From: Halapricum desulfuricans
GTDB taxonomy: Archaea; Halobacteriota; Halobacteria; Halobacteriales; Haloarculaceae
Reading direction: 5' to 3'
Length of the DNA stretch: 64,000 nt
Assembly (NCBI RefSeq): GCF_017094505.1
Contig: NZ_CP064787.1
Coordinates: forward strand, 1,116,001 to 1,180,000
In this document: one piece after another, positions 1-64,000 of the stretch
Position numbering within the stretch: position 1 is the first letter of the stretch
How the letters are laid out: each line of letters starts with the position of its first letter
Program-made: the position numbers and the translations under genes
The notes under the pieces: generated by a model
What the model was told of the DNA's origin: nothing
The model's database searches: none
The model's input: the letters and a program-made list of their open reading frames with translations, nothing else

Positions 1-1
1 C

Positions 2-406
2 GACAGTGACGGAATTGCGTTCGCCTCGACGAACATGTCTGGCGGAACGATAGAAGACGAAGCCGAAAATACTGCTGGCCGTGACTTCAGCGGCGTTGCG
101 CCTGACTTGAGCGGGATTACTGTTCTAAGCTACTCCGTGACGATCCAAGAGGCTCAGTCCGCCGGCCCAGGAAACAATATAGATGTCACGTTCGATGTTT
201 CAACAAACGATCCCAACGCGCAGGTCAGAGTGCAGTCATTGAAAAACGGGGCCATACGAGAGGAAACCGAGATTATCGATGTGGAAGACAACCAGCCTCA
301 GACTGAAACTGTTGGAGGTAAGAACCAAGCGACTGATGTCCGAGTCATCCTGTATGGCAGCAACGGGACCGAACAAAACAGACAGACAGTCACGTATAAC
401 CCATGA
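2..406 (+). CDS. C-terminal part of a surface/secreted protein (partial)
   Basis: The reading frame is open from the left edge of the window to a TGA at 404-406, so this is the 3' end of a gene that begins outside. The first internal ATG is at position 35, but the codons before it (DSDGIAFASTN) stay open, so I do not take it as the start. The visible part of about 134 residues is acidic, rich in N, T and V, has no membrane segment, and looks like a beta-rich extracellular domain. Its stop overlaps the next gene's start (ATGA), which implies one transcript with the pilin-like PKD protein. The family is not recognised. Confidence 0.6.
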   Translation, partial: DSDGIAFASTNMSGGTIEDEAENTAGRDFSGVAPDLSGITVLSYSVTIQEAQSAGPGNNIDVTFDVSTNDPNAQVRVQSLKNGAIREETEIIDVEDNQPQTETVGGKNQATDVRVILYGSNGTEQNRQTVTYNP

Positions 407-2073
407 TAGACGGCGGAAATTCCCGCTGCCTGCGCGCCCAATCTGAAGTCGTCGGCGTCGCCCTCCTCGTCGGCGTGTTCGCGCTTCTCGCGTTACTCGT
501 CGGCACTGTCGTCATCGGCAATGTCACCGACCAGGCGAGCAACGAACCGCTGGCCGAGATCAACGCCTCAGCGTCGGCAAAGAACCTCACGCTAACCCAC
601 GGCGGCGGTGATGGCTTCGAAGAGACTGCTATCACCGTCATCCTCCGACAGAACGGAGACGAAACACGGTACGGACTCGAATCGTTCACCGAAAACCGGG
701 GCAGCGATACAGCGCGCTTCTCGGCCGGCGAGCGATGGGCCCGAAATCACACTCTCGAAGCCGGATTGGCCCGTGTACTCGTCGTGCATCGCCCGTCGAA
801 TTCAGTCGTCTACGACGAACGGATCGTGGTCCCAACTGCTCCGAACACACCACCCAAAGCGCAGTTTGACTACACGCCAGCGGATCCGGATCCAACTGAG
901 AACATCACTGTCGACGCCACCTCTTCGAGCGATCCTGACGGAAATATCACCAGCTACAGGTGGGACTTCAGCGACGGTACCACGGCATCTGGGCCAAGTA
1001 CCAATCACAGCTACTCCGAAGAAGGTGTGTATACGGTCTCACTCACCGTGACCGACGATCGTGGGGCTGCGACGACTGTGAGCGAACAGGTGACCGTCGA
1101 TTCGACTCCACCGTCGATCGCGAATGCGACACTCCGTGACGGCGACGACGACCGCAACGTCACCTCCGGCGACAGTGTCACAATCAGCGCGAACGTTTCA
1201 GATACCCTGACCGGCGTCGACAGTGTGACCGCTAACGCCTCGTCGCTGGATGCCGGGACGGTCACGCTCACCGACGGCGATGGTGACGGCACCTACACGG
1301 AGACGACGACTGTCGGGCCATCGCCGACCGAGGGGGAACAGTCGGTGACAATCGAGGCCGTCGACGGTGCCGATAACTCGAACACGACAGCGACAGATCA
1401 GTTGACCGTCGACACGACGGAACCGTCGGTCACTGATGCAACGCTGACTGATGACGACGGCGATGGCGTCGTCACGTCCCGCGATAGCGTCACAATCTCG
1501 GCTCATGTGTTGGATTCTATCTCGGGTGTTGACAACGTGACCGCAAACGCGTCTGCGTTCGATGCTGGATCGTTGATCGAACTCACTGACGACAACGGTA
1601 ACGGGACGTATACTGCGACAGTAGCCGTTGGCAACTCACCGACCGAAGGGAATCAGTCGGTGAGAATAAATGTCGTCGACAATGCAGGAAACCAGAACAA
1701 CACAACGACGAATCCGCTGACGGTCGATACAACCGCACCACAGATCGAGACGTTTGACGTGACTGATACTGGACGCGAGCGATTCGGTATGTACTGGGAT
1801 GAACAGTACGATATCAAGTGGAGTGTGTCCGACTCCCGGCACCAATCGACGACCGTGTACGTGAATCGGTCGGGGATCGAACAGGAAACTTACAGTACTG
1901 CCAGCGGGAGTCAATCCTATTCTCTTCCCTTTGCTTTTCTCTTCGGAGCCGAAGACACCCGCTACGAAATCAAAGTCGTTGCCGTCGATGAGGCTGGTAA
2001 CCGTGCCTGCCGGGTTGTCACCGACGAATCAGACGGACTTGGGCCAGATGAGTCACAGTACAGCGACTGTTGA
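403..2073 (+). CDS. Type IV pilin-like N-terminus with PKD and Ig-like repeat domains (surface adhesin-like)
   Basis: The product has 556 residues. Residues 10-40 carry an archaeal type IV pilin signal: RAQSEVVG followed by a hydrophobic helix, the expected substrate of a PibD-type prepilin peptidase. Residues 150-231 form a PKD domain ([32 protein letters not shown]). Two roughly 105-residue Ig-like repeats follow, at about 232-335 and 336-441, each opening with VD(S/T)T(P/E)PS and containing GDSVTIS or RDSVTIS. A third, divergent module ([13 protein letters not shown]) runs to the C-terminus. Many N-x-S/T sites suggest N-glycosylation. I infer a membrane-anchored or pilus-incorporated surface protein. 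It overlaps the preceding gene by 4 nt. Confidence 0.8.
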
Positions 2074-2079
2074 CACTGA

Positions 2080-2087
2080 CTTTTATC
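2080..2087 (+). promoter_or_regulatory. TATA-box candidate for the ThuA-like gene
   Basis: The motif CTTTTATC lies 25-32 nt before the ATG at 2112. That spacing places transcription initiation at or near the start codon, the usual leaderless arrangement in haloarchaea. It also supports choosing 2112 over the in-frame ATG at 2070, which would lie upstream of this box. Confidence 0.5.
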
Positions 2088-2111
2088 GAACTACCCTGTG
2101 TAGTCGAGCGT

Positions 2112-2852
2112 ATGCCCACGATCACAGTCTGGAACGAGTACATCCACGAGAAAGAGAACGACCGCGCCGCCGAACTCTATCCCGACGGCGTCCACACTCA
2201 CATCGCCAACATTCTCGCGGAAGCGGGCCACGACACACGCACTGCAACCTTACAGGAACCAGACCACGGCCTCACCGAAGAAGTCCTTGAAGACACTGAC
2301 GTCCTCTACTGGTGGGGCCACATCGCCCACGACGAAGTCGACGACCAGATCGCCGAGCGCGTCGCCCGGCACGTCCGCGAGGGGATGGGACTGGTCGTGT
2401 TGCACTCGGGCCACCACGCCAAACCCTTCCGGAAACTCCTGGGAATGGACGCCGATCTCACCTGGCGAGCGATCGGAGAGCGCGAGCGCCTGCACGTGGT
2501 CGATCCCGGCCACCCCATCGCAAGCGGGCTGCCAGAGAGCTTCGTCGTCCCCGAGGCCGAGATGTACGGCGAGCCCTTTACCGTGCCCGAGCCCGACCGG
2601 CTGGTGTTCGTCTCGTGGTTCGAGGGCGGGGAAGTCTTTCGCTCGGGGTGTTGCTATCGCCGCGGCAAGGGCCGAGTCTTCTACTTTCGGCCCGGCCACG
2701 AGACCTACCCCGTCTACCATCAGTCGGAAGTCCAGACAGTCCTGCGAAACGCCGCCGAGTGGGCCGCGCCCGTCGAGGGCAGTCCCTACCCGACCGAACC
2801 ACGCAACGTTCCCGACCCCGCAGAAGACATCGACGGGTACGAACCGCGATAG
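2112..2852 (+). CDS. ThuA-like domain protein (trehalose-utilization family)
   Basis: The product has 246 residues and is a complete ThuA-type class I glutamine-amidotransferase-like fold. The N-terminus ([14 protein letters not shown]) is typical. It is followed by a flavodoxin-like strand with [12 protein letters not shown], a [19 protein letters not shown] turn, and a C-terminal [13 protein letters not shown] near residue 200. ThuA proteins are linked genetically to trehalose and sucrose use, but their reaction is poorly defined. A GH77 and a GH13 enzyme follow on the same strand, which fits a carbohydrate role. The ATG at 2112 is preferred because a TATA-like box sits about 30 nt upstream. 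Confidence 0.85.
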
Positions 2853-2922
2853 TGACGTGACTTGTCGCCGATCGCCGAGTCGTCTCCTTCAGCGGTGGGT
2901 CCCGACGCCGGGCGAACCGCCC

Positions 2923-2931
2923 ACATATAAG
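2923..2931 (+). promoter_or_regulatory. TATA-box candidate for malQ
   Basis: ACATATAAG lies 26-34 nt ahead of the malQ ATG at 2957, so malQ probably has its own leaderless promoter and is not simply read through from the ThuA gene. Confidence 0.5.
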
Positions 2932-2956
2932 ACCCTTCCACCGGAACCGTTCGGGT

Positions 2957-4444
2957 ATGTCCTTCGAGAGACAGAGCGGCGTCTTTCTTCACGTGTCGTC
3001 GCTTTCCGGACCTGACGGCATCGGGACGCTCGGAGAGCCGGCTCACGAGTTCGTCGAGTACCTCGAGACGGCCGAACAGTCCCTCTGGCAGACCTGCCCG
3101 ATCGGCCCAACCGATCCGAGACAGGGAAACTCCCCGTACTCGTCGTTCTCCGCGCGTGCGGGCAATCCCCTGTTCATCGAACTTGACGCGCTCGCCGAGG
3201 AAGGGTGGCTCGACGACCCCGATCGCCCCGATTTCGACGACCGCGAGGTCGAGTACGAGCGGGTGATGGCGTTCAAACGGGAGGCGCTTCGTGACGCTTT
3301 CGAGGGGTTTTCCGACGTCGCCGACGCGGACGACTGGGCGGCCTTCGAGTCGTTCTGTGAGGAGAACGCCGAGTGGCTCGACGACTACGCGCTCTTCCGG
3401 GCGCTCGACGACCACTTCGACGCCGATACCTGGCTGGACTGGCCCGACGGAGCGAAGTTCCGCGATCCCGACGCGCTCGAGCGATACCGGGAACAACTCG
3501 CTCGGGACGTTCGGTTCCGACAGTTCCTCCAGTGGGTCTTCGATCGACAGTGGGCGGAGCTACGCGAGCACGCCCACGAACACGGGGTCGAACTCGTCGG
3601 AGACATGGCGATCTACGTCGGGACCAACAGTGCCGACGTCTGGGCCAACCCGGAGATATTCAAACTCGACGAGGAGCGAGAACCGATTTACGTCTCTGGG
3701 GTCCCACCGGACGACTTCTCGGACACGGGGCAGCTCTGGGGCACGCCAGTCTACGACTGGGAAACGCTCGCCGACCGCGAGTACGACTGGTGGATACAGC
3801 GTTTCGCCGGATTACTCGACCGCTTCGACGTCTTCAGGATAGACCACTTCAAGGGGTTCGAGAGTTACTATCAGGTACCCGCCGAGGAGGACACGGCGAT
3901 GAACGGCGAGTGGGTCTCGGGTCCGGGTCGGGACTTCTTCGAGGCCGTCCGTGAGAGACTCGGCGACCTCCCGATCGTCGTCGAGGACCTCGGCGAGGTC
4001 ACCGACGCGACGCGGGCGCTCCGAGACGCGTTCGGGTTCCCCGGGATGCGAGTGGCGGGGATGGCTGACTGGTGTGACGACGATCACACGCATCACCCGG
4101 CGAACTACGACGACGACTCGGTCGCCTACGCCTCCACGCACGACACGAGCACGACGCCCGGGTGGTACGAGGACCTCTCCGAGACGCAGAAACAGTGTCT
4201 TCACTCTGTGGTCGATCACGAAGGCGGCGAGGTGCACTGGGATATCATCGAAGCCGTCTGGGCGTCCCCGGCGATCATCACGATCGCACAGTTCCAGGAC
4301 TTCCTCGGACTGGGGGACGAACATCGGTTCAACCTTCCCGGCACGGCGACGGGGAACTGGAAGTGGCGAATGCGTCGGTCAGAGCTCGATCCGGCTGTTG
4401 CTGAGCGGCTCGCCGACGTCACCCGACGGACTGACCGGCGCTGA
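2957..4444 (+). CDS. malQ: 4-alpha-glucanotransferase (amylomaltase, GH77)
   Basis: The product has 495 residues, the full length for a GH77 enzyme. It should transfer maltosyl or glucanosyl units between alpha-1,4-glucans, releasing glucose, in the cytoplasm. Diagnostic stretches in order are GNSPYSSFSARAGNPLFIEL near residue 55, GDMAIYVGTNSADVW near 215, SGVPPDDFSDTGQLWGTP (the 250s loop), FRIDHFKGFESYYQVP with the catalytic Asp, VVEDLGEVT with the acid/base Glu, and YASTHDTSTTPGW with the third carboxylate. All catalytic positions are present. Together with the neighbouring TreS-like enzyme it suggests maltodextrin handling. Confidence 0.96.
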   Translation: MSFERQSGVFLHVSSLSGPDGIGTLGEPAHEFVEYLETAEQSLWQTCPIGPTDPRQGNSPYSSFSARAGNPLFIELDALAEEGWLDDPDRPDFDDREVEYERVMAFKREALRDAFEGFSDVADADDWAAFESFCEENAEWLDDYALFRALDDHFDADTWLDWPDGAKFRDPDALERYREQLARDVRFRQFLQWVFDRQWAELREHAHEHGVELVGDMAIYVGTNSADVWANPEIFKLDEEREPIYVSGVPPDDFSDTGQLWGTPVYDWETLADREYDWWIQRFAGLLDRFDVFRIDHFKGFESYYQVPAEEDTAMNGEWVSGPGRDFFEAVRERLGDLPIVVEDLGEVTDATRALRDAFGFPGMRVAGMADWCDDDHTHHPANYDDDSVAYASTHDTSTTPGWYEDLSETQKQCLHSVVDHEGGEVHWDIIEAVWASPAIITIAQFQDFLGLGDEHRFNLPGTATGNWKWRMRRSELDPAVAERLADVTRRTDRR

Positions 4445-4457
4445 TACTGCCGGCGTC

Positions 4458-4491
4458 AGCGTGTATCCGGCACTCTGTCGCGCCGTGATAC
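4458..4491 (+). terminator. Stem-loop candidate downstream of malQ
   Basis: GTGTATC and GATACAC are a perfect 7-bp inverted repeat around a loop of about 20 nt, beginning some 14 nt after the malQ stop. It could be a 3'-end structure. No long T-run follows immediately, so terminator activity is only a suggestion. Confidence 0.25.
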
Positions 4492-4626
4492 ACCTACCGT
4501 AATGACTAAGTTTAACTGCGGTTGTAAAAACGCTAGGACGGTGAAGCGGACGCGACCGGCTCGATCCTACTCGTGGCCGTTCGTCCCCGCCCGCGTTCGG
4601 GGTCCGTCTCACGCGGAGGAGCTACC

Positions 4627-6225
4627 ATGACAGACCGGATCGAGACGCTGTGGCGAGAGATTTACGGGACCGACTATCCAGAACGCTTCGAGGAGTTGCG
4701 GGCGCTGCTCGACGAACGGAGCGCGCAGGTCGACTACGCGCCCGAGGAAACTGACTGGTACCAGACCGGCGTCGTGTATTCGATGTACGTCGATCTCTTC
4801 GCGGACGACTTCGACGGGCTAGTTGAGCGGCTCGAGTATCTCGACGAACTCGGTGTGACGATCGTCTGGCTGCTGCCCGTTCTCGAATCGCCGATGGTAG
4901 ATCAGGGATTCGACGTCTCGGATTTCACCAGTATTCGGGACGAGCTCGGCGGGAACGAAGCGTTTCTCGAGTTTGTCGACGCTGCTCACGACCGGGGCAT
5001 CAAAGTCGTCTTCGACGTGCCGATCAATCACACGTCCGACCAGCACCCGTGGTTCCAGAACGCCCGACAGAGCGAAGATGCCGAGTACCGCGACTACTAC
5101 ATCTGGAACGACGATACCGAAAAATACCAGGACGCGCGCTTGCTATTGAAGGGCGTCTCCGACTCGAACTGGACGTATAACGAACCCACGGACGACTACT
5201 ACTTCCATCGGTTCTACGACATCCAGCCGGATCTGAACTACAGGAATCCGGACGTCCTGATCGACATGCTCCGAATCCTGACACGCTGGCGTGTCGCAGG
5301 CGTCGACGGGTTCCGGATGGACGCTGCCCCGTTCCTCTGGAAGCGAGAGGGGACCGACTGCGAGAACCTCCCGGAGACCCACGCGATCCTGAAACTCTTC
5401 CGGGCGGCGTTCGAGTACGTCGCCGACGGGACGGTGATGATCGCCGAAGCCAACCAGGAGCCCGCGGACGTCATCGACTACTTCGGCGACGGCGACGAGT
5501 GTCACGTCGCGTATAATTTCCCCGTCATGCCGAAGTTCTTCCTGGCGCTGGCCGAGAACGACCCGACCCGTCTCACTGACGAACTGGCGGCACTCGAGAC
5601 GCTTGACGTTCCCGATGACGCACAGTGGTTTACGTTCTTGCGCGTCCACGACGAGCTGACGCTGGAGTTCGTCAGTCCGGACGAACGCCAGTTGCTCAAC
5701 GACCACTATCTCGAGGACGAACGCTGGTCGTTCCGCGACGGTGAGGGGATTTCCGGGCGGCTATACAACCTTCTGGAGGAGGACCCCGACAGGGTACGGC
5801 TCGCGTATTCGATGCTGTTCGCCGTCGAGGGCACCCCGATCATCTACTACGGCGACGAGATCGGTATGGAAAACGATCGCGGGTTTTACGAGGAAATGAA
5901 CGAGACACTCGGCTACGGTGACAGCCGCTACCTCCATCGCGGTCCTTTCGACGAGGCGCGCAAGACATCGGCAGTAACCGGCGAGGACGACGACGCCCAC
6001 GCGATATGGTCCGGGCTCCGGGAGATGATCGATGTCCGGACGAACAACCCGGTCCTGTTCAGACAGACACCGACATACAGCGCCGAGAACGGCGTATTCG
6101 TCTCGACGCGAGTGCATGACGATCGGACCGCGACGATATACAACAACGTCACTCCGGAATCTCGAACTGTCGACGGGGTCGAACTCGACGGCTACGAGTA
6201 CGTGTGGGACCTATCGGACCGCTAG
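4627..6225 (+). CDS. GH13 alpha-amylase family enzyme, trehalose synthase (TreS)-like
   Basis: The product has 532 residues. It has the GH13 (beta/alpha)8 signature: region I VVFDVPINHTSDQHPWF, region II GVDGFRMDAAPFLW (nucleophile Asp), region III MIAEANQ (acid/base Glu), and region IV LRVHDELTLEFV (transition-state Asp). HDELTLE together with FLWKREGT and QPDLNYRNPDV is characteristic of TreS (maltose alpha-D-glucosyltransferase, interconverting maltose and trehalose). An amylosucrase-like or alpha-glucosidase activity cannot be excluded. The start is set by a Shine-Dalgarno GGAGGA at 4615-4620, six nt before the ATG, so this gene has a leader of at least tens of nt, unlike malQ. Confidence 0.85.
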   Translation: MTDRIETLWREIYGTDYPERFEELRALLDERSAQVDYAPEETDWYQTGVVYSMYVDLFADDFDGLVERLEYLDELGVTIVWLLPVLESPMVDQGFDVSDFTSIRDELGGNEAFLEFVDAAHDRGIKVVFDVPINHTSDQHPWFQNARQSEDAEYRDYYIWNDDTEKYQDARLLLKGVSDSNWTYNEPTDDYYFHRFYDIQPDLNYRNPDVLIDMLRILTRWRVAGVDGFRMDAAPFLWKREGTDCENLPETHAILKLFRAAFEYVADGTVMIAEANQEPADVIDYFGDGDECHVAYNFPVMPKFFLALAENDPTRLTDELAALETLDVPDDAQWFTFLRVHDELTLEFVSPDERQLLNDHYLEDERWSFRDGEGISGRLYNLLEEDPDRVRLAYSMLFAVEGTPIIYYGDEIGMENDRGFYEEMNETLGYGDSRYLHRGPFDEARKTSAVTGEDDDAHAIWSGLREMIDVRTNNPVLFRQTPTYSAENGVFVSTRVHDDRTATIYNNVTPESRTVDGVELDGYEYVWDLSDR

Positions 6226-6275
6226 AGTAGTACCGTTTGCCATCCGGTTGCGAGACGCCGAGCAATCTGACTTGT

Positions 6276-6614
6276 TCAGAACTGGTAGCGACGGTCGTCA
6301 GGGTCGCCCTGCGGGCCGTTGCCCACGCCGGCCGTCCCGCCAGTCATCTCGTCGAATGTCATACCGGATAGGTATTCGTCGTACGTGACGTCGTACTGAT
6401 CGCGGAGCTGGAAGTCGAGTCGGCCCGTATCGACCTGCTGCTGGAAGAACGCGTGGACGGCCCGCCGGACGAGTTCGTCGGGATCGGCCGGCCCCAGTGC
6501 GGCGGTCAGCATCGCGAGTTCCGTTCGAGTCTCCCGATCGAGAGTGACGTCGATCGAATCGTCGAGTTCGCCTGCCGTGTCGGTCACGTCCGCGTCGAGG
6601 TCGTCGAGACTCAT
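6276..6614 (-). CDS. Haloarchaeal hypothetical protein, RHH-like N-terminal half
   Basis: The product has 112 residues and is very acidic. Residues 20-60 (IDVTLDRETRTELAMLT followed by a helix ending HAFFQQQ) look like a short strand plus two helices, as in ribbon-helix-helix antitoxin or regulator folds, but no family can be named. The C-terminal third is D/G-rich and probably flexible. It is divergent from the aldo/keto reductase gene with 105 bp between the starts. The function is unknown. Confidence 0.65.
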   Translation of the reverse strand: MSLDDLDADVTDTAGELDDSIDVTLDRETRTELAMLTAALGPADPDELVRRAVHAFFQQQVDTGRLDFQLRDQYDVTYDEYLSGMTFDEMTGGTAGVGNGPQGDPDDRRYQF

Positions 6615-6685
6615 ACCGGGAGATACGCCCCGACCGGGAAACGCCTTTCGACGACGGACAACAGTGTCCGACGGTCCGGCCGGTA

Positions 6686-6693
6686 CTTATACG
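6686..6693 (+). promoter_or_regulatory. TATA-box candidate for the aldo/keto reductase gene
   Basis: CTTATACG is 27-34 nt upstream of the ATG at 6720 and fits a leaderless promoter. Confidence 0.45.
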
Positions 6694-6719
6694 TGATCGG
6701 GTGATGTACTCTGGACGGC

Positions 6720-7748
6720 ATGGAGTACACGACACTCGGAGCGACGGGCACGCGCGTCTCGCAACTGTGTTTCGGCACGTGGCGGTTCGGACGGGAGACC
6801 GGCGGCGTCGTCGAGACCGACCGCGAGCAGGCACACGAGCTGCTCGATGCGGCCAGAGATCACGGGATCAACTTCATCGACACGGCCAACGTCTACGGGA
6901 CGCCACACGGCACGAGCGAGGAGTACGTCGGCGAGTGGCTGGCCAGCCACGATCGGGAGGACTTCGTCGTCGCCTCGAAGGTCTACTTCCCCTTCGACGG
7001 CTGGGGCGAACCCGGACCGAACGACCGGGGGCTGGGACGCAAGCACATCCGCGCTCAGATCGAGGGGACGCTCGAACGGCTCGACACCGACTACCTCGAT
7101 CTGTACTACATTCACCGCTGGGACGAACGGACGCCGATCGAGGAGACGCTCCGGACACTGAACGACCTCGTCCGGGCGGGGAAGGTCAACTACCTCGGCG
7201 CGTCGACGATGGCGTCCTGGCAGCTGACGAAGGCCCTCTGGAAGAGCGACGTCGAGGACCTCGCCCGGTTCGACGTGACCCAGCCGCTCTTTCACGCGGG
7301 GTATCGCGACGACGTCAAGGACTATCTCGACGTCTGTGCTGATCAGGATCTGGCAGTCTGTCCGTACTCGCCGCTCGCGGGCGGGTTCCTGACCGGCAAG
7401 TACGAGCGCGTCGACGAGGACGACCCTACGGCGTTCGAGGGGCCGGAGGGTGCCCGCGGGAATCTCGACGACCGGTTCGACGACTACTACCTCTCGGAAC
7501 GGGGCTGGCACGTCCTCGACGAGATCCGGGCGATCGCGGGGGAACTCGACGCGACTCCTGCACAGGTGGCGTTGCGCTGGCTGATCGAACAGCCCGACTT
7601 CACCACGGTCCCGATCGTGGGTGCGCGGACGACCGAACAGCTCGAGGAGAACGTCGGCGCGGTCGACATCTCGCTGTCCGACGAGCAGTTCAACCGCATC
7701 GTCGACGCGAGATACGCCGAGGAAGGCAAACGCTGGGGACACCGGTGA
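6720..7748 (+). CDS. Aldo/keto reductase
   Basis: The product has 342 residues and is a cytoplasmic NAD(P)H-dependent TIM-barrel oxidoreductase. The N-terminus MEYTTLGATGTRVSQLCFGTW is the classic first strand. FIDTANVYG carries the catalytic Asp and Tyr, DLYYIHRWD carries the active-site His, and the C-terminal IVGARTTEQLEENVGAV is the phosphate-binding segment of the cofactor site. It resembles the AKR11/AKR12-like general stress and sugar reductases. The natural substrate cannot be read from the sequence. Confidence 0.95.
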   Translation: MEYTTLGATGTRVSQLCFGTWRFGRETGGVVETDREQAHELLDAARDHGINFIDTANVYGTPHGTSEEYVGEWLASHDREDFVVASKVYFPFDGWGEPGPNDRGLGRKHIRAQIEGTLERLDTDYLDLYYIHRWDERTPIEETLRTLNDLVRAGKVNYLGASTMASWQLTKALWKSDVEDLARFDVTQPLFHAGYRDDVKDYLDVCADQDLAVCPYSPLAGGFLTGKYERVDEDDPTAFEGPEGARGNLDDRFDDYYLSERGWHVLDEIRAIAGELDATPAQVALRWLIEQPDFTTVPIVGARTTEQLEENVGAVDISLSDEQFNRIVDARYAEEGKRWGHR

Positions 7749-7836
7749 CAGCGACACCGATCGCGATTAGGTGAGCTGACACCACTCACGACGCGCTGAA
7801 CTGACACCGATCCCGAACAAGTCGCCGTGGCGGCGA

Positions 7837-9114
7837 TCAGAAGAGCTTGTCGGGGTCGGCTGTCGTCCGGTCGCGCCGCGAGACCAGCAGCTCGTCGAGC
7901 GCTTCGCTCAGTTGCGTCTCGTTGGGGAGCGCGTGGATCTCGCAGTCGAACGCGACCGACTCGGTGGTGATCCGCGACTCGATCGTGTACGCGTGCGTCT
8001 GGAACGGGCCGAGTTGCTCGGCGACCAGTTCGATCAGCGTCATCTCCATGTCGTCGCTGAACTCCGGCGGCGTGTGATCGACGGTCGTCTGCAGGACGTT
8101 GGCCCAGCCGTCGAGGAACCCCGAGGCCATGTTGTTGCCCAGCTCCTCGAGCGCGCTCCTGTGCATCCGAGTGAGTCCGTCGCCGTCCGGATCGGTCGGG
8201 AGCATCTCCTCGGCGACGCGACGGGCTGACTCGTCCGGGAACATGATCGCTAGGTGGCCGCTTGGCCTGCCCTCGAACTCCAGGGTCGTCCCCACGTAAG
8301 AGTCGGCGTTCAGGCTCGTCGAGATATCGTCGATCGGCGTGAAGTTGATCCCGGCGATTTCGGTGTCGGTCTCGATCCCGGTAAAGGCCGTCACCCGCTC
8401 GGCGGCGGCTCTCGTCCCGGCTCTGGTCAGGTCGCTGAAGACCGAGAGCTTGTCCAGCGATAGCGGCGTCGACGGACTGTCGTCGGTCTCGAAGAGCTCG
8501 CTGTCGCCACCTCCGAACAGGGTGTTTCCGCCCTCGGAAGTGTCGCTGTCGTCGGTCTCGACGCCACTCTCATCGCCTCCTTTCGACAGCAGCGTCTCCA
8601 GCGACGCCGCGTCGGGCACGAGATACAGCTTGACCCGTCCCGGACGGCCGACGACGTCGATGCTGCCCTGAAACAGCGGCGTGCTCTCGGCGTCGTCGCT
8701 GATCGAATCGAAGCCGAAATCGTGTACGGCCGGGTCGGGGACGTAGGTCACCGTCTCGACAATCAGCTCGCCGCCGACGTACGATTCCCACTCGTCGACG
8801 AACGCGTCGAACAACTCGCTGGCCAGTCCGTCGACCCTCCCCTCATCGCTGCGGCTCCGTACCAGTGACCGCACACCCTCGTCGAACGTCAAGAGCGCCG
8901 TCCCAGAGAGCCGACCGGCGACGTCGAATTTCAGACACTCCTCGTCGCCTGTCAGCAGCGCCGCGACCAGATCCTGCTGGCTGGTAATCCGGATCCGGGT
9001 CGCGCCGATCGTCGTCTCGACGCCGATCGCGTCCGAGAACTGCTTTCCCGCCCGCTCGGCTCCGTCTCGCGTTCTGAGATTGAGCTGCTCGAGGGAGTCG
9101 GCGTCTACTTGCAT
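7837..9114 (-). CDS. Large two-domain CheC-type chemotaxis protein
   Basis: The product has 425 residues, about twice the usual CheC length. The C-terminal half is a CheC domain with the phosphatase motif intact: SALEELGN fits S-x3-E-x2-N, and a Pro follows after 22 residues (within GWANVLQTTVDHTPP). The N-terminal half (residues 1-160) looks like a divergent CheC/CheX-like repeat without that motif, and a low-complexity acidic linker joins them. CheC proteins dephosphorylate CheY-P and bind CheD. Archaeal taxis uses several CheC paralogues. No other taxis gene is adjacent. A second CheC lies at 24369. Confidence 0.85.
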   Translation of the reverse strand: MQVDADSLEQLNLRTRDGAERAGKQFSDAIGVETTIGATRIRITSQQDLVAALLTGDEECLKFDVAGRLSGTALLTFDEGVRSLVRSRSDEGRVDGLASELFDAFVDEWESYVGGELIVETVTYVPDPAVHDFGFDSISDDAESTPLFQGSIDVVGRPGRVKLYLVPDAASLETLLSKGGDESGVETDDSDTSEGGNTLFGGGDSELFETDDSPSTPLSLDKLSVFSDLTRAGTRAAAERVTAFTGIETDTEIAGINFTPIDDISTSLNADSYVGTTLEFEGRPSGHLAIMFPDESARRVAEEMLPTDPDGDGLTRMHRSALEELGNNMASGFLDGWANVLQTTVDHTPPEFSDDMEMTLIELVAEQLGPFQTHAYTIESRITTESVAFDCEIHALPNETQLSEALDELLVSRRDRTTADPDKLF

Positions 9115-9301
9115 GTGCTCACCTCCAGTGGTCCGGACGTCCCTGCTGGCCGCTTGCAGGTCTGTGTGTCCATCACGCGAGAGACTCGGCTACGACCGTT
9201 AAGATCTTTGGGAGCAGTTCTCAATCGTTGTAATCGGGACGAAACGTGCGTCTCTCTGGTAGTTCCGGGAACGCAAGGGTCCTGGACGGACAGCGTCCGA
9301 C

Positions 9302-11158
9302 CTACGAGGGCACGACGGTGATCTGTTTGCCCCGGTCGACCGCCTGCTCCAGCTCGTCGGCGATCGCACTGCCGCGGGAGACCTGAATCTCGCCGCCGCG
9401 CGAGACCGTCGCCGTGAAGAGGTACTCGCCGTCGGCCTGTACCTCGACGGTCTCGCCCGTGTACTCGTGGGCGGGGACGATCACGTGCCGGGACGTGATC
9501 TCCGGCGTGACGATGTCGCCTGTGGGGCTGGCTGACTCGGCGCTGCCGCCCTCACTGCTCGACCCCGATTTCCCGCCGGGGCGCTCCTCGAAGGTGCGGA
9601 CGTCGATGTCGATGCCAAGCCGGTTCTCGATGTCGGAGATCCGGCCGCCGCCCTTGCCGATCACGTGACTGATGTCGTGCTGTTCGACCCAGACGACCGC
9701 GCGGTTCGAACCCTGCAGTTCGACCTCGACGTGGCCGTCAGCGACCGACCGGATCTCGCGCTGGATCTCCTGGCGTGCGATCCGATCGACGCCGCTCTCG
9801 TCTCTCTCGCCCTCGTTCAGCGGCACCGTCACGACCTGCCGGTTGAACGTGTAGATCTCGTACTCGGGGCGGCCCGTCTCGAAGTCCTTGATGGTGATGA
9901 CCGGCCGCGCGAGGTCCTCTTCCATCAGCCCTTCCGGCACCTTGACCTCCGTCTGCACGTCGTAGACTTTCGCGATCTCGCCGGCTTCGATATAGACGAC
10001 GGTATCGACGATCTGGGGAATCATCCCGAGTTCGACCCGTCCGACGAGCCGCTGGAGCGCGTCGATGGCTCGCGTCGCGTGGACGACGCCGATCATTCCG
10101 ACGCCGGCCAGCCGCATGTCCGCGAAGACCTCGAAGTCGTCGGTCTTGCGGACCTCGTCGTAGATGGTGTAGTCCGGCCGGACCATCAACAGCGAGTCGG
10201 CGGTCTTGGCCATCTCCCCGCCCAGTGCCGTGTACTGGGTGATGTCCGCACCGACCTGCAGGTCACGGGGCTTCTCCATGGTCTTGACCGCGTAGTCGCT
10301 GTCGGTCAGAAACTCCGCGACGGCCTGGGCGAACGTGGACTTGCCGGCTCCCGGCGACCCGGAGATGAGGACGCCGCGCTGTTGGGTGGCGAGGCGATCG
10401 CGGAGTTCGTCGGCGTACTCGTAGTCGTCTAGATCGGTCTTGACGATCGGTCTGACCGCAGTGATCTCCAGGGCGTCCGAGAAGGGCGGTCGGGCGATTG
10501 CGATCCGGAACTCGCGGAACTGAACGATGCTCATCCCGGGTTCGTCGAGTTCGAGGAACCCGTCCGGGCTGGCGCGGGCCCCCTCTTCGATCTCGTGGGC
10601 GTACTCTTTCAGTTCGGATTCGGTGGCCGGCTCGTCGCGGATGCGCTGGTAATGCATGTCGCCGATGTCGCCGCGCTTTGCCTTCGGCGGGACGCCCACC
10701 TTGAGGTGGACCGACATCGTCGACTCGTCGAAGAAGTTCTCGATCGAGAGTCGCTCGACGTCTCGGCCGTGAGGTTCGAGATAGATGACGTCGAGACCCT
10801 TCGCTCGTGCGACCTCGCTCTGGACGACGTCGCTGGTCAGAAGCGTCGCGTCGCGCTCGTCGGCGAGGTCGCGGATCAGCGCGTCGATTTCTCCCTCGCC
10901 GGCCTCGCGTTTCTCCACGGCGTCGGGACGCCGACCGACGTACTCGACCGCGATGTCGCCCTTGTCGTGGAGGTCAGCCAGTTTCTGTAACTCCTCGAGG
11001 CCGTCCCAGCCCTGCTGGCGGCTGTCGTTGGCCTGTGACTCGAGCTCGCCGACGACCGCCTCCGGAACGACAATCGTCGCTCCCGCGAGGTCGCCGTCGG
11101 CGATCTGCTCGGACACGCGGCCGTCGATGACCACGCTCGTGTCCGGTACGATTTCCAT
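9302..11158 (-). CDS. PIN domain - VirB11-like ATPase - KH domain protein (PINc/VapC-family ATPase)
   Basis: The product has 618 residues. Residues 1-130 are a PIN nuclease fold (MEIVPDTSVVIDGRVSE and LLTSDVVQSEVA carry the acidic residues). A secretion-type P-loop ATPase follows, with Walker A GVLISGSPGAGKSTFAQAV, a DEVRKTDDFEVFADMRLAG segment, and VGVVHATRAIDALQRL-type motifs. A KH domain follows near residue 500 (HVIGKGGGRISDIENRLGID), and a short TRAM-like or OB-like C-terminus ends in ITVVPS. This architecture is widespread and conserved in archaea but has no settled function. RNA binding and ATP-driven RNA processing are inferred from the domains. Confidence 0.93.
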   Translation of the reverse strand: MEIVPDTSVVIDGRVSEQIADGDLAGATIVVPEAVVGELESQANDSRQQGWDGLEELQKLADLHDKGDIAVEYVGRRPDAVEKREAGEGEIDALIRDLADERDATLLTSDVVQSEVARAKGLDVIYLEPHGRDVERLSIENFFDESTMSVHLKVGVPPKAKRGDIGDMHYQRIRDEPATESELKEYAHEIEEGARASPDGFLELDEPGMSIVQFREFRIAIARPPFSDALEITAVRPIVKTDLDDYEYADELRDRLATQQRGVLISGSPGAGKSTFAQAVAEFLTDSDYAVKTMEKPRDLQVGADITQYTALGGEMAKTADSLLMVRPDYTIYDEVRKTDDFEVFADMRLAGVGMIGVVHATRAIDALQRLVGRVELGMIPQIVDTVVYIEAGEIAKVYDVQTEVKVPEGLMEEDLARPVITIKDFETGRPEYEIYTFNRQVVTVPLNEGERDESGVDRIARQEIQREIRSVADGHVEVELQGSNRAVVWVEQHDISHVIGKGGGRISDIENRLGIDIDVRTFEERPGGKSGSSSEGGSAESASPTGDIVTPEITSRHVIVPAHEYTGETVEVQADGEYLFTATVSRGGEIQVSRGSAIADELEQAVDRGKQITVVPS

Positions 11159-11235
11159 ACGCTAACTCGGCGACCGAGCCTGATAAACACGATGACTCCC
11201 CCTCCGCTCGCGGCCGCTCGGCCGCGAAGAGCTGC

Positions 11236-11427
11236 CTAAAGTCCGTACTGTCGCTTGCAGCGACTCTCGAACGCCCGGATGCGCTCGAACTCCCGCGGGC
11301 TACCGACCGTCGTGCTGTCGAGGACCTCTCGACTTCCGTCATTGTAGACGCCGACGCCCTCGATGTAGACGCCCATCGCCCTGTCGGTCTGCTCGAACTC
11401 GATCGCCTCGATATCGGTGTCAGTCAT
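11236..11427 (-). CDS. Small conserved-looking hypothetical protein (63 aa)
   Basis: The product has 63 residues and an acidic N-terminus (MTDTDIEAIEFEQTDRAMGV). A short beta-rich core (VYIEGVGVYNDGSREV) is followed by a helix with a single Cys near the C-terminus. There is no recognisable family, signal or membrane segment. It sits 77 bp upstream of the PIN-KH ATPase in the same direction and may be co-transcribed with it. The product is real-looking because its composition matches neighbouring haloarchaeal proteins. Confidence 0.55.
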   Translation of the reverse strand: MTDTDIEAIEFEQTDRAMGVYIEGVGVYNDGSREVLDSTTVGSPREFERIRAFESRCKRQYGL

Positions 11428-11546
11428 CGTCTGTGTGTGCCGATTCGAGCCACAAGTACGCTTCCCTGATACGCGCTTGGACAGCCTAAAGTATGGATAC
11501 GCCTACTAGGGGCACGTGTTATCGTCACACACGTTTTTCGGTATCG

Positions 11547-12236
11547 CTACTCTTCGACGCCGGTGGCCCGCAGGTACTCCTCCAGTAGCGTCGGGAACTG
11601 CCCGCCCCGGACGTACCGAAGCCCGAACCGATCGGCCCAGGAGATGATGCCCCGGTCCTCGGTGACGACGCCGGCCTCGAGTTCCTTCGCGAGCACGAGC
11701 AGGTCGAAGTCCTCCCGGGAGTCGAGCACGCCCTGTCGTAGCGCCTGGCGGTACTTGTCCCGGAGGTTCGAGAGCACGCGGTCTGCCTCGGTCATGTAGT
11801 CCTCGCTCGTCCCCAGCGTGTCGGGATCGAGCTGTTCGACTTCCCGGAGCGCTTCCTCGGAAACTCGGAGTCCACGGTCGACCCGGTCGCTCATCTCGTC
11901 GACGAACTGGTAGACGATGTCGGCGGGAATGTCGACCCCGTAGCGGTCGGGACTCTTGCGGACGACCCACGTCTCCAGTCGGTGGAAGACTTCCTCGCTC
12001 ACGTCGCGTTCGCGCAGCATCGTCACGAGTTCGTCGTGGATGGAGGGGGGCATGTGACAGGAGATGTTGAGTTCGAGCCGGGCCGTCGCGATCAGATCGA
12101 GCAGCCTGAGGATGGCGTCCTCCAGCGTCTCCTCGGGCTCTCGGATCTCGTCGGTGATGAACAGCGACGTGTCGAGCACAAACTGCTGTCGCCGTAGTTC
12201 CGCGGGCATGCCCGGACGTTGTACGTCGATGCCCAT
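11547..12236 (-). CDS. RNA ligase partner protein (PIN domain)
   Basis: The product has 229 residues from the ATG at 12236; an internal ATG at 12209 is also possible. It is a PIN-type protein: [17 protein letters not shown] gives the first acidic residue, and [30 protein letters not shown] gives the later Asp cluster. It matches the archaeal 'RNA ligase partner' family found next to Pab1020-type RNA ligases. Here the ligase gene is directly divergent, with 45 bp between starts, so the two probably share a control region. Nuclease activity is expected from the fold but is not shown. A longer upstream extension was rejected because it would run into the ligase gene. Confidence 0.88.
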
Positions 12237-12281
12237 AGAACCACCCCCGTCCTTTTGTCCGAATCCGGCGTAGATACGGGT
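12237..12281. promoter_or_regulatory. Shared divergent control region of RNA ligase and PIN partner
   Basis: Only 45 bp separate the two divergent starts, which is too little for two independent archaeal core promoters with separate upstream elements. Either the promoters overlap or one start lies further inside its gene. No clean TTTATA-like box is visible in the interval. Confidence 0.35.
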
Positions 12282-13406
12282 ATGGACAGGGACGCCTGGC
12301 ACGAGCGACTCGAGACGAGCGCCGACAGCCCGTCGGAACTGTTCGAACACTTCCAGACCCGCACCGATCAGGGGCTCGAGTACCAGTACCTGCCCGACGC
12401 CAGGCACGGTCTCGAGCGCGGGACGGTCCTCGTCGAGACGACCGGCGAGGTCGTCCGTGGCTATCCCAGCGTTCCGCGCGTGCTCGTGCTCGATCCCGGC
12501 GTCCGAAATTACTTCGAGAGCGACCGGATCACGCTCGAAGAGAAGCTCAACGGCTTCAACGTCCGTATCGCTGACGTCGACGGGGCGACGGCATTCACCC
12601 GCAGCGGCTACGTCTGCCCCTACACGACCGCGCGGGCTCGTGAACTACTGGACCCGGCGGATTTCTTCGCGGACCACCCCGGAAAGATGCTCTGTGCGGA
12701 ACTGGTCGGCCCGGAGAACCCCTACACGGCACACGACTACGAGGAGATCCAGACGAACGCCTTCCGGGTGTTCGACATCCGCGACCGGCAGACCGGTCGG
12801 CCGGTTCCGCCCGATCGACGGCGCGAGATGTGCGAGGAGTACGGGTTCGAACAGCCCCCGACGTTCGGCTGGCACGACGCCGACGACGCCGCCGGAGCCG
12901 TGCGCGACGCTATCGACGTGCTGGACGCCAAAGGGCGAGAGGGCGTCGTGATGAAATCGGACGACGGACAGTCGATTCTGAAGTATACGACAGAAGCGAC
13001 CCACCATCAGGAGCTGGGTCACGCGTTCTCGCTGCCGTTCGATTACGGCCAGGACTTCCTGTTCTCGCGGCTGCTCAGGGAGGCCTTCCAGACGGTCGAG
13101 TTCGAGGAATCGCCAGAGCGGCGGCGCGAACGGGCGCGCGATATCGGGGAGTCGATCCTCCTGCCGATGGCCGAGACGATCGAGGCCGTCGCCGACGGCG
13201 AGACGGTCGGCGAGCGACACACGGTCCGGGGCGATCCCGCAACGATCGACGCGCTGCTCGCTCACCTCCGGGAGTTTCAGCTGACACTCGACGTGGAGTC
13301 CGACCGCCGACTCGACGGCGAGCGGGTCGTCACCTTCACCAAGGTCGCCGCCTCGACCAACGACCGGATCGAGCACTACCTCGACGGGGGTATCGTCGAC
13401 GAGTGA
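12282..13406 (+). CDS. ATP-dependent RNA ligase, Pab1020 family
   Basis: The product has 374 residues. The nucleotidyltransferase motif I is [16 protein letters not shown], whose Lys should form the ligase-AMP intermediate. Further motifs are [27 protein letters not shown] (motif III-like), [10 protein letters not shown] (motif IV), and ILKYTT (motif V Lys). The C-terminal region is helical, as in archaeal homodimeric ligases of this family, which can circularise RNA in vitro. The adjacent PIN protein suggests a cut-and-seal or repair pair, but no cellular substrate is established. The start at 12282 leaves only a short gap to the partner gene. Confidence 0.92.
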
Positions 13407-13413
13407 CGCTCAA

Positions 13414-13701
13414 TCACTCGATTTCCAGTTCCCCGCCGGGTTCTCCCTCGCCCTCGGCGTTCTCGGGCCACTCGAGTTCGAACTCGACGCTCAGTTCCTT
13501 CGGGCCGTCGGTCGCCCCTTCGCGTTCGGCTTTGACCTCGAAGGTCGGACGCGCCGGTGGGCTCAACGTTACGGACTCGCCCCCCGCTTTGAGCGTGATG
13601 TCCGTTCCCTGCTCCAGGTTGTCCGCGACGGTTCGCAGGAACGACGCGATCTCCTCGCCGCTCTGCCGGTTCTCGGATTTGAATAGCACTTCTTCGGGCA
13701 T
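13414..13701 (-). CDS. amphi-Trp domain-containing protein
   Basis: The product has 95 residues. It opens with MPEEVLFKSENRQSGEEIASFLRTVADNLEQG, the typical start of the small haloarchaeal amphi-Trp domain (helix followed by an amphipathic sheet with ELSVEFELEW). The C-terminal tail is E/G-rich. The role is unknown and the protein is probably cytosolic. It is convergent with the RNA ligase gene, with only 7 bp between the stop codons. Confidence 0.8.
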   Translation of the reverse strand: MPEEVLFKSENRQSGEEIASFLRTVADNLEQGTDITLKAGGESVTLSPPARPTFEVKAEREGATDGPKELSVEFELEWPENAEGEGEPGGELEIE

Positions 13702-13809
13702 ACGAGACAGATACGGTCTGTACGTTGATAACTGTACGTGTCGCTGACCCGCTGGCGGCCAATATACCCGTCAGCGGCAAGCACATGTGGATGTAGCCGA
13801 ATTGGACGT

Positions 13810-15048
13810 ATGCGAACGACAACCGTTCTCGTGATCGGCGGCGGCGCGACCGGCGTCGGAATCGCCCGCGACCTCTCGCTTCGGGGCGTCGACGTGACGC
13901 TCGTCGAGCGCGGCGGTCTCGGAAACGGCACGTCCGGGCGCTCGCACGGACTGTTGCACAGCGGCGCCCGCTACGCGGAGGCCGATCAGGTCGGAGCCGA
14001 GGAGTGTATCGTCGAGAGCCGAACTCTCAAAGACATCGCGGGCGAGTGCATCCGCGACACCGGTGGTCTGTTCGTCCAGCTCGGCGGAGACGACCCCGAG
14101 TATTTCGAGCGCAAGCGCGACGCCTGCGAAGACGTGGGGATCCCGACCGAGACGCTCGACGCCGAGGCCGTCCGCGAGCGCGTCCCCGATATCGCACCGG
14201 ACGTCGAGCGGGCAATGGAGGTGCCCGACGCCGTCATCTACCCCTCGCGGCTCGTCGCCGCGAACGCGGCCGACGCCCGGGATCACGGCGCGACGGTCCA
14301 CACGCACGCACCAGTCGAAGACGTCACCGTCGAAGACGGACAGGTCCGGCACGTCACGGTCGGCGGGAGCGTCGACGACCGGATCGAGGCCGAGTACGTC
14401 GTCAACGCGACCGGGGCCTGGGCCGAGCAACTCGCCGAGATGGCGGGCCTTGACGTCGCGATGAAGCCGACCCGCGGCGTGATGCTGTCGGTCGAATACG
14501 ACGGACTCGGACCGGTGTTGAACCGCGCCCGCGACCCGGACGACGGCGACATCGTCGTCCCGCACGAGGGGGAAGTCGTCCTGGGGACCACCAGCGTCGA
14601 AGTCGAGAATCCGGACGAGTACCCGCGGGAGGACTGGGAGGTCGAGCGGACGGTCGAGGAGTGTGCGGCGATGCTGCCGCCGGTCGCGGACGCGCCGACA
14701 GTCCGTACCTGGTGGGGCGTGCGCCCGCTGTACGCGCCTGATGAAGACGAGCGCGGCGGCCGGGGAATCTCGCGCGGCTTCTTCCGGCTCGATCACGCCG
14801 AAGACGGCATTGAGAACGCGGTCAGCGTCGTCGGCGGGAAGCTGACCACCTACCGACAGATGGCCGAATCGACGGCGGACCTCGTCTGTGAGCGGCTCGG
14901 CGTCGAAGCCGAGTCCGTGACGGCCGACCGGCGGCTGCCCGGCGCTGACGATCCCGACCGGCTCGACGCGTTCGTCGCGGAGTTCGACGCCCGGGGCGAG
15001 ACCGACGCGGGCGTGGTCTCACCGCCGACAAACTCCGGAAGCGACTGA
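13810..15048 (+). CDS. FAD-dependent oxidoreductase, GlpA-like (glycerol-3-phosphate dehydrogenase A subunit type), lacking the C-terminal domain
   Basis: The product has 412 residues. A dinucleotide-binding motif (LVIGGGATGVGIARDLSLRG), LVERGGLGNGTSGRSHGLLHSGARYAEAD, and the C-terminal VVGGKLTTYRQMAE are all diagnostic for GlpA/GlpD enzymes, which oxidise sn-glycerol 3-phosphate to DHAP. Haloarchaeal GpdA is usually longer, with a BFD-like [2Fe-2S] C-terminus, and is encoded with GpdB and GpdC. Here that domain is absent and no partner subunits are adjacent, so this may be a divergent paralogue acting on another hydroxyacid. The stop codon lies one base before a palindromic element. The start at 13810 is preferred because the FAD motif begins at once. 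Confidence 0.85.
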   Translation: MRTTTVLVIGGGATGVGIARDLSLRGVDVTLVERGGLGNGTSGRSHGLLHSGARYAEADQVGAEECIVESRTLKDIAGECIRDTGGLFVQLGGDDPEYFERKRDACEDVGIPTETLDAEAVRERVPDIAPDVERAMEVPDAVIYPSRLVAANAADARDHGATVHTHAPVEDVTVEDGQVRHVTVGGSVDDRIEAEYVVNATGAWAEQLAEMAGLDVAMKPTRGVMLSVEYDGLGPVLNRARDPDDGDIVVPHEGEVVLGTTSVEVENPDEYPREDWEVERTVEECAAMLPPVADAPTVRTWWGVRPLYAPDEDERGGRGISRGFFRLDHAEDGIENAVSVVGGKLTTYRQMAESTADLVCERLGVEAESVTADRRLPGADDPDRLDAFVAEFDARGETDAGVVSPPTNSGSD

Positions 15049-15127
15049 TACTGGTGGCTATACGTTCGTAACGATATCTGGCACGCCGTCGTGCCAGATC
15101 ATTTCGAAATGGTATAGCCACCCAGTA
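15049..15127. repeat. Palindromic cloverleaf-like element, copy 1
   Basis: This 79-bp element has terminal arms TACTGG-TGGCTATAC and GTATAGCCACCCAGTA, which pair over 15 bp with one bulge. Between them are three internal hairpins: CGTTCGTAACG, ATCTGGCACG/CGTGCCAGAT (10 bp, loop CCGT), and CATTTCGAAATG. Together they form a four-way, tRNA-cloverleaf-like fold. A diverged inverted copy lies at 36413-36490. There is no coding potential. It sits between the GlpA-like gene (ending at 15048) and a convergent gene ending at 15178. It may be a MITE-like element or a structured RNA. Confidence 0.8.
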
Positions 15128-15177
15128 TGACTTCCCCTTTCGGAGCGCCCGCCGAGAGCCATCGCGGTCGCGGGCCG

Positions 15178-15624
15178 TCACTCCTCGGCGGCCTGCTCGC
15201 AGACACCCTGCCAGCGGTCGCGTTTCTCCAGGCGTTCCTGTAGCTGCCCCGCGTACTCCTCGGCGAGCGCTTCGGCCTCGCGCTGGCGCTCTCCGCCACC
15301 GGAGCCGCCACCAGAGAGCAGACCTGCGAGTTTGCTCAGCAGTCCTCCGCCGCCTGCAGTGCCGCCCGTACCGCCCGCGGCACCACTCATCCCACCGCCG
15401 TCCATCTGTTCGATCTGGGACATGACACTCGGGAGACTGCTCGTGTCCGCGATCAGCTGTGCCGTCTCCGGATCGGACGGGTTTTCGATGTCGAACTCGA
15501 CCGCCGTCATCACCAGCCCCCACTGCTGGCGGGAGAACGACGATGACTGGACCCGGTCTTCGAACTCCCGGTCGACGCGCATCCGTTCGGCGGCAAGCAT
15601 GTCTCGCCAGCTGTTGTCGCTCAT
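15178..15624 (-). CDS. Haloarchaeal DUF5799-like protein
   Basis: The product has 148 residues. A helical N-terminus (WRDMLAAERMRVDREFEDRV, then SSFSRQQWGLVMTAVEFDIE) is followed by a central glycine-rich stretch (residues 78-110, GGGMSGAAGGTGG...) and a charged C-terminal helix. The N-terminal region resembles the haloarchaea-specific DUF5799 family, assigned from memory and with moderate certainty. There is no signal peptide or membrane segment. The function is unknown. It converges on the GlpA-like gene across the palindromic element. Confidence 0.7.
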   Translation of the reverse strand: MSDNSWRDMLAAERMRVDREFEDRVQSSSFSRQQWGLVMTAVEFDIENPSDPETAQLIADTSSLPSVMSQIEQMDGGGMSGAAGGTGGTAGGGGLLSKLAGLLSGGGSGGGERQREAEALAEEYAGQLQERLEKRDRWQGVCEQAAEE

Positions 15625-15809
15625 GCGTGGCTGTTCGTCCCCTGCCCCGATGAACGTTTCCCGACCGGATGGCCGACACGCGACTCGATTCGGAGTGACT
15701 GTTGTCCGTCCATGTCAGTCCGATCAGATGGGTCGATCGTCTCGGGAAACAGGAATCGCCGGCAGTACCGGAAGAGACTTACAGAAATCGACCCGAAGCG
15801 TACCTACGT

Positions 15810-16697
15810 ATGCAAACGATCGGATTCATCGGACTGGGCGCGATGGGAGCGCCGATGGCCTGGAACCTCGAGGAGGCCGGCTACGACCTGCTCGTGTACA
15901 ACCGCAGTGCCGGCCCGACGGAGCCGTTCGCCGAGGCCGGCATCGAGGTCGCGGACTCGCCTCGGGCGGTCGGCCAGCGAGCCGACGTTGTCGTGACGAT
16001 GGTCACCGACGACGAGGCGCTGGCGGCCGTGCTGGACGGCGAGACGGGGCTGCTCGCCGGCCTCGACTCGGAGACGACTGTCATTCAGATGAGCACGGTC
16101 ACGCCCGAAGCCACCGAGGCGGCCGCCCAGACCGTCCGCGCGCAGAACGCCCGGTTCGTCGACGCGCCGGTCTCTGGCACGGTCGGTCCGGCCGAGGAGG
16201 GAACGCTGACGGTCCTCGCCGGCGGTGACGACGACGTCATCGACGATGTCGAGGGGGTCCTGGCCGCGATGGGCGAGCCGATCGTCCGGTGTGGCGACGC
16301 CGGCGACGGCGCGCGCATGAAGCTGTTCGTCAACCTCCTGCTGGGCGATATGATGGGCGCGTACGCCGAGGCGTTGACCTTCGGGGCCGCACAGGGGCTG
16401 GATCTGGACGCCATGCAGCAGGTCGTCGAGGCCGGCGCAGTTGACTCGCCGCTGTTCGAGATCAAGGGCGATCTCATCGCCGATCGGGACTTCCGGCCGC
16501 GGTTCCCGGTCGACCTGCAGTTCAAGGACCTGCGATACGCCAACGAGGTCGGCAACGAGATCGGCGTCCAGCTGCCCCAGACCGCCGCCGCGCGCGAGTC
16601 GTTCAGCGCCGCCAGCGCGATGGGCCACGGCGACGAGGACATGACCGCCGTGATCAAGTACCTCGAGTCGGTCGCCGGCGTGACCGTCGAGCGGTAG
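15810..16697 (+). CDS. NAD(P)-dependent beta-hydroxyacid dehydrogenase (3-hydroxyisobutyrate dehydrogenase family)
   Basis: The product has 295 residues. The Rossmann motif is MQTIGFIGLGAMGAPMAWNL at the N-terminus, which fixes the start at 15810. The substrate-binding motif is FVDAPVSGTVGPAEEGTL (residues 115-132). The catalytic Lys is in DGARMKLFVNLLLGDMMGAYAEAL, and the C-terminal all-helical domain ends with KDLRYA and a GHGDEDMTAVIKYLE segment. The family oxidises 3-hydroxyisobutyrate, tartronate semialdehyde, D-glycerate or succinic semialdehyde in the reverse direction. The substrate here is not determinable. Confidence 0.94.
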   Translation: MQTIGFIGLGAMGAPMAWNLEEAGYDLLVYNRSAGPTEPFAEAGIEVADSPRAVGQRADVVVTMVTDDEALAAVLDGETGLLAGLDSETTVIQMSTVTPEATEAAAQTVRAQNARFVDAPVSGTVGPAEEGTLTVLAGGDDDVIDDVEGVLAAMGEPIVRCGDAGDGARMKLFVNLLLGDMMGAYAEALTFGAAQGLDLDAMQQVVEAGAVDSPLFEIKGDLIADRDFRPRFPVDLQFKDLRYANEVGNEIGVQLPQTAAARESFSAASAMGHGDEDMTAVIKYLESVAGVTVER

Positions 16698-16780
16698 GGC
16701 GGTCGTCTCGCTGTGGCGGCCTCTATCAGGCCGTTCGAACTTCCAGCGATGCGACGGGGAGGATGAGCCGTAGCAGCCGA

Positions 16781-16936
16781 TTATTCGAGAGACTTGGCCC
16801 GGTTGTGGAAGTCGCCGCCGCAACTACAGGTTCCGGGGTTTGTCGTCGCCTCGACGATTGTCCCGCACTGGAGACACTCGTATCGCGACAGCGATTCCGG
16901 ATCGTTCGTGCCTTCGACGTCCTGACTGTGTGGCAT
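16781..16936 (-). CDS. Rubrerythrin-like-domain zinc-ribbon protein (51 aa)
   Basis: The product has 51 residues. A four-Cys ribbon is visible: YECLQCGTIVEA followed by GTCSCGGDF, then a basic tail ending in AKSLE. It matches the very small haloarchaeal 'rubrerythrin-like domain' proteins that carry only the rubredoxin or zinc-ribbon part and no diiron helices. Metal binding is expected and the function is unknown. A TATA-like TTAATATT (about 16966-16973) lies about 30 nt before the start, so it is probably leaderless. An inverted repeat lies just upstream of that box. Confidence 0.8.
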   Translation of the reverse strand: MPHSQDVEGTNDPESLSRYECLQCGTIVEATTNPGTCSCGGDFHNRAKSLE

Positions 16937-16987
16937 CAAAGATGGTGAGGGACCGGGGACGGAAATATTAATCGCAAAAGGAATATA

Positions 16988-17004
16988 ATGACGTATTATG
17001 TCAT
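16988..17004. promoter_or_regulatory. Inverted-repeat operator candidate upstream of the zinc-ribbon gene
   Basis: ATGACGTATTATGTCAT is an imperfect dyad (ATGAC and GTCAT arms) located about 15-20 bp beyond the TATA-like box of the minus-strand zinc-ribbon gene. This is where archaeal activators or repressors next to BRE usually bind. No regulator can be named. Confidence 0.3.
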
Positions 17005-17056
17005 CTAGTTCGGACGCGATCGTCGGGAGAGCGCGGTCGGGTGCGCCGGCCGGGAC

Positions 17057-17443
17057 CTAGTTCTCTCCGAAGTGCTCGCGGATCCGCTCGGCCAGATAGA
17101 CCGGGATCGAGACCGGCTCTTCTTCGACGAATCGGGCGATTTCCTCGCCACCGTGCTCAACAACTACCGTCGGAATGTACTTGATTCCGTATGCTTCGAC
17201 TTTCGGGCCTGCCTTCGAGCCGTCGTCCAGTTTCTCGACGGGAATCTCCTCGATTCGGTCGTCCTCGACGCCGGCCGCCTGCAGGGCCGCCCCGAGGATG
17301 GGCAACTGGGCGCGGCAGTCACCACACCAGTCGCCGCCCCAGACGAGATACTGTAGTTCGTCGTGTTCGGCGAGCGTGTCGATCGTGTCGGTGTGTGCGT
17401 CTTCGTTGAATACCGGATCCGGCTCCATCGTGTCGAGACTCAT
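17057..17443 (-). CDS. Thioredoxin-family protein with a CGDC active site
   Basis: The product has 128 residues. The active site is YLVWGGDWCGDCRAQLPILG, a CxxC of the form CGDC, followed by the cis-Pro segment KYIPTVVVEHGGEEIARF. Length and order fit a single thioredoxin fold acting in cytoplasmic thiol-disulfide exchange. The ATG at 17443 is chosen because a TATA-like GTTTTATC lies about 25-30 nt upstream. A longer in-frame start at 17539 would add a hydrophobic stretch and make a membrane-anchored form, which is possible but less supported. Confidence 0.88.
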   Translation of the reverse strand: MSLDTMEPDPVFNEDAHTDTIDTLAEHDELQYLVWGGDWCGDCRAQLPILGAALQAAGVEDDRIEEIPVEKLDDGSKAGPKVEAYGIKYIPTVVVEHGGEEIARFVEEEPVSIPVYLAERIREHFGEN

Positions 17444-17569
17444 ATCCGGCGATTCGAGCCCGGCGGATAAAACGATCGCGACTGTCGCAAAAACGGCAAC
17501 TAGGGTATCATAGAACAGTTGGCATACCCAATCTGCCAATTGGTAGAGACAGTTGAACAGACGACCGGC

Positions 17570-17785
17570 TTATCTTTCCTGAAGGCCTTCGAAAAAGAGC
17601 GAGAGTATCCAGTAGCCTGTCCCAAGTGTAACGATCACACCGATAATACCGATCAGGTACTCCCCTACCAGAAGTCTCCTTGCTAATTGGAGAGCAAATA
17701 TACCAACTATGCCAAGAAGCAGTCCTAAGAGCCCACGGTGCAGTGATGACATTAATTTTTCAGTCTCGGATTCTGAGTGAGTCAT
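17570..17785 (-). CDS. Small two-TM membrane protein (71 aa)
   Basis: The product has 71 residues. A short hydrophilic N-terminus (MTHSESETEKLMSSLHRG) is followed by two hydrophobic segments, roughly 19-36 (LLGLLLGIVGIFALQLA) and 43-63. It has no family that I recognise. The coding sequence and both flanks are noticeably AT-richer than the surrounding genes, with many A/T-ending codons, which suggests recent acquisition or relaxed selection. A GTTATATG motif about 30 nt upstream could be its TATA box. Confidence 0.55.
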   Translation of the reverse strand: MTHSESETEKLMSSLHRGLLGLLLGIVGIFALQLARRLLVGEYLIGIIGVIVTLGTGYWILSLFFEGLQER

Positions 17786-17939
17786 ATAGTGTAAAATAAC
17801 ATATAACTTGTTAAGGATTTCGGTGCTTGATCAAAGCTTCAATGAGCAATACGTACCTTCTATCTACCAGCTGATTCAGCGAACATCAAGGGTAAGAAAA
17901 TACCTTGTGAATAGTTCTATGACACTCTGACGGCAACGC
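17786..17939. other. AT-rich intergenic stretch
   Basis: This gap carries the presumed promoter of the 71-residue membrane protein and then about 100 bp of AT-rich sequence with no ORF or strong dyad. It forms, with the gene beside it, a local low-GC island. Confidence 0.4.
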
Positions 17940-19136
17940 CTACTGCTGGTCGAAGGCCGCGACCAGTTCCGTGGCAGTGCTGTCGATATCGCGGTCGGCG
18001 ACGAACGACGCGATCGACGTCTTGAGTTCGATGAGTTGCTCCGGTCGGACGCCGAGGCCGTGCGTGATCGACAGCGGCTGTGAACGCGAGGACTCGAAGT
18101 CCTCGTACTGGCGCTGGAGGAACTCGGTGAACTCGGCCATCGAGACGTCCGTCCGCGGCGGGATCGACCCCTTCTTCTGGTTGAACCGGCGCTGGCCGTC
18201 GGCCGAACCGGCATATCGCAGGAACGCGTCGACGCCCTCGTCGTCGGTCGTTGCCGAGGCGATCACCGCGTCCATGTTCATCGCGTATCGCCCCTCGGTG
18301 CCCGGGAACGGGACGTGATCCCAGTCCGAGCCATAGCGGAACCCGTCGGTCTCCGTGTACGCGCCCGCGGCCCAGTCGCCCTGATGGAAGAACACCGACT
18401 CGCCCTCGATGAACCGCTCGTTTGCGTCAGTCAGCGAGACGTACAGCGCGTCGTCGGTGGCCAGGTCGGCGTACGCCGAGACGATGTCGAGCGCGTCTTC
18501 GATCGCCCCCCGGTGACGACTCGCCTCGCCGTCGGTCACCGACCGATAGACGTCGTGGCCGTGCTCGCCGAGCAACACCGTCTCCCACAGCTGGAGGACC
18601 GTCCAGGGGTTTTTCATCGGGAGCAACATCCCGACTGCGCCGGTCTCGGCTTCGGCCTGCCGGAGCAGGTCGACGAACTCCCGCGGGCTCGAGACGCGCG
18701 AGGGATCGACGCCCGCCTCGACGGCCAGGTCGACGTTGTAAAAGAGGTTGTTGATCCGGTGGATGTTCAGCGGGACGGCCCGGTACGTTCCGTCGAACGC
18801 CGCCGCGCTTCGGGGGCCGTCGAGGTACGCTCGCTCCATGTCCGTCTCCGTCCAGACGCCCGAGACGTCCCCGAGAACGCCGGCATCGACGTACGGTGTG
18901 AGGTTCTTGCCCGGCCACTCGATCCAGACGTCCGGCGGGTTCTCCTTGAGGATGCGACTCTTGACGGTCAGGCTGAGGTTCTCGTCGGTGACGTCGCCGA
19001 GCGAGACGCCCGGGTGCTGGCTCTCGAATCCCTCGAGCAGGGCGTTCATCGCCGCCTCGCCGTCGCCGCCGACCATTCGATGTAGAAGTTCGGCCCCCGA
19101 CCTGGAACCGGGATACCGGCTACCGGTATCTGACAT
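17940..19136 (-). CDS. ABC-type sugar-binding protein fold (SBP family 1) without a signal peptide; likely transducer-associated receptor
   Basis: The product has 398 residues. The SBP family 1 fold is clear: HRMVGGDGEAAMNALLEGFE, QHPGVSLGDV, NPPDVWIEWPGKNL, AVPLNIHRINNLFYN, VFFHQGDWAAGAY, and the hinge region RYAMNMDAVIASATTDDEGV. The binding domain starts near residue 14, leaving no room for a Tat or Sec signal, and the upstream in-frame extension has no hydrophobic segment either. No permease or ATPase genes accompany it. The divergent neighbour is a methyl-accepting transducer. I infer a cytoplasmic or non-classically located carbohydrate receptor for taxis, analogous to but different from the lipid-anchored BasB/CosB systems. 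Confidence 0.85.
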   Translation of the reverse strand: MSDTGSRYPGSRSGAELLHRMVGGDGEAAMNALLEGFESQHPGVSLGDVTDENLSLTVKSRILKENPPDVWIEWPGKNLTPYVDAGVLGDVSGVWTETDMERAYLDGPRSAAAFDGTYRAVPLNIHRINNLFYNVDLAVEAGVDPSRVSSPREFVDLLRQAEAETGAVGMLLPMKNPWTVLQLWETVLLGEHGHDVYRSVTDGEASRHRGAIEDALDIVSAYADLATDDALYVSLTDANERFIEGESVFFHQGDWAAGAYTETDGFRYGSDWDHVPFPGTEGRYAMNMDAVIASATTDDEGVDAFLRYAGSADGQRRFNQKKGSIPPRTDVSMAEFTEFLQRQYEDFESSRSQPLSITHGLGVRPEQLIELKTSIASFVADRDIDSTATELVAAFDQQ

Positions 19137-19300
19137 GGTCGGGCGTTTCTCGTGACCGCTATTCAACTTACCGCCGCGGTTCTCAGGACTGGTATTCTTG
19201 GTTCGATATGGTGTACGCTTAGTAGTCTGACGGAACACATGAAAATAGATTCTGATAACTGGTGGAAGGATATATATGGGCCATAGCGGAACTTAGCCGT

Positions 19301-20764
19301 ATGGGATTTTCAGTTGACCGCGCGACGGCTGGCGCGCTCGCGCTCCAGCTGGGACACGCGCTGTATCAGGCTCTCTTGCCGTCTGTCGCGTCCGGGCCGG
19401 GGTACGCAGCCTCGGCAGTCAGCGGTTTCGTCGTCGCCGGGACCGCACTGGCGTATGCCGTCCGGCGGCTCGACACGCGAATCGGGCGATTGCAGGACGA
19501 AACGCAAGCGCTTGCCGACGAGCGCGACGCGGTACAGCGACAGCAGGACGAACTTCGGACCGAGGTCGAGACGCTCGAAGACCGGCTCGAAGACGCCCAG
19601 TCGGCGCTCGCCGAGCAGCGAAGCGCGGCCCGGGCGACACCAGCGACGACGGACGGCGGCGTCCCGGCCGCCGAAAGTGGCCCGGACAGCGATCTGCTAC
19701 GGACGTACGCGAGCACGCTCCAGCGGGTCGGGGACGGCGATCTCAGTCAGCGTCTCGACACTGACGCGGCCGACGGAGCGATGGGCGACCTCTCGGAGGC
19801 GTTCAACGAGATGACGGCGGCCTTCGAGCAGACGATCGACGCGGCGAACGAGTTCAGCGGGGACGTGGCGGATTCGAGCGAGCAGGTGACGGCCGCGACC
19901 GAGGCCGTCAGGGAGGCCAGCGAGAACGTCGCGGCGTCGATCGACGAGATCGCCGCGGTGTTCCAGGACCAGCACGAACAGATCAGCCGCATCTCCGAAG
20001 AGATGGGGGAGATGTCGGCGACGATCGAGGAAATCGCCGCCTCGAGCGACGAGGTCGCCCAGAAGGCCGAACGGACCGAACGCAACACTGTCGAAGGAAT
20101 CGAATCGGCTCGCGGCGTCGTCGACGCCATGGACGAGGCGAGCGAGCAGACCGAAACCGTTGTCGGATCCGTCGAGGCCCTCGACGAGCAGATGGACGAG
20201 GTCGGACAGATCGTCGACATGATCGACGACATCGCTGAACAGACGAACATCCTCGCGCTGAACGCCTCGATCGAGGCCGCACACGCCTCCTCGGGTGAGG
20301 AGACCGGCTTCGGCGTCGTCGCCGACGAGGTCAAGAACCTCGCCGAGGAGACCAAAGACGCGACCGACGAGATCGAGGCGCTCATCGACGAGATTCGGGA
20401 CCAGACCGACGAGACCGTCGCGGAGATCAACGAGATGCAGGTGACCGTCGAAGACGGACAGGCCGACGCTCGGGAGGGGCTCGAGGCGCTCGAATCGATC
20501 CTGGATCACGTCGAGCAGACGGCGAGCGGCGTCAAGGAGATCTCCAACGCGACCGACGATCAGGCCGCCTCCAGCGAGGAAGTCGCCTCGATCGCCGACC
20601 AGGCCGCCGAGACGAGCCGAACGCACGTCGAGGAAGCCGAACACGTCGCCGCGATAGCCGAGGAACAGACGCTCGCACTCGGGGAGATGTACGTCAACGC
20701 CAGGATGCTCACGATGCGCGCGCGCCAGCTCACGACGCTGTTCGACCGTTACGAGACGTCGTAG
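19301..20764 (+). CDS. Methyl-accepting taxis transducer with minimal membrane anchor and no sensor domain
   Basis: The product has 487 residues. The N-terminus has only two weak hydrophobic segments (residues 8-25 and about 37-56), followed by a coiled coil (residues 60-110), a HAMP-like segment (LLRTYASTLQRVGDGDLSQR) and a long signalling domain. The hairpin tip EQTNILALNASIEAA is intact and flanked by E/Q-rich methylation helices. There is no periplasmic ligand-binding, PAS or GAF domain. It should form trimers of dimers with CheA and CheW at the membrane. The divergently encoded sugar-binding protein is the obvious candidate ligand receptor. Spacing between the two starts is 164 bp. Confidence 0.92.
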   Translation: MGFSVDRATAGALALQLGHALYQALLPSVASGPGYAASAVSGFVVAGTALAYAVRRLDTRIGRLQDETQALADERDAVQRQQDELRTEVETLEDRLEDAQSALAEQRSAARATPATTDGGVPAAESGPDSDLLRTYASTLQRVGDGDLSQRLDTDAADGAMGDLSEAFNEMTAAFEQTIDAANEFSGDVADSSEQVTAATEAVREASENVAASIDEIAAVFQDQHEQISRISEEMGEMSATIEEIAASSDEVAQKAERTERNTVEGIESARGVVDAMDEASEQTETVVGSVEALDEQMDEVGQIVDMIDDIAEQTNILALNASIEAAHASSGEETGFGVVADEVKNLAEETKDATDEIEALIDEIRDQTDETVAEINEMQVTVEDGQADAREGLEALESILDHVEQTASGVKEISNATDDQAASSEEVASIADQAAETSRTHVEEAEHVAAIAEEQTLALGEMYVNARMLTMRARQLTTLFDRYETS

Positions 20765-20787
20765 CTCGCGACAGTCTCCCGGGACCT

Positions 20788-20796
20788 ACTTTTACT
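20788..20796 (+). promoter_or_regulatory. TATA-box candidate for the TIM-barrel gene
   Basis: ACTTTTACT lies about 25-33 nt ahead of the ATG at 20821 and supports that start over the in-frame ATG at 20800. Confidence 0.45.
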
Positions 20797-20820
20797 ATCT
20801 TGTCGGTCGTCAGTTCGGAC

Positions 20821-21780
20821 ATGGACGTCGGCGTACTCACCGTCCCGCTGGGGGACCAGCCGCGCGAATCGGCTTTCGAATATCTCGCCGGACTCGGCGT
20901 CGACGCCGTCGAACTGGGCTGTGGCGGCTACCCGGGATCGGATCACGTCGATCGATCGGCGTTGCTGTCCGATCCCGACGCGCGGGCCGCCCTCCGGGAC
21001 GACCTGGACGCGCACGACCTGCGCGTGAGCGCGCTCGCGACCCACAACAACCCGCTCCATCCCGACGAGCAGCGGGCGAGCGAGGCCGACAGGGAACTGC
21101 GCGAGGCCATCGAACTTGCGGGGCTGCTGGACGTGGGGACCGTGACCTGTTTCTCCGGCTTGCCGGCCGGCGGCCCGAACGACGAGGTGCCCAACTGGGT
21201 GACAGCGCCCTGGCCGGGCGAACACGCCGACGCCCACGAGTACCAGTGGGAAGTCGCCACCGAGTACTGGCGGGAACTGGCGAGTTACGCCGACGAGCAC
21301 GGCGTCGATCTGGCGATCGAGATGCACCCGAACATGCTGATCTACGAGCCGACGGGGCTGCTCGAACTCCGCGAGCGGACCAGCGAGCGCGTCGGCGCGA
21401 ACTTCGACCCCTCGCACCTCTACTGGCAGGGCATCGAGGTCACCGACGCGATCAGACTGCTGGGCGAGGCCATCCACCACGTCCACGCCAAGGACACCCG
21501 GGTCTACGACGCGCAGGCCCGGACGAAGGGCGTGCTGGATACGACCGCCTACGACGAGGTCGCCGACCGGTCCTGGCTCTTCCGGTCGGTCGGGTACGGC
21601 CACGGCGAGGACCACTGGCGGGACGTCGTCTCGACGCTTCGGATGGTCGGCTACGACGGCGCGCTCTCGATCGAACACGAGGACGCGCTCACCTCAGCCA
21701 GCGAGGGGCTCGAAAAGGGCGTCGAGTTGCTCCAGCGCGTCGTCTTCGAGGACCGGCCCGGCGACGCGTTTTGGGCGTGA
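20821..21780 (+). CDS. Sugar phosphate isomerase/epimerase (xylose isomerase-like TIM barrel)
   Basis: The product has 319 residues. It is an AP-endonuclease-2/IolE-like barrel with metal ligands in DLAIEMHPNMLIYEP (Glu), NFDPSHLYWQGI (Asp, His), HHVHAKDTRVYD (His), and ALSIEHEDALTSA (Glu). Such proteins isomerise or epimerise sugars, inosose or keto-sugars. A Gfo/Idh/MocA dehydrogenase follows on the same strand after 62 bp. The two families very often act in sequence on the same cyclitol or sugar. The precise substrate is unknown. Confidence 0.9.
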   Translation: MDVGVLTVPLGDQPRESAFEYLAGLGVDAVELGCGGYPGSDHVDRSALLSDPDARAALRDDLDAHDLRVSALATHNNPLHPDEQRASEADRELREAIELAGLLDVGTVTCFSGLPAGGPNDEVPNWVTAPWPGEHADAHEYQWEVATEYWRELASYADEHGVDLAIEMHPNMLIYEPTGLLELRERTSERVGANFDPSHLYWQGIEVTDAIRLLGEAIHHVHAKDTRVYDAQARTKGVLDTTAYDEVADRSWLFRSVGYGHGEDHWRDVVSTLRMVGYDGALSIEHEDALTSASEGLEKGVELLQRVVFEDRPGDAFWA

Positions 21781-21842
21781 CGCTGTTGTCTAACTGACAG
21801 TCCCGGGCAAGGTATTTTTCCCTGTCGCCCGACGTGGTACCC

Positions 21843-22943
21843 ATGACACTCTCTGTCGGAATGCTCGGATACCGGTTCATGGGTCGGGCCCATGCCAACG
21901 CGCTCGCGCGGTTGCCCATGTTCTTCCCGGACGCACCGACCGTCGAGCGAGAGGTACTGATCGGCCGGGACGAATCCGCCCTGTCCGAGGCCGCCGGTCG
22001 GCTCGGGTTCGAACGGACGGCCACCGACTGGCGGGACGTGATCGACGAGGTCGACGTCTTCTACAACCTCGGCCCGAACCACCTCCACGCCGAGCCGTCG
22101 ATCGCGGCGCTCGAGGCCGGGGCGGCCGTCCTCTGTGAGAAGCCCCTCGCGGCCGACGACGCGGCCGCCGAACGCATGGCCCGGGCGGCCGCCGACGCGG
22201 CCGTCCCGACGGCGACGGCGTTCAACTACCGGTACGTCCCGGCGATCCAGTACGCGAAGCGACTGCTCGACGCCGGCGAACTCGGCGAGATCCGCCACTT
22301 CCGCGGGCGCTACCTCCAGGACTGGCTGGTCGATCCCGACGCGCCCTGGAGCTGGCGGCTCGACGCCGACCTCGCCGGCAGCGGCGCGCTCGGTGATCTG
22401 GGCGCACACACGGTAGATCTCGCGCGGTATCTCATCGGCGACATCGCCGAGGTCAGCGGCCAGTTGCGGACGTTCGTCGACGAGCGACCGACTCCGGACG
22501 GCGAGGACTCCCGCGAGGTGACCGTCGACGACGCCTACAGCGCGCAGGTGACCTTCGAGAACGGGGCCGTCGGGACGCTCGAGGCCTCGCGGTTCGCGAC
22601 CGGCCACAAGAACGACCACGCGATCGCAATCCACGGCTCGAAGGGGAGCCTGCGGTTCGGCCTCGAACGGCTGAACGAACTCGAGGTCAACCTCGAGGGC
22701 GACCGAGGTTACCAGCGCGTGCTCGTCACCGACGAGGACGACCCCTACGGCGAGCACTGGTGGCCGCCGGGACACGTCCTCGGGTGGGAACACACGTTCG
22801 TCCATGAGAACTACGAGTTCCTCACGGCGGTCGCGGACGGCGGCGAGTACCGCCCGAACTTCGCCGACGGGGCGGCCGTCCAGCGCGTGCTCGCGGCCAT
22901 CGAAGAGAGCGACGACCGCGGCGAGCGCCTGTCAGTCGAATGA
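21843..22943 (+). CDS. Gfo/Idh/MocA family NAD(P)-dependent oxidoreductase
   Basis: The product has 366 residues. The N-terminal Rossmann part is SVGMLGYRFMGRAHANALAR, where the usual GxGxxG is altered to GMLGYRFMG, as in many members. The signature VLCEKPLAADDAAAE carries the conserved EKP Lys. The C-terminal alpha/beta domain has FNYRYVPAIQYAKRLLDAG and SGALGDLGAHTVDLARYL with the catalytic Asp and His. These oxidise sugars or inositols. It probably works with the upstream TIM-barrel epimerase. It overlaps the next gene by 4 nt (ATGA). Confidence 0.93.
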   Translation: MTLSVGMLGYRFMGRAHANALARLPMFFPDAPTVEREVLIGRDESALSEAAGRLGFERTATDWRDVIDEVDVFYNLGPNHLHAEPSIAALEAGAAVLCEKPLAADDAAAERMARAAADAAVPTATAFNYRYVPAIQYAKRLLDAGELGEIRHFRGRYLQDWLVDPDAPWSWRLDADLAGSGALGDLGAHTVDLARYLIGDIAEVSGQLRTFVDERPTPDGEDSREVTVDDAYSAQVTFENGAVGTLEASRFATGHKNDHAIAIHGSKGSLRFGLERLNELEVNLEGDRGYQRVLVTDEDDPYGEHWWPPGHVLGWEHTFVHENYEFLTAVADGGEYRPNFADGAAVQRVLAAIEESDDRGERLSVE

Positions 22944-23368
22944 GCGCCGATAGCAACACCGACGACGGGGAGTTGACGCTCGCGTTTTCGCTGGCGGCCG
23001 TCGAGCGCCTCGAGGACCCGACGGCGGTGTTCGAGGACGCACAGACCTGGAGCCGGGCGGTCGGTCTGATCGACGACGACACCGACCGGATCGAACGGCT
23101 CGTCGAGCAACACGACCTCCGGCAGGACTTCGACCTGCGGGGCCGAGACAGATGGCTCACTCTGGAGGAGGTCCGCGAGACGACCTCGACGCCGCGACAC
23201 GTCTACGTCGGGGCGAGCGACGACGACATGCGCGTCTCGACGATGTTCGACTGGGAGTACGTCCGCGTCACCGAGGCCGCCGAGAAGGCCGACTGGGCGG
23301 TCGCCGAACCCTCCGAGTCGGGTGGCCTCGCCCGACTTCTGTCGGCCGTCCGGGGTCTGTTCGGGTGA
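22940..23368 (+). CDS. Haloarchaeal conserved hypothetical protein
   Basis: The product has 142 residues and is acidic, with no signal or membrane segment. A recognisable order of short motifs is LAFSLAAVERLEDPTAVF, VGLIDDD, and WLTLEEVR, then HVYVGASDDDMRV and a C-terminal helix (GGLARLLSAVRGLFG). The family is probably a haloarchaea-specific DUF, but I cannot name it. Translational coupling with the Gfo/Idh gene through ATGA makes co-expression certain in practice, yet the gene itself does not look like a sugar enzyme. Confidence 0.7.
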   Translation: MSADSNTDDGELTLAFSLAAVERLEDPTAVFEDAQTWSRAVGLIDDDTDRIERLVEQHDLRQDFDLRGRDRWLTLEEVRETTSTPRHVYVGASDDDMRVSTMFDWEYVRVTEAAEKADWAVAEPSESGGLARLLSAVRGLFG

Positions 23369-23476
23369 GACGACGGTCCAGCCACGGCGACTCGACTGGG
23401 TCCGGGGGCCGTCTGTCGTCGACGTACTGCCGGTGAAGAGGGAAAAGCAATTGCCTGCCGGCCACCACGTTGCAGT

Positions 23477-24325
23477 ATGCGCATCGCCGTGCCCAACAAG
23501 GGCCGTCTCCACGAGCCGAGCGTCGAGCTGCTCGAACGCGCCGGACTGCACGTCGTCGACGGTGCCGACCGAAAACTCCACGCCGAGACGGTCGATCCCG
23601 ATGTGACGATCCTGTTCGCCCGCGCCGCCGACATCCCCGAGTACGTCTCCGACGGGGCCGCCGACGTCGGCATCACCGGCCTCGATCAGGTCGCTGAGGC
23701 CCGGCGGGAGAACCTCGTCGAACTGCTCGATCTCGAGTTCGGGAGCTGCAAGCTCGTTCTCGCCGCGCCCGAAGACGGCGACATCGCTACCGTTGGCGAC
23801 CTCGACGGCGGGCGAGTCGCGACCGAGTTCCCCAACGTGACCCGGGAGTTCCTCGACGAGCAGGGGGTCGACGCCGAGATCACCGAGGTCTCGGGCGCGA
23901 CCGAGCTCACCCCGCACGTCGACATCGCCGACGCGATCGTCGACATCACCTCGACCGGGACGACCCTGCGGATGAACCGCCTGTCGGTCGTCGCGGACGT
24001 GCTCGAGTCGTCCGTCCGGCTGTTCGCCCGCGAGGACACCCGCGACCACGAGAAAGTCCGCCAGATCGAGACGGCGCTGGGCTCGGTCCTCGCCGCCGAG
24101 GGGAAACGCTATCTCATGATGAACGCCCCGGCCGACGCCCTCGATGAGGTCAAAGAAGTGCTTCCCGGCATGGGCGGGCCGACGGTGATGGACATCGCCG
24201 GCACCGACGACGTCGCGGTCCACGCGGTCGTCGACGACAGCGAGGTCTTCGAGACGATCAACGCGCTGAAAGACGTCGGTGCCAGCGACGTTCTCGTGAC
24301 CGAGATCGAACGCCTCGTCGAGTGA
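23477..24325 (+). CDS. hisG: ATP phosphoribosyltransferase (long form)
   Basis: The product has 282 residues. It catalyses the first step of histidine synthesis: ATP plus PRPP gives N1-(5-phosphoribosyl)-[22 protein letters not shown] is the expected start. [14 protein letters not shown] and [11 protein letters not shown] follow, and the PRPP loop is [15 protein letters not shown]. The C-terminal third, after about residue 210, is the ACT/PII-like regulatory domain of the long HisG form, which gives histidine feedback inhibition and needs no HisZ. It stands alone here, without other his genes. Confidence 0.97.
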
Positions 24326-24368
24326 CCGCTCCCGGAGCGGAGTCGTCCGACCGCCGACCAGCCGACCG

Positions 24369-25019
24369 TCACTCGACGATGTCCGTCGATGCAGTCGTGT
24401 CCGCCTGAACGTCGGTGTCGAGGTCGATGTCCTGGATGAGATCGACCAGTTCCCGCAGCCGAGGGAACGTGTAGGCGGTGAGTTCCACGTCCGTCGATTC
24501 GGCGACGATGTCGGAGTCGACGACGAAGGCGATGTCCTCCTGTGGCCAGCCGCCCATCTCGTCGACGATGTCGCTCGCGGGACCGTACGCGAATGACGGC
24601 GTCGAGATGTCGATCGTCGTGTCGAGGACGTTCGCCCAGCCGTCGATGTAGCCGGAAGTCATGATGTTGCCGATCTCCTGCATGGCCGACCGCTCCATGT
24701 CGGTGAACAGGCCGTCCGCGGGCTCGTCGCCGCCCATACCGCCGACCATCTGTCCGACCAGTTGCTTGCTGTCGCGCGGTTCCAGCAGAAAGAGCACGTA
24801 CCCGTGCGGGGAGTCGACCAGTTCGACGAAGATCCCGACCTGTTTTTGCGAGCCGAGGTGCGTCTTGACGTCCTCGATGTCCAGAAAGTTGATCTTCGAG
24901 ACCTCGATCCCGGCGTCGATCCCGGCCAGCTGACTCAGGTGATCGGCGACCGTCTCCGAGCCCTCCTTCGCCATCTTGTTGAACAGATCCAGCTTTCGAA
25001 CGTCGACCTGGAGGCTCAT
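24369..25019 (-). CDS. cheC: Chemotaxis protein CheC
   Basis: The product has 216 residues from the ATG at 25019; an ATG at 25028 would add MTD. The CheY-P phosphatase signature is complete: SAMQEIGN (S-x3-E-x2-N) with Pro 22 residues later, spanning GWANVLDTTIDISTP. The N-terminal third (KLDLFNKMAKEGSETVADHLSQ) is typical of CheC. In archaea, CheC tunes CheY-P and binds CheD. It is single-domain, unlike the 425-residue relative at 7837. It is not in a che cluster; its neighbours are hisG and a transcription regulator. Confidence 0.92.
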   Translation of the reverse strand: MSLQVDVRKLDLFNKMAKEGSETVADHLSQLAGIDAGIEVSKINFLDIEDVKTHLGSQKQVGIFVELVDSPHGYVLFLLEPRDSKQLVGQMVGGMGGDEPADGLFTDMERSAMQEIGNIMTSGYIDGWANVLDTTIDISTPSFAYGPASDIVDEMGGWPQEDIAFVVDSDIVAESTDVELTAYTFPRLRELVDLIQDIDLDTDVQADTTASTDIVE

Positions 25020-25098
25020 ATCGGTCACTCAGACCGCAGGACCGTAATACTGCCGCCCGCTCGATCACGTTCGATAACGGCCCCGACGCCGGTCGTGC

Positions 25099-25893
25099 TC
25101 ACTGGTCGAGGTCGTCGGCCGTCAGCGTCGTGGCGGTCCGCCAGTAGTGATCGAACGTGTCACTCGCCCACGAGCGGACGGCCTCATCGTTGGTGTCGAT
25201 CGACGCCCGCAGGACGCCGGTCTCGTCGCGCAAGAGCATGTGGACGGTGTCGTCGGCGATGGTGACCGCGAGCGGGATTCCCTCTTCCCGGACGTGAATT
25301 TCGGTGTCCGGCGCGTCCAGCAGCGATCGAAGCCGATCGCGAAGCTCGGGATCGCTCGCCAGCGCTTCGATCGCGCTCCGGGAAAGCACGCCGGAAAACG
25401 ACAGCTCGCCGGCGCTCGCTCGCCGCTCGACGACCGTCAGGTTCTGTTCGTTGAACGCATGCGAGAAGGCGCGCACCTCGCTCGCCCCGCCGACCAGTTC
25501 GAGCAGGCGCTTGACGGGCGCGTTCGGCCGGGTCTGTGTGGGCGTCGTTATCGTCGCGTCCGCGAGATGGCGCAGATCGAAGTCCATCGCGTGCGTCGGG
25601 AGATACCGAACCAGCCCCCGGAGTTCACATTCCGTTTCGAGGATCTCGAGGAGGTCGGTCAGCCCGCGGGCGACGAGTTTGCCGGTCGCAGTCGCGACGT
25701 ACTCGCTGCCGTCCTTTCGGACCCACGACCGCTTCTGGAAGTCGCCGAGGATCCGCCCGAGCGTCGCCTGGGAGGCGTCGGTCTCGGCTTCGAGTTCGCG
25801 CCGCGTCCGGCGCTGGTCGGCCAGCGCGGTCAACACTGCCACGCGGTTCTCCGAGCGCGCGAGGAACTCGACCTCCTCCAGCACCGATTCCAT
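25099..25893 (-). CDS. Winged-helix transcriptional regulator with FilR1/DUF1724-type C-terminal domain
   Basis: The product has 264 residues. The N-terminal 80 residues form a winged helix (EEVEFLARSENRVAVLTALA, then LEAETDASQATLGRILGDFQ as the recognition region). The C-terminal domain contains DRLRSLLDAPDTEIHVREEG, LAVTIADDTVHMLLRDE, and an ending SWASDTFDHYWRTAT, as in the archaeal FilR1/DUF1724 regulators. The effector is unknown. It is divergent from the EamA transporter gene with 280 bp between them, so that transporter is a plausible target. Confidence 0.85.
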   Translation of the reverse strand: MESVLEEVEFLARSENRVAVLTALADQRRTRRELEAETDASQATLGRILGDFQKRSWVRKDGSEYVATATGKLVARGLTDLLEILETECELRGLVRYLPTHAMDFDLRHLADATITTPTQTRPNAPVKRLLELVGGASEVRAFSHAFNEQNLTVVERRASAGELSFSGVLSRSAIEALASDPELRDRLRSLLDAPDTEIHVREEGIPLAVTIADDTVHMLLRDETGVLRASIDTNDEAVRSWASDTFDHYWRTATTLTADDLDQ

Positions 25894-26173
25894 ACTCGTG
25901 TGTCCGACCGCGGAGCAAAAACGCTGTCCGTTCCGACAGCGATTGGGCCTCCGCACGTCGGCGCCAATCCGCGTGACCGTCTCGGAATCCGGCCGATTCT
26001 CGCCGCGCCGATCCGTGCAATCGTTGCACGCCGTGTTCGTCTTGCAACCCTCGAACGCGCTGCACGGGATCGTCCGATACAGGGCCGTGAAAGCCTTTCT
26101 GGAGGGACCTATGAGGATCCAGCCCCTCTAGATAGCTATGATCTCAGTTCACCCTCTGGAGGTGTCGCGCTGA
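25894..26173. promoter_or_regulatory. Divergent intergenic region between FilR1-type regulator and EamA transporter
   Basis: These 280 bp carry control elements for both genes. Visible items are a short inverted repeat CGCTGTC...GACAGCG around 25920-25940 close to the regulator start, and an 11-codon mini-ORF (MISVHPLEVSR) beginning with an ATG near 26138 whose TGA abuts the transporter ATG (TGAATG). The mini-ORF could be a leader peptide or chance. Confidence 0.35.
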
Positions 26174-27145
26174 ATGGTCGGCCGCCGCACGCTCGCGCTG
26201 TTTGCCGCCGCGAGTCTGCTGTTCGGCGGAACGTTCGTCGCCGCGAAGGCCGGACTGGCGTACTTCCCGCCAGTGCTGTTCGTCGCCTTCCGGTTCGATA
26301 TCGCCGCGGTCGCGCTGGTCGCGTTCGCCGTCGCGACGATCCCTCGATCGGAGCTCGTTCCGCGAACCCGCGGAGACCTGCTCGGGATCGTCGCGACCGG
26401 CGGGCTCGTCATCGGGCTGGCCAACGCGTTGCTGTTCGTCGGCCAGCAGCACGCGACCAGTGCCGTCGGCGCGATCGTCTTCGGGCTCAACCCGATTCTG
26501 ACGCCGGTGTTCGCTGCCCTCCTGCTGTCCGACGAGCGCCTGTCGACCCGCGGCGCTGCCGGGATGGCGCTCGGCCTGCTCGGGGTCGTCCTCGTGGTCG
26601 ATCCCGACCCGGCGACGCTGCTCGCCGGCGGGTTCGGCAAGCTCCTCATACTCCTCGGAGCCGCAAGCGGCGCGCTCGGGACAGTGCTCGTTCGGCGAGC
26701 GGACGCCACGCTCTCGAGCACGGCCCGAACCGCGTGGGGACTCCCGCTGGCCGCGGCGCTCACCCACGGGCTGAGCCTGGCGACCGGCGAGTCCGCGTCC
26801 GCGGTCGTCTGGTCGGGCGAGGCGCTGCTCGCCCTCGGATACGTCGGGGTCTTCGCCGGCGCGATCGCCTACATCGTCTACTTCAGTCTCATCGACACGA
26901 CGGGCGCGATCAAGGCCAATCTGGTCTTCTACGTCGTCCCGGCCGTCGCGACGATCGGCGGCTGGACGCTCCTGGGCGAGACGATCTCGGCGCTGACCGT
27001 CGCCGGCTTCCTGACGATCTTCGCCGGGTTCGCACTGATGGGGAGCGAGTCCATCGCCGCGTGGTGGGCAACTGTCGAGACTCCGTCGATCCGCCCCGGT
27101 CGCGAGGAACGCAGCGAGCGGACCTACTCCTCGCGCGCGGACTGA
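26174..27145 (+). CDS. DMT-superfamily transporter, EamA family
   Basis: The product has 323 residues and about ten hydrophobic segments in two EamA repeats (first about residues 5-135, second about 145-285). The first repeat begins LALFAAASLLFGGTFVAAKAG, and its conserved turn is GLNPILTPVFAALLL. The second has AIAYIVYFSLIDTTGAIKAN and WTLLGETISALTVAGFL. The family exports or exchanges amino acids, purines and other metabolites. The substrate is unknown. The C-terminal tail of about 30 residues is hydrophilic. It may be regulated by the divergent FilR1-type protein. Confidence 0.92.
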   Translation: MVGRRTLALFAAASLLFGGTFVAAKAGLAYFPPVLFVAFRFDIAAVALVAFAVATIPRSELVPRTRGDLLGIVATGGLVIGLANALLFVGQQHATSAVGAIVFGLNPILTPVFAALLLSDERLSTRGAAGMALGLLGVVLVVDPDPATLLAGGFGKLLILLGAASGALGTVLVRRADATLSSTARTAWGLPLAAALTHGLSLATGESASAVVWSGEALLALGYVGVFAGAIAYIVYFSLIDTTGAIKANLVFYVVPAVATIGGWTLLGETISALTVAGFLTIFAGFALMGSESIAAWWATVETPSIRPGREERSERTYSSRAD

Positions 27146-27237
27146 TCGGTACGGTTGACTCACGGCAGTCACGATACCATTGTCGGCCGTCCGTGCGGGG
27201 GGGTTTTCGATGTTCCGGACGCCGACGTCCCGCCGAA

Positions 27238-27363
27238 ATAGACGAAGAGACAGCGGAGAGCTTCAAGAAATTCACCCAGGGGACAGCACCTGACAAGGAT
27301 CGAGAGAAGCTGATGGATGCTGTAGGCGCGTGGATTGACGAACCTCGAACCTCAGACGAATGA
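27238..27363 (+). pseudogene. Orphan 3' end of a coding sequence without a start
   Basis: An open stretch encodes an acidic helix-rich tail (EETAESFKKFTQG, DREKLMDAVGAWIDE) and ends at TGA 27361-27363. No ATG or GTG start with context exists; upstream in frame the sequence looks noncoding. Its composition resembles a real protein C-terminus, so I read it as a fragment left by deletion or insertion, in the same gene-poor patch as the broken integrase. Confidence 0.4.
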
Positions 27364-27429
27364 GGTGAAGCGCCTCGGGGCCTTCTCCTCGATATTCTGT
27401 AAAGCCAGCCGACTCCCTGCCGCTTGACT

Positions 27430-27910
27430 CACTGCCGAAGATTCGTGACGGTCATCACGTCTTCGAGCGGGCCAGTTTGGAAGTCAGAATCGGCGACGAC
27501 GAGCTCGTCGCCAGTCTCGGCTTCGAACTGCTCGGCAGCCGCAGAATCCGTCGGCGAAGGGTCCGCTTCGAGACGTCGACGATCGGCTCGTCGTCGGGCT
27601 CGTCGCGTGCGTCGGCGATCGTGTTCGCGTGCGCTTCGGGGATCGATATCTCACGGTACTCACCGGTTTTCGCGCCACTCCAGATCCGGAGCATCATGCC
27701 AGCGTCCGTATCGACGATGTCGTTCGGAGCGACGCCGATGACGTCCTCACTGCGAAGTCCACAGCGGACGGCCAGCCGAAACGCGGCGTCGTCGGTCGCG
27801 TCGAGGAGCTGGTTGATTTCGTCCTGTGAGAGCCGTCCTTTCTTTCCGTCCTGGTCGGGGTACTCGCCTCGATATTTATATAAGAAGCTACTCTGGTTGA
27901 GTTTCGTTTA
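27430..27910 (-). pseudogene. Truncated, frameshifted tyrosine recombinase (integrase) remnant
   Basis: Read on the minus strand, an open frame begins after a stop near 27910 with no usable start and encodes an integrase catalytic-core start: LSQDEINQLLDATDDAAFRL, then AVRCGLRSEDVIGVAPNDIV with the first catalytic Arg context. GEYREISIPEAHANT follows, then the frame shifts near 27540. The +1-type frame continues AAEQFEAETGDELV and ends at TLRQ-like TNLRQ. The SAM-like N-terminal domain and the HxxR/Tyr half are missing. It is a decayed integrase of an integrative element or virus. Confidence 0.65.
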
Positions 27911-28158
27911 ATTCCTCTTGGTACCGCTCGCATCCATTTAAGTATGTATCTCCCAGCAAGACCGACGATTGCGAGCAGGAGCAGTGCAGGAACAATCAAT
28001 ACCTCAATGCCACCGGGTATAACCACATATATTGATTTATTACAATCATTAATAAGTATTATGCACTATTTTCCGTGTTCTATCGAGACGGGATATCGCT
28101 CATCTGTTTCTACCAGTCAGAGCGATCGTCCGAGACTGGGCGCAGAACCGAACAGGAG
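27911..28158. other. AT-rich remnant region, possible start of a small membrane protein
   Basis: On the minus strand an ATG at 28026 opens a hydrophobic peptide (VIPGGIEVLIVPALLLLAIV, then GLAGRYILKWM) that runs out of its own frame into the integrase remnant, so it has no natural end. It may be the 5' piece of a small membrane protein fused by deletion to the integrase fragment. The rest is AT-rich and noncoding. Confidence 0.35.
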
Positions 28159-28560
28159 TCACGAAACGATAACGTCGAGATCGACAAGCTGGTAGACCGG
28201 TGGTCTGTCGAAGTCGTTGCTGTTGTGTGTGATGAACGTCGCCCCGGCCTCATGAGCGGTGGCGAGGTTCAGAAGGTCGAGTATGTCGAGTGAGACCTCC
28301 TGTGCAAGAAGCCGATCGTTGAGACGCCAGGCCTCGACTGCGACATCGTCCGTGAACGGTAGAATCTCGTCGAAAACGTCGTGGAGTCGCCGCTGTGTCT
28401 GGGCAACAACAGTCAGATCTCCGTAGTGTTGGAAAAACTCGAAGCTCACCAAGGACGGAATCGCCCAGGCTTCACCGCTGTACTGACTCAGATGCGATTT
28501 CACCGCGGAATCGTCTTCTCGAAGGAGTTTGACCGCGACGTCGTTGTCAAGAACAATCAC
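28159..28560 (-). CDS. PIN-domain ribonuclease toxin (VapC-like)
   Basis: The product has 133 residues. MIVLDNDVAVKLL supplies the first acidic residue, FEFFQ the Glu, and DILDLLNLATAHEAGATFITHNSNDF the C-terminal Asp cluster of the PIN active site. It is the length of VapC toxins. The gene overlaps the upstream small gene by 4 nt (ATGA), which is the standard antitoxin-toxin arrangement. Its RNA target is unknown. Its location next to integrase remnants fits a mobile or addiction module. Confidence 0.88.
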   Translation of the reverse strand: MIVLDNDVAVKLLREDDSAVKSHLSQYSGEAWAIPSLVSFEFFQHYGDLTVVAQTQRRLHDVFDEILPFTDDVAVEAWRLNDRLLAQEVSLDILDLLNLATAHEAGATFITHNSNDFDRPPVYQLVDLDVIVS

Positions 28561-28793
28561 TGCTCGGACCGCTCCATTCGCTCTTCGAGAGACTTGTGCA
28601 GTTCCTCATGCGCCCGGCTGACGGACTCGGCCAGTCCTTCGTCTTCTGGCCTGTCGAAACTGCCAGCGATGGCGTCAATGTCTTTCTCGTCTCTGCTGAG
28701 ACGGTCAAGTAACTCATCAAACGTCTCGTCATCCCGTTTCAACCGCTCAAGTCGATCTTTGATGTCATCGGAGACTCGGATAGTCGTTGTCAT
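28557..28793 (-). CDS. VapB-like antitoxin (ribbon-helix-helix type)
   Basis: The product has 78 residues. MTTTIRVSDDIKDRLERLKR is a typical RHH strand-helix start, followed by ETFDELLDRLSRD and a charged C-terminal tail of about 40 residues likely to wrap the toxin. It is upstream of, and overlaps, the PIN toxin gene. Such antitoxins repress their own promoter. The ATG at 28793 is chosen because the RHH strand begins immediately, while the longer ATG at 28838 adds unrelated residues. Confidence 0.85.
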   Translation of the reverse strand: MTTTIRVSDDIKDRLERLKRDDETFDELLDRLSRDEKDIDAIAGSFDRPEDEGLAESVSRAHEELHKSLEERMERSEQ

Positions 28794-28894
28794 ACGTATA
28801 CATTGTAGATCGGTCCCTGTAGTTATTTCGCCAGTCACTCGAACAGGTCAATGTCCTCGGACAGTGGAATGATCGGTGCACCACTCTCAGGGTG

Positions 28895-28925
28895 ACACCC
28901 TCCGCGCCGTGAACGGCGCGATTCT
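28895..28925. repeat. GC hairpin with TGAA loop, possible IS200/IS605-end remnant
   Basis: GCGCCG-TGAA-CGGCGC forms a perfect 6-bp stem and is followed by GATTCTCTCGCTGAA. Hairpins of this type are common near the ends of haloarchaeal IS200/IS605-family elements. No transposase gene is present, so at most a remnant is left. A similar TGAA hairpin lies at 53947-53966. Confidence 0.35.
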
Positions 28926-29022
28926 CTCGCTGAATCAAGATAGCACAGCTATGTCGACCAGTCCTATTAGCAGGACAACATAAGTGTTCACGGCGCTGAG
29001 AGTAACTAGGAGCAGCCGAGCC

Positions 29023-30336
29023 ATGACAAATCAAGAGCGGGCCGGAACAGCGGAGCTGTGGTCGTCACGGACCGGTTTCATTCTCGCGTCGACCGGTGCA
29101 GCCGTCGGTATCGGGAACATCTGGCGTTTCCCGTCGGTCGTCGGTCGAAACGGCGGCGGTGCGTATCTGGTCCCGTACCTGATCGCCGTGTTCGTCTTCG
29201 CGGTGCCGCTCATGATCCTCGAGATCGACAGCGGTCGCCGGGCGCGCGCCGACATCGTCGCGACGTTCCGCGGCGCCGGGCCGCGGTTCCGGATCTTCGG
29301 GTGGTTCGTCGTCGCGGTCGTCGTCCTGATTCTCAGCTACTACCTCGTCATCACCGGCTGGATCCTCGCGTTTCTGGGCTCTGCGATCGCCGGAACCGAG
29401 ATCTCGCTGGGCGGGTTCACCGACTCGTACGCTCCGGTCGTTTCGTTCGTCGCCTCGCTCGGGATCGTTGCGGCCGTCCTCTCGTTGGGCGTCCGCGAGG
29501 GAATCGAGCGGATGACGACCGTTCTCATGCCGCTCGTTTTCGTGATCCTCCTCGGCATGGCGGCCTTTTCGGCGACGCTGTCGGGGTTTTCAGCGGGCGT
29601 AGCGTTCTTTTTGACGCCCGATCTGTCCGTGCTGGCTGACCCGCTCGTCTGGAGCGCCGCGTTCGGGCAGGCTTTCTTCTCGCTGTCGGCGGGAATGGGG
29701 ATTCTCATCACGTACGGGGGCTACGTGAGCGGGGAGATGGACGTCCCCGAGGCCGCGACGCTCATCGCGGTGGCGGACGTCGCTGTCGCCGTCCTGGCCG
29801 GCGTGGTGGTTTTTCCCATCGTCTTCACCTTCGGTCTCGAGCCGTCGCTCGGCACCGAACTGGCGTTCTCTACGCTCCCCGCGGCGTTCGCGCTGCTCCC
29901 CGGCGGGCGGGTCGTCGCCGGGGCCTTCTTCGGGCTGCTCTTTGCGGCCGCGATCACCTCTGCCGTCTCGATGATGGAAGTGGGCGTCTCGACCGTGCGC
30001 GGCGCGACACGCTTCTCGCGAGGACAGGCGACAGCACTGGTCGCTGTCTCGGTGTTCGTCCTCGGGTTGCCGTCGCTTCTGAGTTACACGCCAGTTCGGT
30101 TTCAGGTGTGGGGAACGCCCTTCCTCGATCTTCTCGACGACTCGGTGGGAACGTTCGGACTGCCCGTCACGGCGCTCGTGATCGCGATCACGTTCGGCCA
30201 CGTTCTCGACGCCGGGGAGGAACGGCGGTCCCGTCTCGAGCGACTGGCCATCACGTCCACGAAGTACCTCCTCCCGCCGGTTCTCGTCGTGGTCATCGTC
30301 TCGCAACTGCTCGTCGGACTCGATTTTCTCGGGTGA
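29023..30336 (+). CDS. Sodium-dependent neurotransmitter-symporter (NSS/SNF) family transporter
   Basis: The product has 437 residues with about eleven to twelve hydrophobic segments. TM1 contains the unwound signature SSRTGFILASTGAAVGIGNI followed by WRFP, which forms the Na+ and substrate site, and GGGAYLVPYLIAVF is the TM2 signature. ITYGGYVSGEMDVPEAA lies near the TM6/7 region. The family moves amino acids or related amines with Na+ and is typically LeuT/MhsT-like in prokaryotes. The ATG at 29023 follows a short upstream extension rejected for lack of family similarity. Confidence 0.94.
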   Translation: MTNQERAGTAELWSSRTGFILASTGAAVGIGNIWRFPSVVGRNGGGAYLVPYLIAVFVFAVPLMILEIDSGRRARADIVATFRGAGPRFRIFGWFVVAVVVLILSYYLVITGWILAFLGSAIAGTEISLGGFTDSYAPVVSFVASLGIVAAVLSLGVREGIERMTTVLMPLVFVILLGMAAFSATLSGFSAGVAFFLTPDLSVLADPLVWSAAFGQAFFSLSAGMGILITYGGYVSGEMDVPEAATLIAVADVAVAVLAGVVVFPIVFTFGLEPSLGTELAFSTLPAAFALLPGGRVVAGAFFGLLFAAAITSAVSMMEVGVSTVRGATRFSRGQATALVAVSVFVLGLPSLLSYTPVRFQVWGTPFLDLLDDSVGTFGLPVTALVIAITFGHVLDAGEERRSRLERLAITSTKYLLPPVLVVVIVSQLLVGLDFLG

Positions 30337-30353
30337 AAAAACACCCGTCGGAT

Positions 30354-31580
<1,227 letters not shown>

Positions 31581-31613
31581 TTATCCTCGCCGGCGACCAA
31601 CCGACGGACACGC

Positions 31614-32066
31614 GTGGCCATCACGGACAAGATCTACGTCAAAAACCACCGCCAGCTCGCCTCACAGATGGAGACGAACTTCCCGAAAGGGGCGTTTTCG
31701 GGGGCGACGCTCGATCTCCTCTTTCGGGGGGAGAACCTGGCGAAACTCGACGACACCACCCGCGACCGGATCCTCGATTTCGCCGAGGACTTCCTCGATT
31801 GCGATTGTGAGGCCGCACCGCACTGTGGCCATCCCGAGCGGAAGTTCGTCGCCTACCTGCTGGAACTGCGCGAGACGGGGCTCGGCCCGCAGGCGATGGT
31901 CGACGTGATGAGCGACGAGTACATGGTCTATGCCTATCCGGGCGACATTCGGTCGTTTCTGGACGACTCGATCAGACAGCTCGAGGCGATCGAGACGCTG
32001 GCCGACGTCGACGGGCGCTCCGACGCGGCCGAGAGCGCGCGACAGGCACGGAAACGGCTCCGCTAG
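31614..32066 (+). CDS. Haloarchaeal DUF5814-like protein, GTG start
   Basis: The product has 150 residues. It starts with GTG (MAITDKIYVKNHRQLASQ); no ATG fits that position. The central part has a Cys/His cluster DFLDCDCEAAPHCGHPERKF that could bind zinc, followed by YLLELRETGLGPQAMVDVM and a helical C-terminus. I recall this as the DUF5814 family of haloarchaea, with moderate certainty. The function is unknown. Its stop overlaps by 4 nt the stop of the convergent RHH gene. It is divergent from the DUF63 gene by 123 bp. Confidence 0.75.
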   Translation: MAITDKIYVKNHRQLASQMETNFPKGAFSGATLDLLFRGENLAKLDDTTRDRILDFAEDFLDCDCEAAPHCGHPERKFVAYLLELRETGLGPQAMVDVMSDEYMVYAYPGDIRSFLDDSIRQLEAIETLADVDGRSDAAESARQARKRLR

Positions 32067-32485
32067 AGGTCCTCGAAGTCGCCGATCCGGTAGGGCTTGT
32101 CCTCTTCGTCGCCGTCGAGTTCGTCAAGCAGGACGACGTCTTCCTGGTCGTTCTCGTCAAGTCGCTGCCTGAGTTCGGTCGCGTAGCGCTTGTACTCCTC
32201 GAGTTGCTCACGGAGGTGGTCGGCCTCGAGTTCGAGCCGTTCGTGCTCGCGGACGAAACTCTTGGGCACTTCGATTTTCGGCGGGAAGCTCTGGCTGTCG
32301 CTCTGTTCCTCGTTGAGTTCGTGTTCCGGAACGACCTTCACCTGGCCGTCGTGGGCGACGAGCATGTCGACGTAGTCCCGGAAGACGGCAGACAGCGAGA
32401 TGTCGCGCTCCTCGGCGATGTCACGGAGGGTCTCGAACTTCTCCTGGCTGACCCGAAAGGAGATGGTCTTGTTTTTGTTGCCCAT
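32063..32485 (-). CDS. Ribbon-helix-helix DNA-binding protein with C-terminal coiled coil
   Basis: The product has 140 residues. MGNKNKTISFRVSQEKFETL followed by RDIAEERDISLSAVFRDYVD is a conserved haloarchaeal RHH-type domain (residues 1-60). Residues 85-120 form a coiled coil (HERLELEADHLREQLEEYKR, ATELRQRL), and the tail is acidic. It is likely a dimeric transcription regulator. Similar RHH proteins act in cell-division control in haloarchaea, but this gene is not beside ftsZ, so no such role is claimed. The start is set by the conserved N-terminus. Confidence 0.8.
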   Translation of the reverse strand: MGNKNKTISFRVSQEKFETLRDIAEERDISLSAVFRDYVDMLVAHDGQVKVVPEHELNEEQSDSQSFPPKIEVPKSFVREHERLELEADHLREQLEEYKRYATELRQRLDENDQEDVVLLDELDGDEEDKPYRIGDFEDL

Positions 32486-32585
32486 GGATGTGTGGATATG
32501 TCTTTTCCTCGTACTTAATCGTTTGTCAGACGCTCCCACGTCCGGCGACGCGCAGGTCCGGAACGCGATCGAGCGATCGGAGCGA

Positions 32586-32954
32586 CTACTGCGGCAGCGC
32601 GAGGCCGAGCAACACCGCATTGATCACGGCCGCGAGCAGCCACGGCACGGCCAGCCCGACCGGAACGACCACGCCACGTTCGCCGAGGGTCAGACGCACG
32701 CCGACGCCGAAGATAACGATTGACAACTTGACCCCGAAGAGCGCGGCGATACCGGCCGTCTCGATCGCTGTCCGCATCAGCGGGTTTCCCTCCGCCAGCC
32801 CGACCTGCAACCCGTAATGGGTCAATGCAACGTCCGCGAGCAGCGTTACGAGCATGACTGCCCAGAGCTGTGGCTCGACGGCGACGAGTCGCTCGGTCAG
32901 CGATCGGTGTCGATTCGCCCCCCGGTCTGTCTGTGCTGAAAGCTGTGTCGACAT
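32586..32954 (-). CDS. DUF5658-like four-TM membrane protein
   Basis: The product has 122 residues from the ATG at 32954; ATGs at 32975 and 33005 add short polar N-termini. After a charged start come about three to four hydrophobic segments (AVMLVTLLADVALTHYGLQV, AALFGVKLSIVIFGVGV, PWLLAAVINAVLLGLAL). The LADVALTHYGLQVGLAEGNP motif matches the DUF5658 family. The function is unknown. It is encoded downstream of cheF on the same strand, with 73 bp between them. Confidence 0.75.
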   Translation of the reverse strand: MSTQLSAQTDRGANRHRSLTERLVAVEPQLWAVMLVTLLADVALTHYGLQVGLAEGNPLMRTAIETAGIAALFGVKLSIVIFGVGVRLTLGERGVVVPVGLAVPWLLAAVINAVLLGLALPQ

Positions 32955-33027
32955 CCTGTTCCCCACGGACTGCATGCCACCCCAGTCCGTGGTGTCTGTT
33001 CGCACGGCTGCGGTAAATCGTTTGCTG

Positions 33028-33894
33028 TTATTGTTCGCTCATGGCTTCGCTGGCCATGTTCCGACCCTGCGCGTTCAGCGTCACTTCCGTCCGGGTACGG
33101 ACCTCGTCGACGGCACCGATCTCCAGCAGGTGCTGATAGGTCGCTTCGACCTCGTCGACGCTGATGCCGACGAAGTCCGCCATCTCGAAGGGAGAGACAC
33201 CAGAGTACAGCGCCATCAGAACCTGACTCTCGGTTTCGGAGAGGTCGTAATCGTCTTCCCGGCGCTCGACGACGTGCTCGAACAGCGTCGCCGCCACGCT
33301 TCCGTGTCTGGGGGTTCCGGAAATGTGGGTCTCGACGCTTCGATCCTGGTCGTCGGTGTGTTCGACGGCGACGATATCGCGCTGAGATCCCATGACCGTG
33401 CCGGTTCGTTCTTCGACTGTTCCAACGTCGTCGATCCGGGCGGTCAACTGATCGCCGTCGGGAAATCGAAGCCTGAACACGTCTTCCTCGAGGGCGAACT
33501 TCGCCTTCGACCACGTCGCCTCGTCCCGGACGACGCCGCCCACGACCGCCGGGTGTTTCGCGAGGACGACGGCCCCGCCGAGATTGGCCCGGCAGTAGGT
33601 CTCGACGAAGTCGTCTCTGTCTGTCGCCGTGACGGCGAGGACGGACGAACCGACGCGAAGCGTCACTGCGCCGGTCGTGTCGATGTCGTCAGGAACGACC
33701 GAGTCGTCGCGCGGGATCGTCACCTTCCCGTGGGGGATCGTCCGCTTCGAGCCGTCCTGTGCGACGACGAGCCGCCTGTCGGTCAACAGCAGCCGACAGG
33801 AACTCCACGCTGGCTGGCCGACGGGCTCGCCGTCCCGTACCACGTGGCACACGTCGCCCGTCGTCTCGAGGAGTTTCTGTTCGTCGCCGCTCAT
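33028..33894 (-). CDS. cheF: Taxis protein CheF (archaeal)
   Basis: The product has 288 residues. It matches the archaeal CheF family (CheF-arch), the adaptor linking CheY, CheC and CheD to the archaellum switch. Visible features are the N-terminal beta-rich part with CRLLLTDRRLVVAQDGSKRT, a TVMGSQRDIVAVEHTDDQ loop, and the C-terminal winged-helix-like part (YDLSETESQVLMALYSGVSP, DEVEATYQHLLEIGAVDEVR). CheF normally lies in the che/fla cluster. Here it is solitary, so this may be a second copy or the cluster has dispersed. Confidence 0.9.
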   Translation of the reverse strand: MSGDEQKLLETTGDVCHVVRDGEPVGQPAWSSCRLLLTDRRLVVAQDGSKRTIPHGKVTIPRDDSVVPDDIDTTGAVTLRVGSSVLAVTATDRDDFVETYCRANLGGAVVLAKHPAVVGGVVRDEATWSKAKFALEEDVFRLRFPDGDQLTARIDDVGTVEERTGTVMGSQRDIVAVEHTDDQDRSVETHISGTPRHGSVAATLFEHVVERREDDYDLSETESQVLMALYSGVSPFEMADFVGISVDEVEATYQHLLEIGAVDEVRTRTEVTLNAQGRNMASEAMSEQ

Positions 33895-33964
33895 TGACTC
33901 GCCGTTGCTCGAACGTAGGTCTGCCAGCCCTTATATAAATTCCAGTCGTGATCGACCGCAGCAG

Positions 33965-34972
33965 TCACGCGAGCAGGTCTTCGATGGACAACCCCGTCGC
34001 CGAAAAGACGGCGAACAGCGCCCGCTCGAAGACCGCCCTGACCAGTGGTCGGATCGTCTCGCTCCCCTCGAGAGTGATCGTCACTCGCGTCCCGTCGCGG
34101 GTAATCTCAGCGTCTCCGAGTGCGCGCTCGGCGGCCTCGTCGTCGATACGCTGGCCGAGGAGGACCGGGATCGCCTCGGCGTATTCCTTGAGCTGTCGCG
34201 CGCCAGTTCCGTCGTCGCCCGTCACGTGCAGTACCACCCGCGGGCGGCCGTCGACGGTCGACAGCGACCCGGCGACGAACCGGACGCTGTCGATCACGTC
34301 GCGGGAGAACCGCGGCAGGTCCCGTGTGATCGTATCGATCGTCCCCCTGCTGGCGGCAGTCGCGTCGATCGCGAACCTGATCGGACCGGACGGGACGCGT
34401 CCGTATGCCCGCCGAACCGCCGCCCTCACGCCCTCATTTGATCCGGCTGCCGTCGCGACGATGGCGCGCACACCGCCACCGACGCCGGCGACATGTCGTC
34501 CGTCTTCGAGCGTGCTGACGGTCAGCCCGATCCCCTCGAAGTCGTACCCTGGGCGTCCCTCGACGGTCGTCTCGATCGGCGCGCGGGCCTGGGATTCGAT
34601 CGCTGCGACGAACTCCGTGCTCGACCAGTCGGCGTCGACGACCGTCCCGGCGACGCCGCCGGCCGGCGTGGCGAACCCGATCGCTTGCCGCGCCTCGCGG
34701 AGGTCGATACCGGTCCTGTCGGCGACGAGTTCGGCCAGTCCGTCGACGTCGGTCGCAGGGGCGGCGTCGTCGAGCAGGTCACGCAGCGGCCCGGGATCCA
34801 GCAGTGCAGCCGCGTCGACAGTCGCAAACGCCGTCGCGCTCGCGGGTACCGGACCGACAGACGGCGCTGATCCGGCCCCGAGCACCGGCACGCGGTCGAG
34901 ACAGCCGGCGAGTGCGAATCCGGCGGCCGCCCCTGTCGCGCCGAGGAGGTCACGCCGTCGGAAACCGTCCAT
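33965..34972 (-). CDS. Tat-dependent lipoprotein, haloarchaeal hypothetical
   Basis: The product has 335 residues. The start MDGFRRRDLLGATGAAAGF carries a twin-Arg motif, and a lipobox follows (FALAGC). This predicts folded export by Tat and lipid anchoring on the outer face. The mature part is A/D/R-rich with a repeated alpha/beta character (VPASATAFATVDAAALLDPG, DRTGIDLREARQAIGFATP). I do not recognise the family. It is monocistronic between cheF and ftsZ1, on the same strand. Confidence 0.7.
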   Translation of the reverse strand: MDGFRRRDLLGATGAAAGFALAGCLDRVPVLGAGSAPSVGPVPASATAFATVDAAALLDPGPLRDLLDDAAPATDVDGLAELVADRTGIDLREARQAIGFATPAGGVAGTVVDADWSSTEFVAAIESQARAPIETTVEGRPGYDFEGIGLTVSTLEDGRHVAGVGGGVRAIVATAAGSNEGVRAAVRRAYGRVPSGPIRFAIDATAASRGTIDTITRDLPRFSRDVIDSVRFVAGSLSTVDGRPRVVLHVTGDDGTGARQLKEYAEAIPVLLGQRIDDEAAERALGDAEITRDGTRVTITLEGSETIRPLVRAVFERALFAVFSATGLSIEDLLA

Positions 34973-35048
34973 GCGGCGGGATACGACCGCCCGGTACAAG
35001 TATCGTGGCGATACACGCCGACAGAAACAGTCGGAAGAGCGAGAGCCG

Positions 35049-36200
35049 TTACTCGACGTAGTCGATGTCGTCGCCGAGTTGCTGGGCGGCTTTCTCCTGT
35101 TCGGCTTCGCTCTGGCCGTAGATCTGCGGGCTCTCGACGCCCGTGACGACGATCATCGTCTCCATCTTGCCGTCGTGGTCTTGATCGACCGACGCGCCCC
35201 AGATGATGCGGGCGTCGGGATCGATCCGGTCGTAGATCTCCTCGACGACGCCCTCGGCCTCCTCGATGGACATGTCGGGGCCGCCGACGACGTTGACCAG
35301 CGCGGAGTTCGCACCGTCGAACTCGACGTCCAGCAGCGGCGAGCGCAGCGCCGAGCGGATCGAATCCTGGGCCTTGTTCTCGCTGTCGGACTCACCGAGT
35401 CCGATCATCGCGACGCCGCCGTTCTCCATGATCGTACGGACGTCGGCGAAGTCGACGTTGACCAGGCCGGGCTTGGTGATCAGTTCGGTCATGCCCTTGA
35501 CCGAGCGCATCAGCACGCGGTCGCAGATCTTGAACGCGTCCTGCAGGGGCATCGACGGGGCGTAATCGAGCAGTCGGTCGTTGGGCACGACGATGACGGT
35601 GTCCGAGACCGCGCGCAGCCGTTCGAGGCCCGCGTCGGCGTTGGCCCGGCGTCGCTCGCCCTCGGCGGTGAACGGGATCGTCACGATCGAGATCGTCAGC
35701 GCGCCCTGCTCCTGGGCGGCCTGGGCGATGACCGGGGCCGAACCTGTCCCGGTGCCGCCGCCGAGACCGGCGGTGACGAAGACCATGTCCGAGCCGTCGA
35801 TCGACTGCTGGATGTCCTCGATGTTCTCCTGGGCGGCCTCCTCGCCGATCTTCGGGACCGAACCCGCGCCTCGACCGCCGGTGCGCTTGCGTCCCATGAG
35901 GATCTTCGTGTCGGCTGTGACCTCGTCGGCGAGGTGCTGGGCGTCCGTGTTGGCGGCGACGAGTTTCGCGCCGTGGATCCCCTCTTCCATCATGCGCGTG
36001 ACGGTGTTCCCGCCGGCGCCGCCCGTCCCGACGACGGTGATCTTCGTTTCGAGGTCTTCCACGACGTCGGCCAGTTCCGCGTCCGTCATCTGCCCGGAAG
36101 TGGAAACCTCCTTGGACGACTGCTCGCTGCCATTGTCGGAAGCCGGCTGTTGGTGCTCCTGTTCGGCTTCCTCCATGGCGTCGTCGATGATCGAGTCCAT
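35049..36200 (-). CDS. ftsZ1: Cell division protein FtsZ, type 1
   Basis: The product has 383 residues and is a tubulin-like GTPase that assembles at midcell and organises the division site in haloarchaea. After an N-terminal extension of about 50 residues come the nucleotide motif [17 protein letters not shown], the tubulin signature [19 protein letters not shown], and the synergy-loop residues near [18 protein letters not shown]. The N-terminal [13 protein letters not shown] and [11 protein letters not shown] distinguish FtsZ1 from FtsZ2. A short acidic C-terminal tail ends in DDIDYVE. secE and spt5, often near ftsZ1 in Euryarchaeota, are 18 kb away here. Confidence 0.97.
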
Positions 36201-36227
36201 ATTTAAAGGGGGATTGCAGAGCCACAT

Positions 36228-36235
36228 TTATTATT
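36228..36235 (-). promoter_or_regulatory. TATA-box candidate for ftsZ1
   Basis: On the minus strand AATAATAA lies 28-35 nt ahead of the ftsZ1 ATG at 36200. It implies initiation at or very near the start codon and supports this start over the in-frame ATG at 36227. Confidence 0.5.
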
Positions 36236-36412
36236 CTTTGCACCTCGGCTGACGTGCGTCTGACGATGTATTCTCCGCTACACTCCCGGAAAATGATTCA
36301 GACAGCGTCGAGACACGTTTCGAGGGGAGCAAAGCGACGTTCAAGAATCTGGAAACGAAACAGAGGGTAGGGCGGTCGACGACGCGCGAAACCCTGATGA
36401 CGAGCCCGCTGA

Positions 36413-36490
36413 TACTGGTGGCTGTCCCGTTTCGAAATGATCTGGCACGCCGTCGTGTTAGATATCGTTGCGAATTTATCGCCACTAGTA
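36413..36490. repeat. Palindromic cloverleaf-like element, copy 2 (inverted relative to copy 1)
   Basis: The terminal arms are TACTGGTGGC and GCCACTAGTA, which pair over 10 bp with one G-T. The internal hairpins are TTTCGAAA and ATCTGGCACG/CGTGTTAGAT with two G-T pairs; the third hairpin (CGTTGCGAAT) is weak. Its reverse complement aligns along its whole length with 15049-15127. It lies between ftsZ1 and the membrane-protein gene ending at 36495. It has no coding content. Confidence 0.75.
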
Positions 36491-36494
36491 TGAC

Positions 36495-37331
36495 CTAGTT
36501 ATCGGACTGTGTCGCCGCGATGTCGTAGGCGACACACATCAGCCCGGCGTACGCACCGCCGATGAGCGTCGTCCCGACAAGTGCGTGTACTGGGACCGTA
36601 TACGTGAGCAAGTCACTTGCTGGGAGCGCAGTGATCCAGTGTCGGATCAGTGCGAACGCCAGCACGAAGAGTACGACCAGCGGTGTCTCCCCCCGGGAAG
36701 CCCGCCAACTCCAGCCAAGCGCGGACGGGAGATCGCGACCGTCGCGAATGATCGTTACTGGGACGACAAGCAAGCGCGAGACGAGCACTGCGACGATGAG
36801 CAACGCCACGACGGTGGGTAGGAGACCGGAAAGCGGAACTCGTTCGAGGAGTAGCGGTATCCCGACAATCTGAACGGTTCCGACGAACACAGCTAGGTGG
36901 AGGAGTCGTCGTCGCGGCGGCAGCCAGCCTGCGGTTTCAGGATCGGTGCGCCAGGCGATGACACCGATTGCCACTGTTAGTGCGCCTACCCATACGAGCG
37001 CGGTCACCGCGTACACTGCCAACAGACGGGGGACAAGTCCGCGAAACGTTCCGAAAAGGGGGTATGCCACAACCGGGCCGCTCGGCAGGAGCGCCACTTC
37101 GGGATGGAGCCATCCTTGTGTGGAGACCGTCGTGACGTACTCGGGAATTTCGAACCAGCGCCGTGTCACGTACACGGTCACCCGAACGACACCGAGCAAC
37201 GCAAACACGGCCAGTAGCATCGCGTGTGATTTCCCTAACGTCACGAACCCGTTGAGGTATGGATCGCCGAGCGGTGTTGTCGTGTCTCGCTCTCCCGTAG
37301 TCGCCTGCCGTTCGCTTCTGTCGGTGCTCAT
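36495..37331 (-). CDS. Polytopic membrane protein of the propeller/membrane module (copy B)
   Basis: The product has 278 residues and about six hydrophobic segments. A conserved stretch LLVVPVTIIRDGRDLPSALG before the last two helices is shared with the paralogue at 38790 (VAPVTIMRDGRGPIEAI). It looks like the amphipathic helix of GlpQ-membrane-domain/DUF7847-type proteins. The start overlaps the stop of the upstream beta-propeller gene (ATGA), so the two are translationally coupled. No transport or enzyme motif is visible. The function is unknown; a membrane partner of the propeller lipoprotein is inferred. Confidence 0.7.
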   Translation of the reverse strand: MSTDRSERQATTGERDTTTPLGDPYLNGFVTLGKSHAMLLAVFALLGVVRVTVYVTRRWFEIPEYVTTVSTQGWLHPEVALLPSGPVVAYPLFGTFRGLVPRLLAVYAVTALVWVGALTVAIGVIAWRTDPETAGWLPPRRRLLHLAVFVGTVQIVGIPLLLERVPLSGLLPTVVALLIVAVLVSRLLVVPVTIIRDGRDLPSALGWSWRASRGETPLVVLFVLAFALIRHWITALPASDLLTYTVPVHALVGTTLIGGAYAGLMCVAYDIAATQSDN

Positions 37332-38728
37332 GGTTCCTCCAGTGCCACGAGCGTCTCCCCGTCCCAGAGATAGAGCCGGCCGTCACTGACGAGAATCGAG
37401 TGGACTGTCCGCCATACCGGCTCCGTGCTGCCCGACTCCGAGCGCTTTGATTTGATCCGCCAGCGTTCGGCCCCATCGTCGAGTGCGTACGCGAAGACTG
37501 ACGACGGATCGCTGAAGAACCCGTGTTGTGTCCCGAGGTATACGGTTGTGTCGCCGATAGCGATCGATCGGACATAGCGCGTTTCCGGCACGGTCGTCTG
37601 CCAGCGCTGCTGGCCGCTGTCCCGGTCGAATCCGACCAGGAAAATGGGGAGTTCGTTTTCGCTGTTCCATCTCTGGCTGTCCGTTTGTCCGACTGTGGTC
37701 ACGAGAGACTCCGGACCGGCGGCGAGATGGACGTGTGCCCGGTTTCCCACTTCGATCGTATTCTGCCACTGTTGGTCGAGTGTCTCGGTATCGTACGTTT
37801 CGATGCGCAACTGCTTGCCGGTCGAAACCAGTGTGACGGCCCCGTCTCGCAGAATTGCTCTGGCCACATTCGGCACGTTGGCTCGTGCAAGCTCGCGACC
37901 GTCGTGGTCGAACAGGTATAGTTTCGAAGCGTTGAGCGTCGTGTCTACGACAACGAGTCTGTCGGTATCCGCTAGCAATATCGGCGGGCCAGCAGCAACG
38001 AGTCTGTCAGTATCCGCTGGCGATATCACCTTGCCAGCAGTATCGAGGTCGCTCATCCATCGCTGGCGGCCGTCGTCGACGTCGATTGCGCGAATCCGCA
38101 TCGGATTCCGGGGCTCGGCATAAAACCACGTTCCACCCGCGGTCGCTGTTGTCTGACCCGGTTTCGCCTCGCCCCATCCGCGTGGTGGCAAGCGCTGTTT
38201 GATCCAGCGCCGGGGAGCCACTCCACCGGAGGGGTTGAGTCCGCTCGTTCGGTATCGGCGGTGGTTCCGTCGGGTGCCGATTCCGCTGTGTGTATATCCG
38301 CTAGCGAGAACGACACCGTCGGCGTATGTCCGTGTGCCGGCAACGCCGTAAACCGCGCTGAGATCCGAAATCTGAAACTGTATGTCGCCGTTCGCGCTGT
38401 CGACTGCGTACAGTGTCTCGCTGTCTCCAGTGTGTGTGGCCGGTGCGGGGTACGATCTCTCGACCGAGTTCGGGCCCACAAACAGCGTCCCGTCGACGAG
38501 AAACAGCGACGCGTAAAATCCATCGTCGAACGGTTGTCGCCACGCGATTTCAGCGTCTTCGACCGGGCCCGATGTTGGCGAGTAGTTTGTCTGACCGGCG
38601 TCGGCTTGTGGTACTGGCCAGTCGGCCGGGTCGAAGTTCGTCCGACTGCCGAGAGACAGACACCCTGCAGCTGAGCCCAGTACTATCCCGGACCCCCCGA
38701 GAAAGGCACGACGCGACAGCTGTTGCAT
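37328..38728 (-). CDS. PQQ-like beta-propeller lipoprotein (module copy B)
   Basis: The product has 466 residues. MQQLSRRAFLGGSGIVLGSA followed by AGC is a Tat signal with a lipobox. Propeller blades show the usual L(Y/F)-x-(V/L)D and W strands: ETLYAVDSANGDIQFQIS, IRAIDVDDGRQRWMSDLD, FLVGFDRDSGQQRWQTTVP, VFAYALDDGAERWRIKS, and the closing LYLWDGETLVALEEP. It probably forms six to eight blades; no quinone-binding residues can be assigned. A 45-bp tandem duplication lies at 37951-38040. It is 31% or so similar by eye to the copy at 39854 and is coupled to the membrane gene downstream. Confidence 0.85.
   Translation of the reverse strand: MQQLSRRAFLGGSGIVLGSAAGCLSLGSRTNFDPADWPVPQADAGQTNYSPTSGPVEDAEIAWRQPFDDGFYASLFLVDGTLFVGPNSVERSYPAPATHTGDSETLYAVDSANGDIQFQISDLSAVYGVAGTRTYADGVVLASGYTHSGIGTRRNHRRYRTSGLNPSGGVAPRRWIKQRLPPRGWGEAKPGQTTATAGGTWFYAEPRNPMRIRAIDVDDGRQRWMSDLDTAGKVISPADTDRLVAAGPPILLADTDRLVVVDTTLNASKLYLFDHDGRELARANVPNVARAILRDGAVTLVSTGKQLRIETYDTETLDQQWQNTIEVGNRAHVHLAAGPESLVTTVGQTDSQRWNSENELPIFLVGFDRDSGQQRWQTTVPETRYVRSIAIGDTTVYLGTQHGFFSDPSSVFAYALDDGAERWRIKSKRSESGSTEPVWRTVHSILVSDGRLYLWDGETLVALEEP
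37951..38040. repeat. 45-bp tandem duplication inside the propeller gene
   Basis: Two adjacent 45-bp units (37951-37995 and 37996-38040) both begin CAACGAGTCTGTC and end GCCAGCAG; I count seven differences. In protein this repeats DTDRLV(A/V)... over 15 residues (ADTDRLVAAGPPILL then ADTDRLVVVD). The frame is kept, so the duplication lengthens a blade loop. Confidence 0.85.
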
Positions 38729-38789
38729 ACTCGTTATTCGAATGAAATAAACAAAAAGTTTCGTATCCTGTCGAAGAACGATTCTCCTG

Positions 38790-39851
38790 TTACCCACTAT
38801 CGATAATCGACGAACGTGATGTCACGTCCCGTCGTACGTCCCGGTAGACGTACGCCATCAACAGTGCGTGGAGCGAACCGACGAGTGCTGTCCCGACAAC
38901 TGTCGCGAGTGCCAGCCCGATCACTGGATTGGACGCCACAGTGGTCAAATGGGCTGCCCAGCGGACGAAGACGCCCACCCAGAAGACGATCAGCACGGTA
39001 CGCGTCGTCATCCCACTGTTTGCGATCGAGGAGTTACTCCAGCGGATCGCCTCAATGGGCCCTCGACCGTCTCTCATGATTGTTACGGGTGCGACGAACA
39101 GCCGTCCAGCGACCGCGACGATCGCGACGATACCGAGTGCCCCGGCGATTCCGACCCAGGAGACCTGTTCGAGGCGCGGTGTCGACCAGGAGCCGAGTGC
39201 CATAGCGAGCAGCGCGACGACGATCGCTCCGGCGTAGATCGCGGCGTGTTCGAAACGCGACAGCGGTATCGACCAGAGAGACGCGTCCGTTCCACGCCGG
39301 ACTGAGACGAGCGCGATAGCGAGAATTACACCGATCCACAGCAGAGTAGCGACGATGAGGACTCCGACGAGGAGTGTGAGTTCTGTTTCGGAGATCTCGG
39401 TCCCGAGTTCACGGAGCGGCGGTATCAAGACGTGGACAGCACCAACGGTTACGAACGCATAGCCCACGAGGTATCCAAGACGTGACAGCGGGGGCAGGCG
39501 AGCCGACGTGTTCGGATCAGACCACCACCAGACGAGTCCGGCACCGAGTGTCACGGCAATGACTGAGCCCACCCACAGTCCGATGGCCGCTGCCAAGGGG
39601 GCCGGGTACAGGCCGAACAGCGCCGCTGGCTCTAGTATGACCGGATCGACCCAGACCGGGACCATCGTCGGCCTGATCGACAGGATGGGATTGGTCGAGA
39701 TCCGGTCCGCAAGCGGGATCGACAGCCGGCGATAGGCCAGTATCGCTCCGAACGAGAGAGTACCGACGACGGTGAAGACCGCAGCGTAGACTGCAACTGT
39801 CCTCGCTCGTTGTCGCCACGTTCGACGTTTGCGAGGCGTATGGCTGACCAT
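38790..39851 (-). CDS. Polytopic membrane protein of the propeller/membrane module (copy A)
   Basis: The product has 353 residues and about seven to eight hydrophobic segments (for example AVYAAVFTVVGTLSFGAILA, LWVGSVIAVTLGAGLVWWWS). The shared paralogue motif is FVAPVTIMRDGRGPIEAIRW near residue 275, and the C-terminus ends with a short polar tail. It is 75 residues longer than copy B, mainly through an extended N-terminal half. It begins 2 nt after the stop of the upstream propeller gene, so the pair should be one operon. The function is unknown. Confidence 0.7.
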   Translation of the reverse strand: MVSHTPRKRRTWRQRARTVAVYAAVFTVVGTLSFGAILAYRRLSIPLADRISTNPILSIRPTMVPVWVDPVILEPAALFGLYPAPLAAAIGLWVGSVIAVTLGAGLVWWWSDPNTSARLPPLSRLGYLVGYAFVTVGAVHVLIPPLRELGTEISETELTLLVGVLIVATLLWIGVILAIALVSVRRGTDASLWSIPLSRFEHAAIYAGAIVVALLAMALGSWSTPRLEQVSWVGIAGALGIVAIVAVAGRLFVAPVTIMRDGRGPIEAIRWSNSSIANSGMTTRTVLIVFWVGVFVRWAAHLTTVASNPVIGLALATVVGTALVGSLHALLMAYVYRDVRRDVTSRSSIIDSG

Positions 39852-39853
39852 CG

Positions 39854-41236
39854 TTATGGTTCCTCCAGTGCGACGAGTAGGTCCCCGTACGGGACAAGTA
39901 CCTTCGAATCAGCGATGATCGGACGGTGGATACCGCTATCGACCCGGTCGGGCAACGTGACTACCCACAGAGAATCACCAGACGCTGGATCTAATGCGTA
40001 CGCGTGCGGCCCCGGTTCACGAGGCCCCGCAACGTACAGGGCGTCGTCAGTCCCCGTCAGCCGGATCGTCCCGGGGAACTGTCGCGCCCACTCGATCGTC
40101 CCGTCGGATCGGTCAAAGGCGAGTACGACCGGATCGTGCCCTATCTCAGTGTCTACTGCCGCAAATAATCGATCCAGTCCGACGACGATATCGCCGACAC
40201 CGGTCGGCGTGCCAGCGATTCGCTCGGAGACCGCCGATCCATCCAGTACCTGTCTCGACTCGCCGGACTCGGCGCTGACCGCCGTGATGGATGGGGCCGC
40301 CGCTTCGGTCCTTCGATCCCGGAAATAGGCCACTCCGTCCCGGACTGCTTCGAGGTGATCCGTCGGCCCGATCTCGACGCGCTGGCGGACCGACGAACCG
40401 TCGAGTATGGTTATCTTCCCGCCTTCTTCGTCGGCGATCGATGCATAGGCCAGCCCGTCTTCGACGCGAAGTCGGTAGATACCGTGTGAGACTGTGTTCT
40501 CCCACTCGATGCGTCCGTCGTCGGCGTCGATCGCGACGACCCGATAGGGCGGTTCGGAGTCGGGGATCACCGTCACGACCGTCCCGTCTTCTATCCGGCC
40601 AGCGGCCGCGGTGTGCCCGAAGTCGCGAGGTGCGCCGGCTGTCCACCGCTGTGGCCTGTCACACCACGCCCGACCGTCGGTCGGTGGCTGGAACCCTCTC
40701 AGACTGACGTCGTCATTCCAGCTGTCCGAGGGGGAGCGAGGGGCCGCCCCGATGAGTGTTCCGTCTGTATACGTGCCAGTCCGGGCGACGCCGACCGGGG
40801 TGCGATGCGGACAGACGTTAGTCTCGACGATCGTCCCGTCAGACAGGTCAACGACCGTCCCCCATACCCCGGAGAGATACGCGTGGTCGCCAACGACGAC
40901 CAGAGGAGTCCGGCCGTACTCCCAAATGGAGCCCCCGCTGGCGGCGTTCGTGAGGTCCCCGTATCGGCGTCGCTCATAGTCATTCTGCCATTTCTTGTCG
41001 ATGACGGTGTACAGACTATTGCTCACGGGTGCCTTCCAGGCGATTTCGGCATTCTGGGTCGGCGGCGATCCGTCCGGTTTGTAGAACGTCGCTCCGGCGT
41101 CGTACCCTCGCTGTGGCCAATCGCTCGCGGGAGGTATCGAGGGGTCACGATCGAGACACCCCGATCCGAGCGCCAGCGCCGACGCGACTCCACCCAGCAT
41201 CGACCGACGGGACCACGTTCCACCCAGTGCGTCCAT
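39854..41236 (-). CDS. PQQ-like beta-propeller lipoprotein (module copy A)
   Basis: The product has 460 residues. MDALGGTWSRRSMLGGVASA leads to a Tat motif and the lipobox GSGC. The mature part opens SDWPQRGYDAGATFYKPDG, closely parallel to the other copy (DWPVPQADAGQTNYSPTSG), with QNAEIAWKAPVSNSLYTV against EDAEIAWRQPFDDGFYAS. Blade motifs include YRVVAIDADDGRIEWEN, VLAFDRSDGTIEWARQFPG, AYALDPASGDSLWVVTLP, and the closing LLVALEEP, identical in the last five residues to copy B. It heads the four-gene run. Extracytoplasmic binding or scaffolding is inferred. Confidence 0.85.
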   Translation of the reverse strand: MDALGGTWSRRSMLGGVASALALGSGCLDRDPSIPPASDWPQRGYDAGATFYKPDGSPPTQNAEIAWKAPVSNSLYTVIDKKWQNDYERRRYGDLTNAASGGSIWEYGRTPLVVVGDHAYLSGVWGTVVDLSDGTIVETNVCPHRTPVGVARTGTYTDGTLIGAAPRSPSDSWNDDVSLRGFQPPTDGRAWCDRPQRWTAGAPRDFGHTAAAGRIEDGTVVTVIPDSEPPYRVVAIDADDGRIEWENTVSHGIYRLRVEDGLAYASIADEEGGKITILDGSSVRQRVEIGPTDHLEAVRDGVAYFRDRRTEAAAPSITAVSAESGESRQVLDGSAVSERIAGTPTGVGDIVVGLDRLFAAVDTEIGHDPVVLAFDRSDGTIEWARQFPGTIRLTGTDDALYVAGPREPGPHAYALDPASGDSLWVVTLPDRVDSGIHRPIIADSKVLVPYGDLLVALEEP

Positions 41237-41507
41237 ATAGTGGCCCACTAATTAACAAGACAAGAGTTTTATGTTTCTGTCAGAGGCAACGTTTTCCATC
41301 GAACACCCCCTCGGTTATTGTATATGAAATTAAACACCATATATCTCGCACGGTCTTCTGGAATTGTGCTCGGTCCAGAATAATACCTTATTTATTTTAA
41401 ACGTTCGGTTGGCGGTTCTGTGGCGTGCTAGTACCGGTGCGACCGCGCTACTTCGTGCGGTCGACCCGGAAGGGACGTACAACGGTCACGATGACACTCG
41501 TGTTCGA
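41237..41507. other. 271-bp intergenic region, AT-rich on the propeller side
   Basis: Near 41265-41275 the minus strand has CATAAAACT about 30 nt before the propeller start, a plausible TATA box. The middle (41300-41400) is AT-rich with no ORF. At 41435-41471 lies one copy of a 37-bp repeat that can form a hairpin 37 nt after the dtdA stop. I see no RNA gene here. Confidence 0.4.
41435..41471 (-). repeat. 37-bp dispersed repeat, copy 1 (hairpin-forming)
   Basis: On the minus strand this reads TTCCGGGTCGACCGCACGAA and then 17 more bases ending CGCACCG. The first 20 bases are identical to 45263-45282 on the plus strand and the remaining 17 differ at four positions. GACCGC and GCGGTC arms can pair. 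It is located just downstream of dtdA and could act as its 3'-end structure. Confidence 0.6.
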
Positions 41508-42845
41508 CTACAACGGAAACCGGTGCTCGCGGTCGACATGGACGGCGTCGGGATCGATCGTTCGACCGTCGACCTCGACGGGCTGGCCGGCCGACAGTTT
41601 CCCGAACGCCGGGCCCTCGGGAACGCCGAGCGTCGCGGCCTTCTCGGGGTCGAACGCCCGCTCGCGTGCGACGACGGCGTCGTCGGTTCGCTCGACGGAC
41701 TCGTATTTCGTCGCGAGAATCTCGGCGAACTCGTCGACGATCGACGCGCGTGCTCCTTTCGTCGAGAGTGCGACCCGCCCGCCGAGTTTCGTCCCGCCCT
41801 CGACGGTCTCGAACCCGACTGCCCGCCGGCGGACGGCCGCACGCGCACGGTCGGGATCGATCCCCTGGACTTCCTCGAGGAGGTCAGCCGGCAGATCGAG
41901 GACGGCGAGCGGTCCCTCGTGGTCGGCGGCGGGGTCGCCCAGTCGGACCCCTTCGTCGATCCGGCCGAGCGCGTCCTCGACCCCCTCGACAGTCGACAGG
42001 GGCACGCCGGTCGTCTCGCGGGCGAACGTCTCGCCGACGACGCGGTAGCCAAGCGACTCGATCGTCGAGGCGAGTTCCGGCCGGTCGTCGTCAAGCAGCG
42101 CGTACGCCGCCTCGCTCGCCTCGAAGGCCGCCCGGAGCACGTCCGTGTCAGGCTCGCCCATCGCCTCCAGCGCCCAGTCTGCACCGATGTGGCCGATCGA
42201 CCAGTCGGTCTCGCGGACGACCCGCTCGAACCGCGGGACGTAGTGGCCGCCGCCGAACCCGACGAGGTGACGACGCGCTCCGTTTTCCCGTGGCGCGTCG
42301 GGCGCGATGGCGCGCAGATCGAGGATCGCCTTCGCGACCGCCCGTGCCGGGTCGGGGTCGTCCCACTGCGGTTCGGCGCTGCCGACCTCGACGAACATCG
42401 AGGGCGTGTCGATGTCGGTCGGGCCGTGGTGGGTGCACTCCATGCCGGCGTCGTAGTCCTCGGGCGCGTGACGCGCGAGCGCCTCGACGACGGCGGCGTG
42501 GGCGTTCGGCGCGGCGCGGGCGAACGAGCCGTCCTCCCCGCCGTACTCGGCCGGGCCGAAGTTGCCCGTGTGGTGTGCCGTCAGGAGCTTGCCGGTCTCG
42601 CCGGCGTGTTTGGAGGCGAACACCAGCAGGTCTGGATCGTCGAAGACCGCGTCGACCGCCTCGAGTTCGAGGTGTCTGGTCTCGAACTCCCGGAGTTCGA
42701 CGTCCTCGAGTCGGTAAACGTCACCGCCCCCGTCAGCGTCCGGCCGACGCTCGTCGGTCTCGACGGTCCAGTCCGCCAGCGCCAGCAACTGCTCGCCGAT
42801 GTTGACCGACGCTCGGTCGGCCCGTGAGACGACGATCCCCAGCAT
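41508..42845 (-). CDS. dtdA: D-aminoacyl-tRNA deacylase, archaeal DtdA/GEK1 type
   Basis: The product has 445 residues. It hydrolyses D-aminoacyl-tRNAs and so proofreads translation for chirality. The N-terminal MLGIVVSRADRASVNIGEQL fixes the start. Family motifs are HHTGNFGPAEYGGEDG, MECTHHGPTDIDTPSMFVEV, HLVGFGGGHYVPRFE and TDWSIGHIGADWALEAMG. The last 170 residues, beyond the minimal catalytic domain, are the extension normally seen in haloarchaeal members. It is a single gene in a region rich in tRNA-modification genes (arcS is at 43469). Confidence 0.95.
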   Translation of the reverse strand: MLGIVVSRADRASVNIGEQLLALADWTVETDERRPDADGGGDVYRLEDVELREFETRHLELEAVDAVFDDPDLLVFASKHAGETGKLLTAHHTGNFGPAEYGGEDGSFARAAPNAHAAVVEALARHAPEDYDAGMECTHHGPTDIDTPSMFVEVGSAEPQWDDPDPARAVAKAILDLRAIAPDAPRENGARRHLVGFGGGHYVPRFERVVRETDWSIGHIGADWALEAMGEPDTDVLRAAFEASEAAYALLDDDRPELASTIESLGYRVVGETFARETTGVPLSTVEGVEDALGRIDEGVRLGDPAADHEGPLAVLDLPADLLEEVQGIDPDRARAAVRRRAVGFETVEGGTKLGGRVALSTKGARASIVDEFAEILATKYESVERTDDAVVARERAFDPEKAATLGVPEGPAFGKLSAGQPVEVDGRTIDPDAVHVDREHRFPL

Positions 42846-43062
42846 CAGTCGGACGCCCCATTTACAGTCGGTTCCTGCCCCGCCCCAGTTCCGACAGTCG
42901 CAAGTGGGCGGTCCCACGGTACGTCCGGCGAAGCCGAGCTCTCGATCATGCTACTCCGTCGAGTAGATTACTACTGAGACGGATTACTGTAACGATTTGC
43001 CGGTCCGGTCACCACATAGCGGGCGGTCGATGCGGTACGGGCTGACGATACTCCGTCTGGCA

Positions 43063-43449
43063 TCACCGCATCCGGACGTACGCCAGCCAGCAAGCGAGCG
43101 CGACTGTCGCGCCGAGGCCGTTAGCGACCGCGTCCGCGGCGCTCGCGTGACGGTACGGCACCAGCAACTGTAGTCCTTCGACGAACAGACCGTAGGCCGT
43201 CACGACCAGAACCGACGCCGCGCCGCCTGACAGCGGCGACTCCGCGTCACCGACGATCGCCGCGAGCACTGCCGTCTCCAGCACGACGTAGGCCAGCGCG
43301 TGCAGCCACAGATCCAGCCCCAGTCCGAACGGGCCGGTCCGGGCGACGGCGTCGCCGGCCGGGACGAGCGCCGACGCGAGGATCGCGAGCGCGACCGCCG
43401 CGACGATCGCGAGTCGTCGGGAGCGATTCGAGTCCACGGGTGATCTCAT
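43063..43449 (-). CDS. VanZ-family small membrane protein
   Basis: The product has 128 residues and four hydrophobic segments. VanZ-like signatures are DLWLHALAYVVLETAVLAA, AYGLFVEGLQLLVPYRHAS, and ASAADAVANGLGATVAL (the D-x3-N motif). Its function outside glycopeptide-resistance clusters is unknown, and archaea lack peptidoglycan. It is downstream of arcS with 19 bp between them and probably co-transcribed. The 217 bp between it and dtdA hold nothing recognisable. Confidence 0.88.
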   Translation of the reverse strand: MRSPVDSNRSRRLAIVAAVALAILASALVPAGDAVARTGPFGLGLDLWLHALAYVVLETAVLAAIVGDAESPLSGGAASVLVVTAYGLFVEGLQLLVPYRHASAADAVANGLGATVALACWLAYVRMR

Positions 43450-43468
43450 CGTGACCGTTGGAAGTCTG

Positions 43469-45217
43469 TCACCGCGTTTCGGTGTGGCGGACTTCGCTTG
43501 CGATCCCGCGGGTGCTCTCGGCCATCTCCGGGCCGGACATCTCCGCGCGGCCGACCGAGACGGCGCTCGGCCCCTCGAAGACGACCTCGTCGCCGACGCG
43601 GATGTCCTCGTCGGCGTCGACGACTCCGGGCGCGAGGACGCTCCCGCGCGGGACGAAATCGTCGATCTCGGCGCGCTTGGTCGGGACGTCGCTGTCGAGC
43701 CAGCGTTTCGCGCCCGCCAGCGTCAGCGACAGCGTCCCGTAGGTGGGCACCAGCGCCGCCAGTTGCTCGCCGTCGGCGTCGTGGGCGCGCAGTTTGGGAT
43801 AGCGGCTCTCGATGTGCAGGTCCTCGAAGAGTTCATCACCCGCGCCATCGCCGAACTGGTAGTCGGCGATCGCCCGGAGCGTGTTGTGCTGGCGCTCGCG
43901 CTTGCGGTACTTGGGTTCGCCCGAGAGCGCGCTCGCGAGGTTCGACAGCGAGTCGGCGTCGGTCGGGTGCCCGGCGACGGTGTACTCGAAGTCGATCCCC
44001 AGCCGGTCCTCGACGCGCTCGACGATCGGCAGGTAGTCCTCTGGGAGGTGGGCGATGTATCGGGGGTAGTCGTTGCGCTCGAGATAGGCCTCGAGCACGT
44101 CGGCGACGAACTCGATCTCGGTCGCGCTCCAGCGGCCGGTCACGACCGAGTCGTAGTGCTGGGCGGGGTAGGTCAGCTCCAGCTCCTGTGGCACGACGCC
44201 GATCGGCGACGTCATCGAGACGGTGTGACCGCGGAACTGGATGGCGTCGTGGAACCGGCCGTGGCTCCGCGACTCGCTGTAGGGTTTGCGCGCCGAACAG
44301 GGCACCAGCACCAGCGGGGCGTCGAAGCGGTTGCGATAGCGCCCCGTGACCCGCTCGGCGAAGCGCTGAATTTCGACCCGCCGGAGCGTGTCGTCGCTTG
44401 CAGCGGTCAGCTCGGCCCCGCGGACGATCGGCGTCCGCTGTTCGAGGTAGGCGTACTGCTGGTCGAGCCGCCGGAAGGCGGCGGTCAGCCACTGCTCGTG
44501 GCGGGCCTGTCCCTCGAGGTAATCGCGGAGCCGGCCGGCGCGGATCCGCTCGCGAACGCGGGCGAGTTCGGCCTGCAGGGCGTTGACGTTGTGCTCGATA
44601 CAGTCCTCGCGGTCGGCCTGCTCGGCGGGTTGCTGGCAGGCCGGGCACGAGCAGGGCAACTCCGCCAGATCCTCCAGGAAGGCTTCCCCGTCGCCAGTGA
44701 GGTACTTGCCCTGCGTTCCCCTGATGACAGCGCGGTCGGTATCGACGAGATCGACGCCGGCGTAGGCGAGCGTGGCGACGTTGGCGGGCGTCGCGACCCC
44801 GGGCAGGTAGAGCGCGCTGTCGGCCGGAATCGCCTCGCGGACGGCGACGATCGTCTCGACGAACGCCTCGGCGTGGCCGACGATCCCCTGTGCGCCCGAG
44901 AGGACGTAGACGTCCGAACCGAAATCGGTCGCCGTCTCGCGAGAGACGACGACGCCGCTGGGGGCATCGAGTTCGGGATACTCGGGGGCGAACGCCTCCT
45001 GGACTTCCTCGGGTGTACCGCTGGGGAACCCGCGATGAGGCAAGATCGTTACCCTGCTGGGGTCGCCCTCGGGCAGTTCGCGGCGCTCGGGCCACTGACT
45101 TGCGGCGTCGTCGACGACGTCGTCGGCGATCGCCGGCGTCCGCACTGACTCGGACAGGCGCAGCTCACCGACCCGCGCGGCCCCGTCGCGGTGGTGAACC
45201 TCGAAGTACTCGGTCAT
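43469..45217 (-). CDS. arcS: Archaeosine synthase ArcS (TgtA2)
   Basis: The product has 582 residues. ArcS takes part in conversion of preQ0 at position 15 of archaeal tRNAs to archaeosine. The N-terminal TGT-like barrel is followed by a Cys pair (LPCSCPACQQP) with a third ligand nearby. The ArcS core motif is PCSARKPYSESRSHGRFHDA (PC-x3-KPY-x2-S-x2-H) near residue 310. A PUA domain ends the protein (KRAEIDDFVPRGSVLAPGVV, RVGDEVVFEGPSAVSVGRAE). Length and order are complete. The gene lies close to dtdA. Confidence 0.96.
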   Translation of the reverse strand: MTEYFEVHHRDGAARVGELRLSESVRTPAIADDVVDDAASQWPERRELPEGDPSRVTILPHRGFPSGTPEEVQEAFAPEYPELDAPSGVVVSRETATDFGSDVYVLSGAQGIVGHAEAFVETIVAVREAIPADSALYLPGVATPANVATLAYAGVDLVDTDRAVIRGTQGKYLTGDGEAFLEDLAELPCSCPACQQPAEQADREDCIEHNVNALQAELARVRERIRAGRLRDYLEGQARHEQWLTAAFRRLDQQYAYLEQRTPIVRGAELTAASDDTLRRVEIQRFAERVTGRYRNRFDAPLVLVPCSARKPYSESRSHGRFHDAIQFRGHTVSMTSPIGVVPQELELTYPAQHYDSVVTGRWSATEIEFVADVLEAYLERNDYPRYIAHLPEDYLPIVERVEDRLGIDFEYTVAGHPTDADSLSNLASALSGEPKYRKRERQHNTLRAIADYQFGDGAGDELFEDLHIESRYPKLRAHDADGEQLAALVPTYGTLSLTLAGAKRWLDSDVPTKRAEIDDFVPRGSVLAPGVVDADEDIRVGDEVVFEGPSAVSVGRAEMSGPEMAESTRGIASEVRHTETR

Positions 45218-45262
45218 ACCTGCTACAGGTCGTGGCGTGTGATAGTGATTACTGTCTGTTTG

Positions 45263-45299
45263 TTCCGGGTCGACCGCACGAAATGGTGCGGACGCACCG
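45263..45299 (+). repeat. 37-bp dispersed repeat, copy 2 (hairpin-forming)
   Basis: This copy begins TTCCGGGTCGACCGCACGAA and forms CCGCAC-GAAATG-GTGCGG, a perfect 6-bp stem. It is the plus-strand counterpart of 41435-41471. It lies between the arcS start and the end of the NUP-like gene, so on the minus strand it could be the 3' end of the NUP transcript or the arcS leader. Confidence 0.55.
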
Positions 45300-45362
45300 C
45301 TACGGCGTTACGGTAATCGCGGCTTTCTCGATGGCGGGCCTACCGAAGGCGAACCGTCGACG

Positions 45363-46136
45363 TCACTCCCCTCGCAAGTCACGCACCGCAGTACTGGCGA
45401 CGCGGTAGGCGTTCTCGACGGCGACCGCGAGGCCGTCTTCCCAGGCGTGGACGCCGCCGTCGCCGTTCGGTCGGTCGTGGTTCGAGATCGAGCGAATCGA
45501 CGCGTAGCGATCAAGCGCGCCGTAGCGAGCCAGCGCGTGAGCCGTCCCGGCGTCCTCGGTGACCGTCGCCCGATAGGGGGCCGTGTCGTACTGTTCGCAG
45601 AGCCACCGGACCTCCTCGGCTCGACCCGTCCCGTGCCAGAACTCTCCCCCGGCGACGACGGTACCCGACGTGACTCTCGCGTCGAGGTCAACGCGTTCGG
45701 CCGCCGAACGAACCTTCGATCGCAGGTACTCGTCCAGTTCGTAGACGTAGTCGCGCGGGCGATAGTCGAGCAACTGGACGCCGTCGTCGGTCCGGTGTTT
45801 GCGGTCCCAGTCGACGACGGCTTCCCCGAGGACGACAGAACCCACCGGGAGTTCGGGCGGGCCGCCGGCGACACCGGCCGTCAGAAACCGCGTCGATCCG
45901 TCGACGAGGTCGCTTTCGAGCAGCCCCGTGACCGTCGTCGCCGCGGCGGTCGGGCCGACGCCAGTTGCGACGACGCCGACCGTCCCGTCGTGAGACACCG
46001 GCGAGCCGTAGTCCGCTGTCGCGCCCGGAATAGATCGTATTTCGGGCCACTCACGATCGAGCCACGGCGAGAGTTCGTCGGCCGGAAGCTCGTCGGTCGC
46101 GAACGCCGTGAGGACGAGGACATCGAGCGCTGTCAC
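45363..46136 (-). CDS. Purine nucleoside permease (NUP)-family / phosphorylase-fold protein
   Basis: The product has 257 residues and a GTG start (M-TALDVLVLTAFATDELPAD). NUP-type motifs are FLTAGVAGGPPELPVGSVVL, VTSGTVVAGGEFWHGTGRAE, ATVTEDAGTAHALARYGALD, and RSISNHDRP, an order close to the nucleoside phosphorylase fold. No membrane segment is present, so intracellular nucleoside cleavage or binding is more likely than transport. GTGA overlaps the stop of the upstream GCS2-type gene, so the two are translationally coupled. Confidence 0.8.
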   Translation of the reverse strand: MTALDVLVLTAFATDELPADELSPWLDREWPEIRSIPGATADYGSPVSHDGTVGVVATGVGPTAAATTVTGLLESDLVDGSTRFLTAGVAGGPPELPVGSVVLGEAVVDWDRKHRTDDGVQLLDYRPRDYVYELDEYLRSKVRSAAERVDLDARVTSGTVVAGGEFWHGTGRAEEVRWLCEQYDTAPYRATVTEDAGTAHALARYGALDRYASIRSISNHDRPNGDGGVHAWEDGLAVAVENAYRVASTAVRDLRGE

Positions 46137-47647
46137 GAGAGCCACTCGGTGAACTCGCCCTCGATGAGCGTCTCCTCCTGTTTGCGGATGTACTGGGCCT
46201 GCATGCCCCAGATCGCCTCCGGCAGCGGGACGCCCTCTTGGACGCGCCGGCGGACGTAGCCGTACTTCCAGCGGGCGGGCGTCATCCGCCGGTCGACGCG
46301 CTCGCGCAGCGGGCGGATGTACCGCCGGGCCTGCTCGGCCGACAGTCCCTGCAACTCGAGGCCGTCGCGGGCGTGCTCGAACAGTTCGCCGTAGATCTCG
46401 TCGAGATCGGTCGTCTCGCCCGCGCCCGTGATCCAGACCAGCTCGGCCTCCAGTCCGTCCCGCATCGCGTTGTAGAAGTTCTGTTCGGCGCGCTCCCACT
46501 CGAGGGTGCGCACGGGGTGTTCCCGGCGGATCAGACTCTCCAGAAGCCCGGCGAAGACGGCCTGGAACGCGACCGCGTCCCGGATCGTCGGCTGGCCCGG
46601 CAGCGGCCGAAACTCGATGCGAGCGTTGGCCTGCGAGCGGGTCGCGCCGTCGAAGACGGGCCGCACCCACCGCCAGTAGGAGCCGTGCTTGTGCCGGACG
46701 TGGGCGAACTGGTCGTCGAAGCGCTCGCCGCGGGCGACCTCCATCGGGACGATCGTCTCGTCGGCGACGATGGCGTCGATGGCGTCCTCGACGGTCTCGA
46801 AATCGGGCGGGAAACACACTTTGTCCGGGATCGACTCGTCGGTGGCGTTCAGCACCGACTCGAACACCGAGACGCGGTGTTCCATCCAGGCGTCGTCCAG
46901 GATCGTCGCGTCGGGGACGTCGTCGTAGAGGTCCGGCGGGAAGAACGGCGAGTTGACCCCGAGCGCGAGCAGCGGCCCGGCGATCCGCAGCGCGTACCGG
47001 AAGTACTCGGGCAGGTCGGGCGCGTGAGGCACCTGGACGTGGGGCTGGATCGAGGTGATCAAACTCTCGGGCATGACCGTGTCGGCCTCAAGCGTGACGT
47101 TCGGCGCGTCCAGGCGCAGCCCCGAGGGATAGTCGGTGTTTGCCATCGCGTGATAGCGGACGGAATCGGACATGTTCGTCGCGATGCGGATCCCGTCGGC
47201 CTCGACCGAGTCACAGAGATACGAGCGGGCGGTCTCGCCGTTCGGCGGGACGGTCCACATCCCGTCGCTGACCAGCCGGATGTCGTCTGCGCGCGTGCGC
47301 TCCTGAGCGGGGACCAAGTTGGCTTGCAGTTCCTGTTCCTGGGCGGCCAGCCCGTAGGAGTTCAGCGGCTGCGGGCTGGTCTGCATCTCGGCGTTGTGCA
47401 GGCCGAGTTCCTTTTCGAAGCCGATCCGCTCGAGCAACGGGCGGGGTACCCGCTGGAGCGCGTCGGTCCGGTCGTCGACGGCGTACAGCTCCAGCTCGAG
47501 ACCGACGATCGTCTCGCTGTTGTCGAAGGTCCCGTCCCGAACTTCCGCTTTGAGCCGTTCGGCCTCCTCGACCGCCTGTGCCTGAAACTCCTCGGCGTCG
47601 ACTGCGAGCGACTTCTCGACGGCGGCCGCGAGTTCGGATGCCGACAT
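46133..47647 (-). CDS. Glutamate-cysteine ligase family 2 (GCS2) protein
   Basis: The product has 504 residues. It has the GCS2/YbdK-type ATP-grasp-like fold: VGLELELYAVDDRTDALQRV, LGLHNAEMQTSPQPL (substrate motif), TSIQPHVQVPHAPDLPEYFR, and NARIEFRPLPGQPTIRDAVA. These ligate glutamate to cysteine or another amine using ATP. Haloarchaea use gamma-glutamylcysteine as a major thiol, but they also have other GCS2 paralogues, so the substrate is open. The ATG at 47647 is preferred over one at 47695. It is translationally coupled to the NUP-type gene. Confidence 0.88.
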   Translation of the reverse strand: MSASELAAAVEKSLAVDAEEFQAQAVEEAERLKAEVRDGTFDNSETIVGLELELYAVDDRTDALQRVPRPLLERIGFEKELGLHNAEMQTSPQPLNSYGLAAQEQELQANLVPAQERTRADDIRLVSDGMWTVPPNGETARSYLCDSVEADGIRIATNMSDSVRYHAMANTDYPSGLRLDAPNVTLEADTVMPESLITSIQPHVQVPHAPDLPEYFRYALRIAGPLLALGVNSPFFPPDLYDDVPDATILDDAWMEHRVSVFESVLNATDESIPDKVCFPPDFETVEDAIDAIVADETIVPMEVARGERFDDQFAHVRHKHGSYWRWVRPVFDGATRSQANARIEFRPLPGQPTIRDAVAFQAVFAGLLESLIRREHPVRTLEWERAEQNFYNAMRDGLEAELVWITGAGETTDLDEIYGELFEHARDGLELQGLSAEQARRYIRPLRERVDRRMTPARWKYGYVRRRVQEGVPLPEAIWGMQAQYIRKQEETLIEGEFTEWLS

Positions 47648-47691
47648 ACGCCTCGATTGCGCGCCGGGTATGTTGATACTGTCGGCTGCGG

Positions 47692-48063
47692 TCACACCGG
47701 GACGACCACGACCGGCCGGTCGGCTTCGCCGGCGACGGCCGCCGCGGTACTCCCGAGACCCGCGCTTTCCCGTTCGGGATCGCCGCTCCGTCGACCGACG
47801 AGGAGCTCGTCGGCGTCGACGTCGGCCGCCAGCTCGAGGATCTCCCCGACCGGGTCGCCCTCGCGCTGCTCGGTCCAGACAGTCGCTGCAGCGAGACGCG
47901 CGCGCGCAACGTTGATCGCGTCGCCGACATCCCGTTGCGGGGTTTCCGGCTCGACGACGCCGAGTATCATCACCGTGTCGTCGTCAGTGAGTCGGTCGGA
48001 TAGGTAGTCACAGACCGCTGCTGTCGTGTGGACCGACGCGCTTGCGAGGAGATACGTGGTCAT
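47692..48063 (-). CDS. Universal stress protein-like domain (UspA family)
   Basis: The product has 123 residues. It is a short Usp fold: TYLLASASVHTTAAVCDYL, then MILGVVEPETPQRDVGDAIN, VGEILELAADVDADELLVGR and LGSTAAAVAGEADRPVVVVP. The usual G-2x-G-9x-G-S/T ATP motif is present only in reduced form (GRRSGDPERESAGLGSTAAA). Nucleotide binding is therefore uncertain. It lies upstream of the GCS2 gene, 44 bp apart on the same strand. Confidence 0.85.
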   Translation of the reverse strand: MTTYLLASASVHTTAAVCDYLSDRLTDDDTVMILGVVEPETPQRDVGDAINVARARLAAATVWTEQREGDPVGEILELAADVDADELLVGRRSGDPERESAGLGSTAAAVAGEADRPVVVVPV

Positions 48064-48084
48064 GGTGCTGTCGTCGCGTCGCCG

Positions 48085-48621
48085 TCAGCGCCCGAACTCG
48101 TCCGGGTCGTCGCCGAACCCGCCGAACTCGTCGTCTTCCTCCTTGAGGTCGTCGAGTTCCTCGCCGCCGAACTCCTCGGGTTCCTCGTCCTCGACCTCGA
48201 ACGATTCCGGCGGTCGGCCGGCCGCCTCGACGACTCCGTCGTCGACGATGATCGGACAGTCGACTCGCAGCGCGATCGCGATCCCGTCGCTCGGTCGCGC
48301 GTCGAAGACGGCGTCTTTCCGTGACCCCTCGTTGTACTGTTCGGCGTCGATCTTCGCGTAGAAGGTGCCGTCCGCCAGGTCGTCGATCCGGACGCGATCG
48401 ATCGCGCCGCCGAACTCCGAGAGCATCTCGATCAGCAGGTCGTGTGTCAGCGGTCGCTCGAAGGGCTCCTCGTCGATCGCCAGCTGCATCGACTGGGCCT
48501 GATCGGCGCTGACGAAGATCGGCACGTACTGCCCGCCGGCCCGCAACAGGACGACGGGCGCGCCGGCTCCTTCCTCCCCGACCCCGACGCCGATCCCCTC
48601 GACTGTCGCCTCGTGTTCCAT
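48085..48621 (-). CDS. Bifunctional nuclease family protein (BFN/DUF151)
   Basis: The product has 178 residues. The BFN core runs from VVLLRAGGQYVPIFVSADQA through ERPLTHDLLIEMLSEFGGAI, RVRIDDLADGTFYAKI and ARPSDGIAIALRVDCPIIVD. The last 45 residues form an acidic tail (EEPEEFGGEELDDLKEEDDE) typical of haloarchaeal versions. Plant BFN1 acts on RNA and DNA, but the archaeal role is unproven. The ATG at 48621 follows directly from the conserved MEHEATVEGIGVG. It is divergent from the acidic secreted protein by 232 bp. Confidence 0.9.
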   Translation of the reverse strand: MEHEATVEGIGVGVGEEGAGAPVVLLRAGGQYVPIFVSADQAQSMQLAIDEEPFERPLTHDLLIEMLSEFGGAIDRVRIDDLADGTFYAKIDAEQYNEGSRKDAVFDARPSDGIAIALRVDCPIIVDDGVVEAAGRPPESFEVEDEEPEEFGGEELDDLKEEDDEFGGFGDDPDEFGR

Positions 48622-48715
48622 GTCCCGACGTTTGGTGCGCACTGTCAAAAGTACTCGGGCGCGCCATCGAAGACCGGTCGTGCTACCGGCGGGACGTGGC
48701 CCGAATTCGATCATC

Positions 48716-48761
48716 CGATATAAATCTGTCGTCGATTAAGTCGGTTTGACGGACCAAACCG
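48716..48761 (+). promoter_or_regulatory. TATA-like box and inverted repeat upstream of the acidic secreted protein
   Basis: GATATAAAT at about 48717-48725 is a good TATA box. Just downstream CGGTTTG-ACGGAC-CAAACCG (48742-48761) is a perfect 7-bp dyad located about where transcription would start. The remaining leader to the ATG at 48854 is about 100 nt. The dyad could be an operator or a 5'-RNA hairpin. Confidence 0.45.
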
Positions 48762-48853
48762 CCGCAATTCGGATCGATCGACCCTGAACCGGCTTCGGCG
48801 AGTTCCCGGTTGAAGTGGCTCTCTCGACATAGGTCCGACCGGAGGCAACGAAC

Positions 48854-49468
48854 ATGAATCTCACAAAGATCGCAGGCATCGCCCTCGCAGTGGTGCTCGT
48901 CGCCGGCGGTACGGCGGCGGCCCTGCCGGGCAACGCCACAGGCGCGAGCGACGCGCCCACGGACGGACCGACGATTGAACAGCCGAACGCCACGGCCGAC
49001 GCGGACGACGCCAACGAGACGGCGGCCGACGCGGACGACGCCGACGAGACGGCTGAAGCCGGGTCCGAGCGCGGACCGCCGGCTGACCGCGGTCCGGACG
49101 CCGATCGTGGCCCGCACGCGAGTGACGACCGCGGTCCGAACGCCGACCACGAACGTGGCCCGCCGACCGATATGCCCGAGCAGGTCCCCGACTTCGTGAC
49201 CGAGATCCACGAAACGATCAACCAGTTCCTCGACGGCGAACTGGAGGGCGACCTCGGCTCGGCGATCGCCGAGATCACGCCGGACGACGGCGATAGCGAC
49301 GACCAGACCGAAGACGAGAGCGACGACCAGACCGAAGACGAGAGCGACGACCAGACCGACGCGGACGAGCAAGACGACAGCGAGGATCAGACTGGAGACG
49401 AGCAGCGCGACGACGAAACCGCAGACAGCGACAATCAGACCGACGCGGACGACACCGTCGAGAGCTAG
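48854..49468 (+). CDS. Secreted acidic repeat protein
   Basis: The product has 204 residues. A Sec-type signal peptide (NLTKIAGIALAVVLVAGGTA) ends around AALPG. The mature part is low complexity: ADADDANETA repeats, a proline-glycine stretch with RGPPADRGPDADRGPHASDD, a short helical piece (VPDFVTEIHETINQFLDGEL), and a tail of DDQTEDES units. It has extreme D/E/T content and no Cys. It may be a cell-surface or secreted filler protein. A long leader with a dyad precedes it. Confidence 0.7.
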   Translation: MNLTKIAGIALAVVLVAGGTAAALPGNATGASDAPTDGPTIEQPNATADADDANETAADADDADETAEAGSERGPPADRGPDADRGPHASDDRGPNADHERGPPTDMPEQVPDFVTEIHETINQFLDGELEGDLGSAIAEITPDDGDSDDQTEDESDDQTEDESDDQTDADEQDDSEDQTGDEQRDDETADSDNQTDADDTVES

Positions 49469-49570
49469 GTCCCGAGACAGACAGACAGACAGACTCCCCT
49501 GCGCTCGGCCCTCCGCCGGGAAATCGCCGGTAACGCCGTTCTTTTCTATCGGACTCGCGTACGCGCTGGC

Positions 49571-49789
49571 ATGAGTGCCTCCAGCGTAGAGGTCGAACTC
49601 GACCGCAAGCAGGCGACGCTGGCGGTGTTGCCCTTCCTACTGCTGGGGCTGGGGAACCTGGCACTGTTGCTCGGATGGGGACTGAAACCGCTGTGGGCGT
49701 TTCTGATCCTGCCGCCGATCCTGTTCATCAGCGTGCTGGCCTGGATCGCCTTCCGGACGGGGTTCGTCCGCGACGAGGGCGAGGCCTAG
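49571..49789 (+). CDS. Small two-TM membrane protein (72 aa)
   Basis: The product has 72 residues. A short charged start (SASSVEVELDRKQ) is followed by two hydrophobic helices (ATLAVLPFLLLGLGNLALLL and ALWAFLILPPILFISVLAWI-like segments), then a charged end (RTGFVRDEGEA). It is a typical haloarchaeal orphan membrane protein. The family cannot be named. Its stop overlaps by 4 nt the convergent DUF3194-type gene. Confidence 0.6.
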   Translation: MSASSVEVELDRKQATLAVLPFLLLGLGNLALLLGWGLKPLWAFLILPPILFISVLAWIAFRTGFVRDEGEA

Positions 49790-50019
49790 GAAAACAGCTC
49801 GTCGACGGCGGCCCGCGCGGCCAGCGCGGCGTCGTCGGCGAGTTGCCGATCGTCGATCCGGTCGTCCGCGACGTCGAGATAGACGTCGACTTCGAGCACG
49901 CCCTCCTCGAAGGTCACGGTGATGTCGAGGTCGTCGACTACCGAGCGGTCACTGCGCGAAAAAATGACGTTCTCAGCCGCGTCGGCGGCTGTCTTGACGA
50001 CTTCGCTGTCCTCGACCAT
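49786..50019 (-). CDS. DUF3194 family protein
   Basis: The product has 77 residues. The N-terminus MVEDSEVVKTAADAAENVIF leads to a strand-rich centre (LDITVTFEEGVLEVDVYLDV) and an A-rich end (LAARAAVDELFS). This small family occurs next to prefoldin beta in many archaea; here it follows directly with 4 nt between the two genes. The function is unknown but the neighbourhood suggests a link with folding or ribosome-associated work. Confidence 0.75.
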   Translation of the reverse strand: MVEDSEVVKTAADAAENVIFSRSDRSVVDDLDITVTFEEGVLEVDVYLDVADDRIDDRQLADDAALAARAAVDELFS

Positions 50020-50023
50020 GGCC

Positions 50024-50422
50024 TCAGTCGCCGCCGGGACCGATGTCGGGGCTCGGGCCGCCAGCACCGCCGCCGCCACCGCCGCCGAGCATCTGCTGGA
50101 GCTCCTGCTGGAGTTCTTCGAACTGTTCCTGGACGCGTTCTTCCTGTTTCTCGAGGGTCTCGACGCGGACTCCGAGGTTGTCGACCTTCTCTTCGAGGTC
50201 GTCGTAGGCCTCGTCGTAGTCGCTCTCGACGAGCAGCTCGCCGACCTGTCGGTACATGCCCGTGTCCTCGTCGATGTCCTCCAGCGCGTCGAGCGCGCTC
50301 TCGGCCTCCGAGAGCTGGGTCTCGGCCTGCTGTTTCTGCGTGGCGACCTGCTGGGCCGTCTCCTGCAGATCCTGCAGTTCCTCGAGTTTCTCCTGTGCTT
50401 CAGGCGGCAGATTACCCTGCAT
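50024..50422 (-). CDS. pfdB: Prefoldin subunit beta
   Basis: The product has 132 residues. It forms the hexameric archaeal chaperone with prefoldin alpha, holding nascent proteins for the thermosome. Two long coiled-coil helices are visible: [20 protein letters not shown] and [20 protein letters not shown], with the short beta hairpin between ([20 protein letters not shown]). The C-terminal glycine-rich tail ([14 protein letters not shown]) is a haloarchaeal addition. It is upstream of the DUF3194 gene in the same operon. Confidence 0.95.
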
Positions 50423-50501
50423 ATCCGGACCGTCGTGACCCGGACTGTTAAACCCACGTTTTTGTCCCGGCCAGCACGCGACCGCTCGACGCCAGCCGAC
50501 A

Positions 50502-50508
50502 GTGTTAA
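50502..50508 (+). promoter_or_regulatory. TATA-like box for RNase P RNA
   Basis: GTTAATC lies about 25-31 nt before the start of the P1 helix at about 50533, the distance expected for archaeal initiation. Confidence 0.35.
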
Positions 50509-50532
50509 TCCGTGCGACCGACTACGTCAACT

Positions 50533-50936
50533 GGCAGCGGGAGCCCGGACCCCGTGCCCCGGACCAGCGTTCCGGCCTCGCCGGAACGCGCGCAAGGGGC
50601 ATGAGGAAAGTCCCCCCACCGTCCGGGCAGGTGACCGGGTGCAAACCCGGAGCGGGAGACCGCTGGCTCTGGAACAGAAACGAGACCGCTCTGCTCGACT
50701 GATGAGGCGTGCGAACCCCGACTGACGAAGGTCGGGTCGACTGCCGGACGAAAGCCCGGTAGAGTGACCCGCCGAGAAAGGAACGGGGAGCTGACCCGCC
50801 GAAGGCCGACAGCAGAGGACGGATGGAACGGCGAATCCTCACCGGTGCAAGTCCGCGCCACAAGGTAGCCCGGACGCGGCGCGGACGCTCAGCCGAATGC
50901 CGGGCCGAACAGAAGGGGGCTTACTCCCCGCAGCCG
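50533..50936 (+). ncRNA. rnpB: RNase P RNA (catalytic RNA of ribonuclease P)
   Basis: This is the RNA subunit of the enzyme that cuts the 5' leader from pre-tRNAs. The conserved core is visible: ATGAGGAAAGTCCCCCCACC (CR-I region, 50601-50620), GGTGCAAGTCC-type sequence in the middle, and ACAGAAGGGGGCTTACT (CR-V region, 50909-50925). The closing P1 helix pairs GGCAGCGGGAG (50533-50543) with CTCCCCGCAGCC (50924-50935), allowing one mismatch and a bulge. Its length of about 404 nt fits archaeal type A RNA. The protein subunits are not in this window. Exact ends are approximate. Confidence 0.93.
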
Positions 50937-51036
50937 CTCGAACCCGCGAGCGACCGCGCCGGTTTTTCGATCGCAACGCCTCGGAGTGTCGCTGATCGTC
51001 ACGGGCGTTTATGCCGGCCGCCTCCGTGCCACTGAT

Positions 51037-52320
51037 ATGGTATCTACACGCACGGTCGAGGACCTGATCGCCCTCAGACGCGACCTCCACCAACACCCAG
51101 AGCCCGCCTGGCGGGAGTTTTACACCACTGCTCGGATCGTCGAGGCGTTGCGAGAGCGCGACGTCGACGAGATACACTACGGGCCGGCGGTGCTCGAGGA
51201 GGCTGCTCGGATGAACGTTCCCGACGAGGGAGATGTCGCCGAGTGGTACGACCGGGCGCTCTCGGCCGGTGTAGACCCGGGACTGCTGGAGCCGATGGAA
51301 GGGGGATATACCGGTGCGATCGCTGTCGTCGAACGCGGCGAGGGGCCGACCGTCGGACTGCGAGTCGACATCGACGCGCTCCCGATCACGGAGTCGGACG
51401 CGCAACACCACCGCCCCGCGGCCGAGGGGTTCCGGTCGAAGCACGACGGCTACATGCACGCCTGTGGTCACGACGCCCACGCCACGTTCGGGGTGGGCGT
51501 GATCGACGCGGTGCTCGCGTCGGACTTCGCCGGGACGCTGAAGGTGTTCTTCCAGCCGGGCGAGGAGCAAATCGCTGGCGGAAAGCCGATGGCCGAGTCG
51601 GGCCACCTCGACGACGTCGAATATCTGCTTGCGGTCCACGTTGGACTGGATCACCCGACCGGCGAGGTGGTCGCCGGGATCGGCGGCTTTCTCGCCGTCC
51701 GGCAGTTCCTCGCGGAGTTCACCGGGGAATCGTCTCACGCGGGTGCCCACCCCGAACGGGGGGCGAATACGGTGCAGGCGCTCGCGACCGCCGTCCAGAA
51801 CCTGTATGCGATCCCGCGACACGCCGACGGGGCGACTCGAGTCAACGCCGGCGTCGTCGGCGGCGGGACTGCGACGAACATCGTCCCCGACGAGTCGTTC
51901 CTCGAGGGGGAGGTCCGGGGTGAAACGACGGCACTCGCCGACTACACCTACGAGCGCGCCGAGCGCGTGCTGGCGAACGCGGCGGAGATGCACGGGTGTG
52001 ACGTGGCCGTCGAGGCGCGCGGGAAAGCCCCCAGTGCCGAGAGCGATGACGAACTGGTCGCGGTCGTAGCTAGGGTTGCACGGGACGCCCCGGGGGTGAC
52101 CGAGATAATCGAGCGCGACGAACTCGGCGGGAGCGAGGACGCCACCTACCTGATGCGGCGCGTGCAGGACAACGGCGGCGACGCCGCCTACGTCGGGGTG
52201 GGCACCGACCACCCGGGCGGCCACCACACGAGCACTTTCGACGTCGACGAGGCGTCGATCGAGATCGCCGTGGGCGTACTGGCGGGGACGGTGCTGGCAC
52301 TCGCGAAACGCGATGCGTGA
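51037..52320 (+). CDS. M20-family amidohydrolase (aminoacylase / AbgA-like)
   Basis: The product has 427 residues. The metal-site motifs are intact: GLRVDIDALPITESDAQHHR, YMHACGHDAHATFGVGVID (HACGHDAH), VFFQPGEEQIAGGKPMAESG (Glu ligand), AVHVGLDHPTGEV, and the C-terminal GVGTDHPGGHHTSTFDVDEA with the last His. The family deacylates N-acyl amino acids or p-aminobenzoyl-glutamate in the cytoplasm. An insertion near residues 60-95 (GDVAEWYDRALSAGVDPGLL) is typical of AbgA-like members. It lies 100 bp after the RNase P RNA. Confidence 0.93.
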   Translation: MVSTRTVEDLIALRRDLHQHPEPAWREFYTTARIVEALRERDVDEIHYGPAVLEEAARMNVPDEGDVAEWYDRALSAGVDPGLLEPMEGGYTGAIAVVERGEGPTVGLRVDIDALPITESDAQHHRPAAEGFRSKHDGYMHACGHDAHATFGVGVIDAVLASDFAGTLKVFFQPGEEQIAGGKPMAESGHLDDVEYLLAVHVGLDHPTGEVVAGIGGFLAVRQFLAEFTGESSHAGAHPERGANTVQALATAVQNLYAIPRHADGATRVNAGVVGGGTATNIVPDESFLEGEVRGETTALADYTYERAERVLANAAEMHGCDVAVEARGKAPSAESDDELVAVVARVARDAPGVTEIIERDELGGSEDATYLMRRVQDNGGDAAYVGVGTDHPGGHHTSTFDVDEASIEIAVGVLAGTVLALAKRDA

Positions 52321-52383
52321 CAGTTGTCGCGACCGTCCCGAGTCGATCCCAATTACTAAGCGCCACCCGTTTGAGAAACGGAC

Positions 52384-53397
52384 ATGGACGTTTTAATCCT
52401 CGGCGGTACCGGCCTCATCTCGACGGCGATCACCCGACAGCTCGACGACGCCGGCCACGACGTGACTGTCTGTAACCGCGGCGAAAGCGACGCTGCGGTC
52501 CCCGACTCGGTCGATCGCGTCCGCGCGGACCGGTTCGGCGACGACTTTCCCTCACAGGTCGGCGGCACCGATCCCGAGGTCGTGATCGACATGCTGTGTT
52601 TCTCCGAGAGCGACGCCGAGCTCGCGATCGAGGCGTTCGGCGGCCGAATCGAGCAGTACGTGCTGACCTCGACTATCGACGTCTACCGCCGCCCGGTGGA
52701 GTCAAATCCCGTGCCCGAGAGCGCATCGCGCCGGCCGCCGACCAGCGGCTACGGAGCCAAAAAAGCCAACGCCGAAGACGCGATCCGCGAGGCTCACGAT
52801 CGGGGCGAATTCGCGGCCACGATCGTCCGCCCGTGGACGACCTACGGCCCGCACGGTAACGGCAATCTGTGTCACACATTCGGAGTCGACACGACCTACC
52901 TGCGGCGGCTTCGGGACGGCGAACCGATCGTCGTCCACGGCGACGGGACCGGACTGTGGGGACCGGCCCACCGCCGGGACGTCGCCGGAGCCTACGTCGG
53001 GGCGGTCGGCAACCGCGCCGCCTACGGCGAGGCCTACAACGTCACCGCCGAGTCGGTCCCGACCTGGAACGAATACTACCGGACACTCGCAGACGCCCTC
53101 GACGCGCCCGAGCCCGAACTGGTGCACGTCCCGACCGACGTGCTACTCGATATCGCGCCCGAGAAGACGGATTTCCTGACTGATCACGGCCGCTACAGCA
53201 CGACTTTCGATACCTCGAAGGCACGGCGAGACCTGGGCTACGAGCAGTCGATCGGGCTGGAACGGGGCGTCCGCGAAGTGATCGAGTACCTCGAAGACAG
53301 CGATGCGATCACCAGCGAGGACGACGCGTTCATCGACGCGCTCGTCGCCGAGTGGCAGGAGACCAGAGACGGGTTCGTCGAGCGCTTCGAGCGCTGA
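52384..53397 (+). CDS. NAD-dependent epimerase/dehydratase (extended SDR)
   Basis: The product has 337 residues. The Rossmann motif is DVLILGGTGLISTAITRQL at the N-terminus, a TSTIDVYR segment replaces the usual S..A.VYG serine loop, and the catalytic YxxxK is YGAKKA. The substrate segment VRPWTTYGPHGNGNL follows. The C-terminal half includes AYNVTAESVPTWNEYYRTLA. It is similar to nucleotide-sugar epimerases and to isoflavone-reductase-like SDRs. The substrate is not determinable. It has its own promoter and is not coupled to its neighbours. Confidence 0.92.
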   Translation: MDVLILGGTGLISTAITRQLDDAGHDVTVCNRGESDAAVPDSVDRVRADRFGDDFPSQVGGTDPEVVIDMLCFSESDAELAIEAFGGRIEQYVLTSTIDVYRRPVESNPVPESASRRPPTSGYGAKKANAEDAIREAHDRGEFAATIVRPWTTYGPHGNGNLCHTFGVDTTYLRRLRDGEPIVVHGDGTGLWGPAHRRDVAGAYVGAVGNRAAYGEAYNVTAESVPTWNEYYRTLADALDAPEPELVHVPTDVLLDIAPEKTDFLTDHGRYSTTFDTSKARRDLGYEQSIGLERGVREVIEYLEDSDAITSEDDAFIDALVAEWQETRDGFVERFER

Positions 53398-53404
53398 CGG
53401 GCGA

Positions 53405-53524
53405 TCACCCGCTCGTCCGGGAGGGCCCCGCTTCGCCGATCACGAGGGTCATGTCGCCGCCCTCTTTCGAGACGCGCCGGTTGAACACGTCGGTACGTGT
53501 CTCGCCGTTCCTGCCCGCCGGCAT
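53405..53524 (-). CDS. Short 39-residue ORF, possibly the frameshifted end of a small lipoprotein
   Basis: The frame encodes MPAGRNGETRTDVFNRRVSK followed by EGGDMTLVIGEAGPSRTSG, which looks like real coding by composition. The upstream lipoprotein start at 53633 is in a different frame and would, if unshifted, run antisense into the epimerase gene. The simplest reading is one small lipoprotein whose body is this frame after a one-base shift, either a natural frameshift or a sequence error. Confidence 0.35.
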   Translation of the reverse strand: MPAGRNGETRTDVFNRRVSKEGGDMTLVIGEAGPSRTSG

Positions 53525-53633
53525 GGTGGCCCGTGGTACTCGCGCTGCTTCCTTTCATAGATCCGATCCCGCTACACCCGGCCAGAGCGATCACGACAGC
53601 GAGCAGACAGGGCGCGAGTGTCGACTGTCGCAT
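53525..53633 (-). pseudogene. N-terminal signal and lipobox of a small lipoprotein
   Basis: The minus-strand ATG at 53633 encodes MRQSTLAPCLLAVVIALAGC, a good Sec-type lipoprotein signal with a lipobox, then SGIGSMKGSSASTTGHHAGG. It stays open only by running into the epimerase gene in antisense. Together with the 39-residue frame at 53405-53524 it may represent a broken or frameshifted gene. Confidence 0.4.
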
Positions 53634-54109
53634 ACTCGAGCGTCCGAAAGAGGCACAAAAAACCGTTGTCGTAGCGCAGAAAGCCGTTTGATAGTTCCAG
53701 GTGGGTTTGTGTCGCTCAACGGCCGTCTTGGCACATGGATCGAGCTGTGGCTCGTCAGTGTTTCGCAGGGACCTCACTATCAGCGACCGGAACCAATCGC
53801 GTTGAACGTGGACGGCCCGGACGCCGTGGAGAGTACGAACGACTCCGCTGCGACCGGTAGGGCACGTATCTCGCACCGAACCTCATATCGCGGGCGCGAA
53901 AGTGCACCGGAAGCGGGAGGGTTCGAGTGTGCGTATTTTGACTTTCCGCGCGCTGAAGCGCGAGGCTTTCTTTTCGCACTTCCGTAACTACTGCAAGATT
54001 TATTTGAATTGATAAATGGGGCGGCGGCCTTCACCCTCGGGGTCGAGCCTCGAGGCGCTCTCCCTACCTGGCGTGTAAATCGGTGGTACTGACAACGGTC
54101 GTCGCAGTC
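53634..54109. other. 476-bp gene-poor region with a hairpin
   Basis: No convincing gene is visible in this stretch. It contains a GC hairpin with TGAA loop followed by CTTTCTTTT (53947-53972), an AT-rich part around 53990-54020 (AAGATTTATTTGAATTGATAAA), and a low-value ORF on the minus strand that I reject. The sequence between the lipoprotein fragment and spt5 may be a former insertion site. Confidence 0.4.
53947..53966. repeat. GC hairpin with TGAA loop
   Basis: CGCGC-TGAA-GCGCG forms a 5-bp stem extendable by CC/GG after one mismatch, followed by CTTTCTTTT. It is similar in design to the hairpin near 28902. It could be a terminator-like or an IS-end remnant. Confidence 0.35.
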
Positions 54110-54547
54110 CTATCGCTCTTCGGAGTCGAGTACGCGGATCTGGTCGCCCCGCACTGTCACGGGGATCGGGACCGTCGCCTCGTACAGTTCGACGGTCACC
54201 TGATCTTTGCCCTCGTCGATGCGTTGGACCTGTGCTTTCTCGCCTTTGAACGGGCCGGCGATGAGTTCGACGATGTCGCCCTCGGCGATCCCCTCGACGT
54301 CGGGTTTGGGCGAGAGAAAGTGCTCGACTTCCGAGATAGAGGACTCGCCCTGGACGACGCCGTTGGCGTGGGGGATCTCATCGAGGATCCGGTCGAAAAC
54401 CGAGATATCGTCGGCCTCGACCATCACGTAGCTCGTCAGCGAATCGGGCGCGAGCGCCGCGTGGATCTCCTCTTCCTCGCGGCTGATGATCATGTCCGCG
54501 ACGGTGCGTTCCTGGCTGGCCGTGGTCTTGACAGCGTAGATGCCCAT
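54110..54547 (-). CDS. spt5: Transcription elongation factor Spt5 (archaeal NusG-like)
   Basis: The product has 145 residues. Spt5 with Spt4 clamps RNA polymerase for processive elongation. The NGN domain starts [20 protein letters not shown] and includes SYVMVEADDISVFDRILDEI. The KOW domain is GIAEGDIVELIAGPFKGEKA followed by QVQRIDEG. Length and order are complete. Its ATG at 54547 overlaps the secE TGA (TGATG), so it is translated together with secE. It has the standard archaeal secE-spt5 order. Confidence 0.97.
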   Translation of the reverse strand: MGIYAVKTTASQERTVADMIISREEEEIHAALAPDSLTSYVMVEADDISVFDRILDEIPHANGVVQGESSISEVEHFLSPKPDVEGIAEGDIVELIAGPFKGEKAQVQRIDEGKDQVTVELYEATVPIPVTVRGDQIRVLDSEER

Positions 54548-54720
54548 CACGGACCACCCGGGACGAACGACATGAACGCGAAGATCAGGAAGCCCAGAAA
54601 GCCGACCAGGAGGATCCCGGCCCCGGCGATCTTGGCCACCTGCGAGAACTCGTTCCAGGAGGGCGTACTCGCCAGTTTGAGCACGCGGATGTATGACGAT
54701 AGCTCTGTCGGGACGTGCAT
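54547..54720 (-). CDS. secE: Protein translocase subunit SecE (Sec61 gamma)
   Basis: The product has 57 residues. SecE is the small clamp subunit of the SecYEG channel. It opens with an amphipathic helix ([20 protein letters not shown]), then the conserved [11 protein letters not shown], and one transmembrane helix ([18 protein letters not shown]) ending in PGGP. The length fits archaeal SecE. It is upstream of spt5 with a TGATG overlap. On the minus strand a TATA-like TAGATAGAAAAG lies about 30 nt before the ATG at 54720. Confidence 0.93.
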
Positions 54721-54857
54721 GTTCCACGGTTGCCCGTCAGCACTTTTCTATCTATCCATTCGCCGCGTCCGACGCACGGCGCGTCTCGATCCGACCCCGT
54801 CCCGATCGAAATCGATGACAAGACAGGTTAACGTCGCCGGGACGCGCACCGTCATCC

Positions 54858-55760
54858 ATGCCACCACAGGTCCGTCAGGCACGAGCGGACGACTACAGCG
54901 ATGTCGTCGCGTTCACCCGGGAAACGTGGTCCGAGCGAGACGTCGAGGACTACGTCCCGCGCGTCTTCGAGGAGTGGGTCGAAACCGACGGCCCGACACA
55001 GCGAACCGTCGTCGCGGCGATCGACGGCCGTGCCGTCGGCGTCTGTCAGGGCGTCGTTCTCACGGACTACGAGGCCTGGTTGCAGGGGATGCGCGTCGAT
55101 CCCGACCACCGCGGGGACGGGGTCGCGCTGTCGATGATGGAAGACCTGCTCGCGTGGGCGCGCGATCGAGGCGCGTCGGTCGCCCGCGACATGGTCTTCT
55201 CCTGGAACGACGGCGGCCTCGGTCTGTCCCGGGCCGCCGGGTTCGGACCGGCGACGGAAGCGCGATGGGCCCGTCCCGAACCGGACCCGGACGCCAGCCC
55301 CGACCTCGATGCGATCGACGATCCCGATGCGGCCTGGTCGCACTGGCAACGGAGCGACGCCCGCGATCGCCTCGCCGGACTCGGCGTCGATCCCGGCGAG
55401 CCCTGGTCGCTCTCGGAGATCACTCGCGAGCGTCTGCACGCGGGTCTCGAGCGCGTCATCGCGCTGGGCGACGAGACGGGAACGCGAGCGACGACCGCGC
55501 GAGTGCGCCGGCGGGAACGCGAGACCGACAGCGGCGCTGAGACGTGGGCCGTCTACGGCCACAGCGCGTGGGACGGCCCCGACGCCGCGCGGGCGCTGTT
55601 CGAGGCGGTCGCCGCCGACGCCGCCGAGATCGGCGTCGACCACACTCGCGTCGTGATCCCGGAGACCTGCCGACACGTCTCGGAGGCGGCGGCCGCCGAC
55701 GGAGCGATCTCCGACGAGCCGTTCTTCGTCCTCGAGGCGGATCTCACAGGCTCGGCGTAG
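54858..55760 (+). CDS. GNAT-family N-acetyltransferase
   Basis: The product has 300 residues. Residues 1-140 form a GNAT fold: PPQVRQARADDYSDVVAFTR, VGVCQGVVLTDYEAWLQGMR, and the acetyl-CoA loop VDPDHRGDGVALSMMEDLL (motif A, R-G-x-G form). The C-terminal 130 residues (from DAAWSHWQRS) form a second, divergent alpha/beta domain resembling a degenerate GNAT repeat. The substrate is unknown. It is divergent from secE, 137 bp apart. Confidence 0.85.
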   Translation: MPPQVRQARADDYSDVVAFTRETWSERDVEDYVPRVFEEWVETDGPTQRTVVAAIDGRAVGVCQGVVLTDYEAWLQGMRVDPDHRGDGVALSMMEDLLAWARDRGASVARDMVFSWNDGGLGLSRAAGFGPATEARWARPEPDPDASPDLDAIDDPDAAWSHWQRSDARDRLAGLGVDPGEPWSLSEITRERLHAGLERVIALGDETGTRATTARVRRRERETDSGAETWAVYGHSAWDGPDAARALFEAVAADAAEIGVDHTRVVIPETCRHVSEAAAADGAISDEPFFVLEADLTGSA

Positions 55761-55820
55761 CGTCGCTGGCCCGTTCGGGGCGCAACATATTTCGCTGTTG
55801 TGCGCGTATCTTACAATACA

Positions 55821-56534
55821 ATGGTCGAATTCGCGCTGCTCGACGCCTCGGTCGGGGAGACGCCCGTGCGACGCAACTTCCGGCGGGAACTGCAGGGCGA
55901 GGTAACGGTCTTCGAGGTCAGCGAGGGGGAACTGCCGCCCGATCCCGGGGCGTTCCCCTTCGACGGCGCGATCATCAGCGGCTCGCAGTGTTCGGCCTAC
56001 GACGACCGCGCGTGGATCGCCGACGTCGAAGACTGGGCGCGAACGGCCCACGAGGCTGGGATCCCGATGCTCGGAGTCTGCTGGGGCCACCAGTTGCTCG
56101 CCGAAGCGCTGGGCGGTCGCGTCGAGGCAATGGGCGAGCGCGAACTCGGCTACCGGACGGTCCGGCGCGCCGGCGCGTCCCAGCTGTTCAACGGCGTCTC
56201 ACGGACGTTCACTGCCTTCGAGACCCATACCGACGCCGTCGTCGAACTCCCCGGAGACGCACGCGTGATCGCGCGCAACGACGCGGCGCTACAGGGGTTC
56301 CAGCTCGGGCGCACCTACGGCGTCCAGTTCCATCCCGAATACGACCTCGAGGCCGCCCGGTGGGTCATCGAAGGAAAGGACATCTCCGACGAGCAAAAAC
56401 ACGCGGCGCTCGAGACTGTCACGGAGGACAACCACGCCGCGGCCGCACAGGCCAGACTCGTCTTCGAGAACTTCCGTCGGGTCGTCGCCGGAGAGCGGGT
56501 CTGTCGGATCGATTCGGCTACTCCGGGCCAGTGA
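55821..56534 (+). CDS. Class I glutamine amidotransferase-like protein
   Basis: The product has 237 residues. The nucleophile elbow is GVCWGHQLLAEALGG (Cys), and the His-Glu pair is in YGVQFHPEYDLEAARWVI. DGAIISGSQCSAYDDRAWIA is the oxyanion-side loop. It hydrolyses glutamine to give ammonia for an unknown acceptor. It resembles the GMP-synthase-like GATase subgroup often annotated as stand-alone. It runs 17 nt past the stop of the convergent GTPase gene. The ATG at 55821 is chosen over 55800 because similarity starts at VEFALLDAS. Confidence 0.92.
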   Translation: MVEFALLDASVGETPVRRNFRRELQGEVTVFEVSEGELPPDPGAFPFDGAIISGSQCSAYDDRAWIADVEDWARTAHEAGIPMLGVCWGHQLLAEALGGRVEAMGERELGYRTVRRAGASQLFNGVSRTFTAFETHTDAVVELPGDARVIARNDAALQGFQLGRTYGVQFHPEYDLEAARWVIEGKDISDEQKHAALETVTEDNHAAAAQARLVFENFRRVVAGERVCRIDSATPGQ

Positions 56535-58122
56535 TGTCCGTGACCGTTCCGACGCCTTTCGAACGCCCCTCCCGGAAGACGAACCGCTGTCCCTCCTCGA
56601 CGCAGTACGGTCGGAACTTGAACCGAACCCGCGCGCGGCCGGTGTCGCCGGGTAGCAGCTGCCCGCCCTCGGGGTAGAACGCGGCCGCCTCGCTGACGGT
56701 CTCGAGGTGGACGACCGGCTCGTAGCCGTCGCCGATCCGCGTCGGGTGATTCAGGACCATCACCTCGGCCTCGAACTCCCGAACCGGCGTCGGATCGGCC
56801 TCGCGGGGCAACAGGACCATCCCGCGCTCGACGTCGGCCTCGCGGACGCCCTTGAGCGCGATCCCGACGATACGGCCGGCCTCGGCCTCGTCGACGCGGT
56901 GGTAGTGCATCTCGATCGAGCGGACCTCGACCTCCCGGAAGGAGCCGTCGGCCATCGGTCCCAACAGGAGCTCGTCGCCGGCTTCGACACGACCTGAGCG
57001 GATCGTTCCCGAGGCGACCGCACCGACGCCGCTGACCTTGTAGGTTCGGTCGATGTACATCTCGAAGTCGCCGTCGGCGGCGGTCTCGGTCTTCGGGAGG
57101 CGCTCGAACACCTCATCGAGCGTCTCCAGCCCGGTGCCGTCGACGGCCGAGGTTCGCAGGACCGGCACGACCGTCTCGGAGATCTCCTCGACCGCTGCAT
57201 CGACCCCGTGGCGGGCGACCGGCAGCGGCGTCTTCTCGGCGTCCCGGAGCAGTCGCTCGACCTCGCGTTCGACCTCGGCGACGCGGTCGTCGTCGACGAG
57301 ATCGACCTTGGTAATCGCGACCATCGTCGGGAGTTCGGTCGCCAGCAGGATGCCGAGATGCTCGCGGGTCGTCCGCGTGGGGCCGTCGTCGGCCGCGACC
57401 GTCAGCAGGCCGTAGTCGAGTTTCTGGCCGACGATCCCGCGGATGGTCGTTCGTAGCCACGGCTCGTGGCCGACGGTGTCGACGAACGAGACGAGTCGAT
57501 CGGCCTCCTCGACCACGCGCGCTCGATCCGACTTGCGGTCGGGGTTGTCCATCCGGACCGGCCCGTCCTCGTCGAAGCCGTAGACGCCGTAGGAGAGGTC
57601 CGCCGAGAGACCCCGCTCGATCTCGTGGGGACGAACGTCGAGATACGAGCGGGTACTGCCCTGCCCGTCGTCGGCCTGGCCGGTCACCAGCGATCCGACC
57701 AGCGTGGACTTGCCGTGGTCGACGTGACCCGCGGTCCCGACGACGATGTGCTCGTCGTCGGCCAGTCGCGTCCCTTCCCGGATCGTGGCGACGCCGACGA
57801 TGCCGCCGCGCTCGACGCTCCATGTCTGGACATCCGCGATGTGCGCGCCGGCCTCGTCGGCCAGAAGCGAGAGGACGTCCATCGACTCGGAGAACGTCTC
57901 GGGCTCGATACCGGCGAGTCCGCCGTCGTCAGTGACGCCGACGACGTAGGTCGCCTCGCCGTCGCCGCTCAGCACGCGGTGGCGCAACTGCGCAGCCAGG
58001 CTCTCGAATCGCCCCTCCGTCGCGTGGAGGTCCTCGCTGAGTCGCTCCTTGAACTCGACGCTCCCCCCTTCCTGCTCGCCGCGTTCGAGCGCGCGTTCGA
58101 GGGCGGCCCGGTCCGGGCTCAT
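56518..58122 (-). CDS. GTPBP1-like translational GTPase (EF-Tu/Hsr1 superfamily)
   Basis: The product has 534 residues. Residues 1-115 form an extra N-terminal domain (GGSVEFKERLSEDLHATEGR, GEATYVVGVTDDGGLAGIEP). The G domain follows: IVVGTAGHVDHGKSTLVGSL (P-loop), SFVDTVGHEPWL (DxxG), and AITKVDLVDDDR (TKxD-type base motif). Two EF-Tu-like beta barrels complete it (VASGTIRSGRVEAGDELLLG, ARVRFKFRPYCVEEGQRFVF). GTPBP1-family proteins act in mRNA turnover or ribosome work in eukaryotes; the archaeal role is undefined. Confidence 0.92.
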   Translation of the reverse strand: MSPDRAALERALERGEQEGGSVEFKERLSEDLHATEGRFESLAAQLRHRVLSGDGEATYVVGVTDDGGLAGIEPETFSESMDVLSLLADEAGAHIADVQTWSVERGGIVGVATIREGTRLADDEHIVVGTAGHVDHGKSTLVGSLVTGQADDGQGSTRSYLDVRPHEIERGLSADLSYGVYGFDEDGPVRMDNPDRKSDRARVVEEADRLVSFVDTVGHEPWLRTTIRGIVGQKLDYGLLTVAADDGPTRTTREHLGILLATELPTMVAITKVDLVDDDRVAEVEREVERLLRDAEKTPLPVARHGVDAAVEEISETVVPVLRTSAVDGTGLETLDEVFERLPKTETAADGDFEMYIDRTYKVSGVGAVASGTIRSGRVEAGDELLLGPMADGSFREVEVRSIEMHYHRVDEAEAGRIVGIALKGVREADVERGMVLLPREADPTPVREFEAEVMVLNHPTRIGDGYEPVVHLETVSEAAAFYPEGGQLLPGDTGRARVRFKFRPYCVEEGQRFVFREGRSKGVGTVTDITGPE

Positions 58123-58256
58123 GGGCGTGGGTAATCGGGGCGATATTATAAGCCTTCCCCGCATACGCCACAGTACAGGTCTGTATTGCTATATATCGGG
58201 ATCGGTGGCGTGGAACGATCCGCACGGACACCGGAGCAGACGAACGACGGTCACCA

Positions 58257-58937
58257 TCAGGCCGAATCGAGGCCGACGGCCTCGAAGAACCCGTCGGCGT
58301 ATGTCGCTTCCGTGACGCGATCGGCCGCCGCGAGCGCCGCGTCGTCGGCGTTCGCGACTGCGACGGCCTCCCCGGCGACTTCGAACGTCGAGACGTCGTT
58401 CTCCGAGTCGCCGACCGCCAGAAACGCCGCCGGGTCGAGCCCGAGTTCTCCGGCGACCACCTCGAGCCCCTTCCCCTTGCTCACGTCCGGGGACTTCACG
58501 TGATAGGCGTAGCCGGTGTCGACGACCTCCAGTCCGTGGTCGGCGGCGATCGATTCCAGCGGTTCGAGCGGTTGCTCGCGGGCGACTGCGATCTCGGTCT
58601 CGCGCCACCGGTTGACGAAGTCGACCTCGCTCCACCCGAGGGTGTATCCGGCCTCGACGTAGGCGTCGGCGACGGCCCGCGCGGCCTCGCGGTCCCCTTC
58701 GAACTGGAGCGTGTCAGTGTCGGCGACGGCGACGACCCCGCCGTTCTCGGCGATCACTCGCCCCTCGATTCCGATGAACTGACAGAGCGCGATCGGGTAC
58801 GGCATCGACTTGCCCGTCGCAATGACGACCGGGGCGGGCCACTCCCGTAGCGCCGGTAACACCCGGTGATCGATCGCTCCCCGGCCGTCAGTCAGCGTTC
58901 CGTCGACGTCGACCGCGAGCGGCGACGCGTCAGTCAT
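58257..58937 (-). CDS. Phosphoglycolate phosphatase (archaeal HAD type, TA0175-like)
   Basis: The product has 226 residues. HAD motif I is PLAVDVDGTLTDGRGAID (DxD), motif II is VIATGKSMPYPIALC, the cap is IGIEGRVIAENGGVVAVAD, motif III is the Lys in SKGKGLEVV, and motif IV is AVGDSENDVSTFEVAG. It matches archaeal phosphoglycolate phosphatases of the Cof type and hydrolyses 2-phosphoglycolate or a related sugar phosphate. It is monocistronic. Confidence 0.92.
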   Translation of the reverse strand: MTDASPLAVDVDGTLTDGRGAIDHRVLPALREWPAPVVIATGKSMPYPIALCQFIGIEGRVIAENGGVVAVADTDTLQFEGDREAARAVADAYVEAGYTLGWSEVDFVNRWRETEIAVAREQPLEPLESIAADHGLEVVDTGYAYHVKSPDVSKGKGLEVVAGELGLDPAAFLAVGDSENDVSTFEVAGEAVAVANADDAALAAADRVTEATYADGFFEAVGLDSA

Positions 58938-58959
58938 ATGTGTCCATCGACACGGGGAA

Positions 58960-59541
58960 CTATCGGTCTTGCGTGTTCGCTATCTCAGTGAGTCGTTCGT
59001 AGGCGGCCGTGACGCGTTTGAACTGCTCTTCGTCGCCGTTTTCAGTGTCCGGATGCACTGCTTTGACTTTCTCCCGGTAGGCCCGTTTGACCGTCTCCTG
59101 ATCGGCACCGGGATCGACATCGAGTCTGCGGGCGGCCTCCGCGATGCTCGGACCGTCGGCCGAGTCTCCCCCGGGCTGTCGTGTCCCCCTCCGCCGCTGG
59201 TCGGTGCGCTGGCGTCCCCGATCCCCGGGTCCGGGTGGCCGCCATTCTCCTCGGGGACCGGCCCCGAACCCGCCGCGGCCCCGTTGCTCGTCCGCCCGTC
59301 CGCGGCGGGCGTCGCGCTCGCCCTGGCGTCTCGCGTTTCGCTCGGCTTGCCGCTGGACACGCGCGTAGAGACGACCTGCAAGCCGACCCGTGCCGTGGAT
59401 CCACAGGAGGTAGGCCACGGCACCGAACACTGCTGCGACCGCAAGCACGAGTGGGTTATAGACAACCCCGAGGACCGCGAGCAGGACCGCCATCCCGCCG
59501 AACGCCGCGGCGAGCCCGACCAGCAGGCGTGATTCGTACAC
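58960..59541 (-). CDS. Membrane-anchored DnaJ-domain protein with C-terminal J domain
   Basis: The product has 193 residues. The N-terminus has two hydrophobic helices (LLVGLAAAFGGMAVLLAVLG and NPLVLAVAAVFGAVAYLLWI). A long R/G/Q-rich linker (about 60-140) follows, and a J domain at the C-terminus (RRLDVDPGADQETVKRAYRE, KVKAVHPDTENGDEEQFKRV) has the HPD motif intact. The usual order is reversed: J domain last. It may recruit Hsp70 (DnaK) to the membrane. Confidence 0.88.
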   Translation of the reverse strand: MYESRLLVGLAAAFGGMAVLLAVLGVVYNPLVLAVAAVFGAVAYLLWIHGTGRLAGRLYARVQRQAERNARRQGERDARRGRADEQRGRGGFGAGPRGEWRPPGPGDRGRQRTDQRRRGTRQPGGDSADGPSIAEAARRLDVDPGADQETVKRAYREKVKAVHPDTENGDEEQFKRVTAAYERLTEIANTQDR

Positions 59542-59673
59542 GGACTCCTTTCGGACAGACGACGCCTAAACGTCCCGGCAACGGCAGAGAGTGTCGGGAT
59601 TTCGGGGTCGCACCGGAGACGTGGCAGCCGTGCTACCACCAGTGTCAAGCGTTCGTGAGTGCTATGGTCAGAC

Positions 59674-59847
59674 ATGAGCGTCTCGGGACTCTGTGACGTT
59701 TGTGGACAGCCGGACGTCGACCACGTCTGTGACCGGTGTGGGCGGCTGGTCTGTGACCGTCACTACGACGCTGAACTGGGAGTCTGCACCGAGTGTGGTT
59801 CGGAGATCAGAGGGAATCGCGACGACGCGGATACGTATCGATTCTAG
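59674..59847 (+). CDS. Small zinc-finger protein (57 aa)
   Basis: The product has 57 residues. Three closely spaced CxxC pairs are seen: LCDVCGQPDVDHVCDRCGRL, VCDRHYDAEL, and VCTECGS, giving a probable two-zinc fold like the small haloarchaeal zinc-finger micro-proteins or AN1/HIT-type fingers. It is cytosolic and its function is unknown. The start at 59674 is preferred; an ATG at 59659 would add MLWSD. Confidence 0.75.
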   Translation: MSVSGLCDVCGQPDVDHVCDRCGRLVCDRHYDAELGVCTECGSEIRGNRDDADTYRF

Positions 59848-59862
59848 GCGAGCGTTCCCGTA

Positions 59863-60558
59863 TCAACGCGGCGTGCAAACGAAGACAGTTCGATCGTCAT
59901 CCGGGCCGTAACCGTCGACCGGTTCGACGTCAAGCCCGTGTTCGGCCAGCGCTACCGCGAGATCCAGGTCGTCGAACGGAGTCATCGGCCGCGTGTCCAC
60001 GCAGACGTCGCCGTCGGGAGTGAACACGATCTGATCCCAGCGAAGCCGGTCGCCGTCGGGATTCATCTGGACGAGACGCGCGTATCGACCGCCGTCCGCT
60101 TCGCCCGCGTCGATCGCGACCTCGTTTCCACCGGGCGACAGCGGCGAATTGTCGAAGACGAACACCCCGTCGGGCGCGAGACGGGCGGCCACGTCTTCGA
60201 TCGCGGCCTCGAGTTCCGCCGGCGGCAGGTGGTTGATCACGCCGCGGATCGCGACGACGACGTCGAACTCCGAATCGACCGGAATTCCCGGAACGCCGGC
60301 GGCGTGGTACTCGATGTCGATTTTCTCCTTGGCACGGGAGAGCATCCCTTCGTTCGGGTCCATGGCGGTCACGTCGTAGCCGTCCGCGGCGAACCGGCGA
60401 GTGTGTTCGCCGGTGCCACACCCGATCTCAAGCAATCGCAGGTTTTCGGGGTCTCGGCCATCGAGCAGATCGCGGACGAACGCACAGTCCCGGTCGTAGT
60501 CCCACTCCGACTGGATTGCGTCGTAGAGTTCCGGATAGTCGGTGTACAGCCGTTCCAT
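59863..60558 (-). CDS. Class I SAM-dependent methyltransferase
   Basis: The product has 231 residues. Motif I is LRLLEIGCGTGEHTRRFAAD, the acidic residue after strand 2 is in VTAMDPNEGMLSRA, and post-I/IV are FDVVVAIRGVINHLPPAELE and VFVFDNSPLSPGG. It resembles the Ubie/UbiE-like small-molecule methyltransferases. Substrate unknown. The ATG at 60558 is chosen because the methyltransferase pattern starts MERLYTDYPELYDAIQSEWD; an upstream in-frame ATG at 60633 adds an unrelated 25 residues. Confidence 0.92.
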   Translation of the reverse strand: MERLYTDYPELYDAIQSEWDYDRDCAFVRDLLDGRDPENLRLLEIGCGTGEHTRRFAADGYDVTAMDPNEGMLSRAKEKIDIEYHAAGVPGIPVDSEFDVVVAIRGVINHLPPAELEAAIEDVAARLAPDGVFVFDNSPLSPGGNEVAIDAGEADGGRYARLVQMNPDGDRLRWDQIVFTPDGDVCVDTRPMTPFDDLDLAVALAEHGLDVEPVDGYGPDDDRTVFVCTPR

Positions 60559-60657
60559 ACGCCGACAGGTGGCGCGGTGGCCGATAATACCGTCGCTCGA
60601 GCGTCCGGGGCTCTGGTTGACCCATACTCCCAAGGGCTCTGGTGCGTAATATCCTGT

Positions 60658-60831
60658 ATGTCATTCCCAGGCTCAGGAAAAGATCTCGAGTGTCGGTGCA
60701 CGCGCTGCAGGTACAACAACAACGGCTCGTGTGGCTATCAGGGACGGGTCCTCATCAACCAGAACGGCGAGTGCGAGATGATGGAGACCGGGTTCGAAGG
60801 ACCGCCCGGCCCGCACGGACAGTCGGAGTGA
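60658..60831 (+). CDS. Small Cys-rich protein (57 aa)
   Basis: The product has 57 residues. It begins MSFPGSGKDLECRCTRCRYN, then NNGSCGYQGRVLINQNGECE. Four or five Cys residues spaced C-x-C-x2-C and C-x12-C suggest metal binding and resemble the DUF1540-type small proteins. The P/G-rich tail (GFEGPPGPHGQSE) is flexible. It is divergent from the methyltransferase by 99 bp. The function is unknown. Confidence 0.65.
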   Translation: MSFPGSGKDLECRCTRCRYNNNGSCGYQGRVLINQNGECEMMETGFEGPPGPHGQSE

Positions 60832-60924
60832 GACTCGTTCGAATCCCACTGCTGCATTTGGGGCTCACGGCTCGCTCCGCTCGCCGTTCGCTTCCTCGAG
60901 GCCTCCCTTCGGTCGGCCTCGTTA

Positions 60925-61270
60925 TGCGAGGGAGGGGATTCGAACCACGCGAAGACAGTCGCTCACTTCGTTCGCGCTGCGTCTTCTCTACTCCGAATCC
61001 ACCAGACGATTCGGTGCGGCGCGACGTTGCGCCGCACACTCATGCGAGGGAGGGGATTCGAACCGAAACCAGACGTGCTCGCTTCGCTGCGCGCGACTGG
61101 TAGGCTTCGAATCCACCAGACGATTCGGTGCGGCGCGATGTTGCGCCGCACACTCATGCGAGGGAGGGGATTCGAACCGAAACCAGACGTGCTCGCTTCG
61201 CTGCGCGCGACTGGTAGGCTTCGAATCCACCAGACAATTCGGTGCGGCGCGATGTTGCGCCGCACACTCA
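60925..61270. repeat. Tandem array of tRNA-Leu 3'-end-containing repeats (three units)
   Basis: Units start at 60925 (118 bp, diverged first half), 61043 (114 bp) and 61157 (114 bp). Units 2 and 3 differ at one visible position. Each unit opens with 22 bp identical to the 3' end of the tRNA-Leu gene at 61271 (acceptor and T-arm strand), and ends with a hairpin GTGCGGCGC...GCGCCGCAC (in unit 2 at 61128-61151) and ACTCA. Repeated peptide-like frames across the array are by-products of the 114-bp period (38 codons). Confidence 0.9.
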
Positions 61271-61355
61271 TGCGAGGGAGGGGATTCGAACCCCTGGACC
61301 CCTGCGGGAGCGGGTCTTAAGCCCGCCGCCTTTGGCCAGGCTCAGCCACCCTCGC
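61271..61355 (-). tRNA. tRNA-Leu (anticodon TAA)
   Basis: This 85-nt class II tRNA reads UUA codons. On the minus strand the 5' acceptor strand is GCGAGGG and the 3' strand CCCTCGC with discriminator A at 61271; CCA is not encoded. The D-arm has GGCTGAGCCTGGCC, the anticodon loop is CTTAAGA, a long variable arm follows (CTCCCGCAGGGGTC region), and the T-arm is GGGGTTCGAATCCCC. It lies directly ahead of the tandem repeats of its own 3' end. Confidence 0.95.
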
Positions 61356-61568
61356 GCGTCCGCAACTCAGAGTGGGAGCCGAAAAGCGGTTTCGGATCAC
61401 GGACAGTCGAAACGCTGTGTGAGGGACACAGTCAACACGGTCGGCGCGAGATAGTGATAGCCAGATGATGGTACTGAGTGATCGTTCAAAGAATCTGCAA
61501 CCAATCCACGGTAAGAAACGGCCTCCAGCGATAGATTTTTACCCTCGCTGAAAGAATGACGATTCAGT
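61356..61568. other. Intergenic region between tRNA-Leu and the ABC binding protein
   Basis: These 213 bp carry the tRNA promoter on one side and the binding-protein promoter on the other. A TATA-like GATTTTTACC lies about 30-38 nt before the ATG at 61569. No ORF or strong dyad is seen in the middle. Confidence 0.4.
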
Positions 61569-63488
61569 ATGTCCGACCAGCTCAATGATGGAAAATCAGG
61601 AAGTACTCGGCGGAAGATGCTCTCGCTCATCGGGGGCGGAGCGGCGGCCAGCCTCGCCGGGTGTTCCGCGTTCCTCGGTGACGACGACGGCAACGGCAAC
61701 GGCAATGGCAACGGAAACGGCAACGGCAATGGCAACGGCAACGGTAACGGCAACGGTGACGGAACCCCGACCGACGACGGCTACGACGGGCCGTCGCTAG
61801 ATCCCACTGTCCACGCCGACAAGGCCCAGGAAGCCTGGGAGACGATCCAGTCCAACCCCGATCCGGACGCACAGGACGTCCGCAACGAGGCCTACGTCGA
61901 GATCGAGGAGGCCGTCCGGGACAGTGCGGTCATGATGAACTTCATGCACACTGTCGGGGAACGATTCTGGTACGATTACGTGGACGTGCCGAAGTACGGG
62001 GCGCTCGGGCCGTCCTTCCAGCAGCACAACAATACTGAGCTCACTAACGACGACACGGAACTGAACCTCATCAACAGCACGCACGCCCACATCGACCCGA
62101 TCGAGTCCGACGACGAGGCGTCCTCGACGGTCATCACGCAGCTGTACGAGCCGATCGTGAACTATCCCAATGGCGTGCCTGAGCTCAACAACAAGCTCAT
62201 CGAAGGGTTCGAGCTGTCGGACGACCAGCTGACCTACACGTTCAACCTCAAGCAGGGCGTGCAGTTCCACGACGGGACCGAGATGACGGCCCAGGACGTC
62301 AAGTACTCCTGGCGGCGGGTCGTCGAGTCCCCGAACAGCGTCCGTGCGAACTTCATGCTGAACAGCCCGGACGGAGTCGGCGCGGTGCACGAGACCGACG
62401 ACGAGGGTAACGTCGTCCCGGACTCGCTCGCCGTGACGGTCGTCGACGACTACACGCTGGAACTGGAGGTCCGGAACCCCAACCCGGCCGTGATGGACGT
62501 CCTCACGTACACCGCGTTCTCGGTCATCCCCGAGGGACTCGTCGGCGACGTCGAGGGATACGAGGGGGACGTCTCTCACGGCGAGTTCCGTCGCGAGATG
62601 GCCCGCGGGACCGGCCCCTTCCAGTTCGACATGTTCTCGCTCGAAGACGAGTTCAGGGCGACCCGGTTCGACGACTACCACGACGATGTCGCTGACGTCG
62701 AGGCGGTCCACTACAACATCATCGAGGACACGGAAGCGATCTTCACGTACGTCATCGAGGAGAACGCGGACATCTTCGGGATCCCGACCCAGTATTACGA
62801 TCCGGACAAGGTCGACGCCGAAGAGGACGACCGCGGACGGCTCGTGGGCACGTACGGCCCGCTCGAAAATGACAAAACGGTCAATTATCTTCGCGTTTCG
62901 GAACTCGGGGTGTACTACTTCGCGTTCAACACCCGTAACGTTCCGATCGAGGTCCGGCAGGCGTTCATGTACGCTCTCAACCAGCAGGAGTTCATCGACC
63001 AGGTGTTCGCCGGCCGCGGCGTTCCGGCGTACAGCTTCACGCCGCCGGGAATCTGGCCGACGGGTCTCGACGGCTACGAGCAGTTCGTCGAGGAGTATCC
63101 CTACAGCGCCAACGAGACCGACCTCGAGAGCGCTCGGGAGGTCCTCGAGATGGGCGGCTACAGCGAGGACGAGCCGTTCGAGCTGACCTGCACGACCTAC
63201 CAGAGCCCTGCATACCAGGAGGCCGCTGGGATCCTTCGTGACAAGCTCGCGGGCAGCGGCATATCGATGGAGCTCGAAGAGGCACAGTTCGGGACGCTCA
63301 TCCAGCGCGGCTACGACGGCGACCTGGAGATGTACTCACTTGGCTGGTCCTGGAGCTGGGAGAGCGTCGCATACGGCCACTTCGGGTTCGAACCGAAGAA
63401 CACCGACACCTCCGGGATGCCGGGCGAAAACAACGGCTACTATCTCGACTGGCAGACCGAACTCTCGGAAAACTATTCAGAAGAGTAG
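61569..63488 (+). CDS. ABC-type peptide/nickel-family (SBP family 5) substrate-binding lipoprotein
   Basis: The product has 639 residues. A Tat signal with lipobox is seen: STRRKMLSLIGGGAAASLAG then C. Residues 40-65 are a (GN)n linker made by a synonymous hexamer series. The SBP family 5 fold follows: EGFELSDDQLTYTFNLKQGV, FHDGTEMTAQDVKYSWRRVV, VEGYEGDVSHGEFRREMARG with GTGPFQF-like sequence, and AFMYALNQQEFIDQVFAGRG. It delivers a peptide or similar solute to the permease encoded next. Residues 70-200 form an insertion or extra N-terminal part. Confidence 0.93.
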   Translation: MSDQLNDGKSGSTRRKMLSLIGGGAAASLAGCSAFLGDDDGNGNGNGNGNGNGNGNGNGNGNGDGTPTDDGYDGPSLDPTVHADKAQEAWETIQSNPDPDAQDVRNEAYVEIEEAVRDSAVMMNFMHTVGERFWYDYVDVPKYGALGPSFQQHNNTELTNDDTELNLINSTHAHIDPIESDDEASSTVITQLYEPIVNYPNGVPELNNKLIEGFELSDDQLTYTFNLKQGVQFHDGTEMTAQDVKYSWRRVVESPNSVRANFMLNSPDGVGAVHETDDEGNVVPDSLAVTVVDDYTLELEVRNPNPAVMDVLTYTAFSVIPEGLVGDVEGYEGDVSHGEFRREMARGTGPFQFDMFSLEDEFRATRFDDYHDDVADVEAVHYNIIEDTEAIFTYVIEENADIFGIPTQYYDPDKVDAEEDDRGRLVGTYGPLENDKTVNYLRVSELGVYYFAFNTRNVPIEVRQAFMYALNQQEFIDQVFAGRGVPAYSFTPPGIWPTGLDGYEQFVEEYPYSANETDLESAREVLEMGGYSEDEPFELTCTTYQSPAYQEAAGILRDKLAGSGISMELEEAQFGTLIQRGYDGDLEMYSLGWSWSWESVAYGHFGFEPKNTDTSGMPGENNGYYLDWQTELSENYSEE

Positions 63489-63595
63489 ACACGAACCGTT
63501 TTGCTCGGCTCATTGAGCAAGGTTTTACACTGAGCGTCTCAGAGAGCATATATGCGCATTACGTCGCGGTATAGATACACCAGGAGGGAGAAAAC

Positions 63596-64000
63596 ATGAG
63601 TCGGTGGCGGTACTTTCTCAAGCGAGTAGCGCTGTCGGTCCCAGTGTTGTTCTCAGTGATGACGTTTCTGTTCATCATGTTACGGCTCGGGCCGCTCAGT
63701 CCGGTCGCGGCACGGCTCGGGCAGAACGCGAGCGGTGCGGACGTGACACGTCTGCGAGAGCAGCTCGGCCTCAACGATCCCCTGTGGCAGCAGTACATCG
63801 ATTACGTCCGGGACTTGATGTTATTCCAGGGCGAATCGTGGGTCGTCCGGGCCGGACAGCCGATCCCGGAAGCGATCGCGTCCGTCGTTCCCGTGACGCT
63901 CTGGCTCGGTCTCTGGGCGATCATGCTCCCGCTTTTCATCGGGATTCCGCTTGGCTTCTATGCGGGGCTACGCCCGAACACGGCCGGCGATTACGTCGCG
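63596..64000 (+). CDS. ABC-type peptide permease, DppB family (partial, runs off the window)
   Basis: The first 135 codons are visible. MSRWRYFLKRVALSVPVLFS begins the first membrane helix, and the following GPLSPVAARLGQNASGADVT and LREQLGLNDPLWQQYIDYVR are typical of DppB. A second helix (VTLWLGLWAIMLPLFIGIPL) is entering at the edge. A Shine-Dalgarno AGGAGGGAG lies 6-7 nt before the ATG, so translation is leadered. With the binding protein 107 bp upstream it forms the start of a dpp/opp-type operon. DppC, DppD and DppF are expected beyond the window. Confidence 0.9.
   Translation, partial: MSRWRYFLKRVALSVPVLFSVMTFLFIMLRLGPLSPVAARLGQNASGADVTRLREQLGLNDPLWQQYIDYVRDLMLFQGESWVVRAGQPIPEAIASVVPVTLWLGLWAIMLPLFIGIPLGFYAGLRPNTAGDYVA

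Follow-up and report, generated by a model that had tools for sequence, protein, structure and literature searches.

The three tandem units that follow the tRNA-Leu(TAA) gene of the haloarchaeon Halapricum desulfuricans are probably haloarchaeal tRNA-linked repeats (TLRs), that is, non-coding cassettes made up of a trailer hairpin and a long hairpin, each closed by a copy of nucleotides 53–73 of the host tRNA. They were analysed in a window of 64,000 nucleotides (contig NZ_CP064787.1, positions 1,116,001 to 1,180,000) and belong to a feature that extends over the genome and over the class, beyond what the single window could show. In the genome of origin, strictly defined hairpins of this kind occur solely behind tRNA genes, the inverted T-arm that they contain is matched to the host tRNA, and between two species of the genus the number of units changes by whole units while the flanking sequences stay the same.

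Anatomy of the array behind tRNA-Leu(TAA)

All features of the locus lie on the minus strand and are given here in window coordinates. The tRNA-Leu(TAA) gene that anchors the array (61271–61355; ARAGORN and Rfam RF00005) is followed, from the first base past its 3' end, by unit 1 (61157–61270, 114 nt), unit 2 (61043–61156, 114 nt) and unit 3 (60925–61042, 118 nt), and Tandem Repeats Finder returned a single array for this region (60924–61292, period 114, 3.2 copies, 92% matches). That three units stand in tandem behind this tRNA was at the heart of the original prediction, and the coordinates, the exact tail copies and the repeat search all agree with it. The 22-bp identity of each unit to the tRNA 3' end, which had also been claimed, was confirmed in the form of exact 21-nt copies (21 of 21 nucleotides in all three units) located at 61157–61177, 61043–61063 and 60925–60945, respectively. 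When these tails are left aside, the cassettes at tRNA-Leu(TAA) are 93–97 nt long; the median over 86 cassettes is 99 nt.

Followed along the strand of the tRNA, each unit proceeds from a trailer hairpin through an inverted T-arm and an inner hairpin to GTTCGAATCC and the remainder of the tRNA tail. In unit 1, the trailer hairpin (GTGCGGCGC/GCGCCGCAC) was placed at 61242–61265 by strand folding as RNA and as DNA and the long hairpin at 61168–61228 by RNA folding, and the inverted T-arm GATTCGAAG at 61219–61227 has its partner in the GTTCGAATCC of the tail copy. The inverted T-arms of units 2 and 3 are found at 61105–61113 and 60991–60999. The first nucleotides of the tail copy are base-paired with the inverted arm, so that the tail copy closes the long hairpin and its beginning provides the 3' arm. 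Two points of the anatomy proposed earlier, in which every unit began with the tRNA-like stretch and ended in a hairpin, need correction: the order is trailer hairpin, long hairpin and tail copy, and the tail copy is itself involved in the long hairpin. Unit 1 folds much better than shuffled sequences, with z values of −4.1 (RNA) and −4.3 (DNA).

The two units closest to the tRNA, units 1 and 2, differ at one of 114 positions, which supports the earlier assumption of a recent expansion; the distal unit 3 is 82% identical, and its inner hairpin is unlike that of units 1 and 2. Next to unit 3, a decayed fourth unit is present at 60834–60924 (with GGGATTCGAACGAG at 60834–60847) that has kept its trailer and inverted T-arm and has lost its tail, and the same remnant occurs in the second species of the genus included in the comparison (G001). 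Elsewhere in the window, we noted an archaeal RNase P RNA gene on the plus strand (50533–50935; RF00373, 150.7 bits), a 45-bp direct repeat (37951–38047, 2.2 copies, 82% matches) and a low-complexity Asn-Gly codon repeat (61687–61764) close to the N-terminal end of a predicted lipoprotein (ORF 61569–63488).

Occurrence in the genome and across taxa

For each tRNA, its own 20-nt tail was sought within 600 nt with up to four mismatches, and the tails of other tRNAs, sought in the same regions, served as the control. In the 2.94-Mb genome from which the window derives (G000), 27 of the 44 tRNA genes have a downstream copy of their own tail, as against 1.5% for the tails of other tRNAs; the tRNA-derived similarity thus goes beyond chance. 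In one or two of the 27 (Met-CAT at L046, Asp-GTC), the match may be weak or due to an adjacent tRNA gene and not to a unit. Own-tail copies were also recovered at 15 of 42 tRNAs in G001 and at 20 of 37 in G077, a genome from another family, with controls of 1.5–2.1% across genomes. This in-depth tally covers the three genomes and the tRNAs detected in them by the search. The scan assigns one to four units to a tRNA, while many tRNAs have none, and 51 of 86 unit tails are identical over 20 nt. With the strict hairpin motif GATTYGA..GTTCRAATC, all 17 distinct matches in the H. desulfuricans genome were found behind tRNA genes. REP/RAYT palindromes were considered and rejected, as these are dispersed intergenically.

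A strict three-part pattern of T-arm, inverted T-arm and T-arm is present in 74 of 81 genomes of the Halobacteriales, whereas the 312 genomes examined from the rest of the phylum all lack it; a reversed pattern used as the control gave no matches. The carriers include Haloarcula, Halorubrum, Halorhabdus, Haloferax, Natrinema, Natrialba and Natronococcus; in Haloferax denitrificans and Haloferax prahovense, sister species of Haloferax volcanii, units stand at tRNA-Val. One of the seven Halobacteriales genomes that are negative for the strict pattern still carries four units according to the tail scan, and the same scan found no own-tail copy at any of the 27 tRNAs of the non-haloarchaeal outgroup G150. 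In the literature searched, we found no description of a TLR counterpart from haloarchaea or other archaea. Methanopyrus kandleri has a palindrome about 10 bp downstream of about half of its tRNA genes (PMC5217627), which is likewise an archaeal palindrome behind tRNA genes but has been described as a short motif without a tail copy or tandem units. Isolated bacterial loci combining a tail copy, an inverted T-arm and a hairpin were seen in Butyricicoccus (L340, L372), in MAG B30_G16 (L337/L389) and in a member of the Oligoflexia (L408); these are single loci, mostly behind tRNA-Pro or tRNA-Ser. Four bacterial genomes searched with gaps narrower than those of the haloarchaeal pattern yielded one match.

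Hairpin structure and comparison with the TLRs of Escherichia coli

Sixty distinct hairpins from many genomes have much the same nested layout, consisting of an 11-bp base helix, an asymmetric internal loop and an inner stem with an often GA-rich tip, and their lengths are too variable for one alignment. Each inverted T-arm follows the tRNA behind which it stands. The hairpins are mutually related, so that the p-values for covariation and strand overstate the evidence. With this reservation, the variable base in the inverted T-arm and base 57 of the tail copy match in 112 of 126 non-redundant hairpins (Fisher p 1e-19). Where the T-arm of the host tRNA is unusual, the inverted arm agrees with its own tRNA at 10.3 of 13 positions versus 8.5 for others (p 5e-6), and folding is better for the tRNA-sense strand than for its opposite beyond a composition control (p 5e-9). 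The motif GAGCG is likewise biased in its orientation (83 versus 4 of 126 hairpins), and a simple test on the five flanking base pairs gave a weak signal. The strand bias fits a fold of the tRNA-sense strand that is used in RNA or in single-stranded DNA. As for the matched arms, template-directed correction of quasi-palindromes could account for them as well as selection on the fold.

The TLRs of E. coli, first described in 1978, comprise 22 copies at ten loci with one to five copies per locus, repeat at their end 18–19 bp of the 3' terminus of the preceding tRNA or rRNA without a mismatch and are without known function (PMC8144298). The haloarchaeal units agree with the definition published there in that they stand directly behind a tRNA, share identity with its 3' end and, with one to four per tRNA, stay within the one to five copies per locus. 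Direct reading of the E. coli MG1655 TLRs at tyrT/tyrV (L515) and argQZYV (L518) revealed a trailer, an inverted T-stem, inner hairpins and a tail, and the inverted T-stems match their own tRNA and pair with the tail copy (GGGGAAGGAT/ATCCTTCCCC and GGGAGGAT/ATCCTCCC). In the passages of PMC8144298 consulted, we saw no statement on inverted T-stems matched to the own tRNA in E. coli TLRs.

The haloarchaeal units share with the E. coli TLRs, including RtT/rttR (Rfam RF00391), the location behind tRNA genes and the tail copy that closes the unit, and with those read in MG1655 also the inverted T-stem layout. On the other hand, they occur in another domain, follow about a third to 60% of the tRNAs in the three genomes as opposed to ten loci in E. 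coli, and are shorter (about 114 nt versus about 133–180 nt in the MG1655 TLRs read). In addition, the haloarchaeal tail copy starts at nucleotide 53, ahead of the T-loop, whereas that of the E. coli TLRs starts within or after the T-loop. The RtT covariance model (RF00391) gave no match with E ≤ 1 in L009 and four in L515 of MG1655. Membership in the RtT RNA family was therefore rejected and the units were not filed as RtT. They are TLRs by architecture, and what they have in common with those of E. coli is a layout without similarity to the RtT model.

Gain, loss and possible origin of the units

A comparison of copy numbers, which had been suggested for strains as a check of the original prediction and was made between species, showed that the number of units differs between G000 and G001 at 23 of 40 orthologous tRNAs (tail scan). 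The differences concern whole units at Leu-TAA (three versus one), Ser-TGA (four versus two), Leu-GAG (two versus one) and Asn (one versus none), the flanks aligning within two bases of their start; Val-GAC (none versus one) is similar by eye, with a flank below the alignment threshold. Such changes are best explained by recombination between tail copies, much as had been anticipated with unequal exchange between the tRNA-like copies, and unequal homologous exchange between tail and trailer copies would raise or lower the copy number. A missing unit could equally be a precise deletion. The cassettes of Ser-TGA unit 2 and Leu-TAA unit 3 are 84% alike although each carries the tail of its own tRNA, and mosaic arrays of dissimilar cassettes are present as well. 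That units may move from one tRNA to another is suggested chiefly by this likeness of cassettes at different tRNAs. Judged from the sequences, a new unit might arrive at a tRNA as a cassette with the recipient's own tail on both sides, so that the tRNA would stay intact.

It would be the tRNA-sense strand on which the fold is used, and the simplest form of this would be a pre-tRNA extended at its 3' end; the units may also be harmless passengers. It is possible, albeit unlikely, that they act as functional RNA under selection, the tRNA transcript reading into units that fold and are cut at the tail copies to give small RNAs or signals for 3' processing or termination. The stronger fold on the tRNA-sense strand and the oriented GAGCG motif point in this direction, as does the stretch of 590 nt past tRNA-Leu(TAA) that is free of any run of four T. 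Moreover, the TLRs of E. coli rRNA operons are transcribed, processed and bound by Hfq and CsrA (PMC8144298), and hairpin-type termination sites exist in Haloferax volcanii (PMC7237163). However, the variation in unit number at 23 of 40 orthologous tRNAs within one genus and the many tRNAs that lack units argue against such a role, and in Butyricicoccus the hairpin sits past an apparent intrinsic terminator. In about a quarter of the tRNAs that bear units, TTTT occurs no more than 30 nt past the 3' end and may halt transcription ahead of the unit. The idea that the inverted T-arm prevents competition of the tail copy for the acceptor strand of the tRNA is likewise unsupported, because in a partition function, a model that ignores co-transcriptional folding, the tail copy prevails whether the inverted arm is present or absent (0.92 versus 0.96).

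The original prediction had considered a tRNA-targeting integrase as a possible maker of the array. Scars left by elements with an integrase that repeatedly entered and left the tRNA 3' end are, in our view, quite an improbable source of the units, even though archaeal integrases prefer tRNA 3' ends (PMC8371274) and the tail copies resemble attachment sites of the SSV, pNOB8 and SNJ2 type, which likewise repeat the tRNA 3' end in direct orientation and leave the tRNA intact. Unlike such sites, the array has a conserved hairpin cassette and neither an element nor an integrase gene nearby, and the structural grammar that the units have in common is unexpected for scars. The H. desulfuricans genome contains seven integrase genes compared with 27 unit-bearing tRNAs, and the closest lies about 58 kb from the array. 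In G001, the array at tRNA-Leu(TAA) is present without an element. Integrase elements do use the Gly-TCC and Pro-CGG tRNAs of H. desulfuricans. At the latter, the element stands between the tRNA and that tRNA's own unit; it was inserted on the tRNA side, and the unit is therefore outside it. This element, located beyond the window (G000:C1, about 2008100–2027200, L230), is 19 kb long, encodes an integrase and has a 15-nt att repeat, ATCTGCGCCGGCCCA. At tRNA-Gly(TCC) (1982825–1982895), an integrase gene follows immediately downstream, and a half hairpin 66 kb beyond (G000:C1:1916604–1916643, L240), with a tail partially matching Gly-TCC, is possibly a displaced unit. The remnant may be a second case of an element splitting a tRNA from its unit. 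The full unit pattern was found in one IMG/VR viral contig only, and matches to a loose hairpin pattern in this collection look like chance; a viral origin was accordingly rejected. The units are probably no footprint of integrating viruses, because they follow such a large share of the tRNA genes in the three genomes and resemble the TLRs of E. coli.

We also attach little probability to a mobile cassette system in which a recombinase would act on the folded tRNA-sense strand and build integron-like arrays without ORFs, with the E. coli TLRs as remnants of this process or of one analogous to it. Integron attC arrays offer a resemblance in that small tandem cassettes are parted by structured hairpin sites of variable sequence; the haloarchaeal units differ by their length of about 100 nt, the lack of an evident gene and the lack of an integron integrase. 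That a recombinase recognizes the folded single strand, as for attC, and moves cassettes of 90–120 nt between tRNA tails is very unlikely. The conserved base helix, the asymmetric internal loop, the variable inner stem, the strand bias and the mosaic arrays would suit such a process, but no candidate enzyme emerged. The integron integrase TIGR02249 exceeded the cut-off in none of 79 Halobacteriales genomes, and integrons were rejected for this reason; casposon- or CRISPR-type insertion by Cas1 was rejected because Cas1 is absent from many unit-bearing genomes (G059, G060, G067, G075, G076, G087, G090). Furthermore, a double-stranded circle of 114 bp is mechanically unfavourable. Least credible is a mutational by-product, with template switching at the quasi-palindromic T-arm producing the inverted arms and the duplicated tails, and neither selection nor mobility involved: the inverted T-arm does track the tRNA, the T-arm GGTTCGAATCC is itself near-palindromic and sporadic bacterial cases exist, but the shared trailer-plus-hairpin cassettes at different tRNAs and the restriction to Halobacteriales within the phylum sample are left unexplained.

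Read as haloarchaeal TLRs, the units are a warning that a repeated tRNA 3' end alone is no evidence of an integrated element. With the TLR layout and its host-matched inverted arm occurring across the Halobacteria, what had been an oddity known from a single species becomes a trait that recurs at tRNA loci of two domains, and with dozens of units per genome and gain and loss between close species, the haloarchaea offer material for testing both the origin of the repeats and a possible role of their RNA.
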